Assembly (NCBI GenBank): GCA_027306505.1
Contig: DAHUZP010000072.1
Coordinates: 24,018 to 88,017 of the forward strand
Length of the DNA stretch: 64,000 nucleotides
Origin: Thermoplasmata archaeon
GTDB taxonomy: Archaea > Thermoplasmatota > Thermoplasmata > Lutacidiplasmatales > UBA184
Direction: 5' to 3'
Of this stretch, positions 1 to 64,000 are shown piece by piece. Within the stretch, counting starts at the first letter, position 1, and each line of letters starts with the position of its first letter. The position numbers were made by a program, and so were the translations under genes. A model generated the notes under the pieces. That model did not search any database. It had not been told where the DNA came from and was given only the letters and a program-made list of their open reading frames with translations.

Positions 1-4
1 AGAG

Positions 5-682
5 ATGGCCTTCTCGGACGAACCGGACGAGGACGGCCGCAAGCGCCGCCGGGTCCGGGGAAGGTCGGACCCCTCAGAGTCCCCGTGGCCACGGCAGGAC
101 CAGCCGCTCTCTTGGGCCATGCTGCCCCCGGAGCAGGGGTCGGAGGAGCCGCTCGAGGCGGAGGAGACTCCCTCCCCTTCGACCCACGCGACGAGGCCGA
201 CCCCCGCTCCCTCGGAGGGCGCCGCCGAGGACTGGAGGTCGCGCTATCAGTACCTGCTGGCCGAGTTCGACAACTATCGCCGCCGGGTCCAACGTGACAC
301 CGACGCTGCCGTGAGCAGCGCCCGGGGGAACGTGCTCCTCAAGGTCATCGGGCTGCACGAGGGGATCGAGCACGCGTTGGAGGCGCTGCCCTCCGACGCG
401 AAGGCGCTGAGGGACGGGCTCTCCTTGGTCCTGCGCAACATGGACACGTTGCTCCGGGACGAGGGCGTCGAACCGGTCGCCTCGGAGGGGGCCCGCTTCC
501 AGCCGGACCTTCACGAGGCCGTCGGCCAGGCCCCTTCCGGCCCGAGGGCCCCGGAAGGGACCGTCGCCACGGTGGTCCAGCAGGGCTACCGGGGTCGCTC
601 CGGTCTGCTGCGCCCGGCGAAGGTCCTCGTCGCCTCCGGTCCACCTCCCCCCCCGTCGAAGGGGGAGAAAGGCGTGGCCTGA
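5..682 (+). CDS. grpE: GrpE nucleotide exchange factor (DnaK co-chaperone)
   Basis: Translation contains YLLAEFDNYRRRVQRD and C-terminal GVEPVASEGARFQPDLHEAV...GTVATVVQQGYRGRSGLLRPAKVLVA, the GrpE signature; acidic/disordered N-terminus. Confidence 0.93.
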   Translation: MAFSDEPDEDGRKRRRVRGRSDPSESPWPRQDQPLSWAMLPPEQGSEEPLEAEETPSPSTHATRPTPAPSEGAAEDWRSRYQYLLAEFDNYRRRVQRDTDAAVSSARGNVLLKVIGLHEGIEHALEALPSDAKALRDGLSLVLRNMDTLLRDEGVEPVASEGARFQPDLHEAVGQAPSGPRAPEGTVATVVQQGYRGRSGLLRPAKVLVASGPPPPPSKGEKGVA

Positions 683-742
683 GCGTCCCCCTCCCCCGGA
701 ATAGCTTCATCTTCTCTCGCGCCGGAGCCCCGGACGAGCACC

Positions 743-2056
743 ATGGCCGAGCGTTCGAGCGAGCTGAGCGGGTTCTACCGGAAGAGCGCTGAGGACCGGC
801 GCCGGGCAGTGCTGGAGTTCGCCGGGATCGAGCCGGAGGCCGAAAAGCCGTGGCTCCCCCCGGAAGGGGTCGACCGGGGAATCCTGGAGCGGATGATCGA
901 GAACGTGATCGGGACCTTCCCGCTCCCCCTGGGGGTCGCGACGAACTTCCGGGTCAACGGCAAGGACTACCTGGTCCCCATGGCCCTGGAGGAGCCGAGC
1001 GTGGTCGCCGCGGCGAGCCACGCTGCGAAGATCTCCCGGGAGAAGGGTGGGTTCCACGCGCAGTCGAGCCCTCCGGTGATGATCGGCCAGATCTCCCTGG
1101 TGGACGTCCCGGACCCGAGCGGCGCCCGGCTCCGGATCCTGGAGGCCGAGCCCGAGCTCCTCGCCCTCGCCAACTCGAAGGACCCGCTGCTCAACAAGGT
1201 GGGCGGAGGGGCCCGTGCCCTCGAGGTTCGGCTCGCTCCCACGCCCCGGGGCACGATCGTCATCGTCCAGCTCCACGTGGACGTGCGCGATGCGATGGGC
1301 GCGAACGCGGTCAACACCATGGCCGAGGCGCTCGCTCCTGAGCTCGCCCGACTCTCCGGCGGACGGCGCAACCTGCGGATCATCTCCAACCTGGCCGTGC
1401 ACCGAGTCGCCCGGGTCTGGGCCATCTTCCCACGAACCGCGCTCGAGGGTGAGGGCACCAGCGGGGCGGACGTGGTGGAGGGGGTCCTGGACGCCTGGAA
1501 CTTCGCGGCGCACGACCCGTTCCGTTGCGCGACCCACAACAAGGGGATCATGAACGGGATCTCCGCGGTCGCGATCGCGACGGGGAACGACTTCCGTGCG
1601 CTGGAGGCCGGGGCGCACTCCTACGCGGCGTGGAAGGCGGGACCCGGAGGCGTCATCGCCCCGCTCACCACCTACGAGAAGAACGCGGAGGGCGACCTCG
1701 TCGGGACCATCGAGGTCCCCATGGCGGTCGGCCTCATCGGTGGGGCGACGGCGGTGCATCCCACCGCGAAGCTCAACGTCCGCCTGCTGGGCGTGAAGAG
1801 CGCCCAGGAGCTCGCCCAGGTCATGGCCTCGGTCGGGCTCGCCCAGAACTTCGCCGCCCTCCGGGCCCTCGCCAACGAGGGCATCCAGAAGGGGCACATG
1901 GCGCTCCACGCCCGCAACGTCGCCGTGATGGCGGGGGCCCAGGGCGCGGAGGTCGACGAGCTCGCTCGGCGCCTCGCGCAGGAGCACGCGGTCCGTCAGG
2001 ACCGGGCGCGCGAGGTCCTGGCCGACATGCGCAAGACCTCCCCCTCGAAGACATGA
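743..2056 (+). CDS. mvaA: Hydroxymethylglutaryl-CoA reductase, class II (bacterial-like)
   Basis: ENVIGTFPLPLGVATNFRVNGKDYLVPMALEEPSVVAAAS and DAMGANAVNTMAE motifs; ENVIG-type class II signature. Confidence 0.95.
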   Translation: MAERSSELSGFYRKSAEDRRRAVLEFAGIEPEAEKPWLPPEGVDRGILERMIENVIGTFPLPLGVATNFRVNGKDYLVPMALEEPSVVAAASHAAKISREKGGFHAQSSPPVMIGQISLVDVPDPSGARLRILEAEPELLALANSKDPLLNKVGGGARALEVRLAPTPRGTIVIVQLHVDVRDAMGANAVNTMAEALAPELARLSGGRRNLRIISNLAVHRVARVWAIFPRTALEGEGTSGADVVEGVLDAWNFAAHDPFRCATHNKGIMNGISAVAIATGNDFRALEAGAHSYAAWKAGPGGVIAPLTTYEKNAEGDLVGTIEVPMAVGLIGGATAVHPTAKLNVRLLGVKSAQELAQVMASVGLAQNFAALRALANEGIQKGHMALHARNVAVMAGAQGAEVDELARRLAQEHAVRQDRAREVLADMRKTSPSKT

Positions 2057-2667
2057 CCGAGGGGCCCCGCTCGGGGCTGCTCGGGGTGCTGGCGCTGCAA
2101 GGCGATGTCCCCGAGCACGCAGAGGCCGCCCGCGGTCTTCTCGGACCGGACCGGGTGCTGGAGGTCCGCTCCCCCCAGGACCTCGCCAGGGTCGCTGCGA
2201 TCGTCCTCCCCGGAGGGGAGAGCACGACCCTTTCCCTCCTGCTCGACCGCTCCGGGCTGCGCGACCCGCTCACCGAGAGGGTACGAGCGGGGCTCCCGGT
2301 GCTCGCGACGTGCGCGGGGCTCATCCTCCTCGCCCGGGAGCTGGAGCCCGGGACGAGGGGGCGCGAGCCGAAGACCCTTGGGGTGATGGACGTCAAGGTC
2401 CGTCGGAACGACTACGGCCGCCAGGCCGACTCCTTCGAAACGACGCTCGAGGTCCAGGGGATCGGGAAGGACGTCCCCGCGGCGTTCATCCGTGCCCCGC
2501 GGATCCTGGGGGTCGGCCCGGGCGTCCGGGTGCTCGCGAAGGTGGGAGAGGACCCCGTCCTCGTGCGTGAGGGGCGGCTCTGGGGGCTCACCTTCCATCC
2601 GGAGGTCACAGGCGACCCAAGGCTGCTCCGGGCCTTCCTGGTGGACGCGGGGCTGCTCCCGGGCTGA
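2053..2667 (+). CDS. pdxT: Pyridoxal 5'-phosphate synthase glutaminase subunit PdxT
   Basis: GVLALQGDVPEHAEA, LPGGESTT, CAGLILLA, TFHPEVTGD; ATG at 2053 overlaps the HMGR stop (ATGA). The ORF track start at 1525 is an extension into HMGR. Confidence 0.93.
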   Translation: MTEGPRSGLLGVLALQGDVPEHAEAARGLLGPDRVLEVRSPQDLARVAAIVLPGGESTTLSLLLDRSGLRDPLTERVRAGLPVLATCAGLILLARELEPGTRGREPKTLGVMDVKVRRNDYGRQADSFETTLEVQGIGKDVPAAFIRAPRILGVGPGVRVLAKVGEDPVLVREGRLWGLTFHPEVTGDPRLLRAFLVDAGLLPG

Positions 2668-2729
2668 AGGGCCAACCCTCGCGCAGCCGTTGGGTCGTCC
2701 TCCTCCCCTGGAGCGGCGGGACCTGCCGC

Positions 2730-5333
2730 TCAGACCGAGGGGATCGTCACGGGTTCGAGCGTCCAGGTGCTCTTTCCGAACAGGCCGTAGAGCAGCAGGA
2801 TCCCGAGCAGGGTCACCGGTAGGAAGGCCAGGGTCAGCACGTCCGGCGCCGCCGGAAGAACGGGCTGGATGGCCCATCCCAGCAGCAGGCCCACGAACGG
2901 GTTCCAGACCAGGAGCCCGGTCCCCACGCGGGTGCGAAGGACGAGCCCGGGGTCGACGGGGGTCTCGGCGGAGCCGGTCGTCATCTGGGCGCGCACCCGC
3001 AGGACCGCCTCGGAGAGCTGCCAGTGTTGGATCGCCCGGAAGAGGACCACGCTCAGCAAGGCGACGAGCAGCAGGAACGCTCCTGCACCGAGCTGGACGG
3101 TCGAGCCAGGACCCCCATACGCGGAGGCGGAGGACCGGTCCATGACCCCGGAGAGCGAGAAGAGGAGCAGGATGACAAGGACGAACCCGGTGACCCAGCT
3201 GAGATAGGCGAAGAACGCGGCCCATCGCACATGGTCCTGCGTGAGGACGTCGGTCTGAGGGTCCTCCTGGAAGAGCCGACCGGGGGACACCCCGTACACT
3301 CGCTGCAACGTTCGGCGGACCTGGGCGTGGAAGGGCAGGACGAGGATCCCGCCCAGGATCCCCCCGAGCACGGCGAGCCACGGTGCGATGCCGAAGTCGC
3401 CAGAGGAGTTGGGGATGAGCAGCATGAGGGCGAGAGGTACCCACGCCAGGACCCAGATCTGCATCCCGCGGCGGTAGGTGCCGAGGACCCGATAGGGCTC
3501 GGTGCTGGAGCTGGGACCGCTGGAAGCATCCTCGGCCGTTGGAGGGCGCGAGGAGGCGAGACGACGTCGGGCCCGCCGGGCGGCCCCCATCCAAGCGAGC
3601 CCGGCGACCACGATGAGCCCCGAGAACGCGCTCACCAACGCGGAGGAGAGCGATGAGCCTTCGTTGAAAGCGTAGGCCGCGAGACCTTGCTGCGCCGCGC
3701 AGCCCTCGATGCAGACGGAGGTGCCTACGGCGGCACCGGAAGTGCCGCCCGCTGAAGCCATGGCACCCACGGGACAGACGTCGTAGCAGGTGGGCGTCCC
3801 CGCCGCCCCGACCGCGATCCAGTATCCTCCCCCATCGAGGAGCGCCACGATCGGGAACTGTTCAGAAGAAGGGACCAGCAGTGAGGCCAGAGGGACGTGA
3901 CAGGTCTGGGAGACCTGGTCGTTCACGAGCCCCAGCTGCCAGCAATCGACCCCGTCCCCTTGAGGCAAGGTGGCCGCGATCTCGAACTCCGTGCTGCTGA
4001 GCGGCACCACCGAGATGAGGCGGGGGAGCTGCCCGGTGCCTCCACCGTCCTGCTGCAATTGGAAGAAGGGGATCGCGGCCAGGGAGCCGAGGGAGGTCCC
4101 CTGGATGGGGATGAGATAGGTCGGGGTCACGAGGAGGGCCGGGGTATCCGGGTCACCCTGCAGGGTCCAGCTGCTTGGTGCGGGGAGCAGCATGGGGGAG
4201 GTGGAGAAGCCCGAACCGGAGCCCTGCGCGTCCAACCACAGACCCAGCGAGGCCGCGGGAGCGCCCGTCGGCTGCTCGAGGAAGGCGACCACGATGCCCG
4301 AGCCCTCGGGGGCCATCTGGAGGCTCTCGTCGGACATGAGCGAGGCCCTGCCCAACGTGAGGTTCTGCCAGACCGTCCATGAGGCCCCTGCGTCCGTGCT
4401 CGCGACCGAGCTCACCTCCCCCTGGGCGGCGCCGCAAGCTCCGACCGGTTGATGGATCCAGGCGATCGCGGCCTGGGTCCCCTCGATCCCCGCCTGGAGC
4501 GAGGTGATCACCTCGCCCGGGAGGTAGACCGCTCTCGAGTTCCAGCTGAGGCCCCCATCGTGGCTCGAAGCGAGGAGGAGCGTCGAGTTCTGGTTGCAGC
4601 CCGTGGGGCCGCCGGGATAGTACCCCGTCCCTCCGGGGCTGGAAAGCCCGGAAGCGGCCGTGAGCACCAGGTTGGAGCCGTCCGCCGCGACCACGGCGAG
4701 GTCCCAAGGAGCACCGCCGGAGACCGCGTAGAGCGGGACCAGTGAAGGGCTCCACGAGAGGCCCCGGTCGGTGCTCTTCTCCAGGAGGATCGAACCTCCG
4801 TTCGACGAAGCCGCGAAGAGGGTGTGGCCGGCCTCGGTCAGCGCGAAGAAGCTCCCTGAGGGGGCGAGCATGGTCATTTGGTACTCCGGGCCCGCGTTCC
4901 CCGCGAGCGCGACCGAGAGCCCGAGCAGCAAGAGGAGAGCCCCGGCGGCGCGGCCTCGACCCTGCCCCCGGGAAGTGTCCAGGTGGAAGCGACGATAGCG
5001 GCGCAACGCTCCCGCAGGGACGGGACGGGCCTTTCGCGGCCCGGGCGGAGCAGCGTAGGGAGGGGGGCGAGCGGGCCGACCCAGCGAAAGGAGGGGGTCC
5101 GAGAGGGCGGTGAGAGGCCCTGGAGCGGCCCCGAGCGCCCCTCCAACCCCGCCCACGTGGGGCGGTGGAGGGGGCGCTCCGTCGCCCGAACCTCCCCGGT
5201 TCCCTGGTGAGGGGGCGTTCGATGGGGCGCTTCGATCGTCCACCCGGCCGGCCCACATGGGCCCTGCCGTCGGTCCAGACCGCGTGACCGGTGGGACCTC
5301 ACCTCTCGCTGCGTCTTCTTCAGATCCGGTCAT
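2730..5333 (-). CDS. Exported membrane protein with BNR/sialidase-like beta-propeller region and C-terminal TM helices
   Basis: Hydrophobic segment GALLLLLGLSVALAG, BNR-like STDRGLSWSPS / SSHDGGLSWNSRAVYL / STDAGASWTVWQNLT, several hydrophobic helices at C-terminus; start codon uncertain. Confidence 0.75.
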   Translation of the reverse strand: MTGSEEDAARGEVPPVTRSGPTAGPMWAGRVDDRSAPSNAPSPGNRGGSGDGAPPPPPHVGGVGGALGAAPGPLTALSDPLLSLGRPARPPPYAAPPGPRKARPVPAGALRRYRRFHLDTSRGQGRGRAAGALLLLLGLSVALAGNAGPEYQMTMLAPSGSFFALTEAGHTLFAASSNGGSILLEKSTDRGLSWSPSLVPLYAVSGGAPWDLAVVAADGSNLVLTAASGLSSPGGTGYYPGGPTGCNQNSTLLLASSHDGGLSWNSRAVYLPGEVITSLQAGIEGTQAAIAWIHQPVGACGAAQGEVSSVASTDAGASWTVWQNLTLGRASLMSDESLQMAPEGSGIVVAFLEQPTGAPAASLGLWLDAQGSGSGFSTSPMLLPAPSSWTLQGDPDTPALLVTPTYLIPIQGTSLGSLAAIPFFQLQQDGGGTGQLPRLISVVPLSSTEFEIAATLPQGDGVDCWQLGLVNDQVSQTCHVPLASLLVPSSEQFPIVALLDGGGYWIAVGAAGTPTCYDVCPVGAMASAGGTSGAAVGTSVCIEGCAAQQGLAAYAFNEGSSLSSALVSAFSGLIVVAGLAWMGAARRARRRLASSRPPTAEDASSGPSSSTEPYRVLGTYRRGMQIWVLAWVPLALMLLIPNSSGDFGIAPWLAVLGGILGGILVLPFHAQVRRTLQRVYGVSPGRLFQEDPQTDVLTQDHVRWAAFFAYLSWVTGFVLVILLLFSLSGVMDRSSASAYGGPGSTVQLGAGAFLLLVALLSVVLFRAIQHWQLSEAVLRVRAQMTTGSAETPVDPGLVLRTRVGTGLLVWNPFVGLLLGWAIQPVLPAAPDVLTLAFLPVTLLGILLLYGLFGKSTWTLEPVTIPSV

Positions 5334-5390
5334 GGTGCTCCGTTCCGTGGTCCTCTGGGTCGAGCGGTGCTCCTCGGTCGCTTGGTCCTC

Positions 5391-5816
5391 TCACAGCATG
5401 TGCGAAAGCGGGTCCTCTTCCCCCTCGGGACCTGCGGGGGGCGTGGGACGAGGCAGGGGAGGGATGGAGGGAGGCGGGCCCGAGAGCTCTCCACCTCGGG
5501 ACCCGAGCGATCCGCGCCGGGAGAGGAGGGTCAGAGAGCCCACGAGCCAGAGGAGGAAGAAGAGTCCAGCGCCGCCGAACGCGAAGAGGAGCCCGCCGGA
5601 GGCGCCGATCCCCGCGGAGGCGCTTGAAACCTGGGCGCCACCACTGCCTCCACCGCCCGTGCAGTTCACCTGGCACGAGGAGGAGCTGGAGCCTGACAGC
5701 TCCTGGAGGCTGGCCAGGCCGAGCAACCCCACGAACAGGAAGAGCAGGCAGAGGAGGCCAGCGATCCAGACCGCGGCCCGCCACCGCGTCTTCTCTGGGT
5801 CCCGACCGCGCGACAT
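5391..5816 (-). CDS. Small membrane protein, hypothetical
   Basis: 141 aa with two hydrophobic stretches (AAVWIAGLLCLLFLFVGLLGLASL; GGLLFAFGGAGLFFLLWLVGSL). Confidence 0.6.
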   Translation of the reverse strand: MSRGRDPEKTRWRAAVWIAGLLCLLFLFVGLLGLASLQELSGSSSSSCQVNCTGGGGSGGAQVSSASAGIGASGGLLFAFGGAGLFFLLWLVGSLTLLSRRGSLGSRGGELSGPPPSIPPLPRPTPPAGPEGEEDPLSHML

Positions 5817-5928
5817 TCGCCCTCGTCCATCTATCGATCGGGCGGCTCTTCAACGAGATTACAAGTAAGGGGGAACGTGTTGTACACCATGCTAGAGCTT
5901 CGCCGCCCTGCGGCCCCAACCTCGAGAC

Positions 5929-7005
5929 ATGCGTGAACTGACCGACGCCGAGTATCGGACCCTCCTGGCCGTGCTCTCCTATCCGGAGGAGACCGAGCAG
6001 TCCCGCCTCCGTCGCTCCGGGCTCCCGAGCTCGACGTACCATGTGGCGAAGCGGCGGCTCTACGAGCTCGGCTGGGCGTCGGACCGATGGGTCCCTCAAC
6101 CGGGCCCGCTCGGGCTCCGCGGCGTGGAGATCACGCTCTCGAGACCGTTCTCGGGGGACCGCGGGCCGCTCGAAGCGAGGCTACAGGAGGATGCGACCTG
6201 CGTCCTGCTCTGGTCGGGCGTTCACTGCGTGCTCTCCGTGCGGTTCCTTCGCTCCGAGGGGGCCCCCACCGGGAAGCGCGCGGTTCGCCCCATGCCCGCA
6301 GAGCTCGCACGGCTCGAGGTCCTTCGCGAGGACCCGACGGCCATGCTCCCCGTCTACTTCGACTTCGCCGGCCTCTGGGCGCACTTCGGGGCGGAAGCTC
6401 CTCCCGAGGGCTATCCCCGCGGTCTCGATCTGCGGTCCCCGGCGGTGTCCGCCCAGGAACGGCACGCCGCGCTCCAGGCCTTGCTCCGGGGCAACGAGCC
6501 GGAGGCCCATTGGACCGCCCACCGATGGACGAGCCTGCTGCGGCTGCCACGAAGCCAGCGTCGCGCGGTCCAGCGGGGAACGATCTCGGCCTGGACCTTC
6601 CCGCAGTTGTCCGAGATACCGCCGATGGAAGGACGACGTATCGGCGAGGTCATCTTCGTGGTGGGCAGCACCCACAAGGGAGGTCCCACCGACCTCCTCA
6701 ATGCGCTCACGAAGGAATGCGGCGTGTTCCCGTTCCTCTTCGTCTCGGCCGGTGGACGGACCCTCGTGGGGGGGGTCGGACAGACGAGCGGGAGGTCTCC
6801 CGGACGTGTGACCCTCCGGTCCGCGCGCCGTCCCGTCCTGGGGGTGGTCCATCAACATCTGGAACAGGTGGAGATCCTCATCGAACCGGTCGAATCCTTG
6901 CGGGCGATCGTGCCGCATCGGTACGGGAGGTCCGTGGAGGACCTCTCGGAGGTCGGGAAAAGGCCGATGGCAGCCTCCACCCCCCGCGGCCTGGCGGAGA
7001 GCTGA
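5929..7005 (+). CDS. Winged-helix DNA-binding domain protein, putative transcriptional regulator
   Basis: N-terminal LTDAEYRTLLAVLSYPEETEQSRLRRSGLPSSTYHVAKRRLYELGW resembles a wHTH; remainder not recognised. Confidence 0.65.
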   Translation: MRELTDAEYRTLLAVLSYPEETEQSRLRRSGLPSSTYHVAKRRLYELGWASDRWVPQPGPLGLRGVEITLSRPFSGDRGPLEARLQEDATCVLLWSGVHCVLSVRFLRSEGAPTGKRAVRPMPAELARLEVLREDPTAMLPVYFDFAGLWAHFGAEAPPEGYPRGLDLRSPAVSAQERHAALQALLRGNEPEAHWTAHRWTSLLRLPRSQRRAVQRGTISAWTFPQLSEIPPMEGRRIGEVIFVVGSTHKGGPTDLLNALTKECGVFPFLFVSAGGRTLVGGVGQTSGRSPGRVTLRSARRPVLGVVHQHLEQVEILIEPVESLRAIVPHRYGRSVEDLSEVGKRPMAASTPRGLAES

Positions 7006-7239
7006 ACCGGCCCGCCGGTACCTGCCAGGACCGACGATCGTCCACCTTGGACGGGCGGTTCGCTGCGCGATAGCGCTGGGGCAGGGGCCTGGAGCGAAGA
7101 CCCGGGGGTCCAACGAACCATGCTCCCCAGGCGGACGGGTGCGATGCGGTCGAAGGGGAGCCCTCCGCCGGCTCGTCCCTTGACCGCCCGCGAACCAGCC
7201 TTTCAGGGGGCAACGCATCCATATACCGGGGAGGACTGG

Positions 7240-10200
7240 ATGATTGGGCTTCGCATGCCGGACCTCACCACGGTACCCGGTGCACCTTCGACCATCGCCG
7301 AACGCATCGAGGGACCCTCCTCGAGATCTCGACCGCGAGGATGGAGGATGGCGACGCTTGTCGGAGCGCTCTTCCTGACCTCCCTCATGCTCGCCGGCAT
7401 CCCGGGGGCCCAAGCGGCCTCGACCGGCACCCATGCGGCCGCGTTCGCGACCGTCCCGATACCGGGCGGCCTCTCCGTCCTGGTGAGCTCTCGGGGGCCC
7501 CTTCCCGCCGGAGCGACCTTCGGCTCGCCGCTCACCGCGAGCCAGAGCTTCTCCTTCAACATCGAGATCAACATCCCCACGACCCCCGCGGAGCAGGCCT
7601 ACCAGGCGGGGCTTCTCACCCCCGGATCGCCCAACTATCACCAGTACACCCCTCGCGGCTTCGCCTTCGTGAACGCGTGGGGACCCACCCCGAACACGGT
7701 GCAGGCGCTCTCGGCCTACTTCGGGTCCTACGGCCTGCACGTGACCAAGCTGGACCAGCTCGGACTGCTCTACAGCGTGAGCGGCTCCGTCGCCCAGGTC
7801 GACGCCGCCCTTCACACCACCCTGTATCAGGTCCGGTCGGGAACGACCCTCGGCTTCGCTCCGGCCTCCGATCCCGCGCTCCCGTCGAGCCTCGCCCCCT
7901 GGGTGGGCGCCTTCCACAACCTCAACAGCTTCACCGAGCCGCACCCGATGTTCTCCTTCGCGCCGGCGCGGACCTCGACCGCCCTCAGCGCGACCAACTT
8001 GCAGGATGCCTACAACGCGGCGGGCCTCATCAGCGGGGGCATCACGGGCACCAATGTCATCGGGCTCGCGGAGATGTGCGACCCGAGCCAGGCGAGCTCC
8101 ACCTACAGCACGGACGCCAACCAGTTCGCGTCGGCCAACGGACTGCCTGCGGACACGATCACCCTGAGCGGCAGCGGCGCCAGCAGTTGCAGCACCGGCT
8201 CCTCAGGATGGGGGGTCGAGACCGACCTGGACATCCAGTCCTCCCACTCGATCGCCCCAGGTTCGAACCAGAACGTCTGCCTGGACAACACGGACCCCTC
8301 GGTGTGCGATTCCAGCTTCATCTCGAGCGGCATCGAGTTCGGCTCGAACAGCTGGGGGAGCTCCTCCAACGGCTACGCGAGCATCTGGAACACGGCAGAA
8401 GCTTCCGGCGTGGACCTCCTCGCGTCTTCCGGTGACAGCTGTGCCGCGGTAAACTGGCCCGCGGCCGAGACCTACGCGCTCGGAGTCGGAGGCACCTCGC
8501 TCACGGTGAGCGGGACGAGCTGGGGCTCCGAGACGGTCTGGTCCTGCTCGGGCGGATCCGGCACCGGGGGGGGATGTGACACCACGGACGCCTCCCCTCC
8601 CTACCAGGCGGGCATGACGGGCTACCCGGGAGCCTGCGCTTCGGGCAACCGCGGCGACCCGGACCTTGGTGCGGACGCGGACCCCAACACCGGGATCATG
8701 GTGTACGTGGGTAACCCCGCGAACTGCGGAGGCACGAGCCCCTGCCAGGTCGGCGGGACCTCCCTCGCCTGCCCGCTCTGGAGCGCCTCCTTGGACGTCA
8801 TCTACCAGAAGTCCGGGTTCTCCGGGTTCGTCGGCGGGACGCTCTACTCGATCGCGAAGAGCTCGAGCTACAACACCGACTTCCACGACATCACCTCAGG
8901 CAGCAACGGATACTCAGCGACCGTGGGATGGGACCCGGATACCGGGCTCGGCAGCCCGAACATCGCGAACCTTGTGACGGGATTCGGCCCGCAGCCGCTC
9001 ACCGCCGCCCTCAGCCCCGCCGCGAAGACCATCGAGGCCGGTCAGGTCGTGACCTTCACAGCGGCTCTCACCGGCGGCACCTACCCGTACAGCTTCGCCT
9101 GGGAGCAGAACGGCACGACCATCGCCACGACCTCCAAGGCGATCTACAACTACACCCAGTTCCACTCGGCCCCCTCGCCCTACCAGATCTCGGTCAAGGT
9201 GACGGACTCGACGACCCCCACCGCCTTCACGGCGACCGCGGGACCCGCCGCGGTCACCGTGAACCCGGGGCCCTCGGTGGTCTTCAGCGCGACCCCCCTC
9301 ACCGTGGACGGCGGTCAGACGATCGCCCTCAGCGCGACGGCGACCGGAGGCAGCGGTGGGTACACCTACGATTGGACGCTCAACGGAAGCGGCTTCGCGA
9401 CCTCCAGCACCTCCTCCGCAACGTGGACGGCCCCGAACCACACCTTCACCGGCACCATCGGGGTCCAGGTCTACGACTCGGTCGGTGGAAGCGCGGTGGG
9501 CTCCGCCCCGATCTCGGTCTTCGCGAAGCCGGGCGTGCTCTTCTCCGCCGCCCCGCTGGGGCCGATCGATGTGCTCTCCCCGGTCACGTTGACCGCGACG
9601 GCGACGGGCGGTGACCCGCCGCTGACCTACACCTTCTTCGCGAACGGCACCCAGGTGCTCTACACCGGCTCGCAGTCGAGCTTCGCGTGGACCCCAGCGG
9701 GGCCGGGCTCGTACGTCCTATCGGCGGGCGTCAAGGACAGCCTGCTGTTCTCGGCGAGCTCCACGACCCAGACCATCCAGGTGAACCCGGACCCCCAGGT
9801 CACGATCGGGCTCCCTGCCTCCGGACAGGCGGACGTGGGACAGTACGTGCAGCTCCAGGCGAGGACCACGGGAGGCACCAGTTGTTGCTCCTTCGCGTGG
9901 ACCGTGAACGGGGCCGTGGTGCCGGGGGCTAGCGCCTCGACCTACAAGTTCAAGGCGTCGACCGCGGGGGCCATCACCGTCTCCGTCCAGGTGGTCGATG
10001 GCGTGGGACGCTCGGCGACCTCCCCTCAGGCGAGCCTCACGATCAACCCCGCCCCGACGGTCGTGATCCAGGGGTCCACGAACGTGGTGAGCGGCCAGAC
10101 GGACATGCTCACCGCGGCCGTGACTCCCGGGACCTTCCCCTTCAGCTACGCGTGGACCTTGGACGGCCAGGGAGTCGGCGGAACGCCCCATGCGGTCTAC

Positions 10201-10653
10201 AACCTCACCTCCACGACCATCGGGCCGCACGTGATCCGCGTGACCGCGACGGACGCGGATGGGATGTCGGTGAGCGCATCGGAGACGATCAACGTGACCG
10301 CGGTCCCCGCGTGGTACGACACCCCCTTCATCCCCGGGACCTCCTCGGCCCTGGTCAGCTGGGGCATCCTGGGCGTCGTGTTGGTCGCCGTGATCGCGGC
10401 GGCCGCCGTGGCCTCCCACCGGCGGAAGAAGGCGCGCTCGCCACTGGCGTCGGGCCACGGAGGAGCCCCGGGCCAGGGGGTCCCTGGGGCCTGCACGAAC
10501 TGCGGCGCTCCCCCGACCCCGGGTTCTCCCTTCTGCGGCCACTGCGGCGCCCCCTCGGGCAGCGCACCGGTCCCGACCTCGTGGGCCGGTCCTCCGCCGG
10601 GGTACGGCGGTGGCCCGCCGGGCGGCGGTTACCTTCCCCCGCCACCCCCGTAG
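7240..10653 (+). CDS. Sedolisin (S53) family acid protease with pro-kumamolisin activation domain, ~5 PKD-like repeats, TM helix and C-terminal zinc ribbon
   Basis: Prodomain NIPTTPAEQAYQAGLLTPGSPNYHQYTPRGFAFVNAWG; catalytic ETDLD, SSGD, GGTSLACPLWS; PKD-like repeats; TM LVSWGILGVVLVAVIAAAAVA then CTNCGAPPTPGSPFCGHCG. Start ATG 7240 has GGGGAGG upstream; ORF track start 7120 also in frame. Confidence 0.92.
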   Translation: MIGLRMPDLTTVPGAPSTIAERIEGPSSRSRPRGWRMATLVGALFLTSLMLAGIPGAQAASTGTHAAAFATVPIPGGLSVLVSSRGPLPAGATFGSPLTASQSFSFNIEINIPTTPAEQAYQAGLLTPGSPNYHQYTPRGFAFVNAWGPTPNTVQALSAYFGSYGLHVTKLDQLGLLYSVSGSVAQVDAALHTTLYQVRSGTTLGFAPASDPALPSSLAPWVGAFHNLNSFTEPHPMFSFAPARTSTALSATNLQDAYNAAGLISGGITGTNVIGLAEMCDPSQASSTYSTDANQFASANGLPADTITLSGSGASSCSTGSSGWGVETDLDIQSSHSIAPGSNQNVCLDNTDPSVCDSSFISSGIEFGSNSWGSSSNGYASIWNTAEASGVDLLASSGDSCAAVNWPAAETYALGVGGTSLTVSGTSWGSETVWSCSGGSGTGGGCDTTDASPPYQAGMTGYPGACASGNRGDPDLGADADPNTGIMVYVGNPANCGGTSPCQVGGTSLACPLWSASLDVIYQKSGFSGFVGGTLYSIAKSSSYNTDFHDITSGSNGYSATVGWDPDTGLGSPNIANLVTGFGPQPLTAALSPAAKTIEAGQVVTFTAALTGGTYPYSFAWEQNGTTIATTSKAIYNYTQFHSAPSPYQISVKVTDSTTPTAFTATAGPAAVTVNPGPSVVFSATPLTVDGGQTIALSATATGGSGGYTYDWTLNGSGFATSSTSSATWTAPNHTFTGTIGVQVYDSVGGSAVGSAPISVFAKPGVLFSAAPLGPIDVLSPVTLTATATGGDPPLTYTFFANGTQVLYTGSQSSFAWTPAGPGSYVLSAGVKDSLLFSASSTTQTIQVNPDPQVTIGLPASGQADVGQYVQLQARTTGGTSCCSFAWTVNGAVVPGASASTYKFKASTAGAITVSVQVVDGVGRSATSPQASLTINPAPTVVIQGSTNVVSGQTDMLTAAVTPGTFPFSYAWTLDGQGVGGTPHAVYNLTSTTIGPHVIRVTATDADGMSVSASETINVTAVPAWYDTPFIPGTSSALVSWGILGVVLVAVIAAAAVASHRRKKARSPLASGHGGAPGQGVPGACTNCGAPPTPGSPFCGHCGAPSGSAPVPTSWAGPPPGYGGGPPGGGYLPPPPP

Positions 10654-10719
10654 CTCCGTGGGTGGGCCTCCGTCCGACGACGACGGGCGCCGCGGAGCGC
10701 TGCCCTCCCCCGCCGAGCC

Positions 10720-11160
10720 TCAGAACGTCCAGAGCAGGACGAAGATGAGGAGCGCGACGACCGTGATGACGGCGAGCGCGACGAGGTAGGGCAGCCAGCC
10801 GGGGCGGTTGCCGAACACGACAGGCACAGGGCCGATCAACAGGAACCCTCCGTAGGAAGTGCGGGACGCAGCGCCGCCGCCCGGTACGGGGGCCTTCGGG
10901 CCGGCCGACCGAGGCTCGAGCGCCTCCCCCGCGCGCGAAGCCATGGCCCAGGAGAGCGCGAAGAAACCCACGACCAGCAGCACGACGCCCAGCAAGAGGA
11001 GCGGGGAGGACCCTGCGACGAAGGGGACGAAGAGGAAGACCCCGACGGTCGCCCCGCCCCGGAAGACCGCGCCCGCGATCGCACCGATGGCTCCGCCCAG
11101 GCACAACATGGCGAGGAGCCAGGGAAGCGCGCCGGACCGCATGGGAAGGTGTCCTGCCAT
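10720..11160 (-). CDS. DUF131/TIGR00304-like archaeal membrane protein
   Basis: Four hydrophobic helices and GGFLLIGPVPVVFGNRPGWLPYLVALA motif typical of DUF131. Confidence 0.7.
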   Translation of the reverse strand: MAGHLPMRSGALPWLLAMLCLGGAIGAIAGAVFRGGATVGVFLFVPFVAGSSPLLLLGVVLLVVGFFALSWAMASRAGEALEPRSAGPKAPVPGGGAASRTSYGGFLLIGPVPVVFGNRPGWLPYLVALAVITVVALLIFVLLWTF

Positions 11161-11185
11161 CCTCGAGGGCTTTCCTGGGGACCTC

Positions 11186-12250
11186 TCAGTGGAAGGTGTC
11201 GAACCGGTAGGGAAGCAACGGTCGCTCTCCCAGGGCGGAGAGGAACTCCGGGGGCGTGAGGACCGGCCGGTCGTAGGAGGAGCCGTCGTCCAGGGCGATC
11301 CGAGGGCACGCGGTCGAGACGTAGGCGTCGAGGTCCCTTCCCGTCAGGTCCCGGGGGTCCAGCCGGTCGAAGATGAGCACCTCCGCCGACCAGCCGCGCT
11401 CCGTCGCCTTCTCCGCCAGGCGGGAAGCCATGGCCCGGCGGTCCTGGCCCGCGAAGCTGCTCACCAGCACGCCCCAGCGCCGGGCATCCATCGACTTGGC
11501 GATGGTGAGCAGGCGCTTCTGGACCATCTTCTCCCGGTCCAGCGGAGGGGTCACATCGACCTGGAGAGGGTCCAGGGCCCACACGGGCCGTTCCACCGAG
11601 AAGGCGAGCCCCAGCGGGTGGAAGAGCCCCGTGCCGACGAACAGGAAACCATCGACCTCCCCTTCGAGGCCCTGGGCCGTGGTGTAGTTGCAGCCCAACG
11701 CCTGGCCTGGGTAGGCGAGCCTACGGTCACCGCCTCCGACGTGCGTCTCGAAGCCCTGAGCGCCCAGGGCAACCTCGAGGCGGGGAAGCAGCTCCAGGTG
11801 TTGGACCGAGGCGACGAGCCCCAGCCGGCGCGGCAACCCGGCCCGGGAGACGGACCCCGCCAGGCGTTGGACGTCCCCTTCGGAGGTCCGCATCTCGACG
11901 AAGTAGGTGGGGAGGGCGAGAGGCATGTTCGGGATAGGCGCATGGCCCAGCGTCACGATCGCCTGGGCCCCCGGGGCCTCGCTTGGCGAGGGGGGGTCGC
12001 AGGCCCCGAAACAGGCCCTGGTGACATGGACGACCTGAGCGCCCGTCGCCGTCCGGATCTCCTCTCCCAAGCTCGCGAAGTTCCGGGTGAGCCCTGCCGG
12101 CACCTGCAGCACGATCCTCCGGTACTTCGCGGCCCGCAGGTCGGAGAAGAGCTCGGGGCCCACCTCGCGGTAGACGCTCGAACGGGAGGAGGAGGGGGGA
12201 GCCCCCTCCGGCCCGGAGACCTTGTCCGCTTCCACGCTGGGACCGGCCAT
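11186..12250 (-). CDS. dph2: 2-(3-amino-3-carboxypropyl)histidine synthase (diphthamide biosynthesis Dph2)
   Basis: Cluster cysteines in RACFGACDPP, LGCNYTTAQ and VSTACPRIALDD; VQVPAGL start region typical of archaeal Dph2. Confidence 0.93.
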   Translation of the reverse strand: MAGPSVEADKVSGPEGAPPSSSRSSVYREVGPELFSDLRAAKYRRIVLQVPAGLTRNFASLGEEIRTATGAQVVHVTRACFGACDPPSPSEAPGAQAIVTLGHAPIPNMPLALPTYFVEMRTSEGDVQRLAGSVSRAGLPRRLGLVASVQHLELLPRLEVALGAQGFETHVGGGDRRLAYPGQALGCNYTTAQGLEGEVDGFLFVGTGLFHPLGLAFSVERPVWALDPLQVDVTPPLDREKMVQKRLLTIAKSMDARRWGVLVSSFAGQDRRAMASRLAEKATERGWSAEVLIFDRLDPRDLTGRDLDAYVSTACPRIALDDGSSYDRPVLTPPEFLSALGERPLLPYRFDTFH

Positions 12251-12322
12251 CTTCGACCTGGGGACTCCCAGGTCCCCGGTGCGCCTTGAGGCTTCCCCAC
12301 GCCCTGATCGGCGAACCCAGGG

Positions 12323-12772
12323 CTACGGACCGATCCGCTGTTGCAGCCGCAGGAGCGCCTCGCGATTGTCCGGATGGAAGAGCAAGGAGAGCGCCGCCGA
12401 CGGAGAACACCAACGGTACGCCTGATGCTCCCGGCTGAGGAGCGGCCGCCGCTCGACCGGGACCTCGGCCGCGAACCCGTGGACCCGGAACGGCCGCTTC
12501 CCGTCCCAGAGGAAGAGGAGGCTCCAACCGAGGTCGATGACCTCTCGCACTTCCGTGAACCCGGTCTCCTCTTCGGTCTCCCGTAGGGCCGCCGCGGCGT
12601 AGGAGGTGTCGGAGGGCTCCACCTTCCCGCTGACCGGCTGCCAGAAGTCCCCGCGGTTCGGTGCACGGCGGAGCAGGAGGACGCGGAGCGGGTGACGGAC
12701 GACGACGAAGGCTTCGACGCACTCCTGGACCGGCTCCCACGAGAGAGCGGCAGGGCCCGCCGGTGCCCTCAA
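12323..12772 (-). CDS. NUDIX hydrolase
   Basis: Nudix box GKVEPSDTSYAAAALRETEEETG. Confidence 0.9.
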   Translation of the reverse strand: MRAPAGPAALSWEPVQECVEAFVVVRHPLRVLLLRRAPNRGDFWQPVSGKVEPSDTSYAAAALRETEEETGFTEVREVIDLGWSLLFLWDGKRPFRVHGFAAEVPVERRPLLSREHQAYRWCSPSAALSLLFHPDNREALLRLQQRIGP

Positions 12773-12842
12773 CAGGGCCTCCGTCCAAGAAGCCGCGGGG
12801 ACCGGGCGGAAGGGAACATGACCTTCCAGCGAAGGGGGCCAC

Positions 12843-13280
12843 TCAGCCCCGGCGCTGCTGGAGCAACCTGAGGATCGCCTCGGCCGGCTCTCCTCCCGCT
12901 TCCTTGAGCGCCCGCACAGCGGTGTCGTGGTCCACCCCGCCTTGTTCCATGACCAGGGCGATGTCCTCCTCCGGGGGGCCCGCGGGAGCGGTGACCTGGG
13001 GGGGATGGGGGTGGGAGCCGGACGCTCCGCTCGCCTCGCCCGACGCCGCTCCGCCCGTCGGTGCGGAGCCCTTCGGGCGGGTCGAGACCTCGCCCACGAT
13101 CTGGAAGGTCTTGACCCCCTGCATCGTGACGACGGTCACCTCCGCGCCCTGGATGACCATCTCCTCGTTCGCCCGGCGGATGATGACCTCCTCCACATCG
13201 GAGAGGGTCTCCGTCGACATGCCCATGCGCTTCATCATGAAGCGCATGTTCCGCTCGTTCATCCGACCCCCAGGCATCAT
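12843..13280 (-). CDS. nac: Archaeal nascent polypeptide-associated complex protein (NAC domain + UBA)
   Basis: MMPGGRMNERNMRFMMKRMGMSTETLSDVEEVIIRRANEEMVI and C-terminal UBA-like DIALVMEQGGVDHDTAVRALKEAGGEPAEAILRLL. Confidence 0.93.
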   Translation of the reverse strand: MMPGGRMNERNMRFMMKRMGMSTETLSDVEEVIIRRANEEMVIQGAEVTVVTMQGVKTFQIVGEVSTRPKGSAPTGGAASGEASGASGSHPHPPQVTAPAGPPEEDIALVMEQGGVDHDTAVRALKEAGGEPAEAILRLLQQRRG

Positions 13281-13316
13281 GGACGCTGCTCCTCCAGGGA
13301 AGGGGAAGGCGGGGCT

Positions 13317-14591
13317 TTAGGCTCGACGGGAGCGGGGGCGTGCGGAGCTGGGGACGTCCTGCATCGACTCGGGAAGCTTCCGGTCGACCTCGGGGTCGCT
13401 CAGGAGCTCCGCGCTCCCCGAGGGGACGAAGCGTCGGGAGTGTCCCCGGACCCGGTCCCTGGCCCCTTCCCTCGAGCCCCGGACCTGCCGCTCCAGCTCT
13501 TCCATCACGTCCGCGGTCGCCTTGAGCAGATTGTAGTCGGTCCTGGAAGCGTTGAAGATGTGGCTATGTCCGTGCAGGCGGACCTCGATGGTCATCGCCC
13601 CCAAGCCGCGGGTGGGGTGGGAGACCACGTGGACGGAGAGCATCCGGGGCTCCTCGGCCCGGGCGATGCGCTTCAATCCCTTGCTGAGGACCGCATCCAG
13701 GTCGGTCATGAGCGTGGGGTCGGTCCCCGCCGCGAGCCCGGAGATCTGGATGTAGACCCCGGAAGCCTCCGGCGTGTGCCGGACGGCGAGGCTCAGGAGG
13801 TCCGCCTGGGAGACGCGGCCGAGCAGGCTCTGCTGCTCGGTCACGAAGACGCTGGAGGACCGTCCTTTGAGCATCATCCGCGCGGCCTCTCCGGCCGTCG
13901 TGGTCCGGGTGAGCGTCAGGGGGGGCTGGGTCATGATTGACCGGACCTGGGCGTCCTCCGGGGCGGTCTCGAGACCGGGGTCCTTCTTCCCGCCGGCCAT
14001 CGGTCGCCAGAAGGCGTTGGCCACGTCGGAGAGCGTCACCGAGCCCACGAGCTTGTGGTCCCGGTCGAGGACCGGCAGGGCGTGCTCTTCGAGCTCACGC
14101 AGGTGCGAGAACAGCGTCCGGCAGGGTTCGTCCGCCCCCACCTGCTGCGTCGTGGGGCTCATCACCTCAGAGACCAGATGCTCCGCGAGCTTCGGGAGGG
14201 CGGGCAGCGCCCGGACCAGGTCGGTCCGGGAGACCACGCCGAGCAGGGTGCCCCGCTTCGGGTCCACGACGCATCCCGCGCGTCGTCCGGAGGCGAGCAG
14301 CTTCTCCGCGATCTCGGGGAAGGGCAGGTCGGGCGGAAGGGTCGGTGGGAGGATCATGATGTGCTCGAGCTTCGTCGAGAGCGTGAGGGTGTGGCGGCGC
14401 CCCAGGGCATCGTAGGTGACCATCCCCACCATCTTCCCCTTGCGGAGGACGACGATCTCGTGGATCCGCTTGCTTCGCATCACTCCGAGCGCTTTGGACA
14501 GGGTGTCATGGGCCTCAGCGGTGATGGGGTCGGCGGACATCAGCTCCGAGGCCACGGGCCATTCCTTCGGCATGTTCGACCGCGGGGCCAC
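13317..14591 (-). CDS. Multi-CBS-domain protein with possible HPF/RaiA-like C-terminal domain
   Basis: Repeated CBS units (ELMSADPITAEAHDTLSKALGVM, SEVMSPTTQQVGADEPCRTL, RSIMTQPPLTLTRTTTAGEA); C-terminal LDAVLSKGLKRIARAEEPRMLSVHVVSHPTRGLGAMTIEVRLHGHSHIFNASRTDYNLLKATADVMEELERQVR. Start may be ATG 14573. Confidence 0.88.
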   Translation of the reverse strand: MAPRSNMPKEWPVASELMSADPITAEAHDTLSKALGVMRSKRIHEIVVLRKGKMVGMVTYDALGRRHTLTLSTKLEHIMILPPTLPPDLPFPEIAEKLLASGRRAGCVVDPKRGTLLGVVSRTDLVRALPALPKLAEHLVSEVMSPTTQQVGADEPCRTLFSHLRELEEHALPVLDRDHKLVGSVTLSDVANAFWRPMAGGKKDPGLETAPEDAQVRSIMTQPPLTLTRTTTAGEAARMMLKGRSSSVFVTEQQSLLGRVSQADLLSLAVRHTPEASGVYIQISGLAAGTDPTLMTDLDAVLSKGLKRIARAEEPRMLSVHVVSHPTRGLGAMTIEVRLHGHSHIFNASRTDYNLLKATADVMEELERQVRGSREGARDRVRGHSRRFVPSGSAELLSDPEVDRKLPESMQDVPSSARPRSRRA

Positions 14592-14648
14592 CCCCTCCCC
14601 CGTAAATAGGGTGCGGGTGGAGCCGGCGGACAGGAGGCGGCGGTGCCT

Positions 14649-15158
14649 TCAGAGGTCGCGGCTCAGCTGGTAGCCGTTCTCCCCGTCCGAGTAGTAGCCC
14701 CGCAAGAGGTCGTTCACGGAGAACCCGAAGCGGGTGTAGAAGCGGATCGCGGTCGCGTTCCCGACGCGGACCTCCAGGGTCACCCGGACCATCCCCCGGG
14801 CCCGGCACCGCTGGAAGAACACGTCCATGAGGTGGGCCCCGACCCCGCGCGACCTCCACCGGGAGTCCACCGCGAACATCAGCACCCGGGCCTCCCCAGG
14901 CACCTGGTTCACGCCCAGCAAGAACCCCTGGGGTACCCCCGAGCGGTCCTGGGCGACCAGGAACCCTTGCGGCCATTGCTGGCTGAGGGAGGTGTAGAGC
15001 GAAGGTTCGTAGTGCTCGCGAAGAGCGTCCGCGACGATCTCGGAGATGCGCGGGATGTCCCGGGGATGGAAGTTGCGGAGGTAGACGGCCCCCCCCGCGA
15101 AGGGCTCGAGAGCGTAGCCTTGCTCCGGGCGCGGAGCCGTGTCAGCGATACATCTCAC
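14649..15158 (-). CDS. rimI: GNAT acetyltransferase, RimI-like (ribosomal-protein-alanine N-acetyltransferase / archaeal NAT)
   Basis: VDSRWRSRGVGAHLMDVFFQRCRARGMVRVTLEVRVGNATAIRFYTRFGF. Confidence 0.88.
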   Translation of the reverse strand: MRCIADTAPRPEQGYALEPFAGGAVYLRNFHPRDIPRISEIVADALREHYEPSLYTSLSQQWPQGFLVAQDRSGVPQGFLLGVNQVPGEARVLMFAVDSRWRSRGVGAHLMDVFFQRCRARGMVRVTLEVRVGNATAIRFYTRFGFSVNDLLRGYYSDGENGYQLSRDL

Positions 15159-15900
15159 CCCCGCCAGGTTCCTTGAGGGTCTTGAGCGACTCCTCCTGCT
15201 GGCTCATGTTCTTGCGGAGCTCGAGCTCGATCTCGGCCGCCTTCCGACGGAGCGGCTTGGTGTCGAAGACGAGCATCGGGACCATGGGGTTGATCACCTC
15301 GAGGATCCGAGCGGCGGCCCGGGCGTCCGGGTGACCCCGGTGGGCCTGGGAGACCAGGCAGAGGACCCTCGTGCTCCGGTCCACGCTCGAGAGGAGCAGC
15401 GCCCCTGCGAAGCCCGTGACCAGGCCGTCCGCCCGGTCGAAGCCGTAGGTGTCGAGCAGGGGGGCGGCGGCCTTGTTCGCCATCGCGACGACACGTACCT
15501 CCGCGTCGCTGGTCTCCTCCACCGGCTGACCCTCGAGCGCCACCACCAGGTCGATGCCCTTCTTCTCCGCGAAGTCGAGCAGGCTCTTGCCGATCGAGTT
15601 GAGGAGCGTGGGGGAGGGCTGGATGTCGGAGAGGACCGCGACCAACTGGTTCGACTTCTTGTTGACCCCGCAGACGGTCCGGCTAGCGTAGAAGCGCACC
15701 GGGGGGCTCACCACGCCCCCCTCCATGACCACGGTGGGGGGGAACTCCTCGCTCGTCATGTAGGCGATCGGGGACATGTCGAGGGAGTGGCGCAGGTAGC
15801 TCACCGCGACGGAGCCGACCAGCCCGTGCGTCGGGAACCCGACGACGAGCATCGACCCCTTCAGGGAGTTGTTCTTCGTCTCGACGATCTTCGGGTCCAT
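15142..15900 (-). CDS. PAC2-family proteasome assembly chaperone
   Basis: MLVVGFPTHGLVGSVAVSYLRHSLDMSPIAYMTSEEFPP...RFYASR; start assigned to MDPKIVETKNN at 15900 rather than the ORF-track start 16089. Confidence 0.88.
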   Translation of the reverse strand: MDPKIVETKNNSLKGSMLVVGFPTHGLVGSVAVSYLRHSLDMSPIAYMTSEEFPPTVVMEGGVVSPPVRFYASRTVCGVNKKSNQLVAVLSDIQPSPTLLNSIGKSLLDFAEKKGIDLVVALEGQPVEETSDAEVRVVAMANKAAAPLLDTYGFDRADGLVTGFAGALLLSSVDRSTRVLCLVSQAHRGHPDARAAARILEVINPMVPMLVFDTKPLRRKAAEIELELRKNMSQQEESLKTLKEPGGGEMYR

Positions 15901-16080
15901 GTCCTGCCCGTCCAAGGGAGCGATGGGTGAGCGAAGCAGGGCGTGCCGGCATATGGCCGTTTCCTTCCGTTCCGACCGCGCCCGAAGAGCGACCCGCGTG
16001 CCCCGGACCGCGCGTTCGGGCCCGGGGAAACGTCCGACGCGACCTCGCCCGAAGGTACCGGGCCCTCGCTTCACCGTCGA

Positions 16081-16090
16081 GCTTATCAAC
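16081..16090 (+). promoter_or_regulatory. TATA-like box upstream of UDP-sulfoquinovose synthase gene
   Basis: gcttatcaac centred ~27 nt before GTG 16113, the spacing expected for a leaderless archaeal transcript. Confidence 0.45.
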
Positions 16091-16112
16091 CGGACCTCGG
16101 CTTGCCTCGCGC

Positions 16113-17381
16113 GTGAAGGTCCTCATCACCGGGGTGGACGGATACTCAGGCTGGCCGCTCGCGCTGCACCTCCTGAAGCGAGGGCACGAGGTCGTGGGGA
16201 TCGACAACTTCCTCACCCGCCAAAGGGTGGCCGAGGTGGGGAGCTGGTCGGCGACCCCCATCCTCGACATGCACGAGCGGAGGAAGGCGCTCGAGGAGCA
16301 CGGGGTCAAGGGGTTCCGGTTCTACGAAGGGGACCTGTGCGACTTCTCCACCGTGAGGCACATCCTGCACAAGGAACATCCCGACTCGATCGTCCATCTG
16401 GGGGAGCAGCGGAGCGCACCCTACTCGATGATCGACGTGCACCACGCGGTCGCGACCCAGTGTCAGAACATCACCTCCACGCTCAACATCGTCTACGCGA
16501 TGAAGGACGAGTGCCCCAAGTCGCACCTGGTCAAGATGGGCACGATGGGGGAGTACGGCACCCCGAACCTGGACATCGCGGAGGGGTTCTTCGAGGTCGA
16601 GTTCCGGGGCCGCAAGGACCGGGTCCCGTTCCCCCGCCAGGCCTCCAGCTGGTACCACTGGTCGAAGGTCTTCGACACCGGCGACGTGATGCTCGCGAAC
16701 AAGCTCTGGGGCCTCCCCACCACGGACGTGATGCAGGGGGTCATCTACGGGACCCGGACCGCCGAGATCTCGGAGGACTGGCAGCTCACCCGGTTCGACT
16801 TCGACGAGGTGTGGGGGACCGCGCTCAACCGCTTCTGCGTCCAAGCGGTGCTGGGGATGCCCCTCACCCCCTATGGGAAGGGGGGCCAGAAGCGCGGGTT
16901 CATCGCGCTGGAGGACTCCATGCAGAGCCTGCGGCTCTCGGTGGAGAACCCGGCCGCCAAAGGGGAGTACCGGGTCTTCAACCAGTTCGATGAGGCCTAC
17001 TCCATCACGGACCTCGCGAAGCTGGTGGTCAAGGTGGGAGCGAAGCTAGGGATCTCCGCGGAGATCCACAACTCCTACAACCCCAGGGTCGAGGCCGAGG
17101 AGCACTACTACAACCCGCTCCACGACAACCTGCTGAAGCTGGGCTACCGGCACCAGCGCACGCTCGAGGAGGCCCTGGAGTGGATGCTCACGGACCTCAA
17201 GCGCTTCCACAAGCGCCTCGAGGCGAAGCGCGAGGTGGTCATGCCCCGGATGGACTTCCGCGAGGCGGACAACCGCACCCGGCTCCACATCGCTCCCCCC
17301 ACCCGCCGCGCCGCGAGCGCGCCCAGCCCCCCCAAGAGCCCACCGAACCTCGTGAGCTCGTCGTCCGCGGCGGAGAACTGA
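16113..17381 (+). CDS. agl3: UDP-sulfoquinovose synthase (SQD1/Agl3 family SDR)
   Basis: VKVLITGVDGYSGWPLALHLLKRGHEVVGIDN, SIVHLGEQRSAPYSMIDVHHAV, KMGTMGEYGTPNLDIAEG, WYHWSKVFDT; GTG start at 16113. Confidence 0.92.
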   Translation: MKVLITGVDGYSGWPLALHLLKRGHEVVGIDNFLTRQRVAEVGSWSATPILDMHERRKALEEHGVKGFRFYEGDLCDFSTVRHILHKEHPDSIVHLGEQRSAPYSMIDVHHAVATQCQNITSTLNIVYAMKDECPKSHLVKMGTMGEYGTPNLDIAEGFFEVEFRGRKDRVPFPRQASSWYHWSKVFDTGDVMLANKLWGLPTTDVMQGVIYGTRTAEISEDWQLTRFDFDEVWGTALNRFCVQAVLGMPLTPYGKGGQKRGFIALEDSMQSLRLSVENPAAKGEYRVFNQFDEAYSITDLAKLVVKVGAKLGISAEIHNSYNPRVEAEEHYYNPLHDNLLKLGYRHQRTLEEALEWMLTDLKRFHKRLEAKREVVMPRMDFREADNRTRLHIAPPTRRAASAPSPPKSPPNLVSSSSAAEN

Positions 17382-17509
17382 GACCGGTCAGGGTGACCTC
17401 GAGGTCAGGAGCGGCCTGGTCGTTCGCCTTCCGGTAGGCGGGTAGGATCGATGGGAAGAGGAACCACGCGGTGGCCGGTCCGTCCCCCAGGTCCCCGGGA
17501 GAGTGCGCG

Positions 17510-18391
17510 ATGAAGGCCGTCGTGACGATGGCCGGGGAGGGCACGCGCATGCTCCCCGCGACCCGGGGGCTCCGCAAGGAGATGCTCCCCCTGTTCTACC
17601 GGGGCAGGCAGGGGAACCCGACGCTCGCCCCCGTCGCCCATCTCGTCGTCCGGACACTGCACGCGGCGGGCGTCGACGACCTCACGGTCATCGTCTCACC
17701 TGACCAGGAGGCCGTGGTCCGCTACTTCCAGCCGGACGACGCGTTCATCGCACGGCACCTGCACCACCCCGAGCGGCTGGTGGAGACCCTCGCCCTGCAC
17801 CACCTCCTCTCCGAGATGGAGTTCCACTGGGTGACCCAGAGGGCCCCCAAGGGTTTCGGCGACGCCCTCTTGAGGGCCAGGGACCGGATCGGCCGGGAGC
17901 CTTTCGTGCTCCACGCGGCGGACGCGGTGCTCTGGGAGCCGGTCCCCGGCCGGCTCCCCCGCGCCATGGACGCCCTGCGCCGGAAGGAAGGGGCCCGGGT
18001 CGTGCTCTTGGTCCGCCGGGTCCCCGAACCCCGTAACTATGGGGTCGTCGAGGGCACCTGGGCGGGAAGGATCGACGGGGCCCGCTACCTCAGGGTCGCC
18101 CGCATGGAGGAGAAGCCGGAGCGACCCCGCAGCTCCTGGGCGGCGACCGCCGTATACGCCTTCGCCCCCGAGATCTTCGACGCGCTCGAGTCCGAGGCCC
18201 GCCGCCGACCCTCCGAGCTCGAGGTCACCTCGGCCATCTCCCGATTGATCCAGGAGGGGGAGAAGGTGTTCGCGGTCGTCCTCGCCCCGAAGGAGGGGCA
18301 ATGGCTCTCGGTGGGCTCCCCGGAGGGCTACCTCCGCGCCGTTAGGCGGACCTACGCGCTCGCCCGCAGGGTGCCCCCGCGCACCGCGTGA
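17510..18391 (+). CDS. Sugar-1-phosphate nucleotidyltransferase, UTP-glucose-1-phosphate uridylyltransferase (GalU)-like
   Basis: MKAVVTMAGEGTRMLPATRGLRKEMLPLF, QRAPKGFGDALLRARD, PRNYGVVEG; ATG at 17510. Confidence 0.88.
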   Translation: MKAVVTMAGEGTRMLPATRGLRKEMLPLFYRGRQGNPTLAPVAHLVVRTLHAAGVDDLTVIVSPDQEAVVRYFQPDDAFIARHLHHPERLVETLALHHLLSEMEFHWVTQRAPKGFGDALLRARDRIGREPFVLHAADAVLWEPVPGRLPRAMDALRRKEGARVVLLVRRVPEPRNYGVVEGTWAGRIDGARYLRVARMEEKPERPRSSWAATAVYAFAPEIFDALESEARRRPSELEVTSAISRLIQEGEKVFAVVLAPKEGQWLSVGSPEGYLRAVRRTYALARRVPPRTA

Positions 18392-18506
18392 CGGCTGGTC
18401 TCCCACTCCCGACGACCTCAAGAGGGCGGGGTCCCTGGACAGCTGGCTCCGACGCCGGGCCCGAGGGGGGCACGGCGGGTAGCTTAATGCGCGGTCATAC
18501 GCATGC

Positions 18507-19382
18507 ATGCATAGGGGGGAGGTCGAGCAGGTGGGTCCACAATCGCCCCGGTCGAAGCCGGAGGGCCCCCGGGGGAGCTCTCCGGAGGAAGCGCCCTCAG
18601 GGGCGGGGCTCCTCGACGCGCTGCTTCGCGAGCTCAACGAGGATGGGCTGGAGGGCTCTGCCACCCGGGCGGAGGGGGGTTCCGTGCCCGAGGAGAGCCC
18701 AGAGGGAGCCTCAGCGGAGCCCCAGGTAGGGCCCTCCAGTGCCTCCGGCCTCTCTGCGTACCCCTCCCAGGGGGTGGCGCCCTCCGACTCGGAGCTTACC
18801 GGTGAGAGACCCGCCGATCACCTTTCCGAGCTCACCCGTGCCGTGGAGCTCGCCCGGGCGGAGACCGGGTCGTTGCGGGCCGCGCTCGGGCTCCAGCAGT
18901 CCGTCGAGACCGACCTCCGGCGGGAGCTTCAGGAGACCCGAAGCGCCCTCAAAGAGGCGAAGGCCCGGCTCAACGAGGCCTCCTCCAAGTTCCTTCCGGC
19001 GGCCCCCGTCGCGTTCCTCTCTCCGGACGGGCGCACCATCGCGCGGCGGGCCTTCTACGCTCTGGGCCGGGGGGAGGCCCTGGACGGGTACCTGAGCGAG
19101 CTCCTCGCGGGGTGGGAGAGGGAGGGCAGGAAGATCGTGCCCTCGTACGACCCGCGCACCGGGATCACCCTCACCGTCGAGGGCGACCCGGACCGCAGGT
19201 TCCTGCGGGTCCTCACCTCCGGGATCCTCCTCGTGCACCTCAACGAGGAGGAGATGAAGGCGGTCGGAGAGCTTCCCCCCCTGGTCCGGGCCTCGAACCG
19301 GTCGCGGAGCCCCGCGACCGGCTCCCAGGAAGGAGGGGCCTCGGGGACGTCCCAGGGGAAGGAAGGGACCAGCCGTTCGTGA
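18507..19382 (+). CDS. Coiled-coil hypothetical protein
   Basis: Heptad-like segment AVELARAETGSLRAALGLQQSVETDLRRELQETRSALKEAKARLNEA followed by a ~100 aa globular region. Confidence 0.6.
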   Translation: MHRGEVEQVGPQSPRSKPEGPRGSSPEEAPSGAGLLDALLRELNEDGLEGSATRAEGGSVPEESPEGASAEPQVGPSSASGLSAYPSQGVAPSDSELTGERPADHLSELTRAVELARAETGSLRAALGLQQSVETDLRRELQETRSALKEAKARLNEASSKFLPAAPVAFLSPDGRTIARRAFYALGRGEALDGYLSELLAGWEREGRKIVPSYDPRTGITLTVEGDPDRRFLRVLTSGILLVHLNEEEMKAVGELPPLVRASNRSRSPATGSQEGGASGTSQGKEGTSRS

Positions 19383-19420
19383 GGCCCGCCGGGGCCCAGC
19401 CTCCAGCGCTCCCCCCCCAA

Positions 19421-19429
19421 ACTTAAATC
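19421..19429 (+). promoter_or_regulatory. TATA-like box
   Basis: acttaaatc centred 26 nt upstream of ATG 19451. Confidence 0.5.
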
Positions 19430-19450
19430 GTGAGCCCGGTGGACATCCCG

Positions 19451-20230
19451 ATGGCGTCCGCCGCCCCCCCCGAGGTCATCGGAGAGCGCGTGCTGGACGG
19501 CGTGGGATGGGTCCGGGGTCCCGTGGCCAACGTCTTCACCTTCCGCGAAGGGGGACGGATCTACCTCGTCGACTCGGGCTTCCCTCACAACGCCTCGAAG
19601 GTCCGCCTCGCCTTCCGCGAGGCGGGGTTGCCCCTCTCCTCGCTCACCGACATCCTGCTCACCCACCAGCATCCCGACCACGTCGGTGGCGCGGCGTACC
19701 TCCGGTGGGTGACCCACGCGAAGGTGTCCTGTCACGAGATGGACGCGCCGACGGTGGAAGGGAAGGGACCGATGATGGCCCCCCTCTTCGTTCGCCTGTT
19801 CCTCTCTCCCCAGCCGGTCCAGGTCGATCGGGTGCTCCGGGAGGGCGATCAGGTGGGCCCGTTCACCGTCGTCTGGGCCCCTGGCCACACGCTAGGGAGC
19901 GTCGCGTTCTACCATCCGGAACGGAAGCTGCTCTTCTGCGGCGATGCCCTGGTGACCTCCCGACGCGGGGCCGCGCTCGCCCGACCGTTCTCCAACTTCG
20001 ACCCGGACCAGGCGATCTCCTCCGTGGAGAAGCTCGCCTCGCTCGAGGTGTCCGCAGTCTTCGCCGGCCACGGTCATCCGATCCTCTCCAACGGCGGCCG
20101 CGCGCTCCGCGAAGCGGCGAAGAAGGTCAGCAAGAGGGCGGAGCACCGCTGGTGGACGCTCGTCGGGCCCGAAGGGCACCCCGAGACCCACCCGAAACCC
20201 GAGCCGCCGCCCACCCCGCGCTCCGCCTGA
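19451..20230 (+). CDS. Metallo-beta-lactamase-fold hydrolase
   Basis: ILLTHQHPDHVGGAAYL, WAPGHTLGSVAFYHPERKLLFCGDAL; ATG 19451 lies 26 nt after a TATA-like acttaaatc (19421-19429); ORF track start GTG 19430. Confidence 0.9.
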   Translation: MASAAPPEVIGERVLDGVGWVRGPVANVFTFREGGRIYLVDSGFPHNASKVRLAFREAGLPLSSLTDILLTHQHPDHVGGAAYLRWVTHAKVSCHEMDAPTVEGKGPMMAPLFVRLFLSPQPVQVDRVLREGDQVGPFTVVWAPGHTLGSVAFYHPERKLLFCGDALVTSRRGAALARPFSNFDPDQAISSVEKLASLEVSAVFAGHGHPILSNGGRALREAAKKVSKRAEHRWWTLVGPEGHPETHPKPEPPPTPRSA

Positions 20231-20369
20231 GGGCGAGGTACGGGGCGCTTGGGAGCCCCGCGCCGGATTTGGGTTTTTAAACCTTTCTACTCACATTCAA
20301 GAGAGGGCGGGGCTGTCGACTCCTCCGGCATACGGTGTCTCATAGAGGGCGCATGGGGGTCGTTCGGAC

Positions 20370-21458
20370 GTGAAACGCCAGATGGTCGACATGCTGGCCG
20401 ACCTGATCAAGCTCTCTTCCGACCCCTCCTCCGACAAGCACGAGATCCTGGACTACATCCAGTCCATCGCCGACTCGCTCAAGATGCGCTCCGCGGTCTA
20501 TGGGGACCCGAGCGCTCCCGCCCTGCTCTCCGAGTACGGCCAGGGCGGCGTGGTCCTCGCGGGCCACTTGGACACGCCCCCCGTGGGCGACGGCTGGAGC
20601 TTCTCGCAGAGCCAGTTCACCGCCGGTCGGATGTACGGTCGCGGCGCGGCGGACATGAAGGGGACCGTGGTGGCCATGCTCTCCGCGGTCAACGACCTGG
20701 TCGTCCGCAAGGTCCCCGTGACCCTCGCCATCACCACGGACGAGGAGACCACGATGAACGGGGCGCAGGCCCTGTGCAAGACCCTCGCGATGCGCCGCGC
20801 GAAGGCGATCGTGGTGGGCGAGCCCACCGGTCTGCGCGTCGGCTACGCGGAGAAGGGAGTGCTCGACCTCGCGATCGAGACCCGGGGGAGGTCCGCCCAT
20901 GGGGCGATGCCTCAGCTCGGAGAGAACGCGGTCGTGAAGCTGATGCGGTTGCTTCGGGCCCTGGAGACCTTCCGGGGACGGGTCGCCCATCCGGAGCTCG
21001 GCACCGTCACGGTGAACGTGGGTACGCTCCACGGCGGCAACCGGGTGAACGTGGTCCCCTCGCGCGCGGCGGCCGAGGTGGACATCCGCTTCCCTCCACC
21101 CTACACGCCCGACGAGCTCCAGCGGGAGGTCGAGGAGCACCTCAAGCGGATCAAGACCCCCTTCACGCTCCGCCGGCTGGTGAGCCTGCCCTCGCTCCAG
21201 GTCGATCCCCAGAGCGACCACATCCGGATCTTCAAGGAGGTCTCGTCGAGCGAGCTCGCCGTGCTGGTGCACGCCTCCGAGGCGGTCCACTACGTCAACG
21301 TGAACCCACGCGTCGTCATCTACGGAGCGGGGGACGAGGACCTCTCTCACCAGGCGAACGAGTACGTGAAGATGGAAGCGGTGGTCCGCGCCGCCGAGTC
21401 GTACAAGAAGTTCGCCCAGAAGATGGCCTCGCAGCGCCTCGTCGCCGGGAAGCCGTAA
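20370..21458 (+). CDS. M20-family metallopeptidase/deacylase (ArgE/DapE/LysK-like)
   Basis: VVLAGHLDTPPVGDGWS, GRGAADMKGTVVAML, TTDEETTMNGAQAL, GEPTGLRVGYAEKGVLDL; GTG start. Confidence 0.9.
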   Translation: MKRQMVDMLADLIKLSSDPSSDKHEILDYIQSIADSLKMRSAVYGDPSAPALLSEYGQGGVVLAGHLDTPPVGDGWSFSQSQFTAGRMYGRGAADMKGTVVAMLSAVNDLVVRKVPVTLAITTDEETTMNGAQALCKTLAMRRAKAIVVGEPTGLRVGYAEKGVLDLAIETRGRSAHGAMPQLGENAVVKLMRLLRALETFRGRVAHPELGTVTVNVGTLHGGNRVNVVPSRAAAEVDIRFPPPYTPDELQREVEEHLKRIKTPFTLRRLVSLPSLQVDPQSDHIRIFKEVSSSELAVLVHASEAVHYVNVNPRVVIYGAGDEDLSHQANEYVKMEAVVRAAESYKKFAQKMASQRLVAGKP

Positions 21459-21495
21459 GCGGCCCCTGCCGACCGGCGGGGGAGGGACCTCGACC

Positions 21496-22803
21496 GTGCC
21501 AAGCTCCTCACCCGGGGCCGTAGGGGGGAGCCCGAGCGTCGTCCACGTCTCCACCCGCTATCCTCCGGCGCCCGGCGGCGTCGAGCGCCACGTTCGAGAG
21601 GTCGCCCTGCGGCAGCGCTCCCGCGGGTGGGACGCGAAGGTGCTCACCACCGACCTCTACACGGAGATCCCCTGGCAACGCCTGCCATCCCAGGGGTCCG
21701 GCTCGCGCCCCGGTTCCTGGGTCCCGGATCCCGAAGGGGTCCCTGTGCTCCGTCTGCGAGCGCGCGCCCTCTCCGGTGACCTCCACTACCCGTTCGTCCC
21801 CGGGCTCTACCGGGCGATGCGGGGAGCCCAGGCCGACCTGGTCCACGTGCACACCTACGGGACCTACCAGGGGTTCAGCGCCTCCGCCCTGGAACGGCTG
21901 AACCGCAGACCCTGGGTCCTCACCGCCCACTACCATCCGACCTGGTCCATCTGGGGAGGAGCGGGCCGCAAGTCGCTCCGTGGGATCTACGACCGGCTCT
22001 TCGCGCCCTGGGTCCTCTCTCGAGTCTCCCGCTTGATCCTGCAGAGCCGCGAGGAGGAGGGATTGCTTCGCGAGGTGGTCAAAGACCTTCCTCCCATCGC
22101 CTTCGTCCCTCCCGGCTATACACCGCTCCCTCCTCCGCGGTCGGAGGGAGGAGGGTTCCGCGGGGCCATGCGGTTCTCCGGACCCTTCGTGCTCTTCACC
22201 GGGCGCCTCGCTTCGAACAAGGGGCTTCCCCCGTTGCTGGAGGCCTTCGGGAAGCTCGCGCCCCGGTTCCCGGACCTCCAGCTCGTGCTGGTGGGACAGG
22301 ATGGGGGAGAGGGTCCGCAGGTCCGCGCCCTCGCGGAACGTCTGGGGCTCTCCTCCCGGGTCCACTTGACCGGCTTCGTCGAGGACGAGTCGCTCCTTGC
22401 GAGCGCCTACGCCCAGGCGGAGGTCTTCGTGCTGCCCTCGGACTACGAGGCGTTCGGCCTGGTCCTGCTCGAGGCGATGGCCCAGGGCACTCCGGTGATC
22501 GCCTCCCGCGTCGGAGGGATCCCTTCTCTCGTGGAGGAGGGCAAGAACGGCCGCCTGGTGCCTCCTCGTGACGTGCCCGCTCTCGCGAGCGCGCTCGAGG
22601 AGCTCCTTACCGACCGAGCGCGGGCGCGGGCGATGGGAGCCTACGGCCGAACGACCACCGTCCCCCGCCACACCTGGGAGCGGACCGTGGAGGGTCTCGA
22701 GCAGGTCTACTGGGAAGTGCTGGAGGGAAAGCCCCCGGTGGAGAGGGCTCCCCGGGACCCGACCCCGCCCGGGAGATCATCCTCCTCGGGGGGGTCGCGA
22801 TGA
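21496..22803 (+). CDS. Glycosyltransferase family 4
   Basis: RYPPAPGGVERHVREVA, LFTGRLASNKGLPPLLEAF, VFVLPSDYEAFGLVLLEAMAQGTPVIASRVGGIPSLVEEGKNG. Confidence 0.92.
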   Translation: MPSSSPGAVGGSPSVVHVSTRYPPAPGGVERHVREVALRQRSRGWDAKVLTTDLYTEIPWQRLPSQGSGSRPGSWVPDPEGVPVLRLRARALSGDLHYPFVPGLYRAMRGAQADLVHVHTYGTYQGFSASALERLNRRPWVLTAHYHPTWSIWGGAGRKSLRGIYDRLFAPWVLSRVSRLILQSREEEGLLREVVKDLPPIAFVPPGYTPLPPPRSEGGGFRGAMRFSGPFVLFTGRLASNKGLPPLLEAFGKLAPRFPDLQLVLVGQDGGEGPQVRALAERLGLSSRVHLTGFVEDESLLASAYAQAEVFVLPSDYEAFGLVLLEAMAQGTPVIASRVGGIPSLVEEGKNGRLVPPRDVPALASALEELLTDRARARAMGAYGRTTTVPRHTWERTVEGLEQVYWEVLEGKPPVERAPRDPTPPGRSSSSGGSR

Positions 22804-23987
22804 AGGTAGCCCAGGTACTGCTCCGGTACGACGCGCCGGGGGGTGTCGAGACCCACGTGCGGGAGCTCTCTTCCGCACTCCGACGGGCCGGCGACGAGGT
22901 GAAGGTCTACGCGAGCGACCTCTACTCCGAGCAAGGCTGGGTGCGCCGCCCGGAGTCCTCGCGCAGCCTCGACGGGATCCCGGTGGAACGCTTCCCCGCG
23001 GTGAAGCGCCTCGTCCCGGGCCTCACGCTACCGCTGATGCCGGGTCTCCTGCACGCGCTGGACCGGGACCGGCCCGAGGTCATCCATGCCCACTCCCATC
23101 GGTACGGTCACGTCCTGCAGTCCGCGCTCGTCGCGGGGGCCCGCGAGATCCCGCTCGTGGTCGGGACGCACTACCATCCCGCGGACCCGTGGGAACCCGC
23201 GTCGAAGAAGGCGATGCTTCGGGTGCAGGACCATCTCTTCGGGATGACCGCCTACCGGACCGCCTCAGCGCTCATCGTCGAGACCCGGCGCGAAGCCTCG
23301 CTCGTGGGGGAGTTCGCTCCTTCCGCGAAGGTCAGGGTGATCCCTCCGGGGATCGACCTCGGGGTCTGGGGCGGCTCGCCCGGGAGCGGCGCATCATCCC
23401 CAAGAACGGCCAGGAAGCGCGACGGCTACCTCCTCTTCGCCGGACGGCTCGCGCCGAACAAGGGTCTGAGGGTCCTGCTCGAGGCCTGGGCCGGCCTTCC
23501 CAAGGACGCGCGTCCTCCGCTCGTCCTCGTGGGGTCGGACTGGGGGCTTCGGGGCCCATTGGAGGCCCGGGCCAGGGTGCTGGGCGTCTCCTCCGAGATC
23601 CGGTTCGAGGGGAACCTGGACCCGGCGCGGTACCGGGCGGCCTTCGCCGGGGCCCGCGCGCTGGTGCTCCCCTCGGAGTACGAGGCCTTCGGACTCGTGC
23701 TGCTGGAAGCGATGGCCTCGTCGCTGCCGGTGGTCGCGACCTCGGTCGGAGGCATCCCCGAGGTCGTGGAGGAAGGGCGGACGGCCCTTCTCGTGCCATC
23801 GGGGGACGAGGGGAGGTTGCGAGAGGCGATCGCGACCCTGCTTCGGGACCCCGCGCGCGCAGAGGAGATGGGGGCGGCCGGGCGCGAGCGGGTCGAACGC
23901 CTCTATTCCTGGGAGCGCACGTCCCGGAGCGTCCGAGAGGTCTACCGCGAGGTCGGCGCGGCTCCCGACCGGTCCCGGTCGTCCTGA
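22800..23987 (+). CDS. Glycosyltransferase family 4
   Basis: APGGVETHVRELSSALRRAG, LLFAGRLAPNKGLRVLLEAW, ALVLPSEYEAFGLVLLEAMASSLPVVATSVGGIPEVVEEG; ATGA overlap with preceding GT4. Confidence 0.92.
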   Translation: MKVAQVLLRYDAPGGVETHVRELSSALRRAGDEVKVYASDLYSEQGWVRRPESSRSLDGIPVERFPAVKRLVPGLTLPLMPGLLHALDRDRPEVIHAHSHRYGHVLQSALVAGAREIPLVVGTHYHPADPWEPASKKAMLRVQDHLFGMTAYRTASALIVETRREASLVGEFAPSAKVRVIPPGIDLGVWGGSPGSGASSPRTARKRDGYLLFAGRLAPNKGLRVLLEAWAGLPKDARPPLVLVGSDWGLRGPLEARARVLGVSSEIRFEGNLDPARYRAAFAGARALVLPSEYEAFGLVLLEAMASSLPVVATSVGGIPEVVEEGRTALLVPSGDEGRLREAIATLLRDPARAEEMGAAGRERVERLYSWERTSRSVREVYREVGAAPDRSRSS

Positions 23988-24193
23988 GCGGACGACCCGC
24001 GGGGCCGAGCGAGCTCCCCCACTTCTTCGGCGAGCCCACCGAGCTGCCGTCGCTCCTCCTCGGAGCGGTGGAAGTGCGAGAGCACGCCGAGCGCGATGGA
24101 GAGGCCGCGAAGATGCCAGCGCCCCATGCGCCTTTCCTCGTCCTCGGCGGAGGGGTTCCCCACGGCGGCCCGTTCAGGCGGCGCGGGGGACAC
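23942..24193 (-). CDS. Small hypothetical protein
   Basis: ORF filling the gap between the GT4 and aminotransferase genes; may start at MGRWHLRGLSIALGV; no recognised motif. Confidence 0.35.
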   Translation of the reverse strand: MSPAPPERAAVGNPSAEDEERRMGRWHLRGLSIALGVLSHFHRSEEERRQLGGLAEEVGELARPRGSSAQDDRDRSGAAPTSR

Positions 24194-25346
24194 GGGTAGG
24201 ACGGGTGACCTTGGTCCCCACCTGCTCGCTCCCGAAATCGCGCATGATCGCGAGGGCCTTGCGCAAGTTCTCCCGAGAGTTCGCGAAGGCGAGCCTCAGG
24301 TGAGAAGCCCCGAGGGAGCCGAACGCGTCCCCCGGCGTGCAGAGGAGACCCTCCTTGAGGAGCCCCTGGGCCGCCTCCATCGCGGACATCTTCCAGGTGA
24401 AGGACGGGAAGGCGTAGAAGGCGCCCTCCGGCCGGACGCAGCGCATCCCGGGCACCTCGTTGAGGCCCTTCACCACGAGGTCCCGGCGGGCGCGGAACTC
24501 CTTCGTCATGGCGGCGATGTCCGCCTGGGCCTCCTGGAGGCCCCGCAGTGCCGCGACCTGGCAGGGGGTCGACGGGCAGGCCACCGCGTGGTAGTGGATC
24601 TTGTTGGCCCCGGCGGCGACGGTCCGGGAAGCGACCAGGTAGCCCAGCCGCCAGCCGGTCATGGCAAGGATCTTGGAGAAGGAGTTCACCACGACCACCC
24701 GGTCGTAGCGCCCCCAGAAGCTCTTGTGCCCGCCCGGAGCGTAGATGATCTCATCGTAGACCTCGTCCGAGATGATGGTGAGGCCGTGCGACTCGGCGAA
24801 CGAGACGATCGCGTCGACCGTATTGCCGGAGAAGACCCCGCCGGTGGGGTTCGAGGGGGAGTTCACCACGATCGCGCGGGTCCGGGCGGAGACCAGCTCC
24901 TCGAGCTCGGCGATGTCGGGCTGGAACCCTCGCTCCTCCCGCAGCGAATAGGGGACCGGGATCGCTTCCGCGAGCCGGGCATGCGGGCCGTAGAGCACGA
25001 AGCCGGGGTTCGGGATGAGGACCTCATCGCCGGGGTCGTAGAGGGTGAGGGCGGCGGACAGGAGCGCCTCCGTGCCGCCGGACGTGACGATGACGTTCTC
25101 CCGGGCGGTGGTCCCGTCGTAGCGCCGGTAGCGCTCGGCGAGAGCGTCGCGAAGCTCCGGGAGCCCCGCGGAGGGCCCATACTTGTTGCTGCCGTTCCGG
25201 ACGGCCTCGAACAGGGCCTCCTTGACCACGGTCGGTGGGTTGAAGTCCGGTTCTCCGAGCCCCAGGTGGATCACGTTCGCCGGGGCCGCGTCGAACATCT
25301 TCCGGATGCCGGAGATCTCCAAGGCCTGTACGCGTGCCGATAGCAT
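24174..25346 (-). CDS. PLP-dependent aminotransferase, class I/II (aspartate/aromatic aminotransferase-like)
   Basis: VIHLGLGEPDFNPP, NSPSNPTGGVFSGN, SDEVYDEIIY, VVNSFSKILAMTGWRLGYLVA; start assigned to MLSARVQALEISGIRKM at 25346. Confidence 0.93.
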   Translation of the reverse strand: MLSARVQALEISGIRKMFDAAPANVIHLGLGEPDFNPPTVVKEALFEAVRNGSNKYGPSAGLPELRDALAERYRRYDGTTARENVIVTSGGTEALLSAALTLYDPGDEVLIPNPGFVLYGPHARLAEAIPVPYSLREERGFQPDIAELEELVSARTRAIVVNSPSNPTGGVFSGNTVDAIVSFAESHGLTIISDEVYDEIIYAPGGHKSFWGRYDRVVVVNSFSKILAMTGWRLGYLVASRTVAAGANKIHYHAVACPSTPCQVAALRGLQEAQADIAAMTKEFRARRDLVVKGLNEVPGMRCVRPEGAFYAFPSFTWKMSAMEAAQGLLKEGLLCTPGDAFGSLGASHLRLAFANSRENLRKALAIMRDFGSEQVGTKVTRPTRVPRAA

Positions 25347-25499
25347 GCTGAGAACCCCCGGGTTGGCACCGTTAGCCAAGGGGGGGAGATAACGTGGTCG
25401 CCCCTCGACGGACAGAGGGGGCACCGGACGAGCGGCCGCTCACTGACGGTGAAGCTACGACCGGGGGAAGGGCTCCACCCTAGGGCTTCCTTTTCGGCA

Positions 25500-25508
25500 G
25501 GTATATAG
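25500..25508 (+). promoter_or_regulatory. TATA-like box
   Basis: ggtatataga centred ~30 nt upstream of ATG 25535. Confidence 0.5.
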
Positions 25509-25534
25509 ACGGGCGACCGTCCCATTTTACGTCG

Positions 25535-28348
25535 ATGGTGAGCAGGGAACTCCGCTCTATCGCCTGGGTGCTCGGCATTGCGCTTCCCCTTCTGCTCCTG
25601 CCCGTGGCTGCGAGCTACCTCCCGACGCATGGAGGGACCCTCCTTGCGCTACCGACGAGCCCCGCCTCCACGACCGGGAGCCTCCCTTCGTTGCTCACGC
25701 TTCCGCACTACGGTCCGGCGGGGGCTCCCTCTGCTCCGCGGGGAGGGCTGGCCCCGGAGGGCGGGATGCCCACCGCTTCCTCCGCCCTCCCTGCGCTGAG
25801 CCCCTGCGGAGTCCCACGATGCTTGATCGTGAACCTTGGGGTCTCCACCTTCCCGGGGAGCATCACCTACACCTCCGACTTCAACACCGGCTCGGTGGGC
25901 AACGCGAACGAGGTCTTCTTCCAGCTCTGCGACTTCGCTCCCGACCACACGGCGAACGTCTCGATCTCGGACCCCAACGCCACCAGCGACGGGCTCGCGA
26001 ACCCCCTCTTCGACCGCAGCGTGCCGTTGACTTTCACCGCGAGCTCGCTCTGTCCCGGAGGGGTCTCGTTCGACTCGACCCTCGCCCCCGAGCTCTTCTA
26101 TACCCTTCCGAGGGGACTCGTGCAAGGCGGGACATGGACGTTCAACGTGACCGCGGGGGCGAACGGCTGGTCCATGGACCAGGTCTCCTTCCGGGTGGAC
26201 ACCTACTACGTCCAGCTCACCCCGGACCAGAGCTACCACCTGCCCCAGGACCGCGCGACGGTGTTCTACCAGGTGCTCTCCTACGAGACGCAGGGACCGG
26301 TCTCAGGGAGCCTGCAGTTCGCCGCGAACGGCCTCTACGTCAACAGCACCTCGCCGCTCTGGATGACCTCGCTACCTGCGCTCACCCCTCCGGTCGGCAC
26401 CCCTCAGGGGTCACTCTCCTTCCTCATCCCTTCGAACGGGCAAGCGGGCACGCCGGTCGCCCTGCAGCTCTGGGCGAACCTGACCGCGAGCGGCAGGACC
26501 TCGAGCGAAGCGTCCATCGCGTACATCACGGTCGCCCAGGTCCTCGCTCCGCAGCTCTGTGCCGCGACGACCACGGACGGAGGGCCGATCCCCTGCCCGT
26601 CCCCGCTCGCCTTCCCTCAGGGAAGCCTCCTCGTCCTCCGGGAGACCGCGGTCGTGGGGACCCAGAGCGCGGGCGTCATGGGAGCGCTCCCTGGAGCGAC
26701 GATCACCGTTCAGCTCTTCTCCGCGGGGCTCCCGCAGCCTGCACCGTCCTCCTTCCCGACGCAGCTCACGGCGGACGCCTCGGGGACCGCGCGGGAGGTG
26801 CTGGATACCTCCGTCCTCCGGGTCTCCACCATCACGGTGAACGTGACCGTGACCGACCCCAACGACCCCGCCCTCACCAACCACAGCGCGCTCACGATCG
26901 CGCTGCTGGGGAACTCGAGCCAGGTCGCTGTGGTCATCTCGCTCAACAGCACGCAGTACTACGGTGGCGACACGCTGGGAGGGTCCTATCAGCTCGTGAT
27001 GCCGGGTGGCAGCGGCGGGCTCCCCCCCTACTGGACCGCTTACGCCTACCAGATCTACTTCCTCGCGGGAGCGACCGTCTGTCCGTTCGCCCCCTCGGGC
27101 GCCCTGGAGTGGCAGGGTAACCTCTCCGGGGTCACCGGACCCGTGCCCTCCTACACCCTGGGTGCGAACATGAAGGGCATCGTCCAGGTGGTCATCTTCG
27201 CCCACAACGGGAGCTCGGCGGCCAACCTGGGCATCTACGCCATGACCTGCGCCCTCGTCTCTCCTCCCGCGGTCCTTCTCAACCCCTCGGAGGTGAACTA
27301 CCTCCCCGGCGACACGATCACCGTCGCGATCTCAGGCCAGGGGACGCTCCTGACCAAAGGGAACCCCACCTACTACGCGAACGTGGTAGGGTTCGCGACC
27401 GTCACCGGCCACGCCCCGTGCAGCGGCACGACGATGCAGGTCCTCTACGGGGAGGCCGTCCCCGGCACCTCCTTCAGCTTCGTGGTCCCTCGGAACGGGG
27501 CCTCCACCTGCTATGAGGTGAGCGTCTCGGCCGAGACCTCCGCGGGCTTCGTCTCTGGGCAGGACCTCGAGCTCGACGAGGTCTCCGGCTTCCAGCTCAC
27601 GGCCTCCGTCGCGACCCTGTCGCAGTACTCGGACGGAAGCTACCAGCCCGGCCAGACGCTCTCCCTCTCCTACTCGTTGACCGCGATGGGCGTCTCCTCG
27701 CTTCCGGCGAGCCTGACGTTGCTGGTACAGCTGGGGACCGAGCCACCGACCCGCTCCCAACAGGCCTCCACCTCCGGAACACTATCGGTCACGATCCCCT
27801 CCGGACAGGGGGCCGGGCTCCTCCTCATCTTCATCGAGGCGCAGGTGACCGACCCCAGCGCGCCCGGCGGGGTGCTGTTCGTCTCCACCGACACCGGGGT
27901 GATGGTCCACCCCAACCCGTCCTGGCTGGACCAGGAGGTCTCCGCAGGGAGCGGCTTCACCATGGGCGACCTCACCCTCATTGTCGCCCTCGCGGCGGTC
28001 GCGGCGATCGTCTTCTTCCTCTGGTGGAGGAGCCGCTGGGAGCGCCCCTCCCAGCACTTCCACGAGGAGCACGGGCCCGCGGGTGAGATCGCTCACACCT
28101 CCTCGATGGACCCCTCGGCCCCACCGGCGCTTCCCGATCCAAACGCTCCCCCGCCCTCCTCGGACGACATCGCGCCCTCGGCCTACTCCCCGACCTCCCC
28201 GTCCGGCGAACAGAGCCATCCCTCAGCGCCCCCGGAGCCGCCGAGCTCCCCCTACCTCGACCTCAACGACCCGGTGGTCCCCGGTCCGCCCCCTGCGACG
28301 ATCGAACCGCCCCCCTCTCCCCCGTCGATGCGACCGGGAGAGGGGTAG
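25535..28348 (+). CDS. Large exported surface protein with Ig/PKD-like domains and C-terminal TM plus proline-rich tail
   Basis: N-terminal hydrophobic segment IAWVLGIALPLLLLPVAASYL; beta-rich Thr/Ser-rich ectodomain; TM LTLIVALAAVAAIVFFLWWRSRW; Pro-rich tail. Confidence 0.8.
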   Translation: MVSRELRSIAWVLGIALPLLLLPVAASYLPTHGGTLLALPTSPASTTGSLPSLLTLPHYGPAGAPSAPRGGLAPEGGMPTASSALPALSPCGVPRCLIVNLGVSTFPGSITYTSDFNTGSVGNANEVFFQLCDFAPDHTANVSISDPNATSDGLANPLFDRSVPLTFTASSLCPGGVSFDSTLAPELFYTLPRGLVQGGTWTFNVTAGANGWSMDQVSFRVDTYYVQLTPDQSYHLPQDRATVFYQVLSYETQGPVSGSLQFAANGLYVNSTSPLWMTSLPALTPPVGTPQGSLSFLIPSNGQAGTPVALQLWANLTASGRTSSEASIAYITVAQVLAPQLCAATTTDGGPIPCPSPLAFPQGSLLVLRETAVVGTQSAGVMGALPGATITVQLFSAGLPQPAPSSFPTQLTADASGTAREVLDTSVLRVSTITVNVTVTDPNDPALTNHSALTIALLGNSSQVAVVISLNSTQYYGGDTLGGSYQLVMPGGSGGLPPYWTAYAYQIYFLAGATVCPFAPSGALEWQGNLSGVTGPVPSYTLGANMKGIVQVVIFAHNGSSAANLGIYAMTCALVSPPAVLLNPSEVNYLPGDTITVAISGQGTLLTKGNPTYYANVVGFATVTGHAPCSGTTMQVLYGEAVPGTSFSFVVPRNGASTCYEVSVSAETSAGFVSGQDLELDEVSGFQLTASVATLSQYSDGSYQPGQTLSLSYSLTAMGVSSLPASLTLLVQLGTEPPTRSQQASTSGTLSVTIPSGQGAGLLLIFIEAQVTDPSAPGGVLFVSTDTGVMVHPNPSWLDQEVSAGSGFTMGDLTLIVALAAVAAIVFFLWWRSRWERPSQHFHEEHGPAGEIAHTSSMDPSAPPALPDPNAPPPSSDDIAPSAYSPTSPSGEQSHPSAPPEPPSSPYLDLNDPVVPGPPPATIEPPPSPPSMRPGEG

Positions 28349-28419
28349 GCCGGCCCCCGCGGCGGCTCCCCGCAAGCTAATCTACGCGGTCACCTGCGTC
28401 CTTCACCGGAGGCGCAGGA

Positions 28420-29760
28420 GTGCCCGTCACCGCAGTCATCGGGGCCCAGTTCGGTGACGAGGGGAAGGGGAAGATCCTCGACTACCTCACCGCCAACGCC
28501 GATTTCGTCGTTCGCTACCAGGGCGGACCCAATGCGGGGCACACGGTGGTGCCGCACGAGAAGCCGGTGGTCATGCACCAGCTCCCGACCGGGATCCTTC
28601 GGGAGGGCTGCACCGCGATCTCCGGTCCGGGCATGGTCCTCTCTCCCGGCGACCTCCTCAACGAGATCCAGCAGCTCAAGTCCCAGGGCGAGTTCCGGGG
28701 ACGCCTTCTCATCTCCGAGCGCGCCCACGTCATCCTTCCGCTCCACCGGGTCCAGGACGCCTGGGAGGAGGAGGTCCGGGGGGCCATGCGGACCGGGACC
28801 ACGGGCCGCGGCATCGGTCCCGCCTACATGGACCGCGTCGGACGCTTCGGCCTGCGCATGGCCGACCTCCAGCGTCCGGAGCTCATCCACCAGAAGCTCG
28901 AGCTGCTCTACACGGCGAAGAAGCACATGACCGGCACGACGCAGGAGCTCCCGCCCAAGGAGGAGCTGGCCGCGCAGCTCGTGGAGGAGGGGAAGGCCCT
29001 CGCCCCCTACCTCTGCTCCACCGAGCCGATCCTCTGGGAAGCGGCCCGAGAGGGCCAGCACATCCTGCTCGAGGGTGCGCAGAGCGCGCTGCTCGACATC
29101 GACTACGGCACCTACCCGTTCGTCACCTCCTCCCACCCCACGGCGGCCGGGGCGCTCGTCGGGAGCGGCCTGCCTCCCCAGGAGCTGGACTCCGTCATCG
29201 GGATCGTCAAGGCCTATTCGACCCGCGTGGGGAGCGGCCCCTTCCCTACCGAGGCCCTCGGTCCCGAAGGGGAGCGGCTGCGCGAACGCGGAGCCGAGCG
29301 CGGAGCGACGACCGGACGCCCCCGACGATGCGGTTGGTTCGATCTCGTCCTCACCCGCTACGCGGCACGGCTCAACGGGTTCACCTCGCTCGCCATGACC
29401 AAGGTGGACATCCTAGGGGGAGAGCCCGAGGTACCGATCTGTATCGGCTACGAGCTCCCCAACGGGGAGCAGGCCGAGGACTACCCTCCGGTGCTCGCCG
29501 AGGACCTGGAGCGGGTGACCCCCCGCTGGCGCACCTTCCCGGGCTGGGCCGAGTTCACGCCTACCCTCATGCGGCGGCTCCACGAAGAGGGGTGGCGGGC
29601 GCTCCCGCGGGAGCTCAAGCGCTACCTCTCCTTCGTCGGCGAAGAGGTCGGGGCCCCGGTCACCCTCGTGAGCTACGGCCCGCGCCGGGAGGACACCGTG
29701 GAGATCCCGGTGGGAGGCCTCGAGCCCGCGTCCGCGCTCGAAGAGTGGCGCTCTACCTAG
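28420..29760 (+). CDS. purA: Adenylosuccinate synthetase
   Basis: VTAVIGAQFGDEGKGKILDYL, GGPNAGHTV, TTGRGIGPAYMDRVGRFGLRM; GTG start. Confidence 0.96.
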   Translation: MPVTAVIGAQFGDEGKGKILDYLTANADFVVRYQGGPNAGHTVVPHEKPVVMHQLPTGILREGCTAISGPGMVLSPGDLLNEIQQLKSQGEFRGRLLISERAHVILPLHRVQDAWEEEVRGAMRTGTTGRGIGPAYMDRVGRFGLRMADLQRPELIHQKLELLYTAKKHMTGTTQELPPKEELAAQLVEEGKALAPYLCSTEPILWEAAREGQHILLEGAQSALLDIDYGTYPFVTSSHPTAAGALVGSGLPPQELDSVIGIVKAYSTRVGSGPFPTEALGPEGERLRERGAERGATTGRPRRCGWFDLVLTRYAARLNGFTSLAMTKVDILGGEPEVPICIGYELPNGEQAEDYPPVLAEDLERVTPRWRTFPGWAEFTPTLMRRLHEEGWRALPRELKRYLSFVGEEVGAPVTLVSYGPRREDTVEIPVGGLEPASALEEWRST

Positions 29761-29846
29761 GGCGGGAAAGCCCAGCCGGGGCGCAGGCGCCCACGCAAGC
29801 TTTACCCTACCTGCTCGTTCGGAGGGCCGCTCCTACCTCGAAGCAA

Positions 29847-29919
29847 GGGCTCGTAGTCCAGGGGTTAAGACGGCTGTCTCACACACAGCAGATCGCCGGT
29901 TCGAATCCGGCCGAGCCCA
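29847..29919 (+). tRNA. tRNA-Val(CAC)
   Basis: Hand-folded cloverleaf: acceptor GGGCTCG/CGAGCCC, anticodon stem GCTGT/ACAGC with loop CTCACAC (anticodon CAC), T-arm GCCGG-TTCGAAT-CCGGC, discriminator A. Confidence 0.95.
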
Positions 29920-30078
29920 CTCCCCACCCCGCCGCCCGCTCCCCACCCGCGCTATACTACGGGGGCCCGTAAGTAGGTCCACCCCCCCGACTCCAAGATT
30001 GCGCCACCCCTTCCCCTGCCCCCGCCGAACGCGCCACCCTATAGGTTTCTGACCCCCGAGCGGATTTCCTCCCCGCTC

Positions 30079-30354
30079 GTGACTAAGACCGAGGACATTT
30101 GGGATCGTACCCTCGACAGTCGAAGGGACAATCTCGCGCGTAGGATTCACGCCTACATCGCGACTGGCAGGGTTCTCGATGTCGGAGGCCTCATTGCATG
30201 GTACAACCAGGTCTCGGGTTCCAACTCTCCCTTCCCGAGCAACGTATACGCGACCCTCGGGGCGCTGGAGCGCAGAGAGGACATTGAGTGGACCCATGAC
30301 GGGCTGAGACGGAGTGGCAGGATCCGCCGCCGCTCGCCCTGTACCGTTCGTTGA
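30079..30354 (+). CDS. Small hypothetical protein downstream of tRNA-Val
   Basis: 91 aa ORF (MTKTEDIWDRTLDSRRDNLARRIHAYIATGRVLDVGGLIAWYNQ...) with lower local GC; no recognised family. Confidence 0.4.
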   Translation: MTKTEDIWDRTLDSRRDNLARRIHAYIATGRVLDVGGLIAWYNQVSGSNSPFPSNVYATLGALERREDIEWTHDGLRRSGRIRRRSPCTVR

Positions 30355-30485
30355 GCACTCTGTCAGCTCGAACCGATCAACGCCCGTTTCAGCCTACGAA
30401 GCGCATCCCCACGGAGCGTTCCCGTCCCACGAACGGTCCGCTTCCAGCCCCCGACTCGAGTCCGTGGGAGCCCCAGCCGACAAGC

Positions 30486-30863
30486 CTAGGCGGTCATCTC
30501 AGGGCCCCCGGGGCCACGGGCCCCCCAGAGCACACGAGGGTAGATCCTCTCGGCCACGCGAAGCCCCCGCCAGTCCTGTGGGTCCGAGGGCGCCTCGGAA
30601 TCCTGCGGCCACGCCTTCGCCTTCCTCAGGAAGTGGACCCAGCAGCGTTCCCGTGTTCGGAGAGGAGGAGGAGCGCGCCCTTCCTGGGCGGCGAGCTGAG
30701 CTTAGAGGTCCACCCCGCGCTGACGGATGCGCTCTTCCTCCGCGAGGTGGGAGCCCGACTCGTTACGAGAGCGAATCACGCGGCCCGGGGTCTTCCGGTG
30801 GTTCGCGCTGCGAGGGGAGTCGTACTCCGGGATGAACCCCGGGGTGCCCGTCGAAATTCTCAC
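30486..30863 (-). pseudogene. Putative decayed gene with internal TAA, transposase-like remnant
   Basis: Single frame: MRISTGTPGFIPEYDSPRSANHRKTPGRVIRSRNESGSHLAEEERIRQRGVDL*AQLAAQEGRAPPPLRTRERCWVHFLRKAKAWPQDSEAPSDPQDWRGLRVAERIYPRVLWGARGPGGPEMTA*; TAA at 30702-30704; RCWVHFLRKAKA resembles motif seen in some DDE transposases. Confidence 0.35.
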
Positions 30864-30865
30864 CC

Positions 30866-32497
30866 GTGGTCACGTCAGACCGATTCGTGCAGGGCTACCC
30901 CCCTCGCCAAGGCCCTTCGCCAGGAGCCTCGAAAACCGGCACGCATTCAGCCATCCGCAGGGCATTTCTATGTCAAAACCTCAGGAAAACTGTGAGGAGC
31001 CCCCCCCAGGCTCACGACAATTCGCAAGCTCCTGCGGGGAGCGCGCCTGCTGCCTTGCATTCGTTGTCGTCCGGAGAAGCGGCCCGGCCTCCACCCGGCC
31101 TGATCGAGTTCCTACGCGCACCCGAGCCCCGAACACTGCTCCTCACGGGCCCCGCCGGAGCCGGGAAGACGACCCTCGCCCTCTCGCTCCTCAGCGCGGT
31201 CGGCCTTCCTTCGTTCTACATCTCGACGCGGGTGGGACGCGGCAAGTTGCTTCACCACTTCCCCTGGTTGGTGGGCGTGCTCCCTCCGGACCGCCTATTG
31301 GACCTCGAGGACGTCCGGCCCGCGAGCGAGCGGCAGGAGGACCTCCTGCACCTGCTGGATTCCTTCACCGATCCCGTCGACCCGCTCTCCGCGGGACGAC
31401 GCCTCAGAGAGTTCCTGAGCTTCCCGGGTCAGCTGTCGAAGGCGCTCGCGGAGCCCCCCGCGCGCGCTGGGAACCGCCTCTTGTGCGTCGACAGCTGGGA
31501 GGGTCTGGGCGAGCCCTACGCCCATCTGCTGGGGCTCGACGAGATGGGACGGAGGAGCCTGGACCACGGCCTCATCTCGCTCTTCCACGCGGCCGGGTTC
31601 TCCTTGCTCCTCTGCTCGGAGCTTCCGGTGACCCCCGCGCTCCCCTATCTCTCGGACGGCGTGGTGGACCTGCGGTCCGAGGCGAGCGAGACCGGCCGTC
31701 TGCGCTACCTCGAGGTGCAAAAGCTCCGCGGCTTCCCGATCTCACGCTCCCGCATGGTCTTCTCCCTCGACGGGGGTCGTTTCAACGACTGCCCTCCGGT
31801 CCCGTTCTGGCGGCAGGTCCCGGGGAAGGTCATCCGACCGCCCCACGCCCCCCCCAACACCTCCGAGACGCTCTCCCTCGGGATCCCGTTGCTCGACCGA
31901 GAGATCGGCGCCATCCAACCCGGCGAGACGATCCTCGCAGAGGTCGAGGGACGCGGCGCCTCCACGCCGCTCGCCTCCCTGCTCTTCCCGCTATGGGTCC
32001 GGGTGCTGCAGGACGGCTGGGACCTCACGCTGCTCATGGACCTCGCCCACTCGCCGAAGGGGATCACCAGTTCCTTCGGCTCGGTCCTGGCCCGTGCCGA
32101 TGAGACCCAGCACCTGACGGTGCTCCCCCGCCAGGACCGGACCCGACCCGAGCAGGTCTGGGAGGACCTCCTCGCCGCCGTGCGACCCCGGTCCGCGCTC
32201 GATGTCTCCGTTCGCACGCTCTCGGCCCTTCTCGCAGAGACCGGCGAGCCCCTGTTGGCCCGCCTGGGCCAGCTCCAGGTCAAGGTCCGGGCGAGCGATG
32301 CCCTCCTCGTCCTGGTCACGGGCTCGCCGAACTCGATCCTCACGATCCTCTCCACCATGGTCCCGATCCACCTGATGGTCCAGTCCTTCCATGGGACGTT
32401 CCTCCTGTGCGGCCGACATCCGCTGACCTCCAACGTCGCCGTGCAGATGGGCGAAGGCGCGCACGGGCCGGAGTATCGATACATCCCGATGGTCTAA
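30866..32497 (+). CDS. KaiC/RecA-superfamily tandem-domain ATPase-like protein
   Basis: Walker A GPAGAGKTT, Walker B-like NRLLCVDSW, second RecA-like half GIPLLDREIGAIQPGETILAEVEGRG without intact Walker A; true start likely downstream (~31055). Confidence 0.75.
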   Translation: MVTSDRFVQGYPPRQGPSPGASKTGTHSAIRRAFLCQNLRKTVRSPPQAHDNSQAPAGSAPAALHSLSSGEAARPPPGLIEFLRAPEPRTLLLTGPAGAGKTTLALSLLSAVGLPSFYISTRVGRGKLLHHFPWLVGVLPPDRLLDLEDVRPASERQEDLLHLLDSFTDPVDPLSAGRRLREFLSFPGQLSKALAEPPARAGNRLLCVDSWEGLGEPYAHLLGLDEMGRRSLDHGLISLFHAAGFSLLLCSELPVTPALPYLSDGVVDLRSEASETGRLRYLEVQKLRGFPISRSRMVFSLDGGRFNDCPPVPFWRQVPGKVIRPPHAPPNTSETLSLGIPLLDREIGAIQPGETILAEVEGRGASTPLASLLFPLWVRVLQDGWDLTLLMDLAHSPKGITSSFGSVLARADETQHLTVLPRQDRTRPEQVWEDLLAAVRPRSALDVSVRTLSALLAETGEPLLARLGQLQVKVRASDALLVLVTGSPNSILTILSTMVPIHLMVQSFHGTFLLCGRHPLTSNVAVQMGEGAHGPEYRYIPMV

Positions 32498-32617
32498 GGT
32501 GGGCTGGCCGACCGCACCCCCCCTCTCCCCCACCCTTCACGGGCCCCACTGGCTGCCTCTCCTGGGCCGGAAGCAGTGCCCCACCTGAGGGCAAAAGGTA
32601 GTATGCCTCCCCATCCC

Positions 32618-35600
32618 ATGGAAGGGGCGGTGACCCGGCTCTTCGTGTCCCCCTCCTGCGCCCCCGCCTTGGTGGGCGTCGCGCTGCTAACGGTCGCCGC
32701 GATTGGGACCCTGGTCGCCTCCGGCTGGGCCCCGCTCCTCCTCGCTCCGGGGTCGGTCGGCGCGGGACTCCCAGGACAGCTCCCGTACCCGGATGCCCCC
32801 CACCCTGCGACCGCCTCGACGCATCCCCTCGCGGTCGCCTTCCCCTGGTGGGGAGGGCTCGCCTATGTGGGGCCCAACACCACCGGGGTCCAGACCTTCC
32901 TGGGGAACGTGACCATCCCCCTTACCATCGCGGACCGCTTGGGCTACAACTACACGTTGGGGATCGAAGCGACCGACGGGTCGTGCACCACGGTCGGCGC
33001 GGGGATCGAGGACAGCCAAGGGACCTGGAGGTTCCACTGGAGCTTGGCCCCCTTCGGAGCACCGTCCCAGCAGGGTTGGGCGCTCCACCTCGCTCCGGGA
33101 GACACCTATCAGGTCGTGATCGTCTCGGTGGGGGGCGACGTAGAGGCCTCGATCTACAACGTCTCCCACGCGAACGAGTACAACTCGACAGCTAGCCCGG
33201 AGGCGACCTCTGGCCCCTACTTGGACGGAGCCAACGGCCTCGCGCTAGGCCCCTACCTCTGCGGGGGCGTCGCGAGTCCCCCCGCCGTGAGCCTCATCGT
33301 CCGATCCGTGGGAGGCGGCTCCACCACGTTCGGGCCTTCCCGGGACCTCTTCCTCCAGGACGAGAACTTCTACCTCCTCAGCAGCCCCTGGACCTCCTTC
33401 CAGGCCCCCAATCTCTGGGACCCCTACCTCCACGGGGCCCCTGGCACCTTCGCCCCGGAACAGTCATGGGCGACCGCGGACCTCATCGTCCAGGCGACCG
33501 ACCACCCAGTGGACCAGATCGCCACCACAACGACCCCGCGCACCGACGTGGACGTGGGCATGACCGCCGCGGTGGGCATCGTGGGAACACCCGCCACCGT
33601 CCCTGCCGGGGAGAACGACTTCGCATTCGCCCAGATCGAGTTCGGCGATAGTTATCCGGGAGCCTCCTCCCTCTCCTTCGCGACCTGCCAGAGCCTGAAC
33701 GGTAGCAACTCCAACTCCGGCTATCCAGGGGGGGACACGGGGTACGCCGCGGAGTATGGCTACGCCAGCAACACCACCACCGTGAGCATCCACCTGGGCT
33801 ATGTCTTCGATCCCGCCACGAACATCTCTCTCGACTATCGTTGTTACACCCAACCCCTCTCCTCGTCGGGCAACCTCACGATGTGGGGGCTCTCCTACCT
33901 CACCTATCCGTGGACGGCTTCCACCCCCAACTACGTGGACGCGCTCACCAGTGGCGTACGTGAGCCGCTCGGCATGAACGCCCTCAAGTGGAACGTGGCG
34001 GTCCACGCGTTGCCGGTCGTCGGGGTCTCCACGCCCACCCCCGCGGTGGTCGTGGGGCAGTCCGCGAGCTTCGTCGCGTGGGAGAGGGGAGGTTCCCCGG
34101 CCCTGACCTACCAATGGCTCGTCGATGGGTCGGTCCAGGCAGGCTGCACGACGCTCAGCTGCGCCCTCTCCTGGGGATCGCCGGGGAGCCACCAAGTCTG
34201 GATGTCGGTCACCGACGCTTTCGGAGCGAGGGCGGTCTCCCCTCACCTCAACGAGACCGTGGACCCGGCCCTCACCTCCTCCATCTCACCCTACCCCACC
34301 GCCGCCGCGACGCTCGGGGCGCCCCTCACGTTGAGCGCCGCCTGGAGCGGGGGCACCGGGGGGAACTCCTTCACGTTCTGGAGGAACGGTAGCCTCTCCC
34401 CTGTGCAGCTGCAGGTAGGGCCCTCGAGCACCTACGCCCTCGTCCTGACCCATGGGGGAACCTACCAGTCCTGGGTCGACGTGAACGACTCCGCCGGCAA
34501 CGTGGCCGTCTCCCCGCACACCAATGTCACGGAGACCCTCGCGCTCGCGGCGGTCCTGAGCCCGCTGTCAGGGAGGACCGAGTCCGGCGCGCTGCCCGTA
34601 ACGCTCTCGGTCTCCGTCGCCGGCGGACAGGGCAGCTACGTCGTCAGCTGGTACCATCCAGGAGCCCTCACCGCCACCGGGACGTGCTGGGCCCAATGCA
34701 ACCTCTCCGGTGCCGCTCCCGGGACCTACGAGGTGTGGGTCGGGGTGACCGATGGGGGTGGGGCACGGAACGTGAGCGCCCATGCGAACATCACCGTCCT
34801 GCCCGCCCTGGTCTTCTCCTCATGGCAGGGCCCTTCGGTCGTCGACGCGGGCGCGAACGACACGTTCGGAGCGCTCTTCGTTGGAGGCGCTTCGCCCGAG
34901 ACCTACCAGTGGGACCTCAACGGGGCCCCCGTTCCGTACTGCGCTCTCGCGAACTGCAGCGTGGTCGTGCCCTCCACCCCCGCCGCGAAGCTCCAGGTGA
35001 ATGCGACCGATGCCCTCGGGATCACCGCCATGTCCAGCCCCTTCTGGGTGGTCTCCGCCCCTGCTCTCTCGGTCGCCCTTTCCTCTCCACTGCCCCCGGC
35101 CCTCGTGGAGGTGGGGCAGGCGGTGGGGATCTGGGCAAAGGCTTCGAGCGGGGTTGGCGGCGACGCCTATGGGTTCCTGACCAGCGCGGCGCCGGGGCTT
35201 GCCCTGGGGGTCGGTCCCTGGGGGAACTTCTCTTGGGCCCCCGTGCTCCCGGGGAACTACCAGGTCTGGGCGGAGGCGAACGATTCCACCGGCTACCGGG
35301 TCGTGAGCTCCCACGCGAACATCACGGTGGTCACGGCCCTTGCGCTCACCGTGCTCCCCGCGCCGCTCGCCTCCGTCTCCGTGGGGACCCTTCTCAACGC
35401 GTCGGCCTCGGCCACGGGTGGCAGCACCCCCTTCACCTTCACGTGGTACTCGGACGGAGCTGTGCAGGGAAGCTGCGCCGGGTCGTACTGCGACTACCAG
35501 TGGTCCTCGGCTGGGACGCACCAGATCTGGGCCGCCGTCACGGATGGGCTCGGCGTGAGGAGCGTCGCTCCGCACACCAACGTGAGCGTGAGAACGGGAA

Positions 35601-36625
35601 GCCTGGTCCTGGTGACCTTCCTCGTTGGCCCCGCGGGGAGCGGAACGATCCGGGTGAACGGGGTCGCAACGCCTTCGGGGAACGTCTCTGGTCTCCTTCC
35701 TGGAGATTACCAGGTCCAGGCGCTGGCGCGGCCCGGGTTCTCCTTTGCAGGATGGTACGCGTCGAACCCCTCGGGGTTGCTCTTCCAATCCGCGGGCGCC
35801 TCGACGACCACCCTGCAGGTGAACGGTGGCTCCGGCTCCGGGGGGACTGTGGTCGCCGAGTTCTCCGCTCCCCGGCCCTTCTCCGTGGTGGTCCAGGTAG
35901 CTCCCCCCAGCACGGCCAACCTCACGGTCAACGGCACGCCCACCGCGGGAGGCTCCACCTTGACGCTCCGAGAGGGGGTCTATCCCCTCCGGGCCTCCGC
36001 GGGACCCGGTCGAGGTTTCTTGAGCTGGGTCACTCAAGGCGCCGTGAACGTCTCGTGGAACCTCCCTTCGACCCTGATGGAGGTGGGAGGCAACGGCACG
36101 GTCGAGGCCCAGACGACGTCCACGGCGGGCGTCTCCCCCACCCTCTACGCGATCTCCCTCACCGTCTCCCCGTCCGGGGTCTCCACGGTACTCTCGGTCG
36201 GGACGACCACCTACGCGCCGGGCACGGCGATCGACGTTCCGGCCGGCAGCTACGCCCTCACCCTCACCGTGCCGTCCGGCTACACCTTCCAGGGTTGGAC
36301 GACGACCGGCGGAGCGTCGGTCGCTTCCCTGGGGTCCTCATCGACGCAGCTCCTGGTGACCGGTAACGGGACGCTCACGGCAGACCTTGTGCGCTCCGGT
36401 GCGGGTGGCATCTTCGGGCTGGGGCTCTCGACGACGACCCTCGAGGTGTTCGCCCTCTTGCTGGTGGTCCTGGTGGCCGTGATCATCATCGGAGCGAGCC
36501 GGCACCGTTCGCACGACCAGCGACGGGGCGGGAATCCCCCACCTGCCCAAGGACCCGAAGGTCCAGGAGCGGTGAACGCGGGCTACGAGGGTGAGGAAGG
36601 CCCCGCGTACGACGAACCGACCTGA
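32618..36625 (+). CDS. Giant exported repeat protein (PKD-like repeats plus InlB-B-like repeats, C-terminal TM)
   Basis: N-terminal hydrophobic ALVGVALLTVAAIGTLVASGW; recurring VSPHxNxTV modules; three FxGW-type repeats; TM TTLEVFALLLVVLVAVIIIGAS. Start uncertain (track 32576; ATG 32603 or 32618). Confidence 0.8.
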   Translation: MEGAVTRLFVSPSCAPALVGVALLTVAAIGTLVASGWAPLLLAPGSVGAGLPGQLPYPDAPHPATASTHPLAVAFPWWGGLAYVGPNTTGVQTFLGNVTIPLTIADRLGYNYTLGIEATDGSCTTVGAGIEDSQGTWRFHWSLAPFGAPSQQGWALHLAPGDTYQVVIVSVGGDVEASIYNVSHANEYNSTASPEATSGPYLDGANGLALGPYLCGGVASPPAVSLIVRSVGGGSTTFGPSRDLFLQDENFYLLSSPWTSFQAPNLWDPYLHGAPGTFAPEQSWATADLIVQATDHPVDQIATTTTPRTDVDVGMTAAVGIVGTPATVPAGENDFAFAQIEFGDSYPGASSLSFATCQSLNGSNSNSGYPGGDTGYAAEYGYASNTTTVSIHLGYVFDPATNISLDYRCYTQPLSSSGNLTMWGLSYLTYPWTASTPNYVDALTSGVREPLGMNALKWNVAVHALPVVGVSTPTPAVVVGQSASFVAWERGGSPALTYQWLVDGSVQAGCTTLSCALSWGSPGSHQVWMSVTDAFGARAVSPHLNETVDPALTSSISPYPTAAATLGAPLTLSAAWSGGTGGNSFTFWRNGSLSPVQLQVGPSSTYALVLTHGGTYQSWVDVNDSAGNVAVSPHTNVTETLALAAVLSPLSGRTESGALPVTLSVSVAGGQGSYVVSWYHPGALTATGTCWAQCNLSGAAPGTYEVWVGVTDGGGARNVSAHANITVLPALVFSSWQGPSVVDAGANDTFGALFVGGASPETYQWDLNGAPVPYCALANCSVVVPSTPAAKLQVNATDALGITAMSSPFWVVSAPALSVALSSPLPPALVEVGQAVGIWAKASSGVGGDAYGFLTSAAPGLALGVGPWGNFSWAPVLPGNYQVWAEANDSTGYRVVSSHANITVVTALALTVLPAPLASVSVGTLLNASASATGGSTPFTFTWYSDGAVQGSCAGSYCDYQWSSAGTHQIWAAVTDGLGVRSVAPHTNVSVRTGSLVLVTFLVGPAGSGTIRVNGVATPSGNVSGLLPGDYQVQALARPGFSFAGWYASNPSGLLFQSAGASTTTLQVNGGSGSGGTVVAEFSAPRPFSVVVQVAPPSTANLTVNGTPTAGGSTLTLREGVYPLRASAGPGRGFLSWVTQGAVNVSWNLPSTLMEVGGNGTVEAQTTSTAGVSPTLYAISLTVSPSGVSTVLSVGTTTYAPGTAIDVPAGSYALTLTVPSGYTFQGWTTTGGASVASLGSSSTQLLVTGNGTLTADLVRSGAGGIFGLGLSTTTLEVFALLLVVLVAVIIIGASRHRSHDQRRGGNPPPAQGPEGPGAVNAGYEGEEGPAYDEPT

Positions 36626-36743
36626 CGGGTGCCCTCGGCTCGGTCGCGGAGAGGGGACGCGGGAGGGGCCCGCCTCCCGTGGGGGCCGCTCCGCGAAGGC
36701 ACCCTCCAAATAGGGTCCCTCATTACGCCGTCAGGGGAGCACC

Positions 36744-37304
36744 GTGGCCGACGCGGGGACCCAGCACCGGACCTTGCCCAGCAACGAGGCCGTGAAGCTC
36801 GAGGCCATCGCCCGCCTCCTACGGCAGGCCCTTCGTCTGGCCGAGGGCGCAGAAGCCTCCGCCCACGAGCGTGCGTCCACCGTTACGCCCCCCGTTCCAT
36901 CCCCCGTTGCTCCTCCTGTTGCTTCACCCAGCCCCCCCTCTGCGAGCACCCCCACGGCTCCGCCCGCAGCTGCGGAGGGGTCCTCCGACACCGATGGGCT
37001 CGGCGCCCGACCGTCGGGAGGAGACACGAGCCGGTCCGGCGCGGGTGGACCGCCCCAAGTGGGCTACCTCCTCGGGCTCCTGCAGACCGAGCAGTCGCGC
37101 ATGGACGAGACGAAGAAGGAGGTCGCCCGCAAGGACGCGGAGCTCAGTTTGAAGCTCCAGTTCGCGAAGAAGAAGGAAGAGGACCTGGAGGTCCGAGAGG
37201 GCGAGCTCAAGAAGCTGGACGCCCAGCTACGGGTGCGCGAGATGCAGATCACCCGGCGAGAGGAACGCATGCGCGAGATGGGGCGCATGGGTCCGGCCGA
37301 CTGA
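36744..37304 (+). CDS. Coiled-coil hypothetical protein
   Basis: QTEQSRMDETKKEVARKDAELSLKLQFAKKKEEDLEVREGELKKLDAQLRVREMQITRREERMREM; GTG start. Confidence 0.65.
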   Translation: MADAGTQHRTLPSNEAVKLEAIARLLRQALRLAEGAEASAHERASTVTPPVPSPVAPPVASPSPPSASTPTAPPAAAEGSSDTDGLGARPSGGDTSRSGAGGPPQVGYLLGLLQTEQSRMDETKKEVARKDAELSLKLQFAKKKEEDLEVREGELKKLDAQLRVREMQITRREERMREMGRMGPAD

Positions 37305-37381
37305 GCCCCACTCCCCGGAGCCCGGAGGAGGGGATCGCTCCCGCCCCGTAGGTTCCCCACCGCGCTCCTCGCGCCAGCGAA

Positions 37382-37639
37382 CTACGGTCCTTGCGGTCGC
37401 ATCGTGGGGAGTGCCCCCGGAGGCCTGGGAAACCGGCCGCGCTCGAGCTCGGAGAGAAAGGTCACCAGGAAGGCCTCCGCGCGTCGGGGATCCTCCTCCC
37501 TTGCGAGCAGGAAACCTCGACACAGCCGCGCGAGATGGCTTCGAACTTCTCCACCGGGTGCTCGTGTCGTTTCCTCTGATCGGGAGTCTTTCAAAACAGC
37601 TCCCCCTGGTCCGTAGATATACGTATCGATGTCCCCCAT
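37382..37639 (-). CDS. Small hypothetical protein
   Basis: 85 aa from MGDIDTYIYGPGGAVLKD; helical C-terminal half SHLARLCRGFLLAREEDPRRAEAFLVTFLSELER; no family recognised. Confidence 0.4.
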   Translation of the reverse strand: MGDIDTYIYGPGGAVLKDSRSEETTRAPGGEVRSHLARLCRGFLLAREEDPRRAEAFLVTFLSELERGRFPRPPGALPTMRPQGP

Positions 37640-37771
37640 ATAACCGAAGCGGGGCACCCTGGCCGCTCGAGCGTTCCCGGAATGCGGTGGAGGGCTCCGT
37701 TTTGCGTGGTCCCGGTGCAGGCCCAACCTTTATGCCCGGTCCTCGGTCGACCCCGGGCAGGAGAGGTCTCC

Positions 37772-39172
37772 ATGTCAACGGCGGCGAAGCGTGCGGTCCC
37801 TGAGCCTGACGCGTCGAAGGTCACCAAGGCGCCCCGGGGCGTGGTCCTCCGCACGCCCATCCCCGGGCCCCGGGGGAAGGCCATCGTGGAACGCGACACC
37901 CAGTTCCTGATGACCTCCACCAAGACCGCGCCGGTCGTCGCCCAGTCCGGCAAAGGGGTCTGGGTCACCGATGTCGACGGTAACCGCTTCCTGGACTTCA
38001 CGAGCGGTGTCGGGGTCCTCGGCACCGGGCACTGCCACCCCACGGTGGTGGAGGCCGTGCAGAAGCAGGCCCAGGAACTGATGCACTTCGCCGGGACCGA
38101 CTTCTACTACGACATCCAGGTCCGGCTCGCCGAGCGCCTCGCGAAGATCGCCCCGGGGAAGGCGCCCAAGAAGGTGTTCTTCACGAACTCCGGGACGGAG
38201 AGCGTGGAGGCCGCGGTGAAGCTCGCCCGGTGGAACACGCAACGGCCGCTCACGCTGGGGCTCATCGGCTCCTTCCACGGCCGGAGCATGGGGGCGCTCT
38301 CCCTCACCTCGAGCAAGCCCGCGCAGCGCCGCCGCTTCAACGCCTACACCGGCGGAGGCGTCCACATCCCGGCGCCCACCTGCTACCGTTGCCCGTACAA
38401 GCTCGAGTACCCGAGCTGCGACGTCTATTGCGCGAAGATCCTCGAGGAGCTCTACTTCAACACGGTCCTCCCCCCGGAGGACATCGCCGCGTTCGTCGCG
38501 GAGCCCGTCATCGGCGAGGGCGGCTACGTGGTGCCTCCAAAGGAGTACTTCCAGCTCATGCAGAAGATCCTGAAGCCCCACGGGATCCTGCACGTCTCGG
38601 ACGAGGTCCAGGCCGGCATGGGCCGGACCGGCAAGTGGTGGGGGATCGAGAACTTCGGGGTCGCCCCCGACATGATCACCACCGCGAAGGCGCTCGGGAG
38701 CGGCCTCCCCATCGGTGCCCTCGTCGCTGACGCGAAGCTCGACTACAGCTACCAGGGGGCCCACTCCAACACCTACGGCGGCAACGCGGTGGCCTGCGCC
38801 TCCTCGCTCGCCACCTTCGAGGTCTTCGACCGCGAGCACCTCCTCGAGAACGCGACCGAGCAGGGGAACCACCTGGTGAAGCGACTGAAGGAGCTCCAGG
38901 CGAAGTACGAGTGCATCGGAGACGTCCGCGGGCTTGGGCTGATGGTCGCGACTGACTTCGTGAAGGACCGCAAGACCCGGGAGCACGCCTCCAAGCTGCG
39001 GGACCGAGTCGAGGTCGAGGCCTACCAACGAGGGCTCGTGCTGCTGGGTTGCGGACGCTCCGCGATCCGCTTCATCCCGGCGCTCGTGGTCAAGGAAGCG
39101 GAGATCGACGAGGCGGTGGAGATCTACGACCAGTCCATCGCGGCGGCGCTCAAGTCCGTCGGAGCTTCCTAG
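37772..39172 (+). CDS. Class III aminotransferase (4-aminobutyrate/ornithine aminotransferase family)
   Basis: DFTSGVGVLGTGHCHPTVVEA, FFTNSGTESVEAAVKLAR, FHGRSMGALSLTSSK, VAEPVIGEGGYVVPP, SDEVQAGMGRTGKWW; archaeal-type CYRCPYKLEYPSCDVYCA. Confidence 0.93.
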   Translation: MSTAAKRAVPEPDASKVTKAPRGVVLRTPIPGPRGKAIVERDTQFLMTSTKTAPVVAQSGKGVWVTDVDGNRFLDFTSGVGVLGTGHCHPTVVEAVQKQAQELMHFAGTDFYYDIQVRLAERLAKIAPGKAPKKVFFTNSGTESVEAAVKLARWNTQRPLTLGLIGSFHGRSMGALSLTSSKPAQRRRFNAYTGGGVHIPAPTCYRCPYKLEYPSCDVYCAKILEELYFNTVLPPEDIAAFVAEPVIGEGGYVVPPKEYFQLMQKILKPHGILHVSDEVQAGMGRTGKWWGIENFGVAPDMITTAKALGSGLPIGALVADAKLDYSYQGAHSNTYGGNAVACASSLATFEVFDREHLLENATEQGNHLVKRLKELQAKYECIGDVRGLGLMVATDFVKDRKTREHASKLRDRVEVEAYQRGLVLLGCGRSAIRFIPALVVKEAEIDEAVEIYDQSIAAALKSVGAS

Positions 39173-40154
39173 AAAGGCCCGCGCGCGAGGTCCCGACCCG
39201 GCGGGGGGCCCTGGGGTCCCCCCGGGACCGCCCTGAGAGCTCCCGGCAGACCTCCGGCAGCCCCTCGAGGTAGCTCGGGTAGGACGGCGTCCATCCGAGG
39301 GCCCGGAGCGCGGAGTTGGACGCCCGACGGTTCGCCGCATTGAGGAGAGCGAGGTCGGGGCCCCAGTCGGCCTGGGCCCGCTCGAGGGGGATGCCCGTGG
39401 GAGATGCGACGCCGAGCTGGCTCGCGAGGGCCTCGGAGAAGACCCGCACGGTCACCGGCCGGTCGTCGGCCACAAGGTAGGTCGCCCCCCGCACGCCGTG
39501 CGAGGACAATCGGAGGAAAGCCTCGCCACAGTCCTTCCAGTGCACGGGTGACATGTGGTTGGAACCGTCCCCCACGTAACGGAAGGTCCCCTCCTGCAGC
39601 TCCTTGGCCCAGGAGGCGAGCCAGGAGCCCGGACCGTACACCATGCCCGGACGGGCGATCACCGGGTCGATCGACCGGCGCGAGCCCGCGGTCCGGGCCA
39701 CCTCCTCCGCCTCGTAGTTCAGCTGCGAGAGGTGGAGCGGTCGCAGCGGGCTCGACTCGACCAGGGTCCCGGGTACGTCACCGTAGACCCAGTAGCCCGA
39801 GCCTAGGACGACACGCGGAACCCCCTGGGCGACCGCCGCCTCGATGAGCCGGCGTGCCCCCTCCACGCGGACCTGACGGAGCTCCTCAAGGTCCCCTGAA
39901 GAGCTCTGGGCCAAGTGGACGATGGCGTCGCACCCCGCGAGGCTGGAAGCATACTCCCGAGGCTCGAGCAGGTCGCCGAGCACGGGCGTCGCCCCCAGAG
40001 CGGTGATGCCCTTCGCCTGCTCCGCCCTCCGGACCAGCCCTCGCACCTCCACGCCTGAGCCTCGGGCCGACGTGAGGAGGGCCCTCCCCAGGAAACCGGC
40101 CGCCCCCGAAACGAACAGCCTCATGTCGCCTGCTCCAAGTCCCCCGGACGCCAA
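39150..40154 (-). CDS. NAD-dependent epimerase/dehydratase (extended SDR)
   Basis: MRLFVSGAAGFLGRALLTSARGSGVEVRGLVRR; start probably at MRLFVSG. Confidence 0.85.
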   Translation of the reverse strand: MASGGLGAGDMRLFVSGAAGFLGRALLTSARGSGVEVRGLVRRAEQAKGITALGATPVLGDLLEPREYASSLAGCDAIVHLAQSSSGDLEELRQVRVEGARRLIEAAVAQGVPRVVLGSGYWVYGDVPGTLVESSPLRPLHLSQLNYEAEEVARTAGSRRSIDPVIARPGMVYGPGSWLASWAKELQEGTFRYVGDGSNHMSPVHWKDCGEAFLRLSSHGVRGATYLVADDRPVTVRVFSEALASQLGVASPTGIPLERAQADWGPDLALLNAANRRASNSALRALGWTPSYPSYLEGLPEVCRELSGRSRGDPRAPRRVGTSRAGLSRKLRRT

Positions 40155-40292
40155 AAGGGAGCCCGTCCGGGCTTCGGGTCGCTAACTTCCCGGCATCCGT
40201 GGAGGGACCGCGCCGGGCCCCGCACTGCCCGAGAGGGCAGCCTCCCCTCGACGACGGGGAAGAGGTAAGAGGGGCACCCCTTCCAGCGAACT

Positions 40293-41333
40293 GTGAAGGC
40301 GGCCCTGCTCTCCCCTCAAGGGGTCGTCGTTTCCGACCTCCCCGCTCCGCGCGCCGGAGCTGGAGAGATCGTGGTGGACCTGCGGGCCTGCGGGGTCTGC
40401 GGCACGGACCTCGAGAAGGTCCGAGGGAACTACTCGGCCACGGGGAGGATCGGTCACGAGCCCGCCGGGATCGTCCGGGAGGTGGGCGAGGGAGCGACGG
40501 GCCTGTCGGTCGGGGACCGAGTGTTCGTCCACCATCATGTGTCCTGTGGCACCTGCCCCGTGTGCGCCGCGGGAACGCCGACGTTCTGTCCTCAGTACCA
40601 GTCCACCAACATCGACCCCGGAGGATTCGCGGAGAGCTTCCGGGTCCCTGCGACGAACGTGCGCGCGGGAGCGGTCCTTCCCCTCCCTCCCCACGTGAGC
40701 GACATTGAGGCCACCTTCATCGAGCCCCTGGGCTGCTGCCTCGAGGGGCTGTGGTCGACCCCGTTCCGCGCCGGCCAGAAGGTCGTCCTCTTGGGGTTGG
40801 GACCGATCGGCCTGCTCTATCTCCGGCTCCTCAAGGCCCTCGGGGTGGGATGGGTCGCGGCCGGGGACCTGTCCCCTTACCGGCGCGAGACCGCCCAACG
40901 GAGCGGCGCGGACCTCGCCTTCGACCCTCGAGAGGCCGGTTCGCTGGGGCCCGCTTTGGAGCGGGCGACCGGTGGTCTGGGAGCGGATCTCGTCGTGGTC
41001 GCGACGGGGGCCCCCAGGGCCATCGCGCAAGGGACCGGGTTCTCGCGGCGGGGCGGGACCGTGAACCTATTCGGCCTCCCGGAGAAGGGCTCTCGTCTGG
41101 ACTACGACCTTCAGCAGCTCTACCTTCGTGGGATCCGCATCGTCCCCACCTACGCCACCACCGAACGGGGAACGAGGGAAGCGCTGAAGCTCATCTCCAT
41201 GGGGCGCGTGCGGGTCGCTGACCTCGCGACGCACCAGTTCCCGCTAGCGCAGGCCGCCGATGCCTTTGCGCAGGCCACCCGGACCGAGGAAGCCATCAAG
41301 GTCGTGGTCACCATCGGGGCTCCCTCGTCGTGA
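40293..41333 (+). CDS. Zinc-dependent alcohol dehydrogenase (MDR family)
   Basis: CGVCGTDLEKVRGNY, GHEPAGIVREVGEG, structural-zinc CGTCPVCAAGTPTFC, VVLLGLGPIGLLYLRLLKALG. Confidence 0.9.
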   Translation: MKAALLSPQGVVVSDLPAPRAGAGEIVVDLRACGVCGTDLEKVRGNYSATGRIGHEPAGIVREVGEGATGLSVGDRVFVHHHVSCGTCPVCAAGTPTFCPQYQSTNIDPGGFAESFRVPATNVRAGAVLPLPPHVSDIEATFIEPLGCCLEGLWSTPFRAGQKVVLLGLGPIGLLYLRLLKALGVGWVAAGDLSPYRRETAQRSGADLAFDPREAGSLGPALERATGGLGADLVVVATGAPRAIAQGTGFSRRGGTVNLFGLPEKGSRLDYDLQQLYLRGIRIVPTYATTERGTREALKLISMGRVRVADLATHQFPLAQAADAFAQATRTEEAIKVVVTIGAPSS

Positions 41334-41457
41334 TCCACGGGTCGGAGAGTCCGCCAGCAGCGACCGTATGGATCGGTGCGTCCCTCGCTCCCGCGCAGGC
41401 CCCTCGAAGCCTCTTTAGGGGGGCGCCTTTCGTGCATCTGGCCCGAGGGCGTTGACC

Positions 41458-42303
41458 ATGGACTGGGGACTGAAGAACCGACTCTCGCGCATGATCAAGC
41501 CGACCACCGGAAAGTCCGTCATGCTCGCGGTGGACCACGGGTACTTCATGGGGCCGACCCACGGGCTCGAGGTCCCCCGTACCACCATCGCTCCCCTGCT
41601 CCCCTACTGCGACGCGCTCGCGTTGACCCGCGGGGTCCTCCGTAACTGCGTGGACCCCGGGGCCGATGTGCCCATCTTGCTCCGGGTCTCTGGAGGCGCC
41701 TCGGTGGTCGGCGAGGACCTCTCCCACGAGGACATCACGACCTCCATGGAGGAGGCGATCCGCCTCAACGTGGCCGGAGTGGCCATGAGCGTGTTCATCG
41801 GGAGCGCCCACGAGCATCCCACCCTCGTCAACCTGGGTAAGCTCGTGGACGAGGGGGAGCGCTTCGGCATCCCCGTCGTGGGCATCACGGCCGTGGGCAA
41901 GGAGCTCCAGAAGAGGGACTCGCGCTACCTCTCCCTAGCTTCGCGACTATGCGCCGAGATGGGCGCCCATGTCATCAAGACCTACTACTGCGAGGAGGGA
42001 TTCGACAAGGTCGTGGAAGGATGTCCCGCCCCCATCGTTGTCGCTGGCGGCCCCAAGTTCAAGTCGGACAAGGAGGCCCTGGAACTCGCCCACCACGCGA
42101 TCGAGATCGGCGCGGTCGGGGTCGACATGGGGAGGAACATCTGGCAGTCCGAGCACCCGGTCGCGATGATCCGGGGGATTCGCGCGATTGTCCACGACAA
42201 GGCGACCGTCAAGGAGGCGCTCGACGTCATGGCGGAAGCGAGGCAGAGCGCTCCCAGAGCGCTCTCTCCGACGAGCCCCCGTCCTAGAGCGAGCCGCGGC
42301 TGA
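41458..42303 (+). CDS. Class I aldolase of the DeoC/FbaB/LsrF family
   Basis: SVMLAVDHGYFMGPTHGLE, GAHVIKTYYCEEGFDKVV, VAGGPKF, GVDMGRNIWQSEHPVAMIRGIRAIVH. Confidence 0.88.
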   Translation: MDWGLKNRLSRMIKPTTGKSVMLAVDHGYFMGPTHGLEVPRTTIAPLLPYCDALALTRGVLRNCVDPGADVPILLRVSGGASVVGEDLSHEDITTSMEEAIRLNVAGVAMSVFIGSAHEHPTLVNLGKLVDEGERFGIPVVGITAVGKELQKRDSRYLSLASRLCAEMGAHVIKTYYCEEGFDKVVEGCPAPIVVAGGPKFKSDKEALELAHHAIEIGAVGVDMGRNIWQSEHPVAMIRGIRAIVHDKATVKEALDVMAEARQSAPRALSPTSPRPRASRG

Positions 42304-42348
42304 ACCGCCCGCCCATTCCCAGGTCCGCCTCCGAGGCCCGGACCGGGC

Positions 42349-42912
42349 CTACCGGCGTGCCCCCCGAGCCGACCGCTTGGGCCGCGCCTTGCGGCGAGCA
42401 GGGTGTGGCGGACGAAGGTCGTAGCGCATCTCCCAGGTCCTCTCGAAGCCCAGGTTCGTGTAGACGCCTCGCCCCATGTCCGAGGCGTGGAGGCTCACGC
42501 GAGGGTAACCCTCTTTCCGGGCCCATCGCAACATCGACCGGATGACCGAGCTCGCGACCCCCCTCCCGCGCGCCGAGGGCTCGGTGAACATGGACATCAC
42601 GTAGGGCAGCTTCCCGGCGGGCCAGAGGGGTCGGGGCTGGAGCTCACGGAGCCAGACACAGCCGCTGCCCACCGCCGTGCCCCGAGGGAGCTCCACGATG
42701 AACCCCACGACCTCGTGGCGGCGCAGGCGGGGAAGCAGCCAGGCCCGGTAGACCCGGTCCGCATCCGCGAGGGCGCGGGCGCTGTAGGAGGTGTGCGCGT
42801 CGATGTCCTCCCACATCCCATGCCGGTGGCAGACCAGGACGTCAACGTCCCGCGGACCCGCATTCCGCACGTGGAGTCGGGGCTTGGGCCCACGGGAAGG
42901 ACGGCTAGCCAT
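42349..42912 (-). CDS. GNAT family acetyltransferase
   Basis: SMFTEPSARGRGVASSVIRSMLRWARKEGYPRVSLHASDMGRGVYTNLGFERTWEMRYDL. Confidence 0.85.
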   Translation of the reverse strand: MASRPSRGPKPRLHVRNAGPRDVDVLVCHRHGMWEDIDAHTSYSARALADADRVYRAWLLPRLRRHEVVGFIVELPRGTAVGSGCVWLRELQPRPLWPAGKLPYVMSMFTEPSARGRGVASSVIRSMLRWARKEGYPRVSLHASDMGRGVYTNLGFERTWEMRYDLRPPHPARRKARPKRSARGARR

Positions 42913-42972
42913 GGTCCGGGCCTACGTCTCTGAGGGCGACCTGCCCGAGCTTTGGGGCGATGGACCGCGCCC

Positions 42973-43545
42973 TCACGCCGGGGCTTCGCGGAGCGCTTTC
43001 AGCGCCTTTGCCCAGGGCAGCAGGTCGTTCAGCACCCGACCCAACATTTCCACCTTCGAGGGGTCCGGCTTGAACGTGGTGTAGTTCTCGAAGTCCGTGC
43101 CCAGGTAGAAGAAGGCCTGACTGCGGACGTCCGCGATCTTCACCTCGGCCAACACCAGCCGGAGGCTCTCAGCGGCGCGGACACCTCCCGCGCTACCGTA
43201 GCTCACGATCCCGGCGGCCTTGTTGTTCCACTCGGCCCAAACGAAATCGATCGCGTTCTTGAGGGCGCCCGTGAGGCCGTGGTTGTACTCCGGCGTGATG
43301 AAGATGTATCCGTCGAACGACGCGACCTTCTCCGCCCAGCGCTTGGTGTGGTCCTTGGAATAGCGCCCCAAGGAGGCGGGGATCGGCTCGTCCAGCAACG
43401 GGAGGTGGAAGGAGGCGACGTCCACGATCTCGAAGTCCGCCTCCGTGCGAGAGCGCGACTGCTCGAGGACCCATCGGGCGACCTGCTCAGCGACACGCCC
43501 CGGCCTCGTGCTTCCCACTATGATCCCGATCTTGAGCTTCGACAT
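42973..43545 (-). CDS. NADPH-dependent FMN reductase
   Basis: KIGIIVGSTRPGRVAEQVARWV, ITPEYNHGLTGALKNAIDF, YGSAGGVRAAE; start MSKLKIG at 43545. Confidence 0.92.
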   Translation of the reverse strand: MSKLKIGIIVGSTRPGRVAEQVARWVLEQSRSRTEADFEIVDVASFHLPLLDEPIPASLGRYSKDHTKRWAEKVASFDGYIFITPEYNHGLTGALKNAIDFVWAEWNNKAAGIVSYGSAGGVRAAESLRLVLAEVKIADVRSQAFFYLGTDFENYTTFKPDPSKVEMLGRVLNDLLPWAKALKALREAPA

Positions 43546-43683
43546 TGGACGACCCCGTTCCTCCTCGACCAACCGGTTCATGCAGAAGACGAATCGCTAT
43601 CGGAAGCGCGAGTGGCTCCTGAGAGCGATAGTGGCCCCCGATGGGTCGGCGGGCTCACCGCTCCGCCCTGCGGGAGCGCCGCC

Positions 43684-44679
43684 TCATTTCGAAGGGCCCT
43701 CGTTCGCGAGGCATTGATCCAGGACCTTGGCCCCTGCCGGCACGTGATAGCCCGGCCCGAGGATGGAGCGTCGTACCTCGGCGCCAGCTCCTACTTCTAC
43801 CCTGTCCATGAGGACCGCGTCCCCGACCACGGCGCCCTTCCCCAAACGGACCCCTTCGCCCAGGGTCACGTATCGGCCGACCGTGGCCCCTTCCGCCTCG
43901 CACCCTTTCCCGGTGGCGACCGGGGGGATGATCCGGGCTCCGGTGAGCTTCCCGGTGGGTGCGAAGCGTCCGGTCCTCGGGTGGTCGAAGAGCAGTCGCT
44001 GCGCGTTCAACAGGCGAGCGGGCGTTCCAGCGTCCTCCCACCAGCTGCGGAACGGGAACCCGTAAATCCCCTTCGAGAGGAGGGCCGGGATGATCTCCCG
44101 CTCGAGAGAAACCTCCCTCCCCCCTTCGATCGCCGAGAGGACGGAGGGGGACCAGATGGAGGCCCCGGCGTTGATCCACCGTGACGGGGCGCTCTCCTTC
44201 GGGGGCTTCTCCACGAAACGGACGATCCGCTGGTCCTCCGACCAGACCGCGACCCCGTAGGGGGACGGGTCCTCGACCTCGTAGAAGCTCATGGTCCCGA
44301 GGCCGCCATGCTCTCGGTGGAACTCGAGCATCGGGTCCATGTCGAGCCCGCTGATCACGTCCCCGTTGACCAGGGCGAAGGGGTCCGTGACGTCACGCGC
44401 CCCGTTCTTGAGTCCGCCTCCGGTCCCTAGGGGTTTCTCTTCCTTGACGACGGTGACCGGGACGCGGTAGGGATGAAGCCGAAGATAGGTCTCGAAGGCC
44501 TCCGCCTTGTAGCCGCAGGCGAGGGTGATCCGGGAGACCGCCGTGGGAAGGAGGTCCATCGCGTGGAAGAGCATCGGCTGGCCCGCCAGCGGGACCAGCT
44601 GCTTGGGCACCGCGTACGTGACCGGGCGGTGGCGTGTGCCGAAGCCCCCGACGAGGACCACCGCAGAGATGGGCTTCAT
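43684..44679 (-). CDS. Sugar nucleotidyltransferase with left-handed beta-helix C-terminus (mannose-1-phosphate guanylyltransferase-like)
   Basis: AVVLVGGFGTRHRPVTYAVPKQLVPLAGQPML, EEKPLGTGGGLKN, NGDVISGLDM, LbH repeats GATVGRYVTLGEGVRLGKGAVVGDAVLMD. Confidence 0.9.
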   Translation of the reverse strand: MKPISAVVLVGGFGTRHRPVTYAVPKQLVPLAGQPMLFHAMDLLPTAVSRITLACGYKAEAFETYLRLHPYRVPVTVVKEEKPLGTGGGLKNGARDVTDPFALVNGDVISGLDMDPMLEFHREHGGLGTMSFYEVEDPSPYGVAVWSEDQRIVRFVEKPPKESAPSRWINAGASIWSPSVLSAIEGGREVSLEREIIPALLSKGIYGFPFRSWWEDAGTPARLLNAQRLLFDHPRTGRFAPTGKLTGARIIPPVATGKGCEAEGATVGRYVTLGEGVRLGKGAVVGDAVLMDRVEVGAGAEVRRSILGPGYHVPAGAKVLDQCLANEGPSK

Positions 44680-44910
44680 GTCGGGGCCACGGTCAGGGGG
44701 GGAAGAACGTTTCCTGGGGCCGTGGGCGGTCGAGATCGCCATGGGCCTGGCTCGCCGAGGGAAGCAGCTTGGCTTCCCATCTCCTGAGGTGGGACGGCCG
44801 AGCCTTGAGATGGAAGCGGTCGGGGAGCGGTGCTCGTTGTCCCCTCCTCCAGGGCGAGACGAGGACTCCGGGACGTAGCCCTTATCTGTGGCCGGAGAGG
44901 TGCGCCGGGC

Positions 44911-45228
44911 ATGAGCGAGAAGGCCCGCAGTTCGGCCCGCTCCCGAGAGCCCGCCCCCGCCCCCGCACCCGCAGCGAAGTCCGTCCGAGTTCCCGTCTCG
45001 TGCGGGATGGAGGGCTGCGACCACGCCGCCGCGGTCCAGTTCCTGGGAGAGACCCCCTTCCAGGGGTTCAAGTTCGACACCCCCGGCTGGACGGTGGTCG
45101 AGGACACGGAGGACCACCAGACGGTGTTCCTCTGCGCGGACTGCTCCAAGGAGTTCGAAGAAGAGGCTGCCGGAGATGACGGCGCCGAGGACGACGAGGA
45201 GGAAGAGGAGGAGTCGAACGTCGACTGA
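44911..45228 (+). CDS. Small protein with possible Cys/His metal site and poly-acidic tail
   Basis: SCGMEGCDHAA...FLCADCSKEF then DDGAEDDEEEEEESNVD; ATG 44911. Confidence 0.6.
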   Translation: MSEKARSSARSREPAPAPAPAAKSVRVPVSCGMEGCDHAAAVQFLGETPFQGFKFDTPGWTVVEDTEDHQTVFLCADCSKEFEEEAAGDDGAEDDEEEEEESNVD

Positions 45229-45245
45229 GACGTTCTCCTTCGACC

Positions 45246-45731
45246 TTGTCCGCGCCACGACGGCAAAACCCGACCCACTCCACGCGGCGCCGACAAGGGA
45301 AGGGTAAGCGGCGCTCTCCCTCTTCGGGGGAGGGTGCGGACCGCTCGACGCTGGACGTCCGAGGGGTCCAACACGTCAACCTGACCATCCCTCCGGGGTC
45401 GGAGGACGTCGCCCGCTCGTTCTACACCGATATCCTCTCGCTCGTCGAGATCGAGAAGCCCCTGCCCTTGCGGGTCAACGGTGGGCTTTGGTACCGGGTG
45501 GGGGAGCTCGAGCTGCATCTTTCGGTGGAGGAAGGGGCACCTCAGGCGCCCTCCCGTCGCCACGTAGGTTTCGTGGTGAGCGATCTGGAACGGGCCCGAC
45601 GGTTCTTCGAGACCCACGGGATCGCGACCCTCCCCCAGGCCGACCTTCCGGGCTGGCGCCGCTTCTATGTCCACGACCCGTTCGGGAACCGCCTTGAGAT
45701 CCAATCGCCCCGCCGAAGAGCACGCCAGTGA
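45246..45731 (+). CDS. Glyoxalase/VOC superfamily protein
   Basis: VRGVQHVNLTIPPGSEDVARSFYTDIL, VGFVVSDLERARRFFETHGI, RRFYVHDPFGNRLEI. Confidence 0.88.
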   Translation: MSAPRRQNPTHSTRRRQGKGKRRSPSSGEGADRSTLDVRGVQHVNLTIPPGSEDVARSFYTDILSLVEIEKPLPLRVNGGLWYRVGELELHLSVEEGAPQAPSRRHVGFVVSDLERARRFFETHGIATLPQADLPGWRRFYVHDPFGNRLEIQSPRRRARQ

Positions 45732-46593
45732 GGTAGAGCCGCCGACCTTGGGCGCCCCATCCACCCCCTCTCCGCCGCTCCACGACCTCGCAGCAGCGCT
45801 CCGCGAGGAACGCCACTTCTCCGAGCTCCTGGGCGGCTACTCGGTCGAGCTGGCGGAGGCCCATCTGGTGGTGAACGAGAAGGTCCCGGTCCCGCGTTTC
45901 AATTTCGTGCAGGACGTCCGTTGCGGGGGCGGTCGCGTCGCGGCCTTCGTCGAGCGCACGCTCGAGCACTACTACCAGAGGGCCTTGCGCCCCACCTTCG
46001 AGGTCCCCCTGGACGGACCTCATGAAGGGGTTCGCCGGGCCCTCGGGCTCGCCGGCTACGATTCCCGCGGAGCGACACGGCTCCGCCACCTGCTCGTCTG
46101 GGACCGCGCCAAGGCGCCCGAGCGCGTCCTCGCGACGGGGATCCACGGGGACCACGAGCTCACCGTGGAGCCCCTCGAGGAGGACGAGCTGGACGTCTTC
46201 GTCGACCTTGTCGCGGAGTCGCACATGCGGTTCCGCGAAGAGGTCCGCAGATACGTGGAGGTGGGGATGTCGCATCCGAACCCCGGGGAGCGCGTGGTCC
46301 CCTACGTGGCACGGAAGAGGGGCGAACCCGTCTCCTTCGGCCTCTACCTATCCCATCCGGGAGCCTCCGGCCTCTTCGCGGTAGGCACCGCGGCCTCGGC
46401 CCGGGAGCAGGGCTGTGCCAGCGCGCTGGTCGCCGAAGTGTTGCGACGGGAAGGGGCTCGGGCCTCGGATCCCCTGTGCATCAACGCCGAGGGGCAAACC
46501 CCTCCACGCCCACTGCTGGACCTCGGCTTCCGCCCCTGGGCGACCTACGAGATCTTCGAGATGACCGGCTCCGCGGCGAAGCAAGGCTACTGA
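45667..46593 (+). CDS. GNAT family acetyltransferase
   Basis: GLFAVGTAASAREQGCASALVAEVLRREGARASDPLCINAEGQTPPRPLLDLGFRPWATYEIF; true start probably downstream of the VOC stop. Confidence 0.78.
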   Translation: MSTTRSGTALRSNRPAEEHASEVEPPTLGAPSTPSPPLHDLAAALREERHFSELLGGYSVELAEAHLVVNEKVPVPRFNFVQDVRCGGGRVAAFVERTLEHYYQRALRPTFEVPLDGPHEGVRRALGLAGYDSRGATRLRHLLVWDRAKAPERVLATGIHGDHELTVEPLEEDELDVFVDLVAESHMRFREEVRRYVEVGMSHPNPGERVVPYVARKRGEPVSFGLYLSHPGASGLFAVGTAASAREQGCASALVAEVLRREGARASDPLCINAEGQTPPRPLLDLGFRPWATYEIFEMTGSAAKQGY

Positions 46594-46626
46594 CCCCGGG
46601 GGGGGTGGGAGCTCTCGCCCTCGCTC

Positions 46627-47577
46627 TCAGTCCGAGCTCGAAGTGACGGTCGAGCGGATCCGCTGGAGCTTCTCCAGGAACTCGACACCCTCTCCGCTCT
46701 TCATGGGCGCCCCGTCCGCGCGAAGGATCGGGAGCCCGCCTGCCCGGCAGGCCTCCTCAGGGGTCTTTCCCGCGAGCAGCGAGCGGACCGCGACCTTCTC
46801 GCCGCGGGTGAGGCTCTCGGCTTCCAGCACGAAGTCCTCGAAGGCCTCGTATGCGACGGGGGCCACCGCCTTCACGGCGGGGACCAGCGCCTGCGCGTAG
46901 AGCCGGATCTCCTCTTGCGCGTGCGAGTCCAGCCGGAGCGAGAGGAAATGGAACAGGTTGTGGAGGTTGGACTTCCAGTACCATTGGGTGTAGAAGTTCA
47001 CCGGGAGCACGATACGAGCGAGCTCTCTGGCGGTCCCCCCCGCTAGTGCCCGCTCGTAGGTGGCATAGGCGTCCCGAGAGACCCGTTCCACCTCCTGCTG
47101 GAACTTCCGGGCGTCCGACTCCGGAAGAGGCTCCGCCCGCCCCTGCCGGTTGCGCTTCGACTGGGCTCCGACCGCGTCGAGACCGGGCACGTGGAACTCG
47201 TCCGGCGCGACACTGTAGCGGTAGGAGGCCTCGTTGAGGGAGGCGGTCCGATGCCGGACCCACTGGCGAGCGACGAAGATCGGCATCTTCGCCAGGAACT
47301 TGAACTCGACCATCTCGAAGGGCGTGGTGTGGCGGTGGCGCATCAGGTAGCGGATGAGCCCGCGGTCGTCCCTCGCGGTCTTCGTGCCGAGCCCGTAGGA
47401 GACCCGGGCCGCCTGGACGATCGCGCCGTCGTTCCCCATGTAGTCGACGAGAGCGACGAACCCGTGGTCCAGGACGGGCACGCGTCGGCCGATGAGCGCC
47501 TCCGCCGCGGGCACGACAGGGCGGACCATGGGCGCGGTCTGCGAGGTATCCACCGGTACCGGGTCCATCTCAGACAT
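46627..47577 (-). CDS. thyX: FAD-dependent thymidylate synthase
   Basis: RQWVRHRTASLNEASYRYSV ThyX motif; ARIVLPVNFYTQWYWKSNLHNLFHFLSLR. Confidence 0.95.
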   Translation of the reverse strand: MSEMDPVPVDTSQTAPMVRPVVPAAEALIGRRVPVLDHGFVALVDYMGNDGAIVQAARVSYGLGTKTARDDRGLIRYLMRHRHTTPFEMVEFKFLAKMPIFVARQWVRHRTASLNEASYRYSVAPDEFHVPGLDAVGAQSKRNRQGRAEPLPESDARKFQQEVERVSRDAYATYERALAGGTARELARIVLPVNFYTQWYWKSNLHNLFHFLSLRLDSHAQEEIRLYAQALVPAVKAVAPVAYEAFEDFVLEAESLTRGEKVAVRSLLAGKTPEEACRAGGLPILRADGAPMKSGEGVEFLEKLQRIRSTVTSSSD

Positions 47578-47610
47578 GCTAGTTCCTCCCCGGGTCCCCT
47601 CGATCGTGGC

Positions 47611-48630
47611 TCACTCCAAAGGATTGCGGCAGCGGGGGCAGAAGACCCAGCTCTCGTCGCCGATCTCCAAGCGACACCTAGCGCAGATCCCCAGGCCGGG
47701 GGAGGGGAACGGAGAGGCGGCGGGGGACCAGGAGGACGAGCTTTCGGCAGGCCCTCCCCCGGAAGTGGGGCCCTTCTCGTTCTCGCGGGTCCGCTGGCGT
47801 GGCCCGACCCTGTCCGCGGGGTAGCCCGATGCACCACCGCCCATGCCGGGCCTCGAGATGGGCGTCGCCCGCCAGGTCCGTCTCGGCGCCGGGGCCTCAT
47901 CGGGGGGCAGGACGATGGAGGAGCCGCTTGTCGATGAGGAGGGATAGGTCGCTTCGGCCCGGCTATACGAGGGGGCCGGCAGCGCGGCCCGAGGCACGGG
48001 GCTCGCGAGCACCGGGGTGGGCTCGGGGGCGAGGAGAGGGGGGTTGACGTACGCGGTCCCTCCGGCATCGTAGTTGTAGGTGGACGATGGTTCCTCCTCG
48101 GCCGGCCGGGGACGAGAGAGGGCGACGGTCCCGACCAGGAAGACGCCCCCCGCCGCGGTGAGCGGGATGCCCAGCTCCGCGTAGGGGAGGAACATGCTGC
48201 CCGACCAGGTGACGCTCACGTTCGCGTTCTCGGAAGAGGACTCGAAGAGCAGCACCGCGTACCAGTTCCCCGGGTGCAGGTCGCTTCCCGTGAGGGTGCC
48301 CGCGCTCTGGGGCTGTATGACCTCGTCCAGAGGGGGCGTGCTCGCCGGTCCACCGGACCAGACCACCTCACCTTCGGTCAGAGGGTAGAGGAAACCGGTC
48401 ACGGGGGTCGAAGTGGCGGTGGTCCACTGAACGGTCAAGGAGGCGCCTCCAAGGGAGAAGTTCGCGTAGGGCACCTGGATCCGGAGGATGGCGGCGCCGT
48501 TCGAGTGCTGGAACTGGTTCATCGCGGTGGGCTCGGCCGACTGGAAGTTGAGGGGGAGCAGGACGAGGGCGAGCCCTACCGCAAGGATGACCGCCCCCAG
48601 GATGAGCCCGAAAGTGCTCGCGACGCTCAT
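47611..48630 (-). CDS. Membrane protein: N-terminal TM, beta-rich ectodomain, second TM, C-terminal zinc ribbon
   Basis: TFGLILGAVILAVGLALVLLPL; C-terminal CARCRLEIGDESWVFCPRC. Confidence 0.75.
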   Translation of the reverse strand: MSVASTFGLILGAVILAVGLALVLLPLNFQSAEPTAMNQFQHSNGAAILRIQVPYANFSLGGASLTVQWTTATSTPVTGFLYPLTEGEVVWSGGPASTPPLDEVIQPQSAGTLTGSDLHPGNWYAVLLFESSSENANVSVTWSGSMFLPYAELGIPLTAAGGVFLVGTVALSRPRPAEEEPSSTYNYDAGGTAYVNPPLLAPEPTPVLASPVPRAALPAPSYSRAEATYPSSSTSGSSIVLPPDEAPAPRRTWRATPISRPGMGGGASGYPADRVGPRQRTRENEKGPTSGGGPAESSSSWSPAASPFPSPGLGICARCRLEIGDESWVFCPRCRNPLE

Positions 48631-48729
48631 GGGGCCGTTGGGGCGTTATCGGAGGGCCCTATTTGAACGGAGGGAGGACCTCGGTTCGGGAACCTCGATG
48701 GCCCGCCTCTGCGGTGGGCTCGTGGGACC

Positions 48730-49605
48730 TCAGATCGCGAACCAGGGAAGCCGCGCCGCGGGACCCTTCGGGTTGTTCACCAGCTCGTGCAGGCTCGCTC
48801 CCTGGTCCCCCGGCGCGTAGGTCTCCTTGAGGGCCAGCTGGTAGAGCAGGAACATGGCGTCCTCCTCTCGGGTGACCCCAAGGGACCCTTCGATGTCCAC
48901 CGAGAAGGTGTTCCGCAGCGCGCGGAGCATGCCCTCGAGGTCGATGGGGATGGCACCCTCCTCGGCGTTGATGCCTCCGGGAGCGGGACCCCCCTCCTCG
49001 CCCCCTGCCCGCTGGGAGCGCTCGGCGAGGCCCACCAGCGCCCCCGTCGCGAGCATGAGGACCACCCGAGGAGGCAGCCGCAGCCGGTGCCAGTGAGGGG
49101 CAGGGAAGTCCTCCCCAGCCCGGCGGGGATGGACCAGGATCCGGGTGCGGGAGACGGCCAGGGAAAGTGGCACCGGCGGGTCGCTCACGATCCGACGACC
49201 CACGAGCTCGGCCGAGGCGTCACTGTCCACGACCAAGATGCTGGAGGTGCCGGCCCCGACCGAAGGGTCGGTCCGAAGCCCGTGGGACCACCGCTCGAGG
49301 AGCTGCTGGGTCCTGCCCTCGGTGGAGGTGGACGTTCCCGGTTCGACGAGCACGGGGAAGATCGACCGCCCGCCCGCGCGTCGGACCCAAAGGTCGGCCT
49401 CTCCCCAGGGGGAAGGGGCGTGCTGAGGAGCAGGAGAGAACCCCATCCGCTGGAGGGTCGTCATGAGCGCCTGCCGCTCCTCCTCGGGAGAAAGGGGGGG
49501 CTTTCCGGAGGCCTTCGCCTCGCGGGGGGGACGCGCGGAGGCCCCTTCCTGGAGGTCGGGGGGGTCCTGCTTGGAGGGAGAGCGTGACCTAGGCATGAGA
49601 GGCAT
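48730..49605 (-). CDS. Hypothetical protein
   Basis: ~290 aa ORF with no recognised family; ATG 49605 sits ~24 nt after palindromic cgatatatcg (49624-49633). Confidence 0.6.
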   Translation of the reverse strand: MPLMPRSRSPSKQDPPDLQEGASARPPREAKASGKPPLSPEEERQALMTTLQRMGFSPAPQHAPSPWGEADLWVRRAGGRSIFPVLVEPGTSTSTEGRTQQLLERWSHGLRTDPSVGAGTSSILVVDSDASAELVGRRIVSDPPVPLSLAVSRTRILVHPRRAGEDFPAPHWHRLRLPPRVVLMLATGALVGLAERSQRAGGEEGGPAPGGINAEEGAIPIDLEGMLRALRNTFSVDIEGSLGVTREEDAMFLLYQLALKETYAPGDQGASLHELVNNPKGPAARLPWFAI

Positions 49606-49747
49606 GGGAGCCATCCCGGCCGACCGATATATCGACTACGTCGCCGCGAAGCTCGCCGGAGGTGGGAAGCCCGCTGGATGTCCCCGGAGACCCAAAGGGA
49701 GCCGCTCGCACCCCTGGAGGCTCGGACCCCTGGCCCCCCTCGCCACC

Positions 49748-50710
49748 CTATCGGAAGAACGGTAGGGCGAACCAGCCCCAGTCGACGACCATGGCGAGCG
49801 CGACCCCGATCAAGTAGAACCCCGACGCGATGAACCCCCGGAGCGCCACCTTGCGGTCGACCCGGTGCAGAAGGGGCCAGGTCGTGGCGAGGAAGCCGAT
49901 ACCGAGCCCCATCGCGAGGACGAAAAACACGCGGTAGTTCACGGGCAGCAGGACGAAGGCCGCTGTGGGCACGAACAGCAGCACGGTCGAGGCGACCACG
50001 GTCCGACCCGACCGCTTGGGATCGCCAGGGACTGGGAGCATGGGCAGGTCGGTGCGGCCGTAGTCGTCCCTGAGGGCGACGGCGAGGGACCAGAAGTGCG
50101 GAGGGGTCCAGAGGAAGACGAGCACCGCGAGCAGGATCGCGGCCGTCGGGAAGGTGCCGGTGGCGGCAGCCGATCCCGCGAGGACGGGGGCACTGCCTGC
50201 GTAGCCCCCGATGACGATGTTCCAGCGCGTGCGCCGCTTGAGCCACATCGTGTAGATCCCCACGTAGACGACGGAGCCTGAGGCCATCGCCAGGGTCGCG
50301 AGCAGGTTGACCGTGAGGTAGGCGATAGGCAACGACAGCAAGGTGAGGGAGAGCCCCAGGGCCAGAACGGCCCGCGGCGAGACGAGGTCGGAGGGGAGCG
50401 GCCGCGAGCGCGTGCGCTTCATCTGGGCATCCAGGTCCCGGTCGTACCAGTGGTTGAGCGCAGCCGCTCCCCCGCTCGCCATGGCCCCCGCGACGAGGAT
50501 CCCCAAGAGCCGCTCCAAGGGCGGAGGGTAACCGGGGGCCGAGGCGAAGAACCCCGCTACGGCCATGAGCAGGATGAGCCCCGTGATACCGGGCTTGAGG
50601 AGGCTGAAGTAGTCCCCCAGGCCGGGGCGCGGGGTGGTCGTGGGCGGGGCGCTCATCGTGCCCCGAGCCAGCCCCGCTGAGGAGATAACCCCCATCCAGG
50701 AGCCGTTCAA
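49748..50710 (-). CDS. ctaB: Protoheme IX farnesyltransferase (heme O synthase)
   Basis: UbiA-family NHWYDRDLDAQMKRTRSRPLPSDLVSP; multiple TM helices; adjacent to ctaA/coxA. Start probably MSAPPTTTPRPG. Confidence 0.94.
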   Translation of the reverse strand: MNGSWMGVISSAGLARGTMSAPPTTTPRPGLGDYFSLLKPGITGLILLMAVAGFFASAPGYPPPLERLLGILVAGAMASGGAAALNHWYDRDLDAQMKRTRSRPLPSDLVSPRAVLALGLSLTLLSLPIAYLTVNLLATLAMASGSVVYVGIYTMWLKRRTRWNIVIGGYAGSAPVLAGSAAATGTFPTAAILLAVLVFLWTPPHFWSLAVALRDDYGRTDLPMLPVPGDPKRSGRTVVASTVLLFVPTAAFVLLPVNYRVFFVLAMGLGIGFLATTWPLLHRVDRKVALRGFIASGFYLIGVALAMVVDWGWFALPFFR

Positions 50711-50742
50711 GAACCGGGGCTTCCCCGGCGGTCCACGACGAG

Positions 50743-51393
50743 CTATCGCCCGGAGGGGACGGAGGGAGCGGGGCCCGGGCCGTTTGTGTTCTCCTTCGAC
50801 CCTTTGGAGGTGGCACCTGCGAGGTGCTCGGGGTCGCAGGGGAGCCCTTCGGCCGGCGTGAGACGTCCCAGCAGTGCCGCCTGCCAGCGGGGTGGGAAGG
50901 CCGGGAAGTTGGCCAGCGCTGCGATGAGGATGAGGATCGCAAAGAGCAGGGTCGCGAGCCCCAGGTGGAGGACGACCGCGCTGAAGGCGGCGTCACTGAA
51001 GATGATGACCCCGCCGAGGAGCGCCTGGACGATCACCAGGGCGAAGGCGACGTCGGTCATCCGACGGACCCCCGGTCGGACCTGGCGGCTCGCATGGGCG
51101 AGGACGAGAAGTCCCAGGATGGCGAGGGAGAGCGTGAGCGCCCCCATGCGGTGCAGGAACTCCGCGGTCGCGGGGCCCCCCAGGGTGGGCACGGGGGCGC
51201 CGGGGTCGCATCCCGGCCAATTGGGGCAGACCAGAGGGTCGTTGGAGACCGTGACGTCCGCCCCGAGCAGGATCGTGAGGTAGCCGACCAGCGTGGCGAA
51301 CAGCGAGAGGTAGCGGAACGTCCGGCCCTCGGACCGTCGCGCGCCCGGAGTGCCCTCGACCTTTCCTCGCCCGACCTCGGGGCTCATGCCCAA
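50743..51393 (-). CDS. ctaA: Heme A synthase, short (half-size) archaeal CtaA/COX15-like
   Basis: [27 protein letters not shown] (CtaA loop cysteine pair), [13 protein letters not shown] and [12 protein letters not shown] His-bearing helices; only ~216 aa. Confidence 0.88.
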
Positions 51394-53714
51394 GGGTCCT
51401 CAGGGGCCGGCTTGCCGCGGTAGTAGCTCGCGACCATGTTGAAGATGAAGACCAGCACGCCGATCCCGAAGATCGTCGCACCGACGGTCGAGAGCTCGTT
51501 GAGCGTCCCCAGGTCGACCCCGATGGGGGTCGGGATGTAGGGGAGGTAGGTGTAGTAGCGCCGGGGCATCCCGGCCATTCCGTCGAAGAACATCGGGAAG
51601 AACAGCAGGTTCCCTCCGATGTAGGTGAGAGCGAAGTGCCAGAGCCCCAACTTGTGGCTGTACCAGCGCTTGGTGATGATGGGGTAGAAGAAGTAGGTCG
51701 CCGCGAAGACCCCCATGAGGCTCCCGCCCATGATCGTGTAGTGGAAGTGGGCCACGACGAAGTAGGTCTGGTGGACGAGGTAGTCGACCGGGATGGTCCC
51801 CAACATCACGCCGGAGAGACCACCGATGAGGAACATCGTGAGGAAGGCGATGATGAACCACATCGGGAGCTCCAGACGGACCCGCCCGCCCCAGATCGTG
51901 GCGAGCCAGTTGAACATCTTCACGCCGGTCGGGACGGCGATCGCGATGGTGGTGAGCATGAAGATGAACCGGGTGTTCGTGTTCTCCCCGGTCGTGAACA
52001 TGTGGTGCTGCCAGACCACGAACCCCAGGATCCCGATGGAGGCGATGGAGAGCGCCATCGCGGTGTAGCCGAAGAGGTGCTTGCGGACCATCTTCGGGAG
52101 GATCGTCGAGACCAGACCGAAGGCCGGCAGGATGAGGATGTAGACCTCCGGATGGCCGAAGAACCAGAACAGGTTCTGGTAGAGCAACGGACCTCCCAGC
52201 GGCGAGCCGTTCACGGCGTACGTGAGGTGCGTCCCGAAGTTGCGGTCCGAGAGGACCATCGTGAGGGCGACCGATAGGGAAGGCATCGCGGCGAGGACCA
52301 GGAAGCTGTTGATGAACGTGGACCAGACGAAGATGGGCATGTTCCAGTAGGTGATCCCCGGGGCGCGGTGCTTCATCACCGTGACCACGAAGTTGATCGC
52401 CCCCAGCATGGAGGAGATGGAGAGGAGGTGGAGCCCCGCGATCCAGATGTCGATCCCGTGCCCCGGCATGAGCGTGGTCAGAGGAACGTAACCGTACCAG
52501 CCCCCGTTCGCCCCGGAGAGGATGATCAGGACCGCCGCGGGCGGGATGAGCCAGAAGGCGAGGTTGTTGATCCGGGGCATCGCCATGTCCCGGGCGCCCA
52601 CCATCGTGGGCAGCAGGTAGTTCCCCCAACCGGCCATGAGGGGCATCACGACCAGGAAGATCATGATGATCCCATGCTCGGTGAAGAGCGTGGAATACAT
52701 GTCCGCCGAGATGCCGATCTGGTTCGGCGACATGCCGATCGCCGGCAGGAAGAGGTCGACGCGGATCAGCATCGCATAGATGCCGCCGATGACGAGGAAG
52801 ATGAACGCGGCGGCCATGTACATCAGGCCGATCTCCTTGTGGTCGGTCGTCGTGAGGTAATGGAGGACGTACCGGCGGAACCAGTACGGGAGCTCCCGGG
52901 TGCGCGCGAGCTTCTGAGCGGTGATGCCTCGCTCGCGGTAGGCCACGTCGAGGACGTGGAAGAGCAGCGCCGCCCCCAGCACCATGAGGCCCAGGGCGAA
53001 CCCGAGGGAGTCCTGCAGTCCGATCGCGGCTAGACTTCCCAGCGTCACCACGTAGCCCGCGAGGAGTCCCTCACCGGCGAGCAGCAACAGGATCCCGGCA
53101 AGGTAGTAGTCCAGGCGCCGGGAGATTCCCGTGGGGACCGTCTCGTAGGCGGGGTACCCGACGAACCCGTAGAAGCCCAGAAGGGCCCCCAGGGCAAAGG
53201 GGGCGAGCCCCACGATCCCGTAGGCCGACTGCATGTTCCCCGTGACGACCACGGAGATGCCGCCGGTCGTGGGGTCGGGGAAGACGCCGCCGTTCGACCC
53301 GGAGAGCTCGGTCGCCATGTTGACGCCGAGCGCGGTGCTCGGGGTCGTCGAGTTGATCACGAAGTACTGCCCTGGGGCGAGACCGAACTCGAACCCGCCC
53401 GCTGCGCCCTCGCCCACCGCGATGAGCCCCGTCGGCGTGAGACAGCGGGAGTCGGAGCAGGAGAAGACCTCCAGCACCGCGTTGGCCGGACCTCCGGTCC
53501 AGGAGACGTTGTACTGGACCGTGTCCGAGAGGGTGTAGGGGTCGGACATGCCCAGATGCGCCGCTCCCGCCATCTGGTTGCTGGGCACGCCGCCCGGGTA
53601 GCCCGGGCCCGAGCCGATCAGGGAGAAGCTCCAGGTCTGGTCCTGCGGGACCGCGACCAAGGCCGCCCCCACGGCGAGCAGCAGGATGCCCACCAGCAGA
53701 GCGCTGCGGATCAT
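51384..53714 (-). CDS. coxA: Heme-copper oxidase subunit I, type A1, with ~260 aa N-terminal membrane extension
   Basis: [74 protein letters not shown]; extension has ~4 hydrophobic helices before the core. Confidence 0.96.
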
Positions 53715-53724
53715 GCGTACCCCC

Positions 53725-54057
53725 TCATTCGAACATCTCCACGCGGCGGGTCAGGTTCCCTCGGAGACGGTCGACCCGGTAGAGGATCCCCACGGTGAGC
53801 CACAGACAGAAGAGCCCCCCCATGATCCCCAGGATCCCGACCGGGAGCCAGAGGAGCGCGGTGCCTCCGGCCCAGGCGACCGAAAGCGCGTAGATCCCCA
53901 CGATCGCCGAAGCGGCCCCGGCGACGTAGAGGCCGCTGAGGACGCCCCAGAGCACGCGGGTCCTGTAGCGCGGTGCCGGGGCGGCCGACCCCCCTTCGGC
54001 AGCAGCGGCGGCCTCTGGGGAGGAGCTCGGCTCCGGGACCGAGGCCCGCTTAGCCAT
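53725..54057 (-). CDS. Small two-TM membrane protein between cytochrome b and coxA
   Basis: [24 protein letters not shown] and [27 protein letters not shown]; start overlaps cytochrome b stop. Confidence 0.7.
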
Positions 54058-55540
54058 GCGTCACCGCCTCCCCCTTGGGGGGGACCGGTGCGAGGAGAGG
54101 AGCGCCAGAGGAGGTCGGTCCAGATGCGGGGGAGAGGGAGGCGGGGCGCGCTGCCGCGGGGCCGCTGGGAGATGGGAGGGAGGCGGGGGTGGTCGGGCGA
54201 GCGGACGCGGAGTGGGCGAGGGACCTGCGGCGGCCCTCCTTCGCTGCGACCCGGGCGCGGTAGCTCGCGCGATACATCATGTAGAGCGCGAAGATCACCA
54301 CGGCGTTGACGGCCGCGAGGGCGCCCAGGTAGGTCGCGTAGAACGCCGCCGGGATGACCACGCCCGGCATGATACCTCCCCAGACGGTCATCAGGATGAA
54401 GAACCCGACCAGGAAGTTCGCGACCCCCAGCATCACTGGTCGGTCCCGGGGATGGGTCTTGCGGCCCCCGTCCAGGAACGGGAAGATCTGGGAGATCCAG
54501 GGCAGGAACAGGATGAAGATGAGGACCGCCGTCACGGTGCCCACCGCGACGAACGGGCTCACGTACTGGAAGTCCGCGAGCTTGTAGAGCCACAGGAAGT
54601 ACCAGTCCGGCTCGGGAGAGGCGGCGGACGAGCTCGAAGAGCCGTAGTAGGCCGCGAGGGTGACCGGCCAAGCGGCGGCCATCATCACGAGCAGGCCCGC
54701 GTAGAAGAGGGCCCACTTGGTCATGTAGAAGAAGACCTTCGGGAAGAAGCGCCCCATCCGGTGGTCGTCCTCGTGGACGAGGACGCGCTTCGCCCGGGGG
54801 TCCGAGCTCGCGCGGGGGGAGATCCCGTGGATCTCGAAGAGCGAGATGTGGGCGTAGAGGAGCGCCGCCAGAGCTAGAGGGATCGCGACGACGTGGAGCG
54901 CGAACATCCGCGAGAGCAGTCCCTGGGGCGTCCCGTCCGCCAGGATCAGTTTCGCGGTCGGAGGACCGATGCCCGGCACCGAGAGGGTGAGCGCGATGCC
55001 CACGTCGGTCGCTCCCACCGATAGGGCAGTGTAGGGGAGGAGGTAGCCGGTGAAGCCCATCCCCAGCATGGCCGCCAGGAGCAGCGTTCCGATCATCCAG
55101 GAGAGTTCCCGCGGGGGCTTGTACACCCCGGCGTAGAAGCCGCGGAAGAAGTGGACGAAGGCGAGGAAGATCGTCGCGTACGCTCCGTATAAGTGGGCCG
55201 ATAACAGCAGCCAGCCCAGGGGCACGCCGTGGATGATGTAATTGGTCGAGGCCCACGCTTCCGGGGGCGCTCCGGCCGTCGCCGAGGCGGTCGAAGGGAC
55301 GTAGTAGAAGAGCAGCAGGAGGCCGGTCGTCACCTGGACGAGGAAGGCGTTCGCGACGAAGGCCCCTGTCCAGTACGAGGGATTGAAGGAGAAGTCCGGC
55401 TGCGGGCGCATCGCCCACTTCTCGGTCCCCACCCGCTTCTCGATGAAGGCCCAGATCGTGTCGAGCGTCCGGTTCATCGGCGGACGGTAGGGCGGGACGG
55501 AAGGGGGATGCCCGACGGTGGGGGCGTTGGGGGGAGTCAT
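54050..55540 (-). CDS. Cytochrome b of Rieske/cytochrome b complex (PDWY type)
   Basis: GWLLLSAHLYGAYATIFLAFVHFFRGFYAG, GYLLPYTALSVGATDVG, FALHVVAIPLALAALLYAHISLFEIHG heme His pairs; PEPDWYFLWLYK. Confidence 0.95.
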   Translation of the reverse strand: MTPPNAPTVGHPPSVPPYRPPMNRTLDTIWAFIEKRVGTEKWAMRPQPDFSFNPSYWTGAFVANAFLVQVTTGLLLLFYYVPSTASATAGAPPEAWASTNYIIHGVPLGWLLLSAHLYGAYATIFLAFVHFFRGFYAGVYKPPRELSWMIGTLLLAAMLGMGFTGYLLPYTALSVGATDVGIALTLSVPGIGPPTAKLILADGTPQGLLSRMFALHVVAIPLALAALLYAHISLFEIHGISPRASSDPRAKRVLVHEDDHRMGRFFPKVFFYMTKWALFYAGLLVMMAAAWPVTLAAYYGSSSSSAASPEPDWYFLWLYKLADFQYVSPFVAVGTVTAVLIFILFLPWISQIFPFLDGGRKTHPRDRPVMLGVANFLVGFFILMTVWGGIMPGVVIPAAFYATYLGALAAVNAVVIFALYMMYRASYRARVAAKEGRRRSLAHSASARPTTPASLPSPSGPAAARPASLSPASGPTSSGAPLLAPVPPKGEAVTHG

Positions 55541-55589
55541 GCCTGCACCCTCCTCACCGTCACCTTCGACATCGTCACACGCCCCTGCA

Positions 55590-56480
55590 CTACGGACAAC
55601 GCTGAGTGCTCCCGCTCGTGCCGTAGGGCGGCACCGACGTCTTGGCGAGCGGGGCCGGAACCGGTCCCGGGTTGCCCCCCAGGAGCGTCTGGAAGTGCCC
55701 CTTCACGTCGGGACCGATGTTTTTCACCGCGAAGATGTTCCCGCTCGTGTCGGTGTCGAGGATGACCTGAGGGAGCGGCGACACCGTCGGGCCGGTGAGG
55801 ATGTTCGCCCCTCCGCCCGAGACGTTGGACTGGACGTAGGGGTCGTAGGTCGACCCATGGCAGACGCAGTGCAGGAACGGGGCACCCCCGTTGTACTGGC
55901 ACTGCTCGGCCACGTTCGATGGATAGAAGCTCAGGAAGGGCGGGATGCAGCCGAGGTGCTGGCAGATCGCAGAGTACGCCACGACGAAGTTCCCGCCGGG
56001 GGTGGGGCCCAGCGCGGAGGGAGGCTTGCCGTACTTTCCCTGAAGGTTCAGCAGGAAGTTGGGCTCCCCATCGAGGGGATACTGGAAGAGGAAAGCGTCG
56101 GTGCTCGTCGGATCGATGTGGCTATCGATGTTCCCCACCTGGACCGGGGTCCCATCGGAGTAGAGGAGCTGGACCCGGGGGTAGGAAGCGAGCCCCTGCA
56201 TCGGAGGCTGAACGTACTGCAACGCAGCGCCTACGGCGCCCCCGGCCGCGACGGCCGCTAGACCGCCGATGGCCATGAGCTTCAGGATGTTGCGCTTCGA
56301 CTCGTCGACCTCCTCCTGGACCTTGGGGTCCTGGAGGTCCGGTGGCGCGACCTTTCGGACGACCCCGGGGGTCATCGGGCGCTTCATCTCGAGGAAGAAC
56401 GCGAGGCGTTCGTCGTAACTTCGCTGGTCGAAGCCGTGCCCGGGGACCCACTCGATCGCCGTTCCTCTCTCGTAGCTCAT
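55590..56480 (-). CDS. Rieske iron-sulfur protein
   Basis: CQHLGCIPPF...HCVCHGSTYDPY 2Fe-2S motifs; N-terminal ESKRNILKLMAIGGLAAVAAGGAVG. Confidence 0.95.
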   Translation of the reverse strand: MSYERGTAIEWVPGHGFDQRSYDERLAFFLEMKRPMTPGVVRKVAPPDLQDPKVQEEVDESKRNILKLMAIGGLAAVAAGGAVGAALQYVQPPMQGLASYPRVQLLYSDGTPVQVGNIDSHIDPTSTDAFLFQYPLDGEPNFLLNLQGKYGKPPSALGPTPGGNFVVAYSAICQHLGCIPPFLSFYPSNVAEQCQYNGGAPFLHCVCHGSTYDPYVQSNVSGGGANILTGPTVSPLPQVILDTDTSGNIFAVKNIGPDVKGHFQTLLGGNPGPVPAPLAKTSVPPYGTSGSTQRCP

Positions 56481-56923
56481 GGATGGGGACCTCCTTCCTC
56501 TTCCCAGCGTGCCGCCTCTTTCTCCTCTTCGTCGCGGCGGAGGCGCAACGCCAGCTCCTCCTCACCCGTGACCGGGACCTCTGAGGAGTCGCCGGGGAGC
56601 TCCGCGCGGTCGGCGTCGTGGTAGACGTAGAGGGTGATCGTGACCGATAGCACGATCACGAAGATCTCGGTGAGGTCGAGCATCTGGAAGCACGAGAACG
56701 GCCCGAAGGTCGTGTTGACGGGAGGAACGGGGCAGGAAGGTGGAGGGATGGTGTCGGCGGAGCTGGAGCTGCTGTTCGAACCGTTGACGCTCAGGGTGTG
56801 GAGGCCCGTGCCCCCGGTCGGTCCCAGGGGAGGCTCCCCGGAGGTCCCGAGGGCGGTCCAAGGAGAGAGGAAGGCGGAAAGAACGAGGGCCAGGGCCACC
56901 AATAGGAGCGCCGCCCGACTCAT
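56477..56923 (-). CDS. Exported single-TM hypothetical protein in Rieske/cyt b-tat operon
   Basis: Signal-like ALLLVALALVLSAFLSPWTALG, TM IFVIVLSVTITLYVYHDA; overlapping ATGA with Rieske start. Confidence 0.7.
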   Translation of the reverse strand: MSRAALLLVALALVLSAFLSPWTALGTSGEPPLGPTGGTGLHTLSVNGSNSSSSSADTIPPPSCPVPPVNTTFGPFSCFQMLDLTEIFVIVLSVTITLYVYHDADRAELPGDSSEVPVTGEEELALRLRRDEEEKEAARWEEEGGPHP

Positions 56924-57381
56924 CGGTACATCCCGGACCTATCCGAGGGGAAGGAGGACCCCCTATGAACTTCACGCATGCTCTCCCCCGTCGAACCCGG
57001 GACCGACGCGGTGGCGGCAGGGGCCGTGGAGGGGGCGGGACGCTCCACCGGAGCCCCTGACGGGACCGCCGGGACCGCCGGGGCCTTCGCGGCCGCGGCC
57101 GGGGTCGGGGGCGGACCGACAGGGACGGGCGTCGCGGCGGCGGTGCTCGCCGGGGTGGGGGCGGCCTGCACCACCGGGAGCGGGGTGTTCCCTGCCGACC
57201 GAGCGGTGTCGGTGACCATCATCTGACTGTGGAACTCGAACATGAGCTCCTGTCGGATGCGATAGAACTTCCCGTAGAGACGGCCGAGCATCCGGAAGAA
57301 CTCCATGCCCCTCCCGCCCATGAGCAGCAGCCCCGCCGCGAGGAGCACGATGATCCAGTCGACGTCGGAGAAGAGGCTCAT
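56920..57381 (-). CDS. tatA: TatA/TatB-like translocase component
   Basis: VDWIIVLLAAGLLLMGGRGMEFFRMLGRLYGKFYRIRQEL, N-terminal TM plus amphipathic helix, followed by Ala/Pro-rich tail. Confidence 0.8.
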   Translation of the reverse strand: MSLFSDVDWIIVLLAAGLLLMGGRGMEFFRMLGRLYGKFYRIRQELMFEFHSQMMVTDTARSAGNTPLPVVQAAPTPASTAAATPVPVGPPPTPAAAAKAPAVPAVPSGAPVERPAPSTAPAATASVPGSTGESMREVHRGSSFPSDRSGMYR

Positions 57382-57397
57382 CTGACCGCGCTACCTC

Positions 57398-58225
57398 CTA
57401 TGGCGGCCCTTCAGGGATGACGAGCAGGCGCGCCCTCTCGGAGAGGCGCGCGTGGCGTTCCGCCATGTACATCCCTCCGAAGTAGAGGCCCGACATGGGC
57501 GTCGCGATGAGGAGCATGGTGATCCCGGAGTTGTCGGGCGTGATGATCATCCCGAAGACGAGGCACCCCACGATCGCCCCCCTCCAGTGCTTGCGCCAGA
57601 AGGAGGCGGGGACCAGCCCCAGACGGGACAACGAGTAGACGAAGACGGGCAGCTCGAAGGCGATCCCGAAGGCGAGCGTGTAGAGCAGAGCGAACTCGAT
57701 GAAGCTCTCGGCCGACAGGACCGGGGCGAGGCCCATCGCCTGGAGGTACTTGAACAGGAGAAGGAAGGTGAAGGGCGTGAACCAGATCAGCCCGATCACG
57801 AACCCCACGAGGAAGAGGATCGTCGCGGGGATCCCCAGGGACTTCAGGAGCTCCCGCTCGTTGCGTCGCAGCGCCGGCAGGAGGAAGGCGCCGACCTCGT
57901 GGATGATCCAGGGCATCCCCACCGCGACGGTGAGCAGGATGCCGATCTCCATCTGGATGATCACCGGGTCGCCGACGCCGATGTTGATGAGCGTCTCCCC
58001 TGGGGGGAGCATGTCCGCGCGCATCCACGCGAAGACCTGGGCGGTCACGTTGTAGAACGGGCTGGGCCAGGGGTAGGGGACACCCCAGGGGATCCCCCCG
58101 ACGGTCTTCCAGCGGATCTCGAAGGTCAGGAAGAAGCCGAAGAGGGGGGCGAGAACGATCGTGATGCGGAGGGCTCGACGCCGGAGCTCGTCCAGGACCA
58201 AGAGGAGCTTCTTGAGCTCGCTCAT
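57398..58225 (-). CDS. tatC: Sec-independent protein translocase TatC
   Basis: DELRRRALRITIVLAPLFGFFLTF, MPWIIHEVGAFLLPALRRNERELLKSL, AFGIAFELPVFVYSLSRLGLV. Confidence 0.95.
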   Translation of the reverse strand: MSELKKLLLVLDELRRRALRITIVLAPLFGFFLTFEIRWKTVGGIPWGVPYPWPSPFYNVTAQVFAWMRADMLPPGETLINIGVGDPVIIQMEIGILLTVAVGMPWIIHEVGAFLLPALRRNERELLKSLGIPATILFLVGFVIGLIWFTPFTFLLLFKYLQAMGLAPVLSAESFIEFALLYTLAFGIAFELPVFVYSLSRLGLVPASFWRKHWRGAIVGCLVFGMIITPDNSGITMLLIATPMSGLYFGGMYMAERHARLSERARLLVIPEGPP

Positions 58226-58821
58226 GCCCTGGAGGCGTCAGCCGAAGGGGTTCTCAAGGTGGGATCCGCGGCCCATCGAAGGGAGCGCAGGGGCGCTTCC
58301 GGCCGCAGCGAGGGAAGTGGGTCAGAGGAGGCGGTGATCGGTGGTGGCGCGGGCCGAGGGGCGGGAAGGAAGCCCGCACGCTCCCCTTCCTGGGGCTCAT
58401 GGTCCGGGGCGGGCGAGATGGCAGCCTCCCTCAATGTCGGGAAGGCGGGGTCCCAGGCCCGGAGGGGGCGGGCACCGTCCGATGATCCGGAGCGGGAGCG
58501 ACGGGCCTCGGCAACGAGGACCTCGGGAGCCTCTCGCATCAGCGTCCGGAAGCGGAAGGAATCCTCGTAGAACGCTCGCCCCACGGGAGAGATGGACAGC
58601 TCGGTGGGAAGGTGGGGACGAAGCGGCCCAGGTACGGCGGGGCGGATGCCACGCGCGGGTCCGAGGTCGGTCCCCCCTAGGGCCGGGGAGGGAGGGATCG
58701 CACCCCTCTTCGGGGCGGGACCCACGTCAGCGGTGTCCTGGCTCACGCTCGCTCCTGCTGTCCCCGGCACGCCCTCGGTCCAGGGTTCAGCGGCCGCTGC
58801 TGGAGCCTTCCCGGACCACAC
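58222..58821 (-). CDS. Low-complexity/disordered hypothetical protein between tatA and tatC
   Basis: 199 aa ORF whose stop overlaps the TatC start (ATGA) and whose start overlaps TatA end; central SISPVGRAFYEDSFRFRTLMREAPEVLVAEARRS. Confidence 0.5.
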   Translation of the reverse strand: MWSGKAPAAAAEPWTEGVPGTAGASVSQDTADVGPAPKRGAIPPSPALGGTDLGPARGIRPAVPGPLRPHLPTELSISPVGRAFYEDSFRFRTLMREAPEVLVAEARRSRSGSSDGARPLRAWDPAFPTLREAAISPAPDHEPQEGERAGFLPAPRPAPPPITASSDPLPSLRPEAPLRSLRWAADPTLRTPSADASRA

Positions 58822-59011
58822 GGGGGCTGCTGCCCGTCGCGGGGGACGCCTGGGCTTGGGCGAGCTCGCGCTCGGACTCCAAACGGCCCTTCTTGAACTC
58901 GCCCATGGCCCGTCCCAAGGAGTGGGCGAACTGAGGGATCTTCCCCGAGCCCCAGAACAGGATGGCGACGATCAGGCCGATGATGAGTATGTCGTCGATG
59001 CTGTCGAACAT
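58787..59011 (-). CDS. tatA: TatA/E family translocase component
   Basis: IDDILIIGLIVAILFWGSGKIPQFAHSLGRAMGEFKKG. Confidence 0.93.
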   Translation of the reverse strand: MFDSIDDILIIGLIVAILFWGSGKIPQFAHSLGRAMGEFKKGRLESERELAQAQASPATGSSPRVVREGSSSGR

Positions 59012-59040
59012 GGCGCCCTCCCGGGCGCGAGTAGGGTCGA

Positions 59041-59050
59041 CCCGTATAAC
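59041..59050 (-). promoter_or_regulatory. TATA-like promoter of the tat-Rieske/cyt b operon
   Basis: Minus-strand GTTATACGGG centred ~35 nt upstream of TatA start. Confidence 0.45.
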
Positions 59051-59140
59051 CTCTTCCCAGGCTCGGAATCGCGCGCCTCGCGGGGAGGGGAGGCTCGCCT
59101 AGGCCAGGAAGCCGCCATTACGCCCCCGGAGGGAAGCCCT

Positions 59141-59857
59141 TCAGTGCTCGTCGCCGCCCCGCAGGGTGGGCTCCGCCGAGTCGAGCGGTTCAGGCCGGGA
59201 GTCGTTGAAGTACTCCGGTCGGCTGGTGATCGGCGCATCCTTGGGGATCCCCATGTGGTGAGGCGAACGCTTCCCGTAGACGAGCCCGAGCACGATCGTG
59301 AGCACCGCGAGGGCGGTGATCGTGACGGTGATGTACCAGAACGGTTCGAACGAGGGGATCGCCGGGGAGGAGCTGGGGGCAGGCTCATTGACGTAGATCG
59401 TGCCGTACATTCCTGAGGCGTAGTGGTAGAGGCAAGTGAACTCGTAGGCCCCGGGCGTCGTGGGGAAGTGGAGCGTCGCGTGCAGGACGGAGACGGGGGA
59501 GCCGGTCCCGTTCAGGGGTTGGTTGTAGAGCAGGTTAGGGGCGGAGAAGAACGAGGTGCTGGTGGAGGAGGGATCGGACTGGTTGACCAGGCTCGAGACC
59601 GTGAAGGTGTGGGCAGTGGTCCCGGTGTTCTCCACGGTGAAAGTGGTGGTCGGGCAAACGTTCACGATCGCGGCGATGCTCCAGGTGAGCGCGTCGAAGG
59701 CTTCGACCGTGACGTTGCTGGTGCAGGGGCTCGACGATGTGGAGAGGGACGTACCGGTCTGCCCCTTGCCCATAGCGGGCCCGATGAGGGGCGTGGCCAG
59801 GAGCCCCAGAAGGAGCGTCACCAGCAGGAGCGAACCGATACGGACTGCTGAGCGCAT
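59141..59857 (-). CDS. Membrane-anchored blue copper protein (cupredoxin), C-terminal TM
   Basis: Type-1 Cu ligands in TTAHTFT and YEFTCLYHYASGMYG (C-x2-H-x4-M); TM YITVTITALAVLTIVLGLVYG; start MRSAVRIG at 59857. Confidence 0.92.
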   Translation of the reverse strand: MRSAVRIGSLLLVTLLLGLLATPLIGPAMGKGQTGTSLSTSSSPCTSNVTVEAFDALTWSIAAIVNVCPTTTFTVENTGTTAHTFTVSSLVNQSDPSSTSTSFFSAPNLLYNQPLNGTGSPVSVLHATLHFPTTPGAYEFTCLYHYASGMYGTIYVNEPAPSSSPAIPSFEPFWYITVTITALAVLTIVLGLVYGKRSPHHMGIPKDAPITSRPEYFNDSRPEPLDSAEPTLRGGDEH

Positions 59858-59976
59858 CCCCAGGTCTCTCCCTCGTTCGGCCTGGGGCGATGGCACGGCC
59901 CGCTGGTTAAAACCTCTGCGACCAAGGCCGCGTTCCCCAAGGGTCCGGGCCGCGCGGAGCATCCGCGGTCGGGGGC

Positions 59977-60693
59977 TCAAGGCCCAGCGCTGGAGGACGT
60001 GCTGGGGGATGGGGGGGCTGGCGGAGGTCGAGGCGGGGCTGGGCGCCCCGAGCCCGGTCCCCTTCGAGCATTGCTCCGCATCTCTCGCTCTTCCTTCGCC
60101 CGACCGCTCCGACCGTAGTAGAGGCCCGCGACGAAGGTGACCACGCTGAGGCCGACGACCGCGAAGACCACGAACCAGAACGGCTCGATGAGGGGAGCGG
60201 TCGGAGGCACGGGGGCCGTCATCAAGACCCAGATCTTGCCCCACATCCCGACGCCGTAGTGAGGGATGCAGGTGAACTGATAGTAACCGACACCCTGGAA
60301 GTGGATCGTGACGTGCAGCGTCGAGTCGGCGCTGCCGGTGGCATTGAGGTCGTGAGTGTAGTAGAGGTTGGGCCAGCTGAAGTACGACGCGGCCGAGGAC
60401 TCGTCGAGCGAGGGATCGGATTGGTTCAGCAGGTTCGAGACCGTGAAGGTGTGGGCGATGGAACCGGTGTTCGTCACGGTGAAGGAGACCGTGGAACAGA
60501 CCGGGCCGATGGTCGTCGAGCTCCACGTGAGGGAATCGTAGCCCGAGAGCGACACCGTGGACAGGCAGGTCGTGGCGGGCGATGCCTGTCCCGATGCAGT
60601 TGAGCCAGGCCCGCCCAGGTTAGCGAGGCCGTAGGCCGACAAGGCGAGCGCCGCGGTCAAGAGGATAATCGAGGCTCGGAATGCGCTTCGCAT
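59977..60693 (-). CDS. Membrane-anchored blue copper protein (cupredoxin), paralog of adjacent gene
   Basis: SIAHTFT and YQFTCIPHYGVGMWG (C-x2-H-x4-M); TM FVVFAVVGLSVVTFVAGLYYG; start MRSAFRAS. Confidence 0.92.
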   Translation of the reverse strand: MRSAFRASIILLTAALALSAYGLANLGGPGSTASGQASPATTCLSTVSLSGYDSLTWSSTTIGPVCSTVSFTVTNTGSIAHTFTVSNLLNQSDPSLDESSAASYFSWPNLYYTHDLNATGSADSTLHVTIHFQGVGYYQFTCIPHYGVGMWGKIWVLMTAPVPPTAPLIEPFWFVVFAVVGLSVVTFVAGLYYGRSGRAKEEREMRSNARRGPGSGRPAPPRPPPAPPSPSTSSSAGP

Positions 60694-60818
60694 GAGGTCG
60701 GGGGCAGCGTCTCCGCTTGACCACGACGCACGCGCCCTCGGTTAAAACGGCTATGCCGGGAAGGTCGCGACCTTCCCACCGAGCGATAAAGTGGCCCGGA
60801 GCGTCCTTCGGTTCCGGC

Positions 60819-60827
60819 GGTTTAATG
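60819..60827 (+). promoter_or_regulatory. TATA-like box of subunit II operon
   Basis: ggtttaatg centred ~28-31 nt upstream of GTG 60851/60854. Confidence 0.5.
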
Positions 60828-60850
60828 AGGATTGACGCTGCTAGGCCCGC

Positions 60851-61087
60851 GTGGTGAGCCCGCTCGCGTCGTGGACAGGGCCGCTGGTCCGCACCGCCCT
60901 TCAGACCCCCCTACAGCTCACGCAGTTCCTCTTCTGGTACGTCTTCCTGCTCGCCCTCGGCGTGGGGATTGTCTACGTCCTGCTGCTCCTCTGGGCGCTC
61001 GCGAAGCACATCTCCCATGAGCCTCTCGCCAGGGACCGTCCCACGAAACCCTCCCGAGGACCGGAGCGGCCTCCCGCGATGAGGTAG
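60851..61087 (+). CDS. Single-TM small protein immediately upstream of oxidase subunit II; candidate detached TM1 of subunit II
   Basis: 78 aa with one TM (TQFLFWYVFLLALGVGIVYVLLLLWALAKH) resembling COX2 TM1; own TATA box; 4 nt gap to coxB. Confidence 0.75.
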   Translation: MVSPLASWTGPLVRTALQTPLQLTQFLFWYVFLLALGVGIVYVLLLLWALAKHISHEPLARDRPTKPSRGPERPPAMR

Positions 61088-61091
61088 GACC

Positions 61092-61772
61092 ATGAAGGGA
61101 GAGAGCTCGAGCCTGCCCGACGTCCCGCCCATCCCCTCCAAGCCGCTCGCTTCCCCCTCCGCCTCGTCGGCCAAGGAGAGCGCGGCACCGAAGGGCGAGG
61201 CCGCTCTTCCTTCCCCCCCGCGGGGAGCGCTCCCCACGCAGAGCTCGCGTGCTCGGGCCACAGCGAGCCACCGACGCTGGAAGCAGATCGAATGGGCCTG
61301 GACCCTCATCCCCGTCGCGATGCTCCTCAGCGTCGCTGGCCTCACCGTGGGGGTCCTCTACAACCTCGACACGGGGCCCACCGCCTACGGCGCGACCCCC
61401 AACTGGTATGTGAACGTCACCGGTCAGCAGTTCTACTGGAGCTTCACCTACACTTCCCCCTACGCCCAGGAAGTGTTCAAGACCTACAACGTGACCAACG
61501 AGAGCTCCGTCCTCTGGATCCCCCAGAACGCGGTGGTCTGGCTCAACGTGACCTCCGTGGACGTGGTCCACTCCTTCAACATTCCCCAGCTCGGCGTCCG
61601 CATCGATGCGATCCCGGGAAGGATCAACCACTACTGGTTCACGATCCCCCAGGGCGCACAGCCCGGCCAGGAGTACCTCATCCAGTGCACGGAGTTCTGC
61701 GGCCAGGGTCACTACAGCATGATCGCCTACGTGATGGTGGGCAAGAGCAGCGGGCTCCTGCCGCCCAACTGA
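61092..61772 (+). CDS. coxB: Heme-copper oxidase subunit II with complete CuA site
   Basis: VDVVHSFNIPQLGVRIDAIPGRIN and CTEFCGQGHYSMIAYVMV (C-x3-C-x3-H-x2-M); single TM WKQIEWAWTLIPVAMLLSVAGLTVGVLYN. Confidence 0.95.
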   Translation: MKGESSSLPDVPPIPSKPLASPSASSAKESAAPKGEAALPSPPRGALPTQSSRARATASHRRWKQIEWAWTLIPVAMLLSVAGLTVGVLYNLDTGPTAYGATPNWYVNVTGQQFYWSFTYTSPYAQEVFKTYNVTNESSVLWIPQNAVVWLNVTSVDVVHSFNIPQLGVRIDAIPGRINHYWFTIPQGAQPGQEYLIQCTEFCGQGHYSMIAYVMVGKSSGLLPPN

Positions 61773-61818
61773 AGCGACCTCCGCGCTCCACGCGCCGACC
61801 TCTTGGGCGCTTCGAGCC

Positions 61819-62376
61819 CTAGCTCGGCTCGCTCGAGCACGCTCGGGCCCATTGCTGGAGCTTGAGCAGCGTGTTCCAATTGCGGCCCGTCCCGCGGGTC
61901 CCCAGGGCACGCTCGATCCGGGCGAGCGTGAGCTTCGACCGGCCTATGCCCTCGGGGTAGGTCGCGTAGAGGTACCGGCGCCCCAAACGGACCTCCTCGG
62001 GCCCCTGGTTCATCACTTGGAGACGGTCGAACCCCTCCTGCGAGGGCTGCCCTTTCAACAGGAAAGCGACGAGGTGGGAGGGGTCCGTCCTGGCGAAGGC
62101 CGGGAACGGGTTCGCGTGGACGATCTCCTCCCACTCGCCCTGGGTTCGGACCATGTAGTCCGTGTCGAGCCCTAGCACCTCCCGTGTCGACCGCTCCAGC
62201 TCCTCCTCGAGCTTGAGGGGGGTGCGGCCTTGAGCCTGGAAGACCAGGTTGCCCGTCCTTGACCAGGACCGCACCTGGGCGAGCCCACGTCCCTCCAGCA
62301 AACGTACGAGGTCCTTGGGGGGGACCGAGCGGGTCCCTACGTTGACCGCGCGGAGCAGCGCCACGAAGACGGGCAA
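61819..62376 (-). CDS. DUF1697 family protein
   Basis: FVALLRAVNVGTRSVPPKDLVRLLEGRGLAQVRSWSRTGNLVFQAQG; NWNTLLKL C-terminal motif. Confidence 0.9.
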   Translation of the reverse strand: MPVFVALLRAVNVGTRSVPPKDLVRLLEGRGLAQVRSWSRTGNLVFQAQGRTPLKLEEELERSTREVLGLDTDYMVRTQGEWEEIVHANPFPAFARTDPSHLVAFLLKGQPSQEGFDRLQVMNQGPEEVRLGRRYLYATYPEGIGRSKLTLARIERALGTRGTGRNWNTLLKLQQWARACSSEPS

Positions 62377-62430
62377 GGCTCCGCGCTGAACCCCCGCAGC
62401 GGTCCCGAGCGAAGGCGGCCTGAGGCGGCC

Positions 62431-63489
62431 TCAGTCCTTGGAGGCGGGGCGCTGAGCCGGGGCGGCCGAGACCGCGCGTTCGTTCTGGCCCATGAGGACC
62501 AGGAACGCGGCCCCGCCGATGACCACGGCACCCAGGGCGAGGTAGGCGTATTGGATGACGCCCTGCATCTGAGGGATGCTCGCGGCCGGGGTGGGCGCGA
62601 CCCCGACGTAGAGGTGCCCCCACATCCCGGACTGGAAATGCCCTGGGACCAGGCAGACGAACCAGTAGATGCCGGCCTGAGGGATGATCGTGGGGGGAGA
62701 GGTCCAGGTGGTCCCCGGGTCCTGGAAGCCGGAGTCCAGGAGCGGCTTGTTCAGGCAGGCGTCGTTGCTGGGGAGCGCGACCCCCGTCACGATGTTGCTG
62801 TCGTTGGAACAGGCATCGAGGGTGAAGGTGTGCTGGTAGCCCTGTACCCCGAAGACCACGATGAGGGGGATCCCGGGGCTGACCGTCGCGACGTTGGGGA
62901 CGAAGGTGATCTGAGCGGTACCGTTGACGAACAGGTACTGGCGGCTCGCCGAGCCGGGAGGGAGGACGTGGAGGCTGGCGAAGAAGTTCGCGCTGAGGTA
63001 GGGGTAGTACGCGACGATCTCGTAGGTGCCGGCGGTGGTGATGTTGAGCACGACCGTCTGGTTCGTCCCCGGGGCGAGCCACACGCTCGTGAGGTTGTGG
63101 CCGTTGAGCGTCGCGTTGAGCGAGGACGGCGTGGAGGCATTGGCGGAGCTGATGACCCCGTTCGGGACCGAGTACACCACGAAGGAGTGGTCGACGGAGC
63201 CGTTGTTCCAGAGACCGATGGAGAGGGGGGCGTCCGCCGTCACGACGTTGGAGCTCGTGCCGAAGTAGAAGCCGGGGGAGGTGTCGTTGAGCAGGAGATG
63301 GATATAGAAGGTGGAGGCGACCAGCGGTTTGGCCGCCGCGACCGCCCCGTTCGGCGGGATCGCGCCGTAGTGGGCCGCGACGGGGAGGAAGGCGGCACCG
63401 CCCAGGGCGGCCAGGACGAGCAGGGTGGAAATGACCCCGCGACGGGAACGGATGCGCTCCCCCAGGCCCGACCGCCACGCCCGACGCAT
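62431..63489 (-). CDS. Tandem-cupredoxin membrane-anchored protein; C-terminal domain sulfocyanin/rusticyanin-like
   Basis: QHTFTLDAC and YWFVCLVPGHFQSGMWGHL (C-x4-H-x4-M); TM at both ends; start MRRAWRSG at 63489 lies 27 nt after TATA-like GTTATCAAGG. Confidence 0.9.
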   Translation of the reverse strand: MRRAWRSGLGERIRSRRGVISTLLVLAALGGAAFLPVAAHYGAIPPNGAVAAAKPLVASTFYIHLLLNDTSPGFYFGTSSNVVTADAPLSIGLWNNGSVDHSFVVYSVPNGVISSANASTPSSLNATLNGHNLTSVWLAPGTNQTVVLNITTAGTYEIVAYYPYLSANFFASLHVLPPGSASRQYLFVNGTAQITFVPNVATVSPGIPLIVVFGVQGYQHTFTLDACSNDSNIVTGVALPSNDACLNKPLLDSGFQDPGTTWTSPPTIIPQAGIYWFVCLVPGHFQSGMWGHLYVGVAPTPAASIPQMQGVIQYAYLALGAVVIGGAAFLVLMGQNERAVSAAPAQRPASKD

Positions 63490-63556
63490 CGGCCCGCGCG
63501 ACCTCGTTCTCCTTGATAACGGTGCCGTGGTCGCGGAGTTTGGGACAAAGCCCCCC

Positions 63557-63826
63557 CTATCCGGCGGGGCGACGTAGGCGTCTCCACTCACGAGGCTGCA
63601 GCACCACCGTCCACCCGTAGACCTCCTTGACGAACTGCTGCAGGAGTTCCACCACGCGCTCCCGGTCCTCCACCCTTACGATCAGCACGCCCCGCTTGAT
63701 TCTCCAGTGCGGGAGGCCCTCCAGGAGCCCGCGACGAGGATACTGCCGCCCTCGGGTCGTGGTCTCCTGTCCGTGCAGCTTCTGGGAGAGCATGTTGGCC
63801 CGACCCGGGCTAGCCCCCGAGTTCAC
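63557..63826 (-). CDS. Small basic hypothetical protein
   Basis: 89 aa; HWRIKRGVLIVRVEDRERVVELLQQFVKEVYGWTVVLQPREWRRL; family not recognised. Confidence 0.5.
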   Translation of the reverse strand: MNSGASPGRANMLSQKLHGQETTTRGRQYPRRGLLEGLPHWRIKRGVLIVRVEDRERVVELLQQFVKEVYGWTVVLQPREWRRLRRPAG

Positions 63827-64000
63827 GTAGACGATCAGGACCCCTTCGTGAACTACTTCCAGCGAGTGCGGGTGGAGGCCACCTGGTGGTCGAGAGAAGC
63901 TCGGAACCCGGGAAAGATCCGCAAACGGCTCCCTCCTGGGAAGGAGACGGAGGCGATGCTCAGGGGTGTCGTGAGGAACCTTCGGCGCCTCTGCTACCCG

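Follow-up and report, generated by a model that had tools for sequence, protein, structure and literature searches.

The window analysed here, the whole stretch of 64,000 nucleotides, is part of a 2.96 Mb draft genome of a member of the Lutacidiplasmatales (Thermoplasmata), an archaeal order from soil. Two adjacent genes on its forward strand are the subject of this work: ORF1 (60851..61087, +), which has a GTG start and encodes 78 aa, and ORF2 (coxB; 61092..61772, +), which encodes 226 aa and carries the CuA domain of oxidase subunit II. The named relatives of ORF2 are found in Thermoplasmata MAGs, including Candidatus Lutacidiplasma silvani and UBA184, and these are the Lutacidiplasmatales whose complex IV locus, with an A1-type coxA, complex III, Tat and cupredoxins, has been described (PMC9287336). 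The main text of that paper reports coxB without mentioning a split and lists six proteins with no known function at this locus, five of them with transmembrane (TM) domains; ORF1 may be one of these six.

The surrounding genes, all on the reverse strand, form a cluster for complexes III and IV that is kept across genera. It comprises a ctaB-like UbiA prenyltransferase gene (49748..50710), ctaA for haem A synthase (50743..51393; half-length match to COX15-CtaA), coxA for subunit I (51384..53714; PF00115, E = 1.9e-142), cytochrome b of complex III (54050..55540), a Rieske-type iron-sulfur protein (55590..56480), assigned on a weak Pfam match just under the cut-off and its conserved position in the cluster, and TatC (57398..58225). 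Three further genes encode copper proteins: a membrane-anchored blue copper protein divergent from ORF1 (59977..60693; PF00127, 2e-5), a second blue copper protein with an approximate start (59141..59884; PF00127, 2.8e-4) and a sulfocyanin-like protein (62431..63591; PF06525, 8.9e-5). Two small membrane proteins at 53725-54057 and 56477-56923, without a family match above cut-off, are also present in the cluster of many relatives and are possible extra subunits. COX3 (PF00510) was not found in the window's family and matched in one of 41 genomes (the window's own and 40 relatives), namely G047 of another family. Since Pfam gave no cytochrome c match in the window's own genome, the blue copper proteins probably donate electrons to the oxidase, in agreement with the discussion of PMC9287336.

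Subunit I (P0001) contains HPEVY at 521, DMAMP at 376 and KMFNW at 599, and its nearest PDB chains are A-type. Judged by the GHPEVY motif together with the D- and K-channel motifs, the Lutacidiplasmatales oxidase is A1-type. The window's coxA has an N-terminal extension of ~288 aa with four predicted helices, common to G001 of the same genus; in two other genomes checked, the N-terminus is only ~40 aa with one helix.

ORF2, ORF1 and their conservation

ORF2 has the properties of the distal part of an A-type subunit II. It matches Pfam COX2 with E = 8.4e-18 over aa 107-211 and NCBIfam TIGR02866 (CoxB) at positions 47-191 of 202. All six CuA ligands (H160, C199, E201, C203, H207 and M210) are present in its cupredoxin domain (61410..61724, +) and invariant across 28 homologues. 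Instead of the two N-terminal helices that an A-type CoxB holds in one polypeptide, ORF2 has a single hydrophobic segment (aa 71-89; 61302..61358, +) at IEWAWTLIP, which we take to be a motif typical of TM2, and Pfam COX2_TM does not match it. A low-complexity lead of ~60 aa, rich in Ser, Pro and Ala, stands ahead of this helix. The predicted structure (mean pLDDT 79.5) consists of a single long helix and a cupredoxin; among its PDB matches, A-type subunit II chains rank first and ba3 subunit II lower.

ORF1 likewise has a single hydrophobic segment (aa 31-49, mean KD 2.7; 60941..60997, +), followed by a C-terminal tail rich in Pro and Arg. It ends exactly 4 nt before ORF2 (TAG GACC ATG) and is preceded by a TATA-like box. 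An earlier sequence-only reading of the window had placed the two genes and the gap correctly, and its description of a 78-aa ORF with one TM segment and a well-placed TATA box, followed by a coxB with intact CuA ligands and only a helix of the TM2 pattern, holds in each of these points.

The co-conservation in relatives by which that reading proposed to check the pair is complete: ORF1 immediately precedes a one-TM coxB within the same complex III/IV cluster at 69 of 69 assessable named loci, that is, those with an intact upstream region (two more are cut by contig ends). Relatives of ORF1 detected by sequence adjoin coxB in G001-G004, G009, G014 and G019, and inspection of the region upstream of coxB irrespective of sequence similarity revealed a small one-helix gene in further genomes. 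No ORF1 homologues away from coxB, which the same reading had named as evidence against itself, were found at meaningful E-values. As judged from substitution rates, ORF1 is under purifying selection in closer pairs, with a dN/dS of 0.12-0.29 (0.26-0.58 in distant pairs, where synonymous divergence is high). Its place beside coxB in every relative searched, combined with these low ratios, indicates that ORF1 is more than a chance ORF. A further one-TM coxB-like paralogue (ICTVPCGPGHSGM) stands by itself elsewhere in the genome at loci L047 and L048 (G002 and G001), where no TM1 partner was recognised beside it.

Relationship of ORF1 to TM1 of subunit II

Our main reading, to which we give a probability of nearly nine in ten, is that two genes here encode what is canonically one two-helix subunit II of an A1-type (aa3-like) oxidase, with ORF1 supplying TM1 and ORF2 supplying TM2 and the CuA domain. 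The small gene had already been proposed to be TM1, a proposal now supported by the profile positions of its relatives, a decoy test and helix polarity. The suggested alignment to the COX2 families succeeded for ORF2 and failed for the window's ORF1, which alone gave no useful match in Pfam or NCBIfam, being too diverged; its identity as TM1 therefore rests mainly on its relatives. Among 29 ORF1 proteins, 19 match TIGR02866, the best at 5e-4 and far under the family cut-off; where the alignment was inspected, it covers profile positions 3-44 of 202. The TIGR02866 match of the relatives' ORF2 proteins begins at 54 (47 in the window), which puts the break at about 45-53, the TM1-TM2 loop. When ORF1 and ORF2 were joined in silico, one uninterrupted match resulted, from 3-9 to 188-191 (e.g. 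8-188), and the joined proteins scored 127-143 bits versus 108-120 bits for the ORF2 halves, a gain of 18-26 bits. COX2_TM stayed under its cut-off on the joined proteins, at 0.0012 to 0.1 in three of five and absent in the other two. The C-terminus of ORF1 resembles ..YALWKFRDPATRRRRYG in most genera and the N-terminus of ORF2 resembles MVNKLEVAWTL.., and these ends read as the two sides of the canonical TM1-TM2 loop. The joined ORFs are thus collinear with canonical A-type subunit II as known from Paracoccus, Rhodobacter and mitochondrial COX2 (TM1, TM2, CuA and six ligands; TIGR02866, PF02790 and PF00116), which is one polypeptide where the Lutacidiplasmatales have two genes.

In a profile-profile comparison, ORF1 scored 27.2 against TM1 of alphaproteobacterial COX2, whereas none of 27 decoy helices, taken from proteins of the same genomes such as cytochrome b, coxA, TatC, Rieske and cupredoxins, exceeded 19.5. 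The hhalign probability of ORF1 against bacterial TM1 is low (24%), as expected because only ~25 columns are compared. A PDB search with the ORF1 profile gave COX2 TM1 as a non-significant match ranked behind TatC, which counts as a hint only; TatC scores about level with COX2 for some ORF1 members, and the scores of a lone helix are weak. Lys and Arg are more numerous after the helix than before it in 28 of the 29 ORF1 proteins and fewer in none, and ORF2 shows the mirror image. By the positive-inside rule, this charge pattern predicts an N-out/C-in orientation for ORF1, like that of canonical TM1.

The orientation bears directly on a very unlikely alternative, that ORF1 corresponds to subunit IIa (CbaD) of B-type ba3 oxidases and is an accessory helix of separate evolutionary origin that fills the TM1 site. 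In Thermus thermophilus and Aquifex aeolicus, IIa is encoded by a small gene upstream of a one-TM subunit II; it takes the site of A-type TM1 in an inverted orientation and is reported to have no sequence similarity to TM1 (PMC3141039, PMC3128077). Like IIa, ORF1 has a small gene of its own immediately before that of a one-TM subunit II, and its size is similar to that of archaeal IIa proteins (53-78 aa; PMC3128077). The predicted polarity of ORF1, however, is that of TM1 and not inverted (28 of 29), the IIa motif P-x(1-3)-G-[TA] is present in only two of 29 ORF1 proteins, ORF1 members match the very CoxB N-terminus to which IIa is reported to be dissimilar, and subunit I at the ORF1 locus is A1, not B-type.

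It is highly improbable, too, that ORF2 has simply lost TM1 and that ORF1 encodes an assembly factor or another small oxidase subunit (subunit IV-like) unrelated to TM1. Single-helix proteins do match many families weakly, and in relatives within the class a normal coxB is preceded by a different one-TM protein, of 54-56 aa, but the ORF1 matches are specifically placed on the CoxB profile, ORF1 beat all decoy helices, its topology is complementary to that of ORF2, and it is constantly paired with a one-TM coxB.

The ORF1-ORF2 junction and a model of expression and assembly

The distance from the ORF1 stop to the ORF2 start is -8 in most genera, -4 in some and +3, +4 (the window) or +6 in others, so that all three frame relations are seen, including in-frame cases with an intervening TGA. 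Because the frame relation varies between lineages, two polypeptides are expected, and a conserved frameshift cannot be the general mechanism; the fusing frameshift against which the sequence-only reading had cautioned did not appear in that role. The least probable reading, that ORF1 and ORF2 are made as one subunit II through programmed frameshifting or readthrough, can draw on the 8-nt overlap (TATGGTTAA) that most genera retain and that places ORF2 in the +1 frame, on three genomes with ACG replacing the ORF2 ATG and on the full-length COX2 match of the joined proteins, but the offsets of +4, +3, +6 or -4 in three genera, including that of the window, give +1, in-frame-with-TGA or -1 relations, and the Ser/Pro/Ala-rich lead of ORF2 and the Pro/Arg tail of ORF1 would be unexpected in a fused loop.

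At loci L106, L121 and L126, the junction reads TACGGTTA[AG]C in place of TATGGTTA[AG]C, which turns the ORF2 ATG into ACG; the change is silent for ORF1, and coxB is otherwise intact.

The TATA-like box TTTAATGA (60821..60828, +), centred ~26 nt before the ORF1 GTG, is presumed to be the single promoter of both genes. An A/T-rich box, typically AATATGTA or ATATGTAG, is found in 65 relatives at 21-30 nt (mostly 25-27) before an in-frame start, with GTG as the usual ORF1 start codon. A spacing of 25-27 nt from box to start is that expected for a leaderless archaeal transcript. The spacing thus suggests a leaderless mRNA, probably carrying both ORF1 and ORF2, and the overlap or close spacing of the two genes suggests coupling of termination and reinitiation.

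Taken as two genes for one subunit, ORF1 and ORF2 fit the following model. The break in subunit II would fall within the cytoplasmic TM1-TM2 loop, with ORF1 giving TM1, its N-terminus outside and its C-terminus inside, and ORF2 giving TM2 and the outward-facing CuA domain. Both would be translated from one leaderless mRNA by coupled termination and restart. Their helices would then pair beside subunit I and restore the two-helix anchor, with the ORF1 helix at the TM1 position of the assembled oxidase, and electrons would pass from the clustered blue copper proteins to CuA and on to subunit I.

Split subunits II in other lineages and their meaning

A natural division of subunit II into complementary proteins is also known from the mitochondrial COX2A/COX2B of chlorophycean algae, apicomplexans and the wasp Campsomeris (PMC5374615). 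The break in Campsomeris cox2 lies after both helices and before the CuA half (PMC5374615), whereas that of the Lutacidiplasmatales lies in the TM1-TM2 loop. The open-licence literature yielded no account of an A1-type oxidase whose subunit II is divided between TM1 and TM2.

A second split system occurs within the same class, in families f19 and f24, which are probably Thermoplasmatales. Here, a gene for an 82-aa two-helix protein is followed by that for a ~148-aa one-TM CuA subunit II and by coxA (L177-L192), and usually overlaps the subunit II gene by 4 nt. The second helix of the 82-aa protein matches the ORF1 profile with 81% probability and a score of 31.1, versus at most 21.9 for decoys. 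Subunit I of this group is divergent, with HP[IVL]VY lacking the glutamate of HPEVY, and is far from the Lutacidiplasmatales clade in the coxA tree. An assignment to B-type ba3 on the basis of HP[IVL]VY was considered and rejected, the nearest PDB chains being A-type (214 bits, versus ~62 bits for ba3).

Unsplit subunits II with two or three helices were found in genus g3, which belongs to the family of the f19/f24 group, in family f11 and in the other members of the phylum inspected. A comparison of loci L049 and L051 with L050, L053, L054 and L055 further showed that a separate 54-56-aa one-TM protein precedes a two-TM coxB in f11, and that a similar one-TM segment is apparently fused to the coxB N-terminus in g3, giving three helices. 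As for a single ancestral split behind both ORF1 and the small f19/f24 protein, the coxA tree sets the two groups far apart and needs two changes, but the AU test does not reject one origin (p = 0.097). The split would be either recurrent or older than both lineages. That a break in the TM1/TM2 loop arose independently twice in Thermoplasmata, in the A1-type oxidase of the Lutacidiplasmatales and in the divergent oxidase of f19/f24, is a tentative reading to which we give somewhat less than even odds.

Subunit II is among the most conserved parts of the respiratory chain and is nearly always a single polypeptide. Read as TM1 and TM2 on separate genes, the Lutacidiplasmatales enzyme is a variation on a known oxidase rather than a novel type of system. 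No family model matches the small gene above cut-off, and the present results suggest that for this reason one half of a core respiratory subunit is overlooked throughout an order. ORF1 would be the TM1-like, normally oriented counterpart to the inverted IIa of B-type enzymes, and should two independent splits be confirmed, TM1 would emerge as a repeatedly detachable module that links the TM1 of A-type oxidases with the separate helix of B-type oxidases. A stable, order-wide split between TM1 and TM2 would demonstrate that subunit II can receive its TM1 in trans, and the split subunit II would offer a natural system for testing its insertion and assembly.
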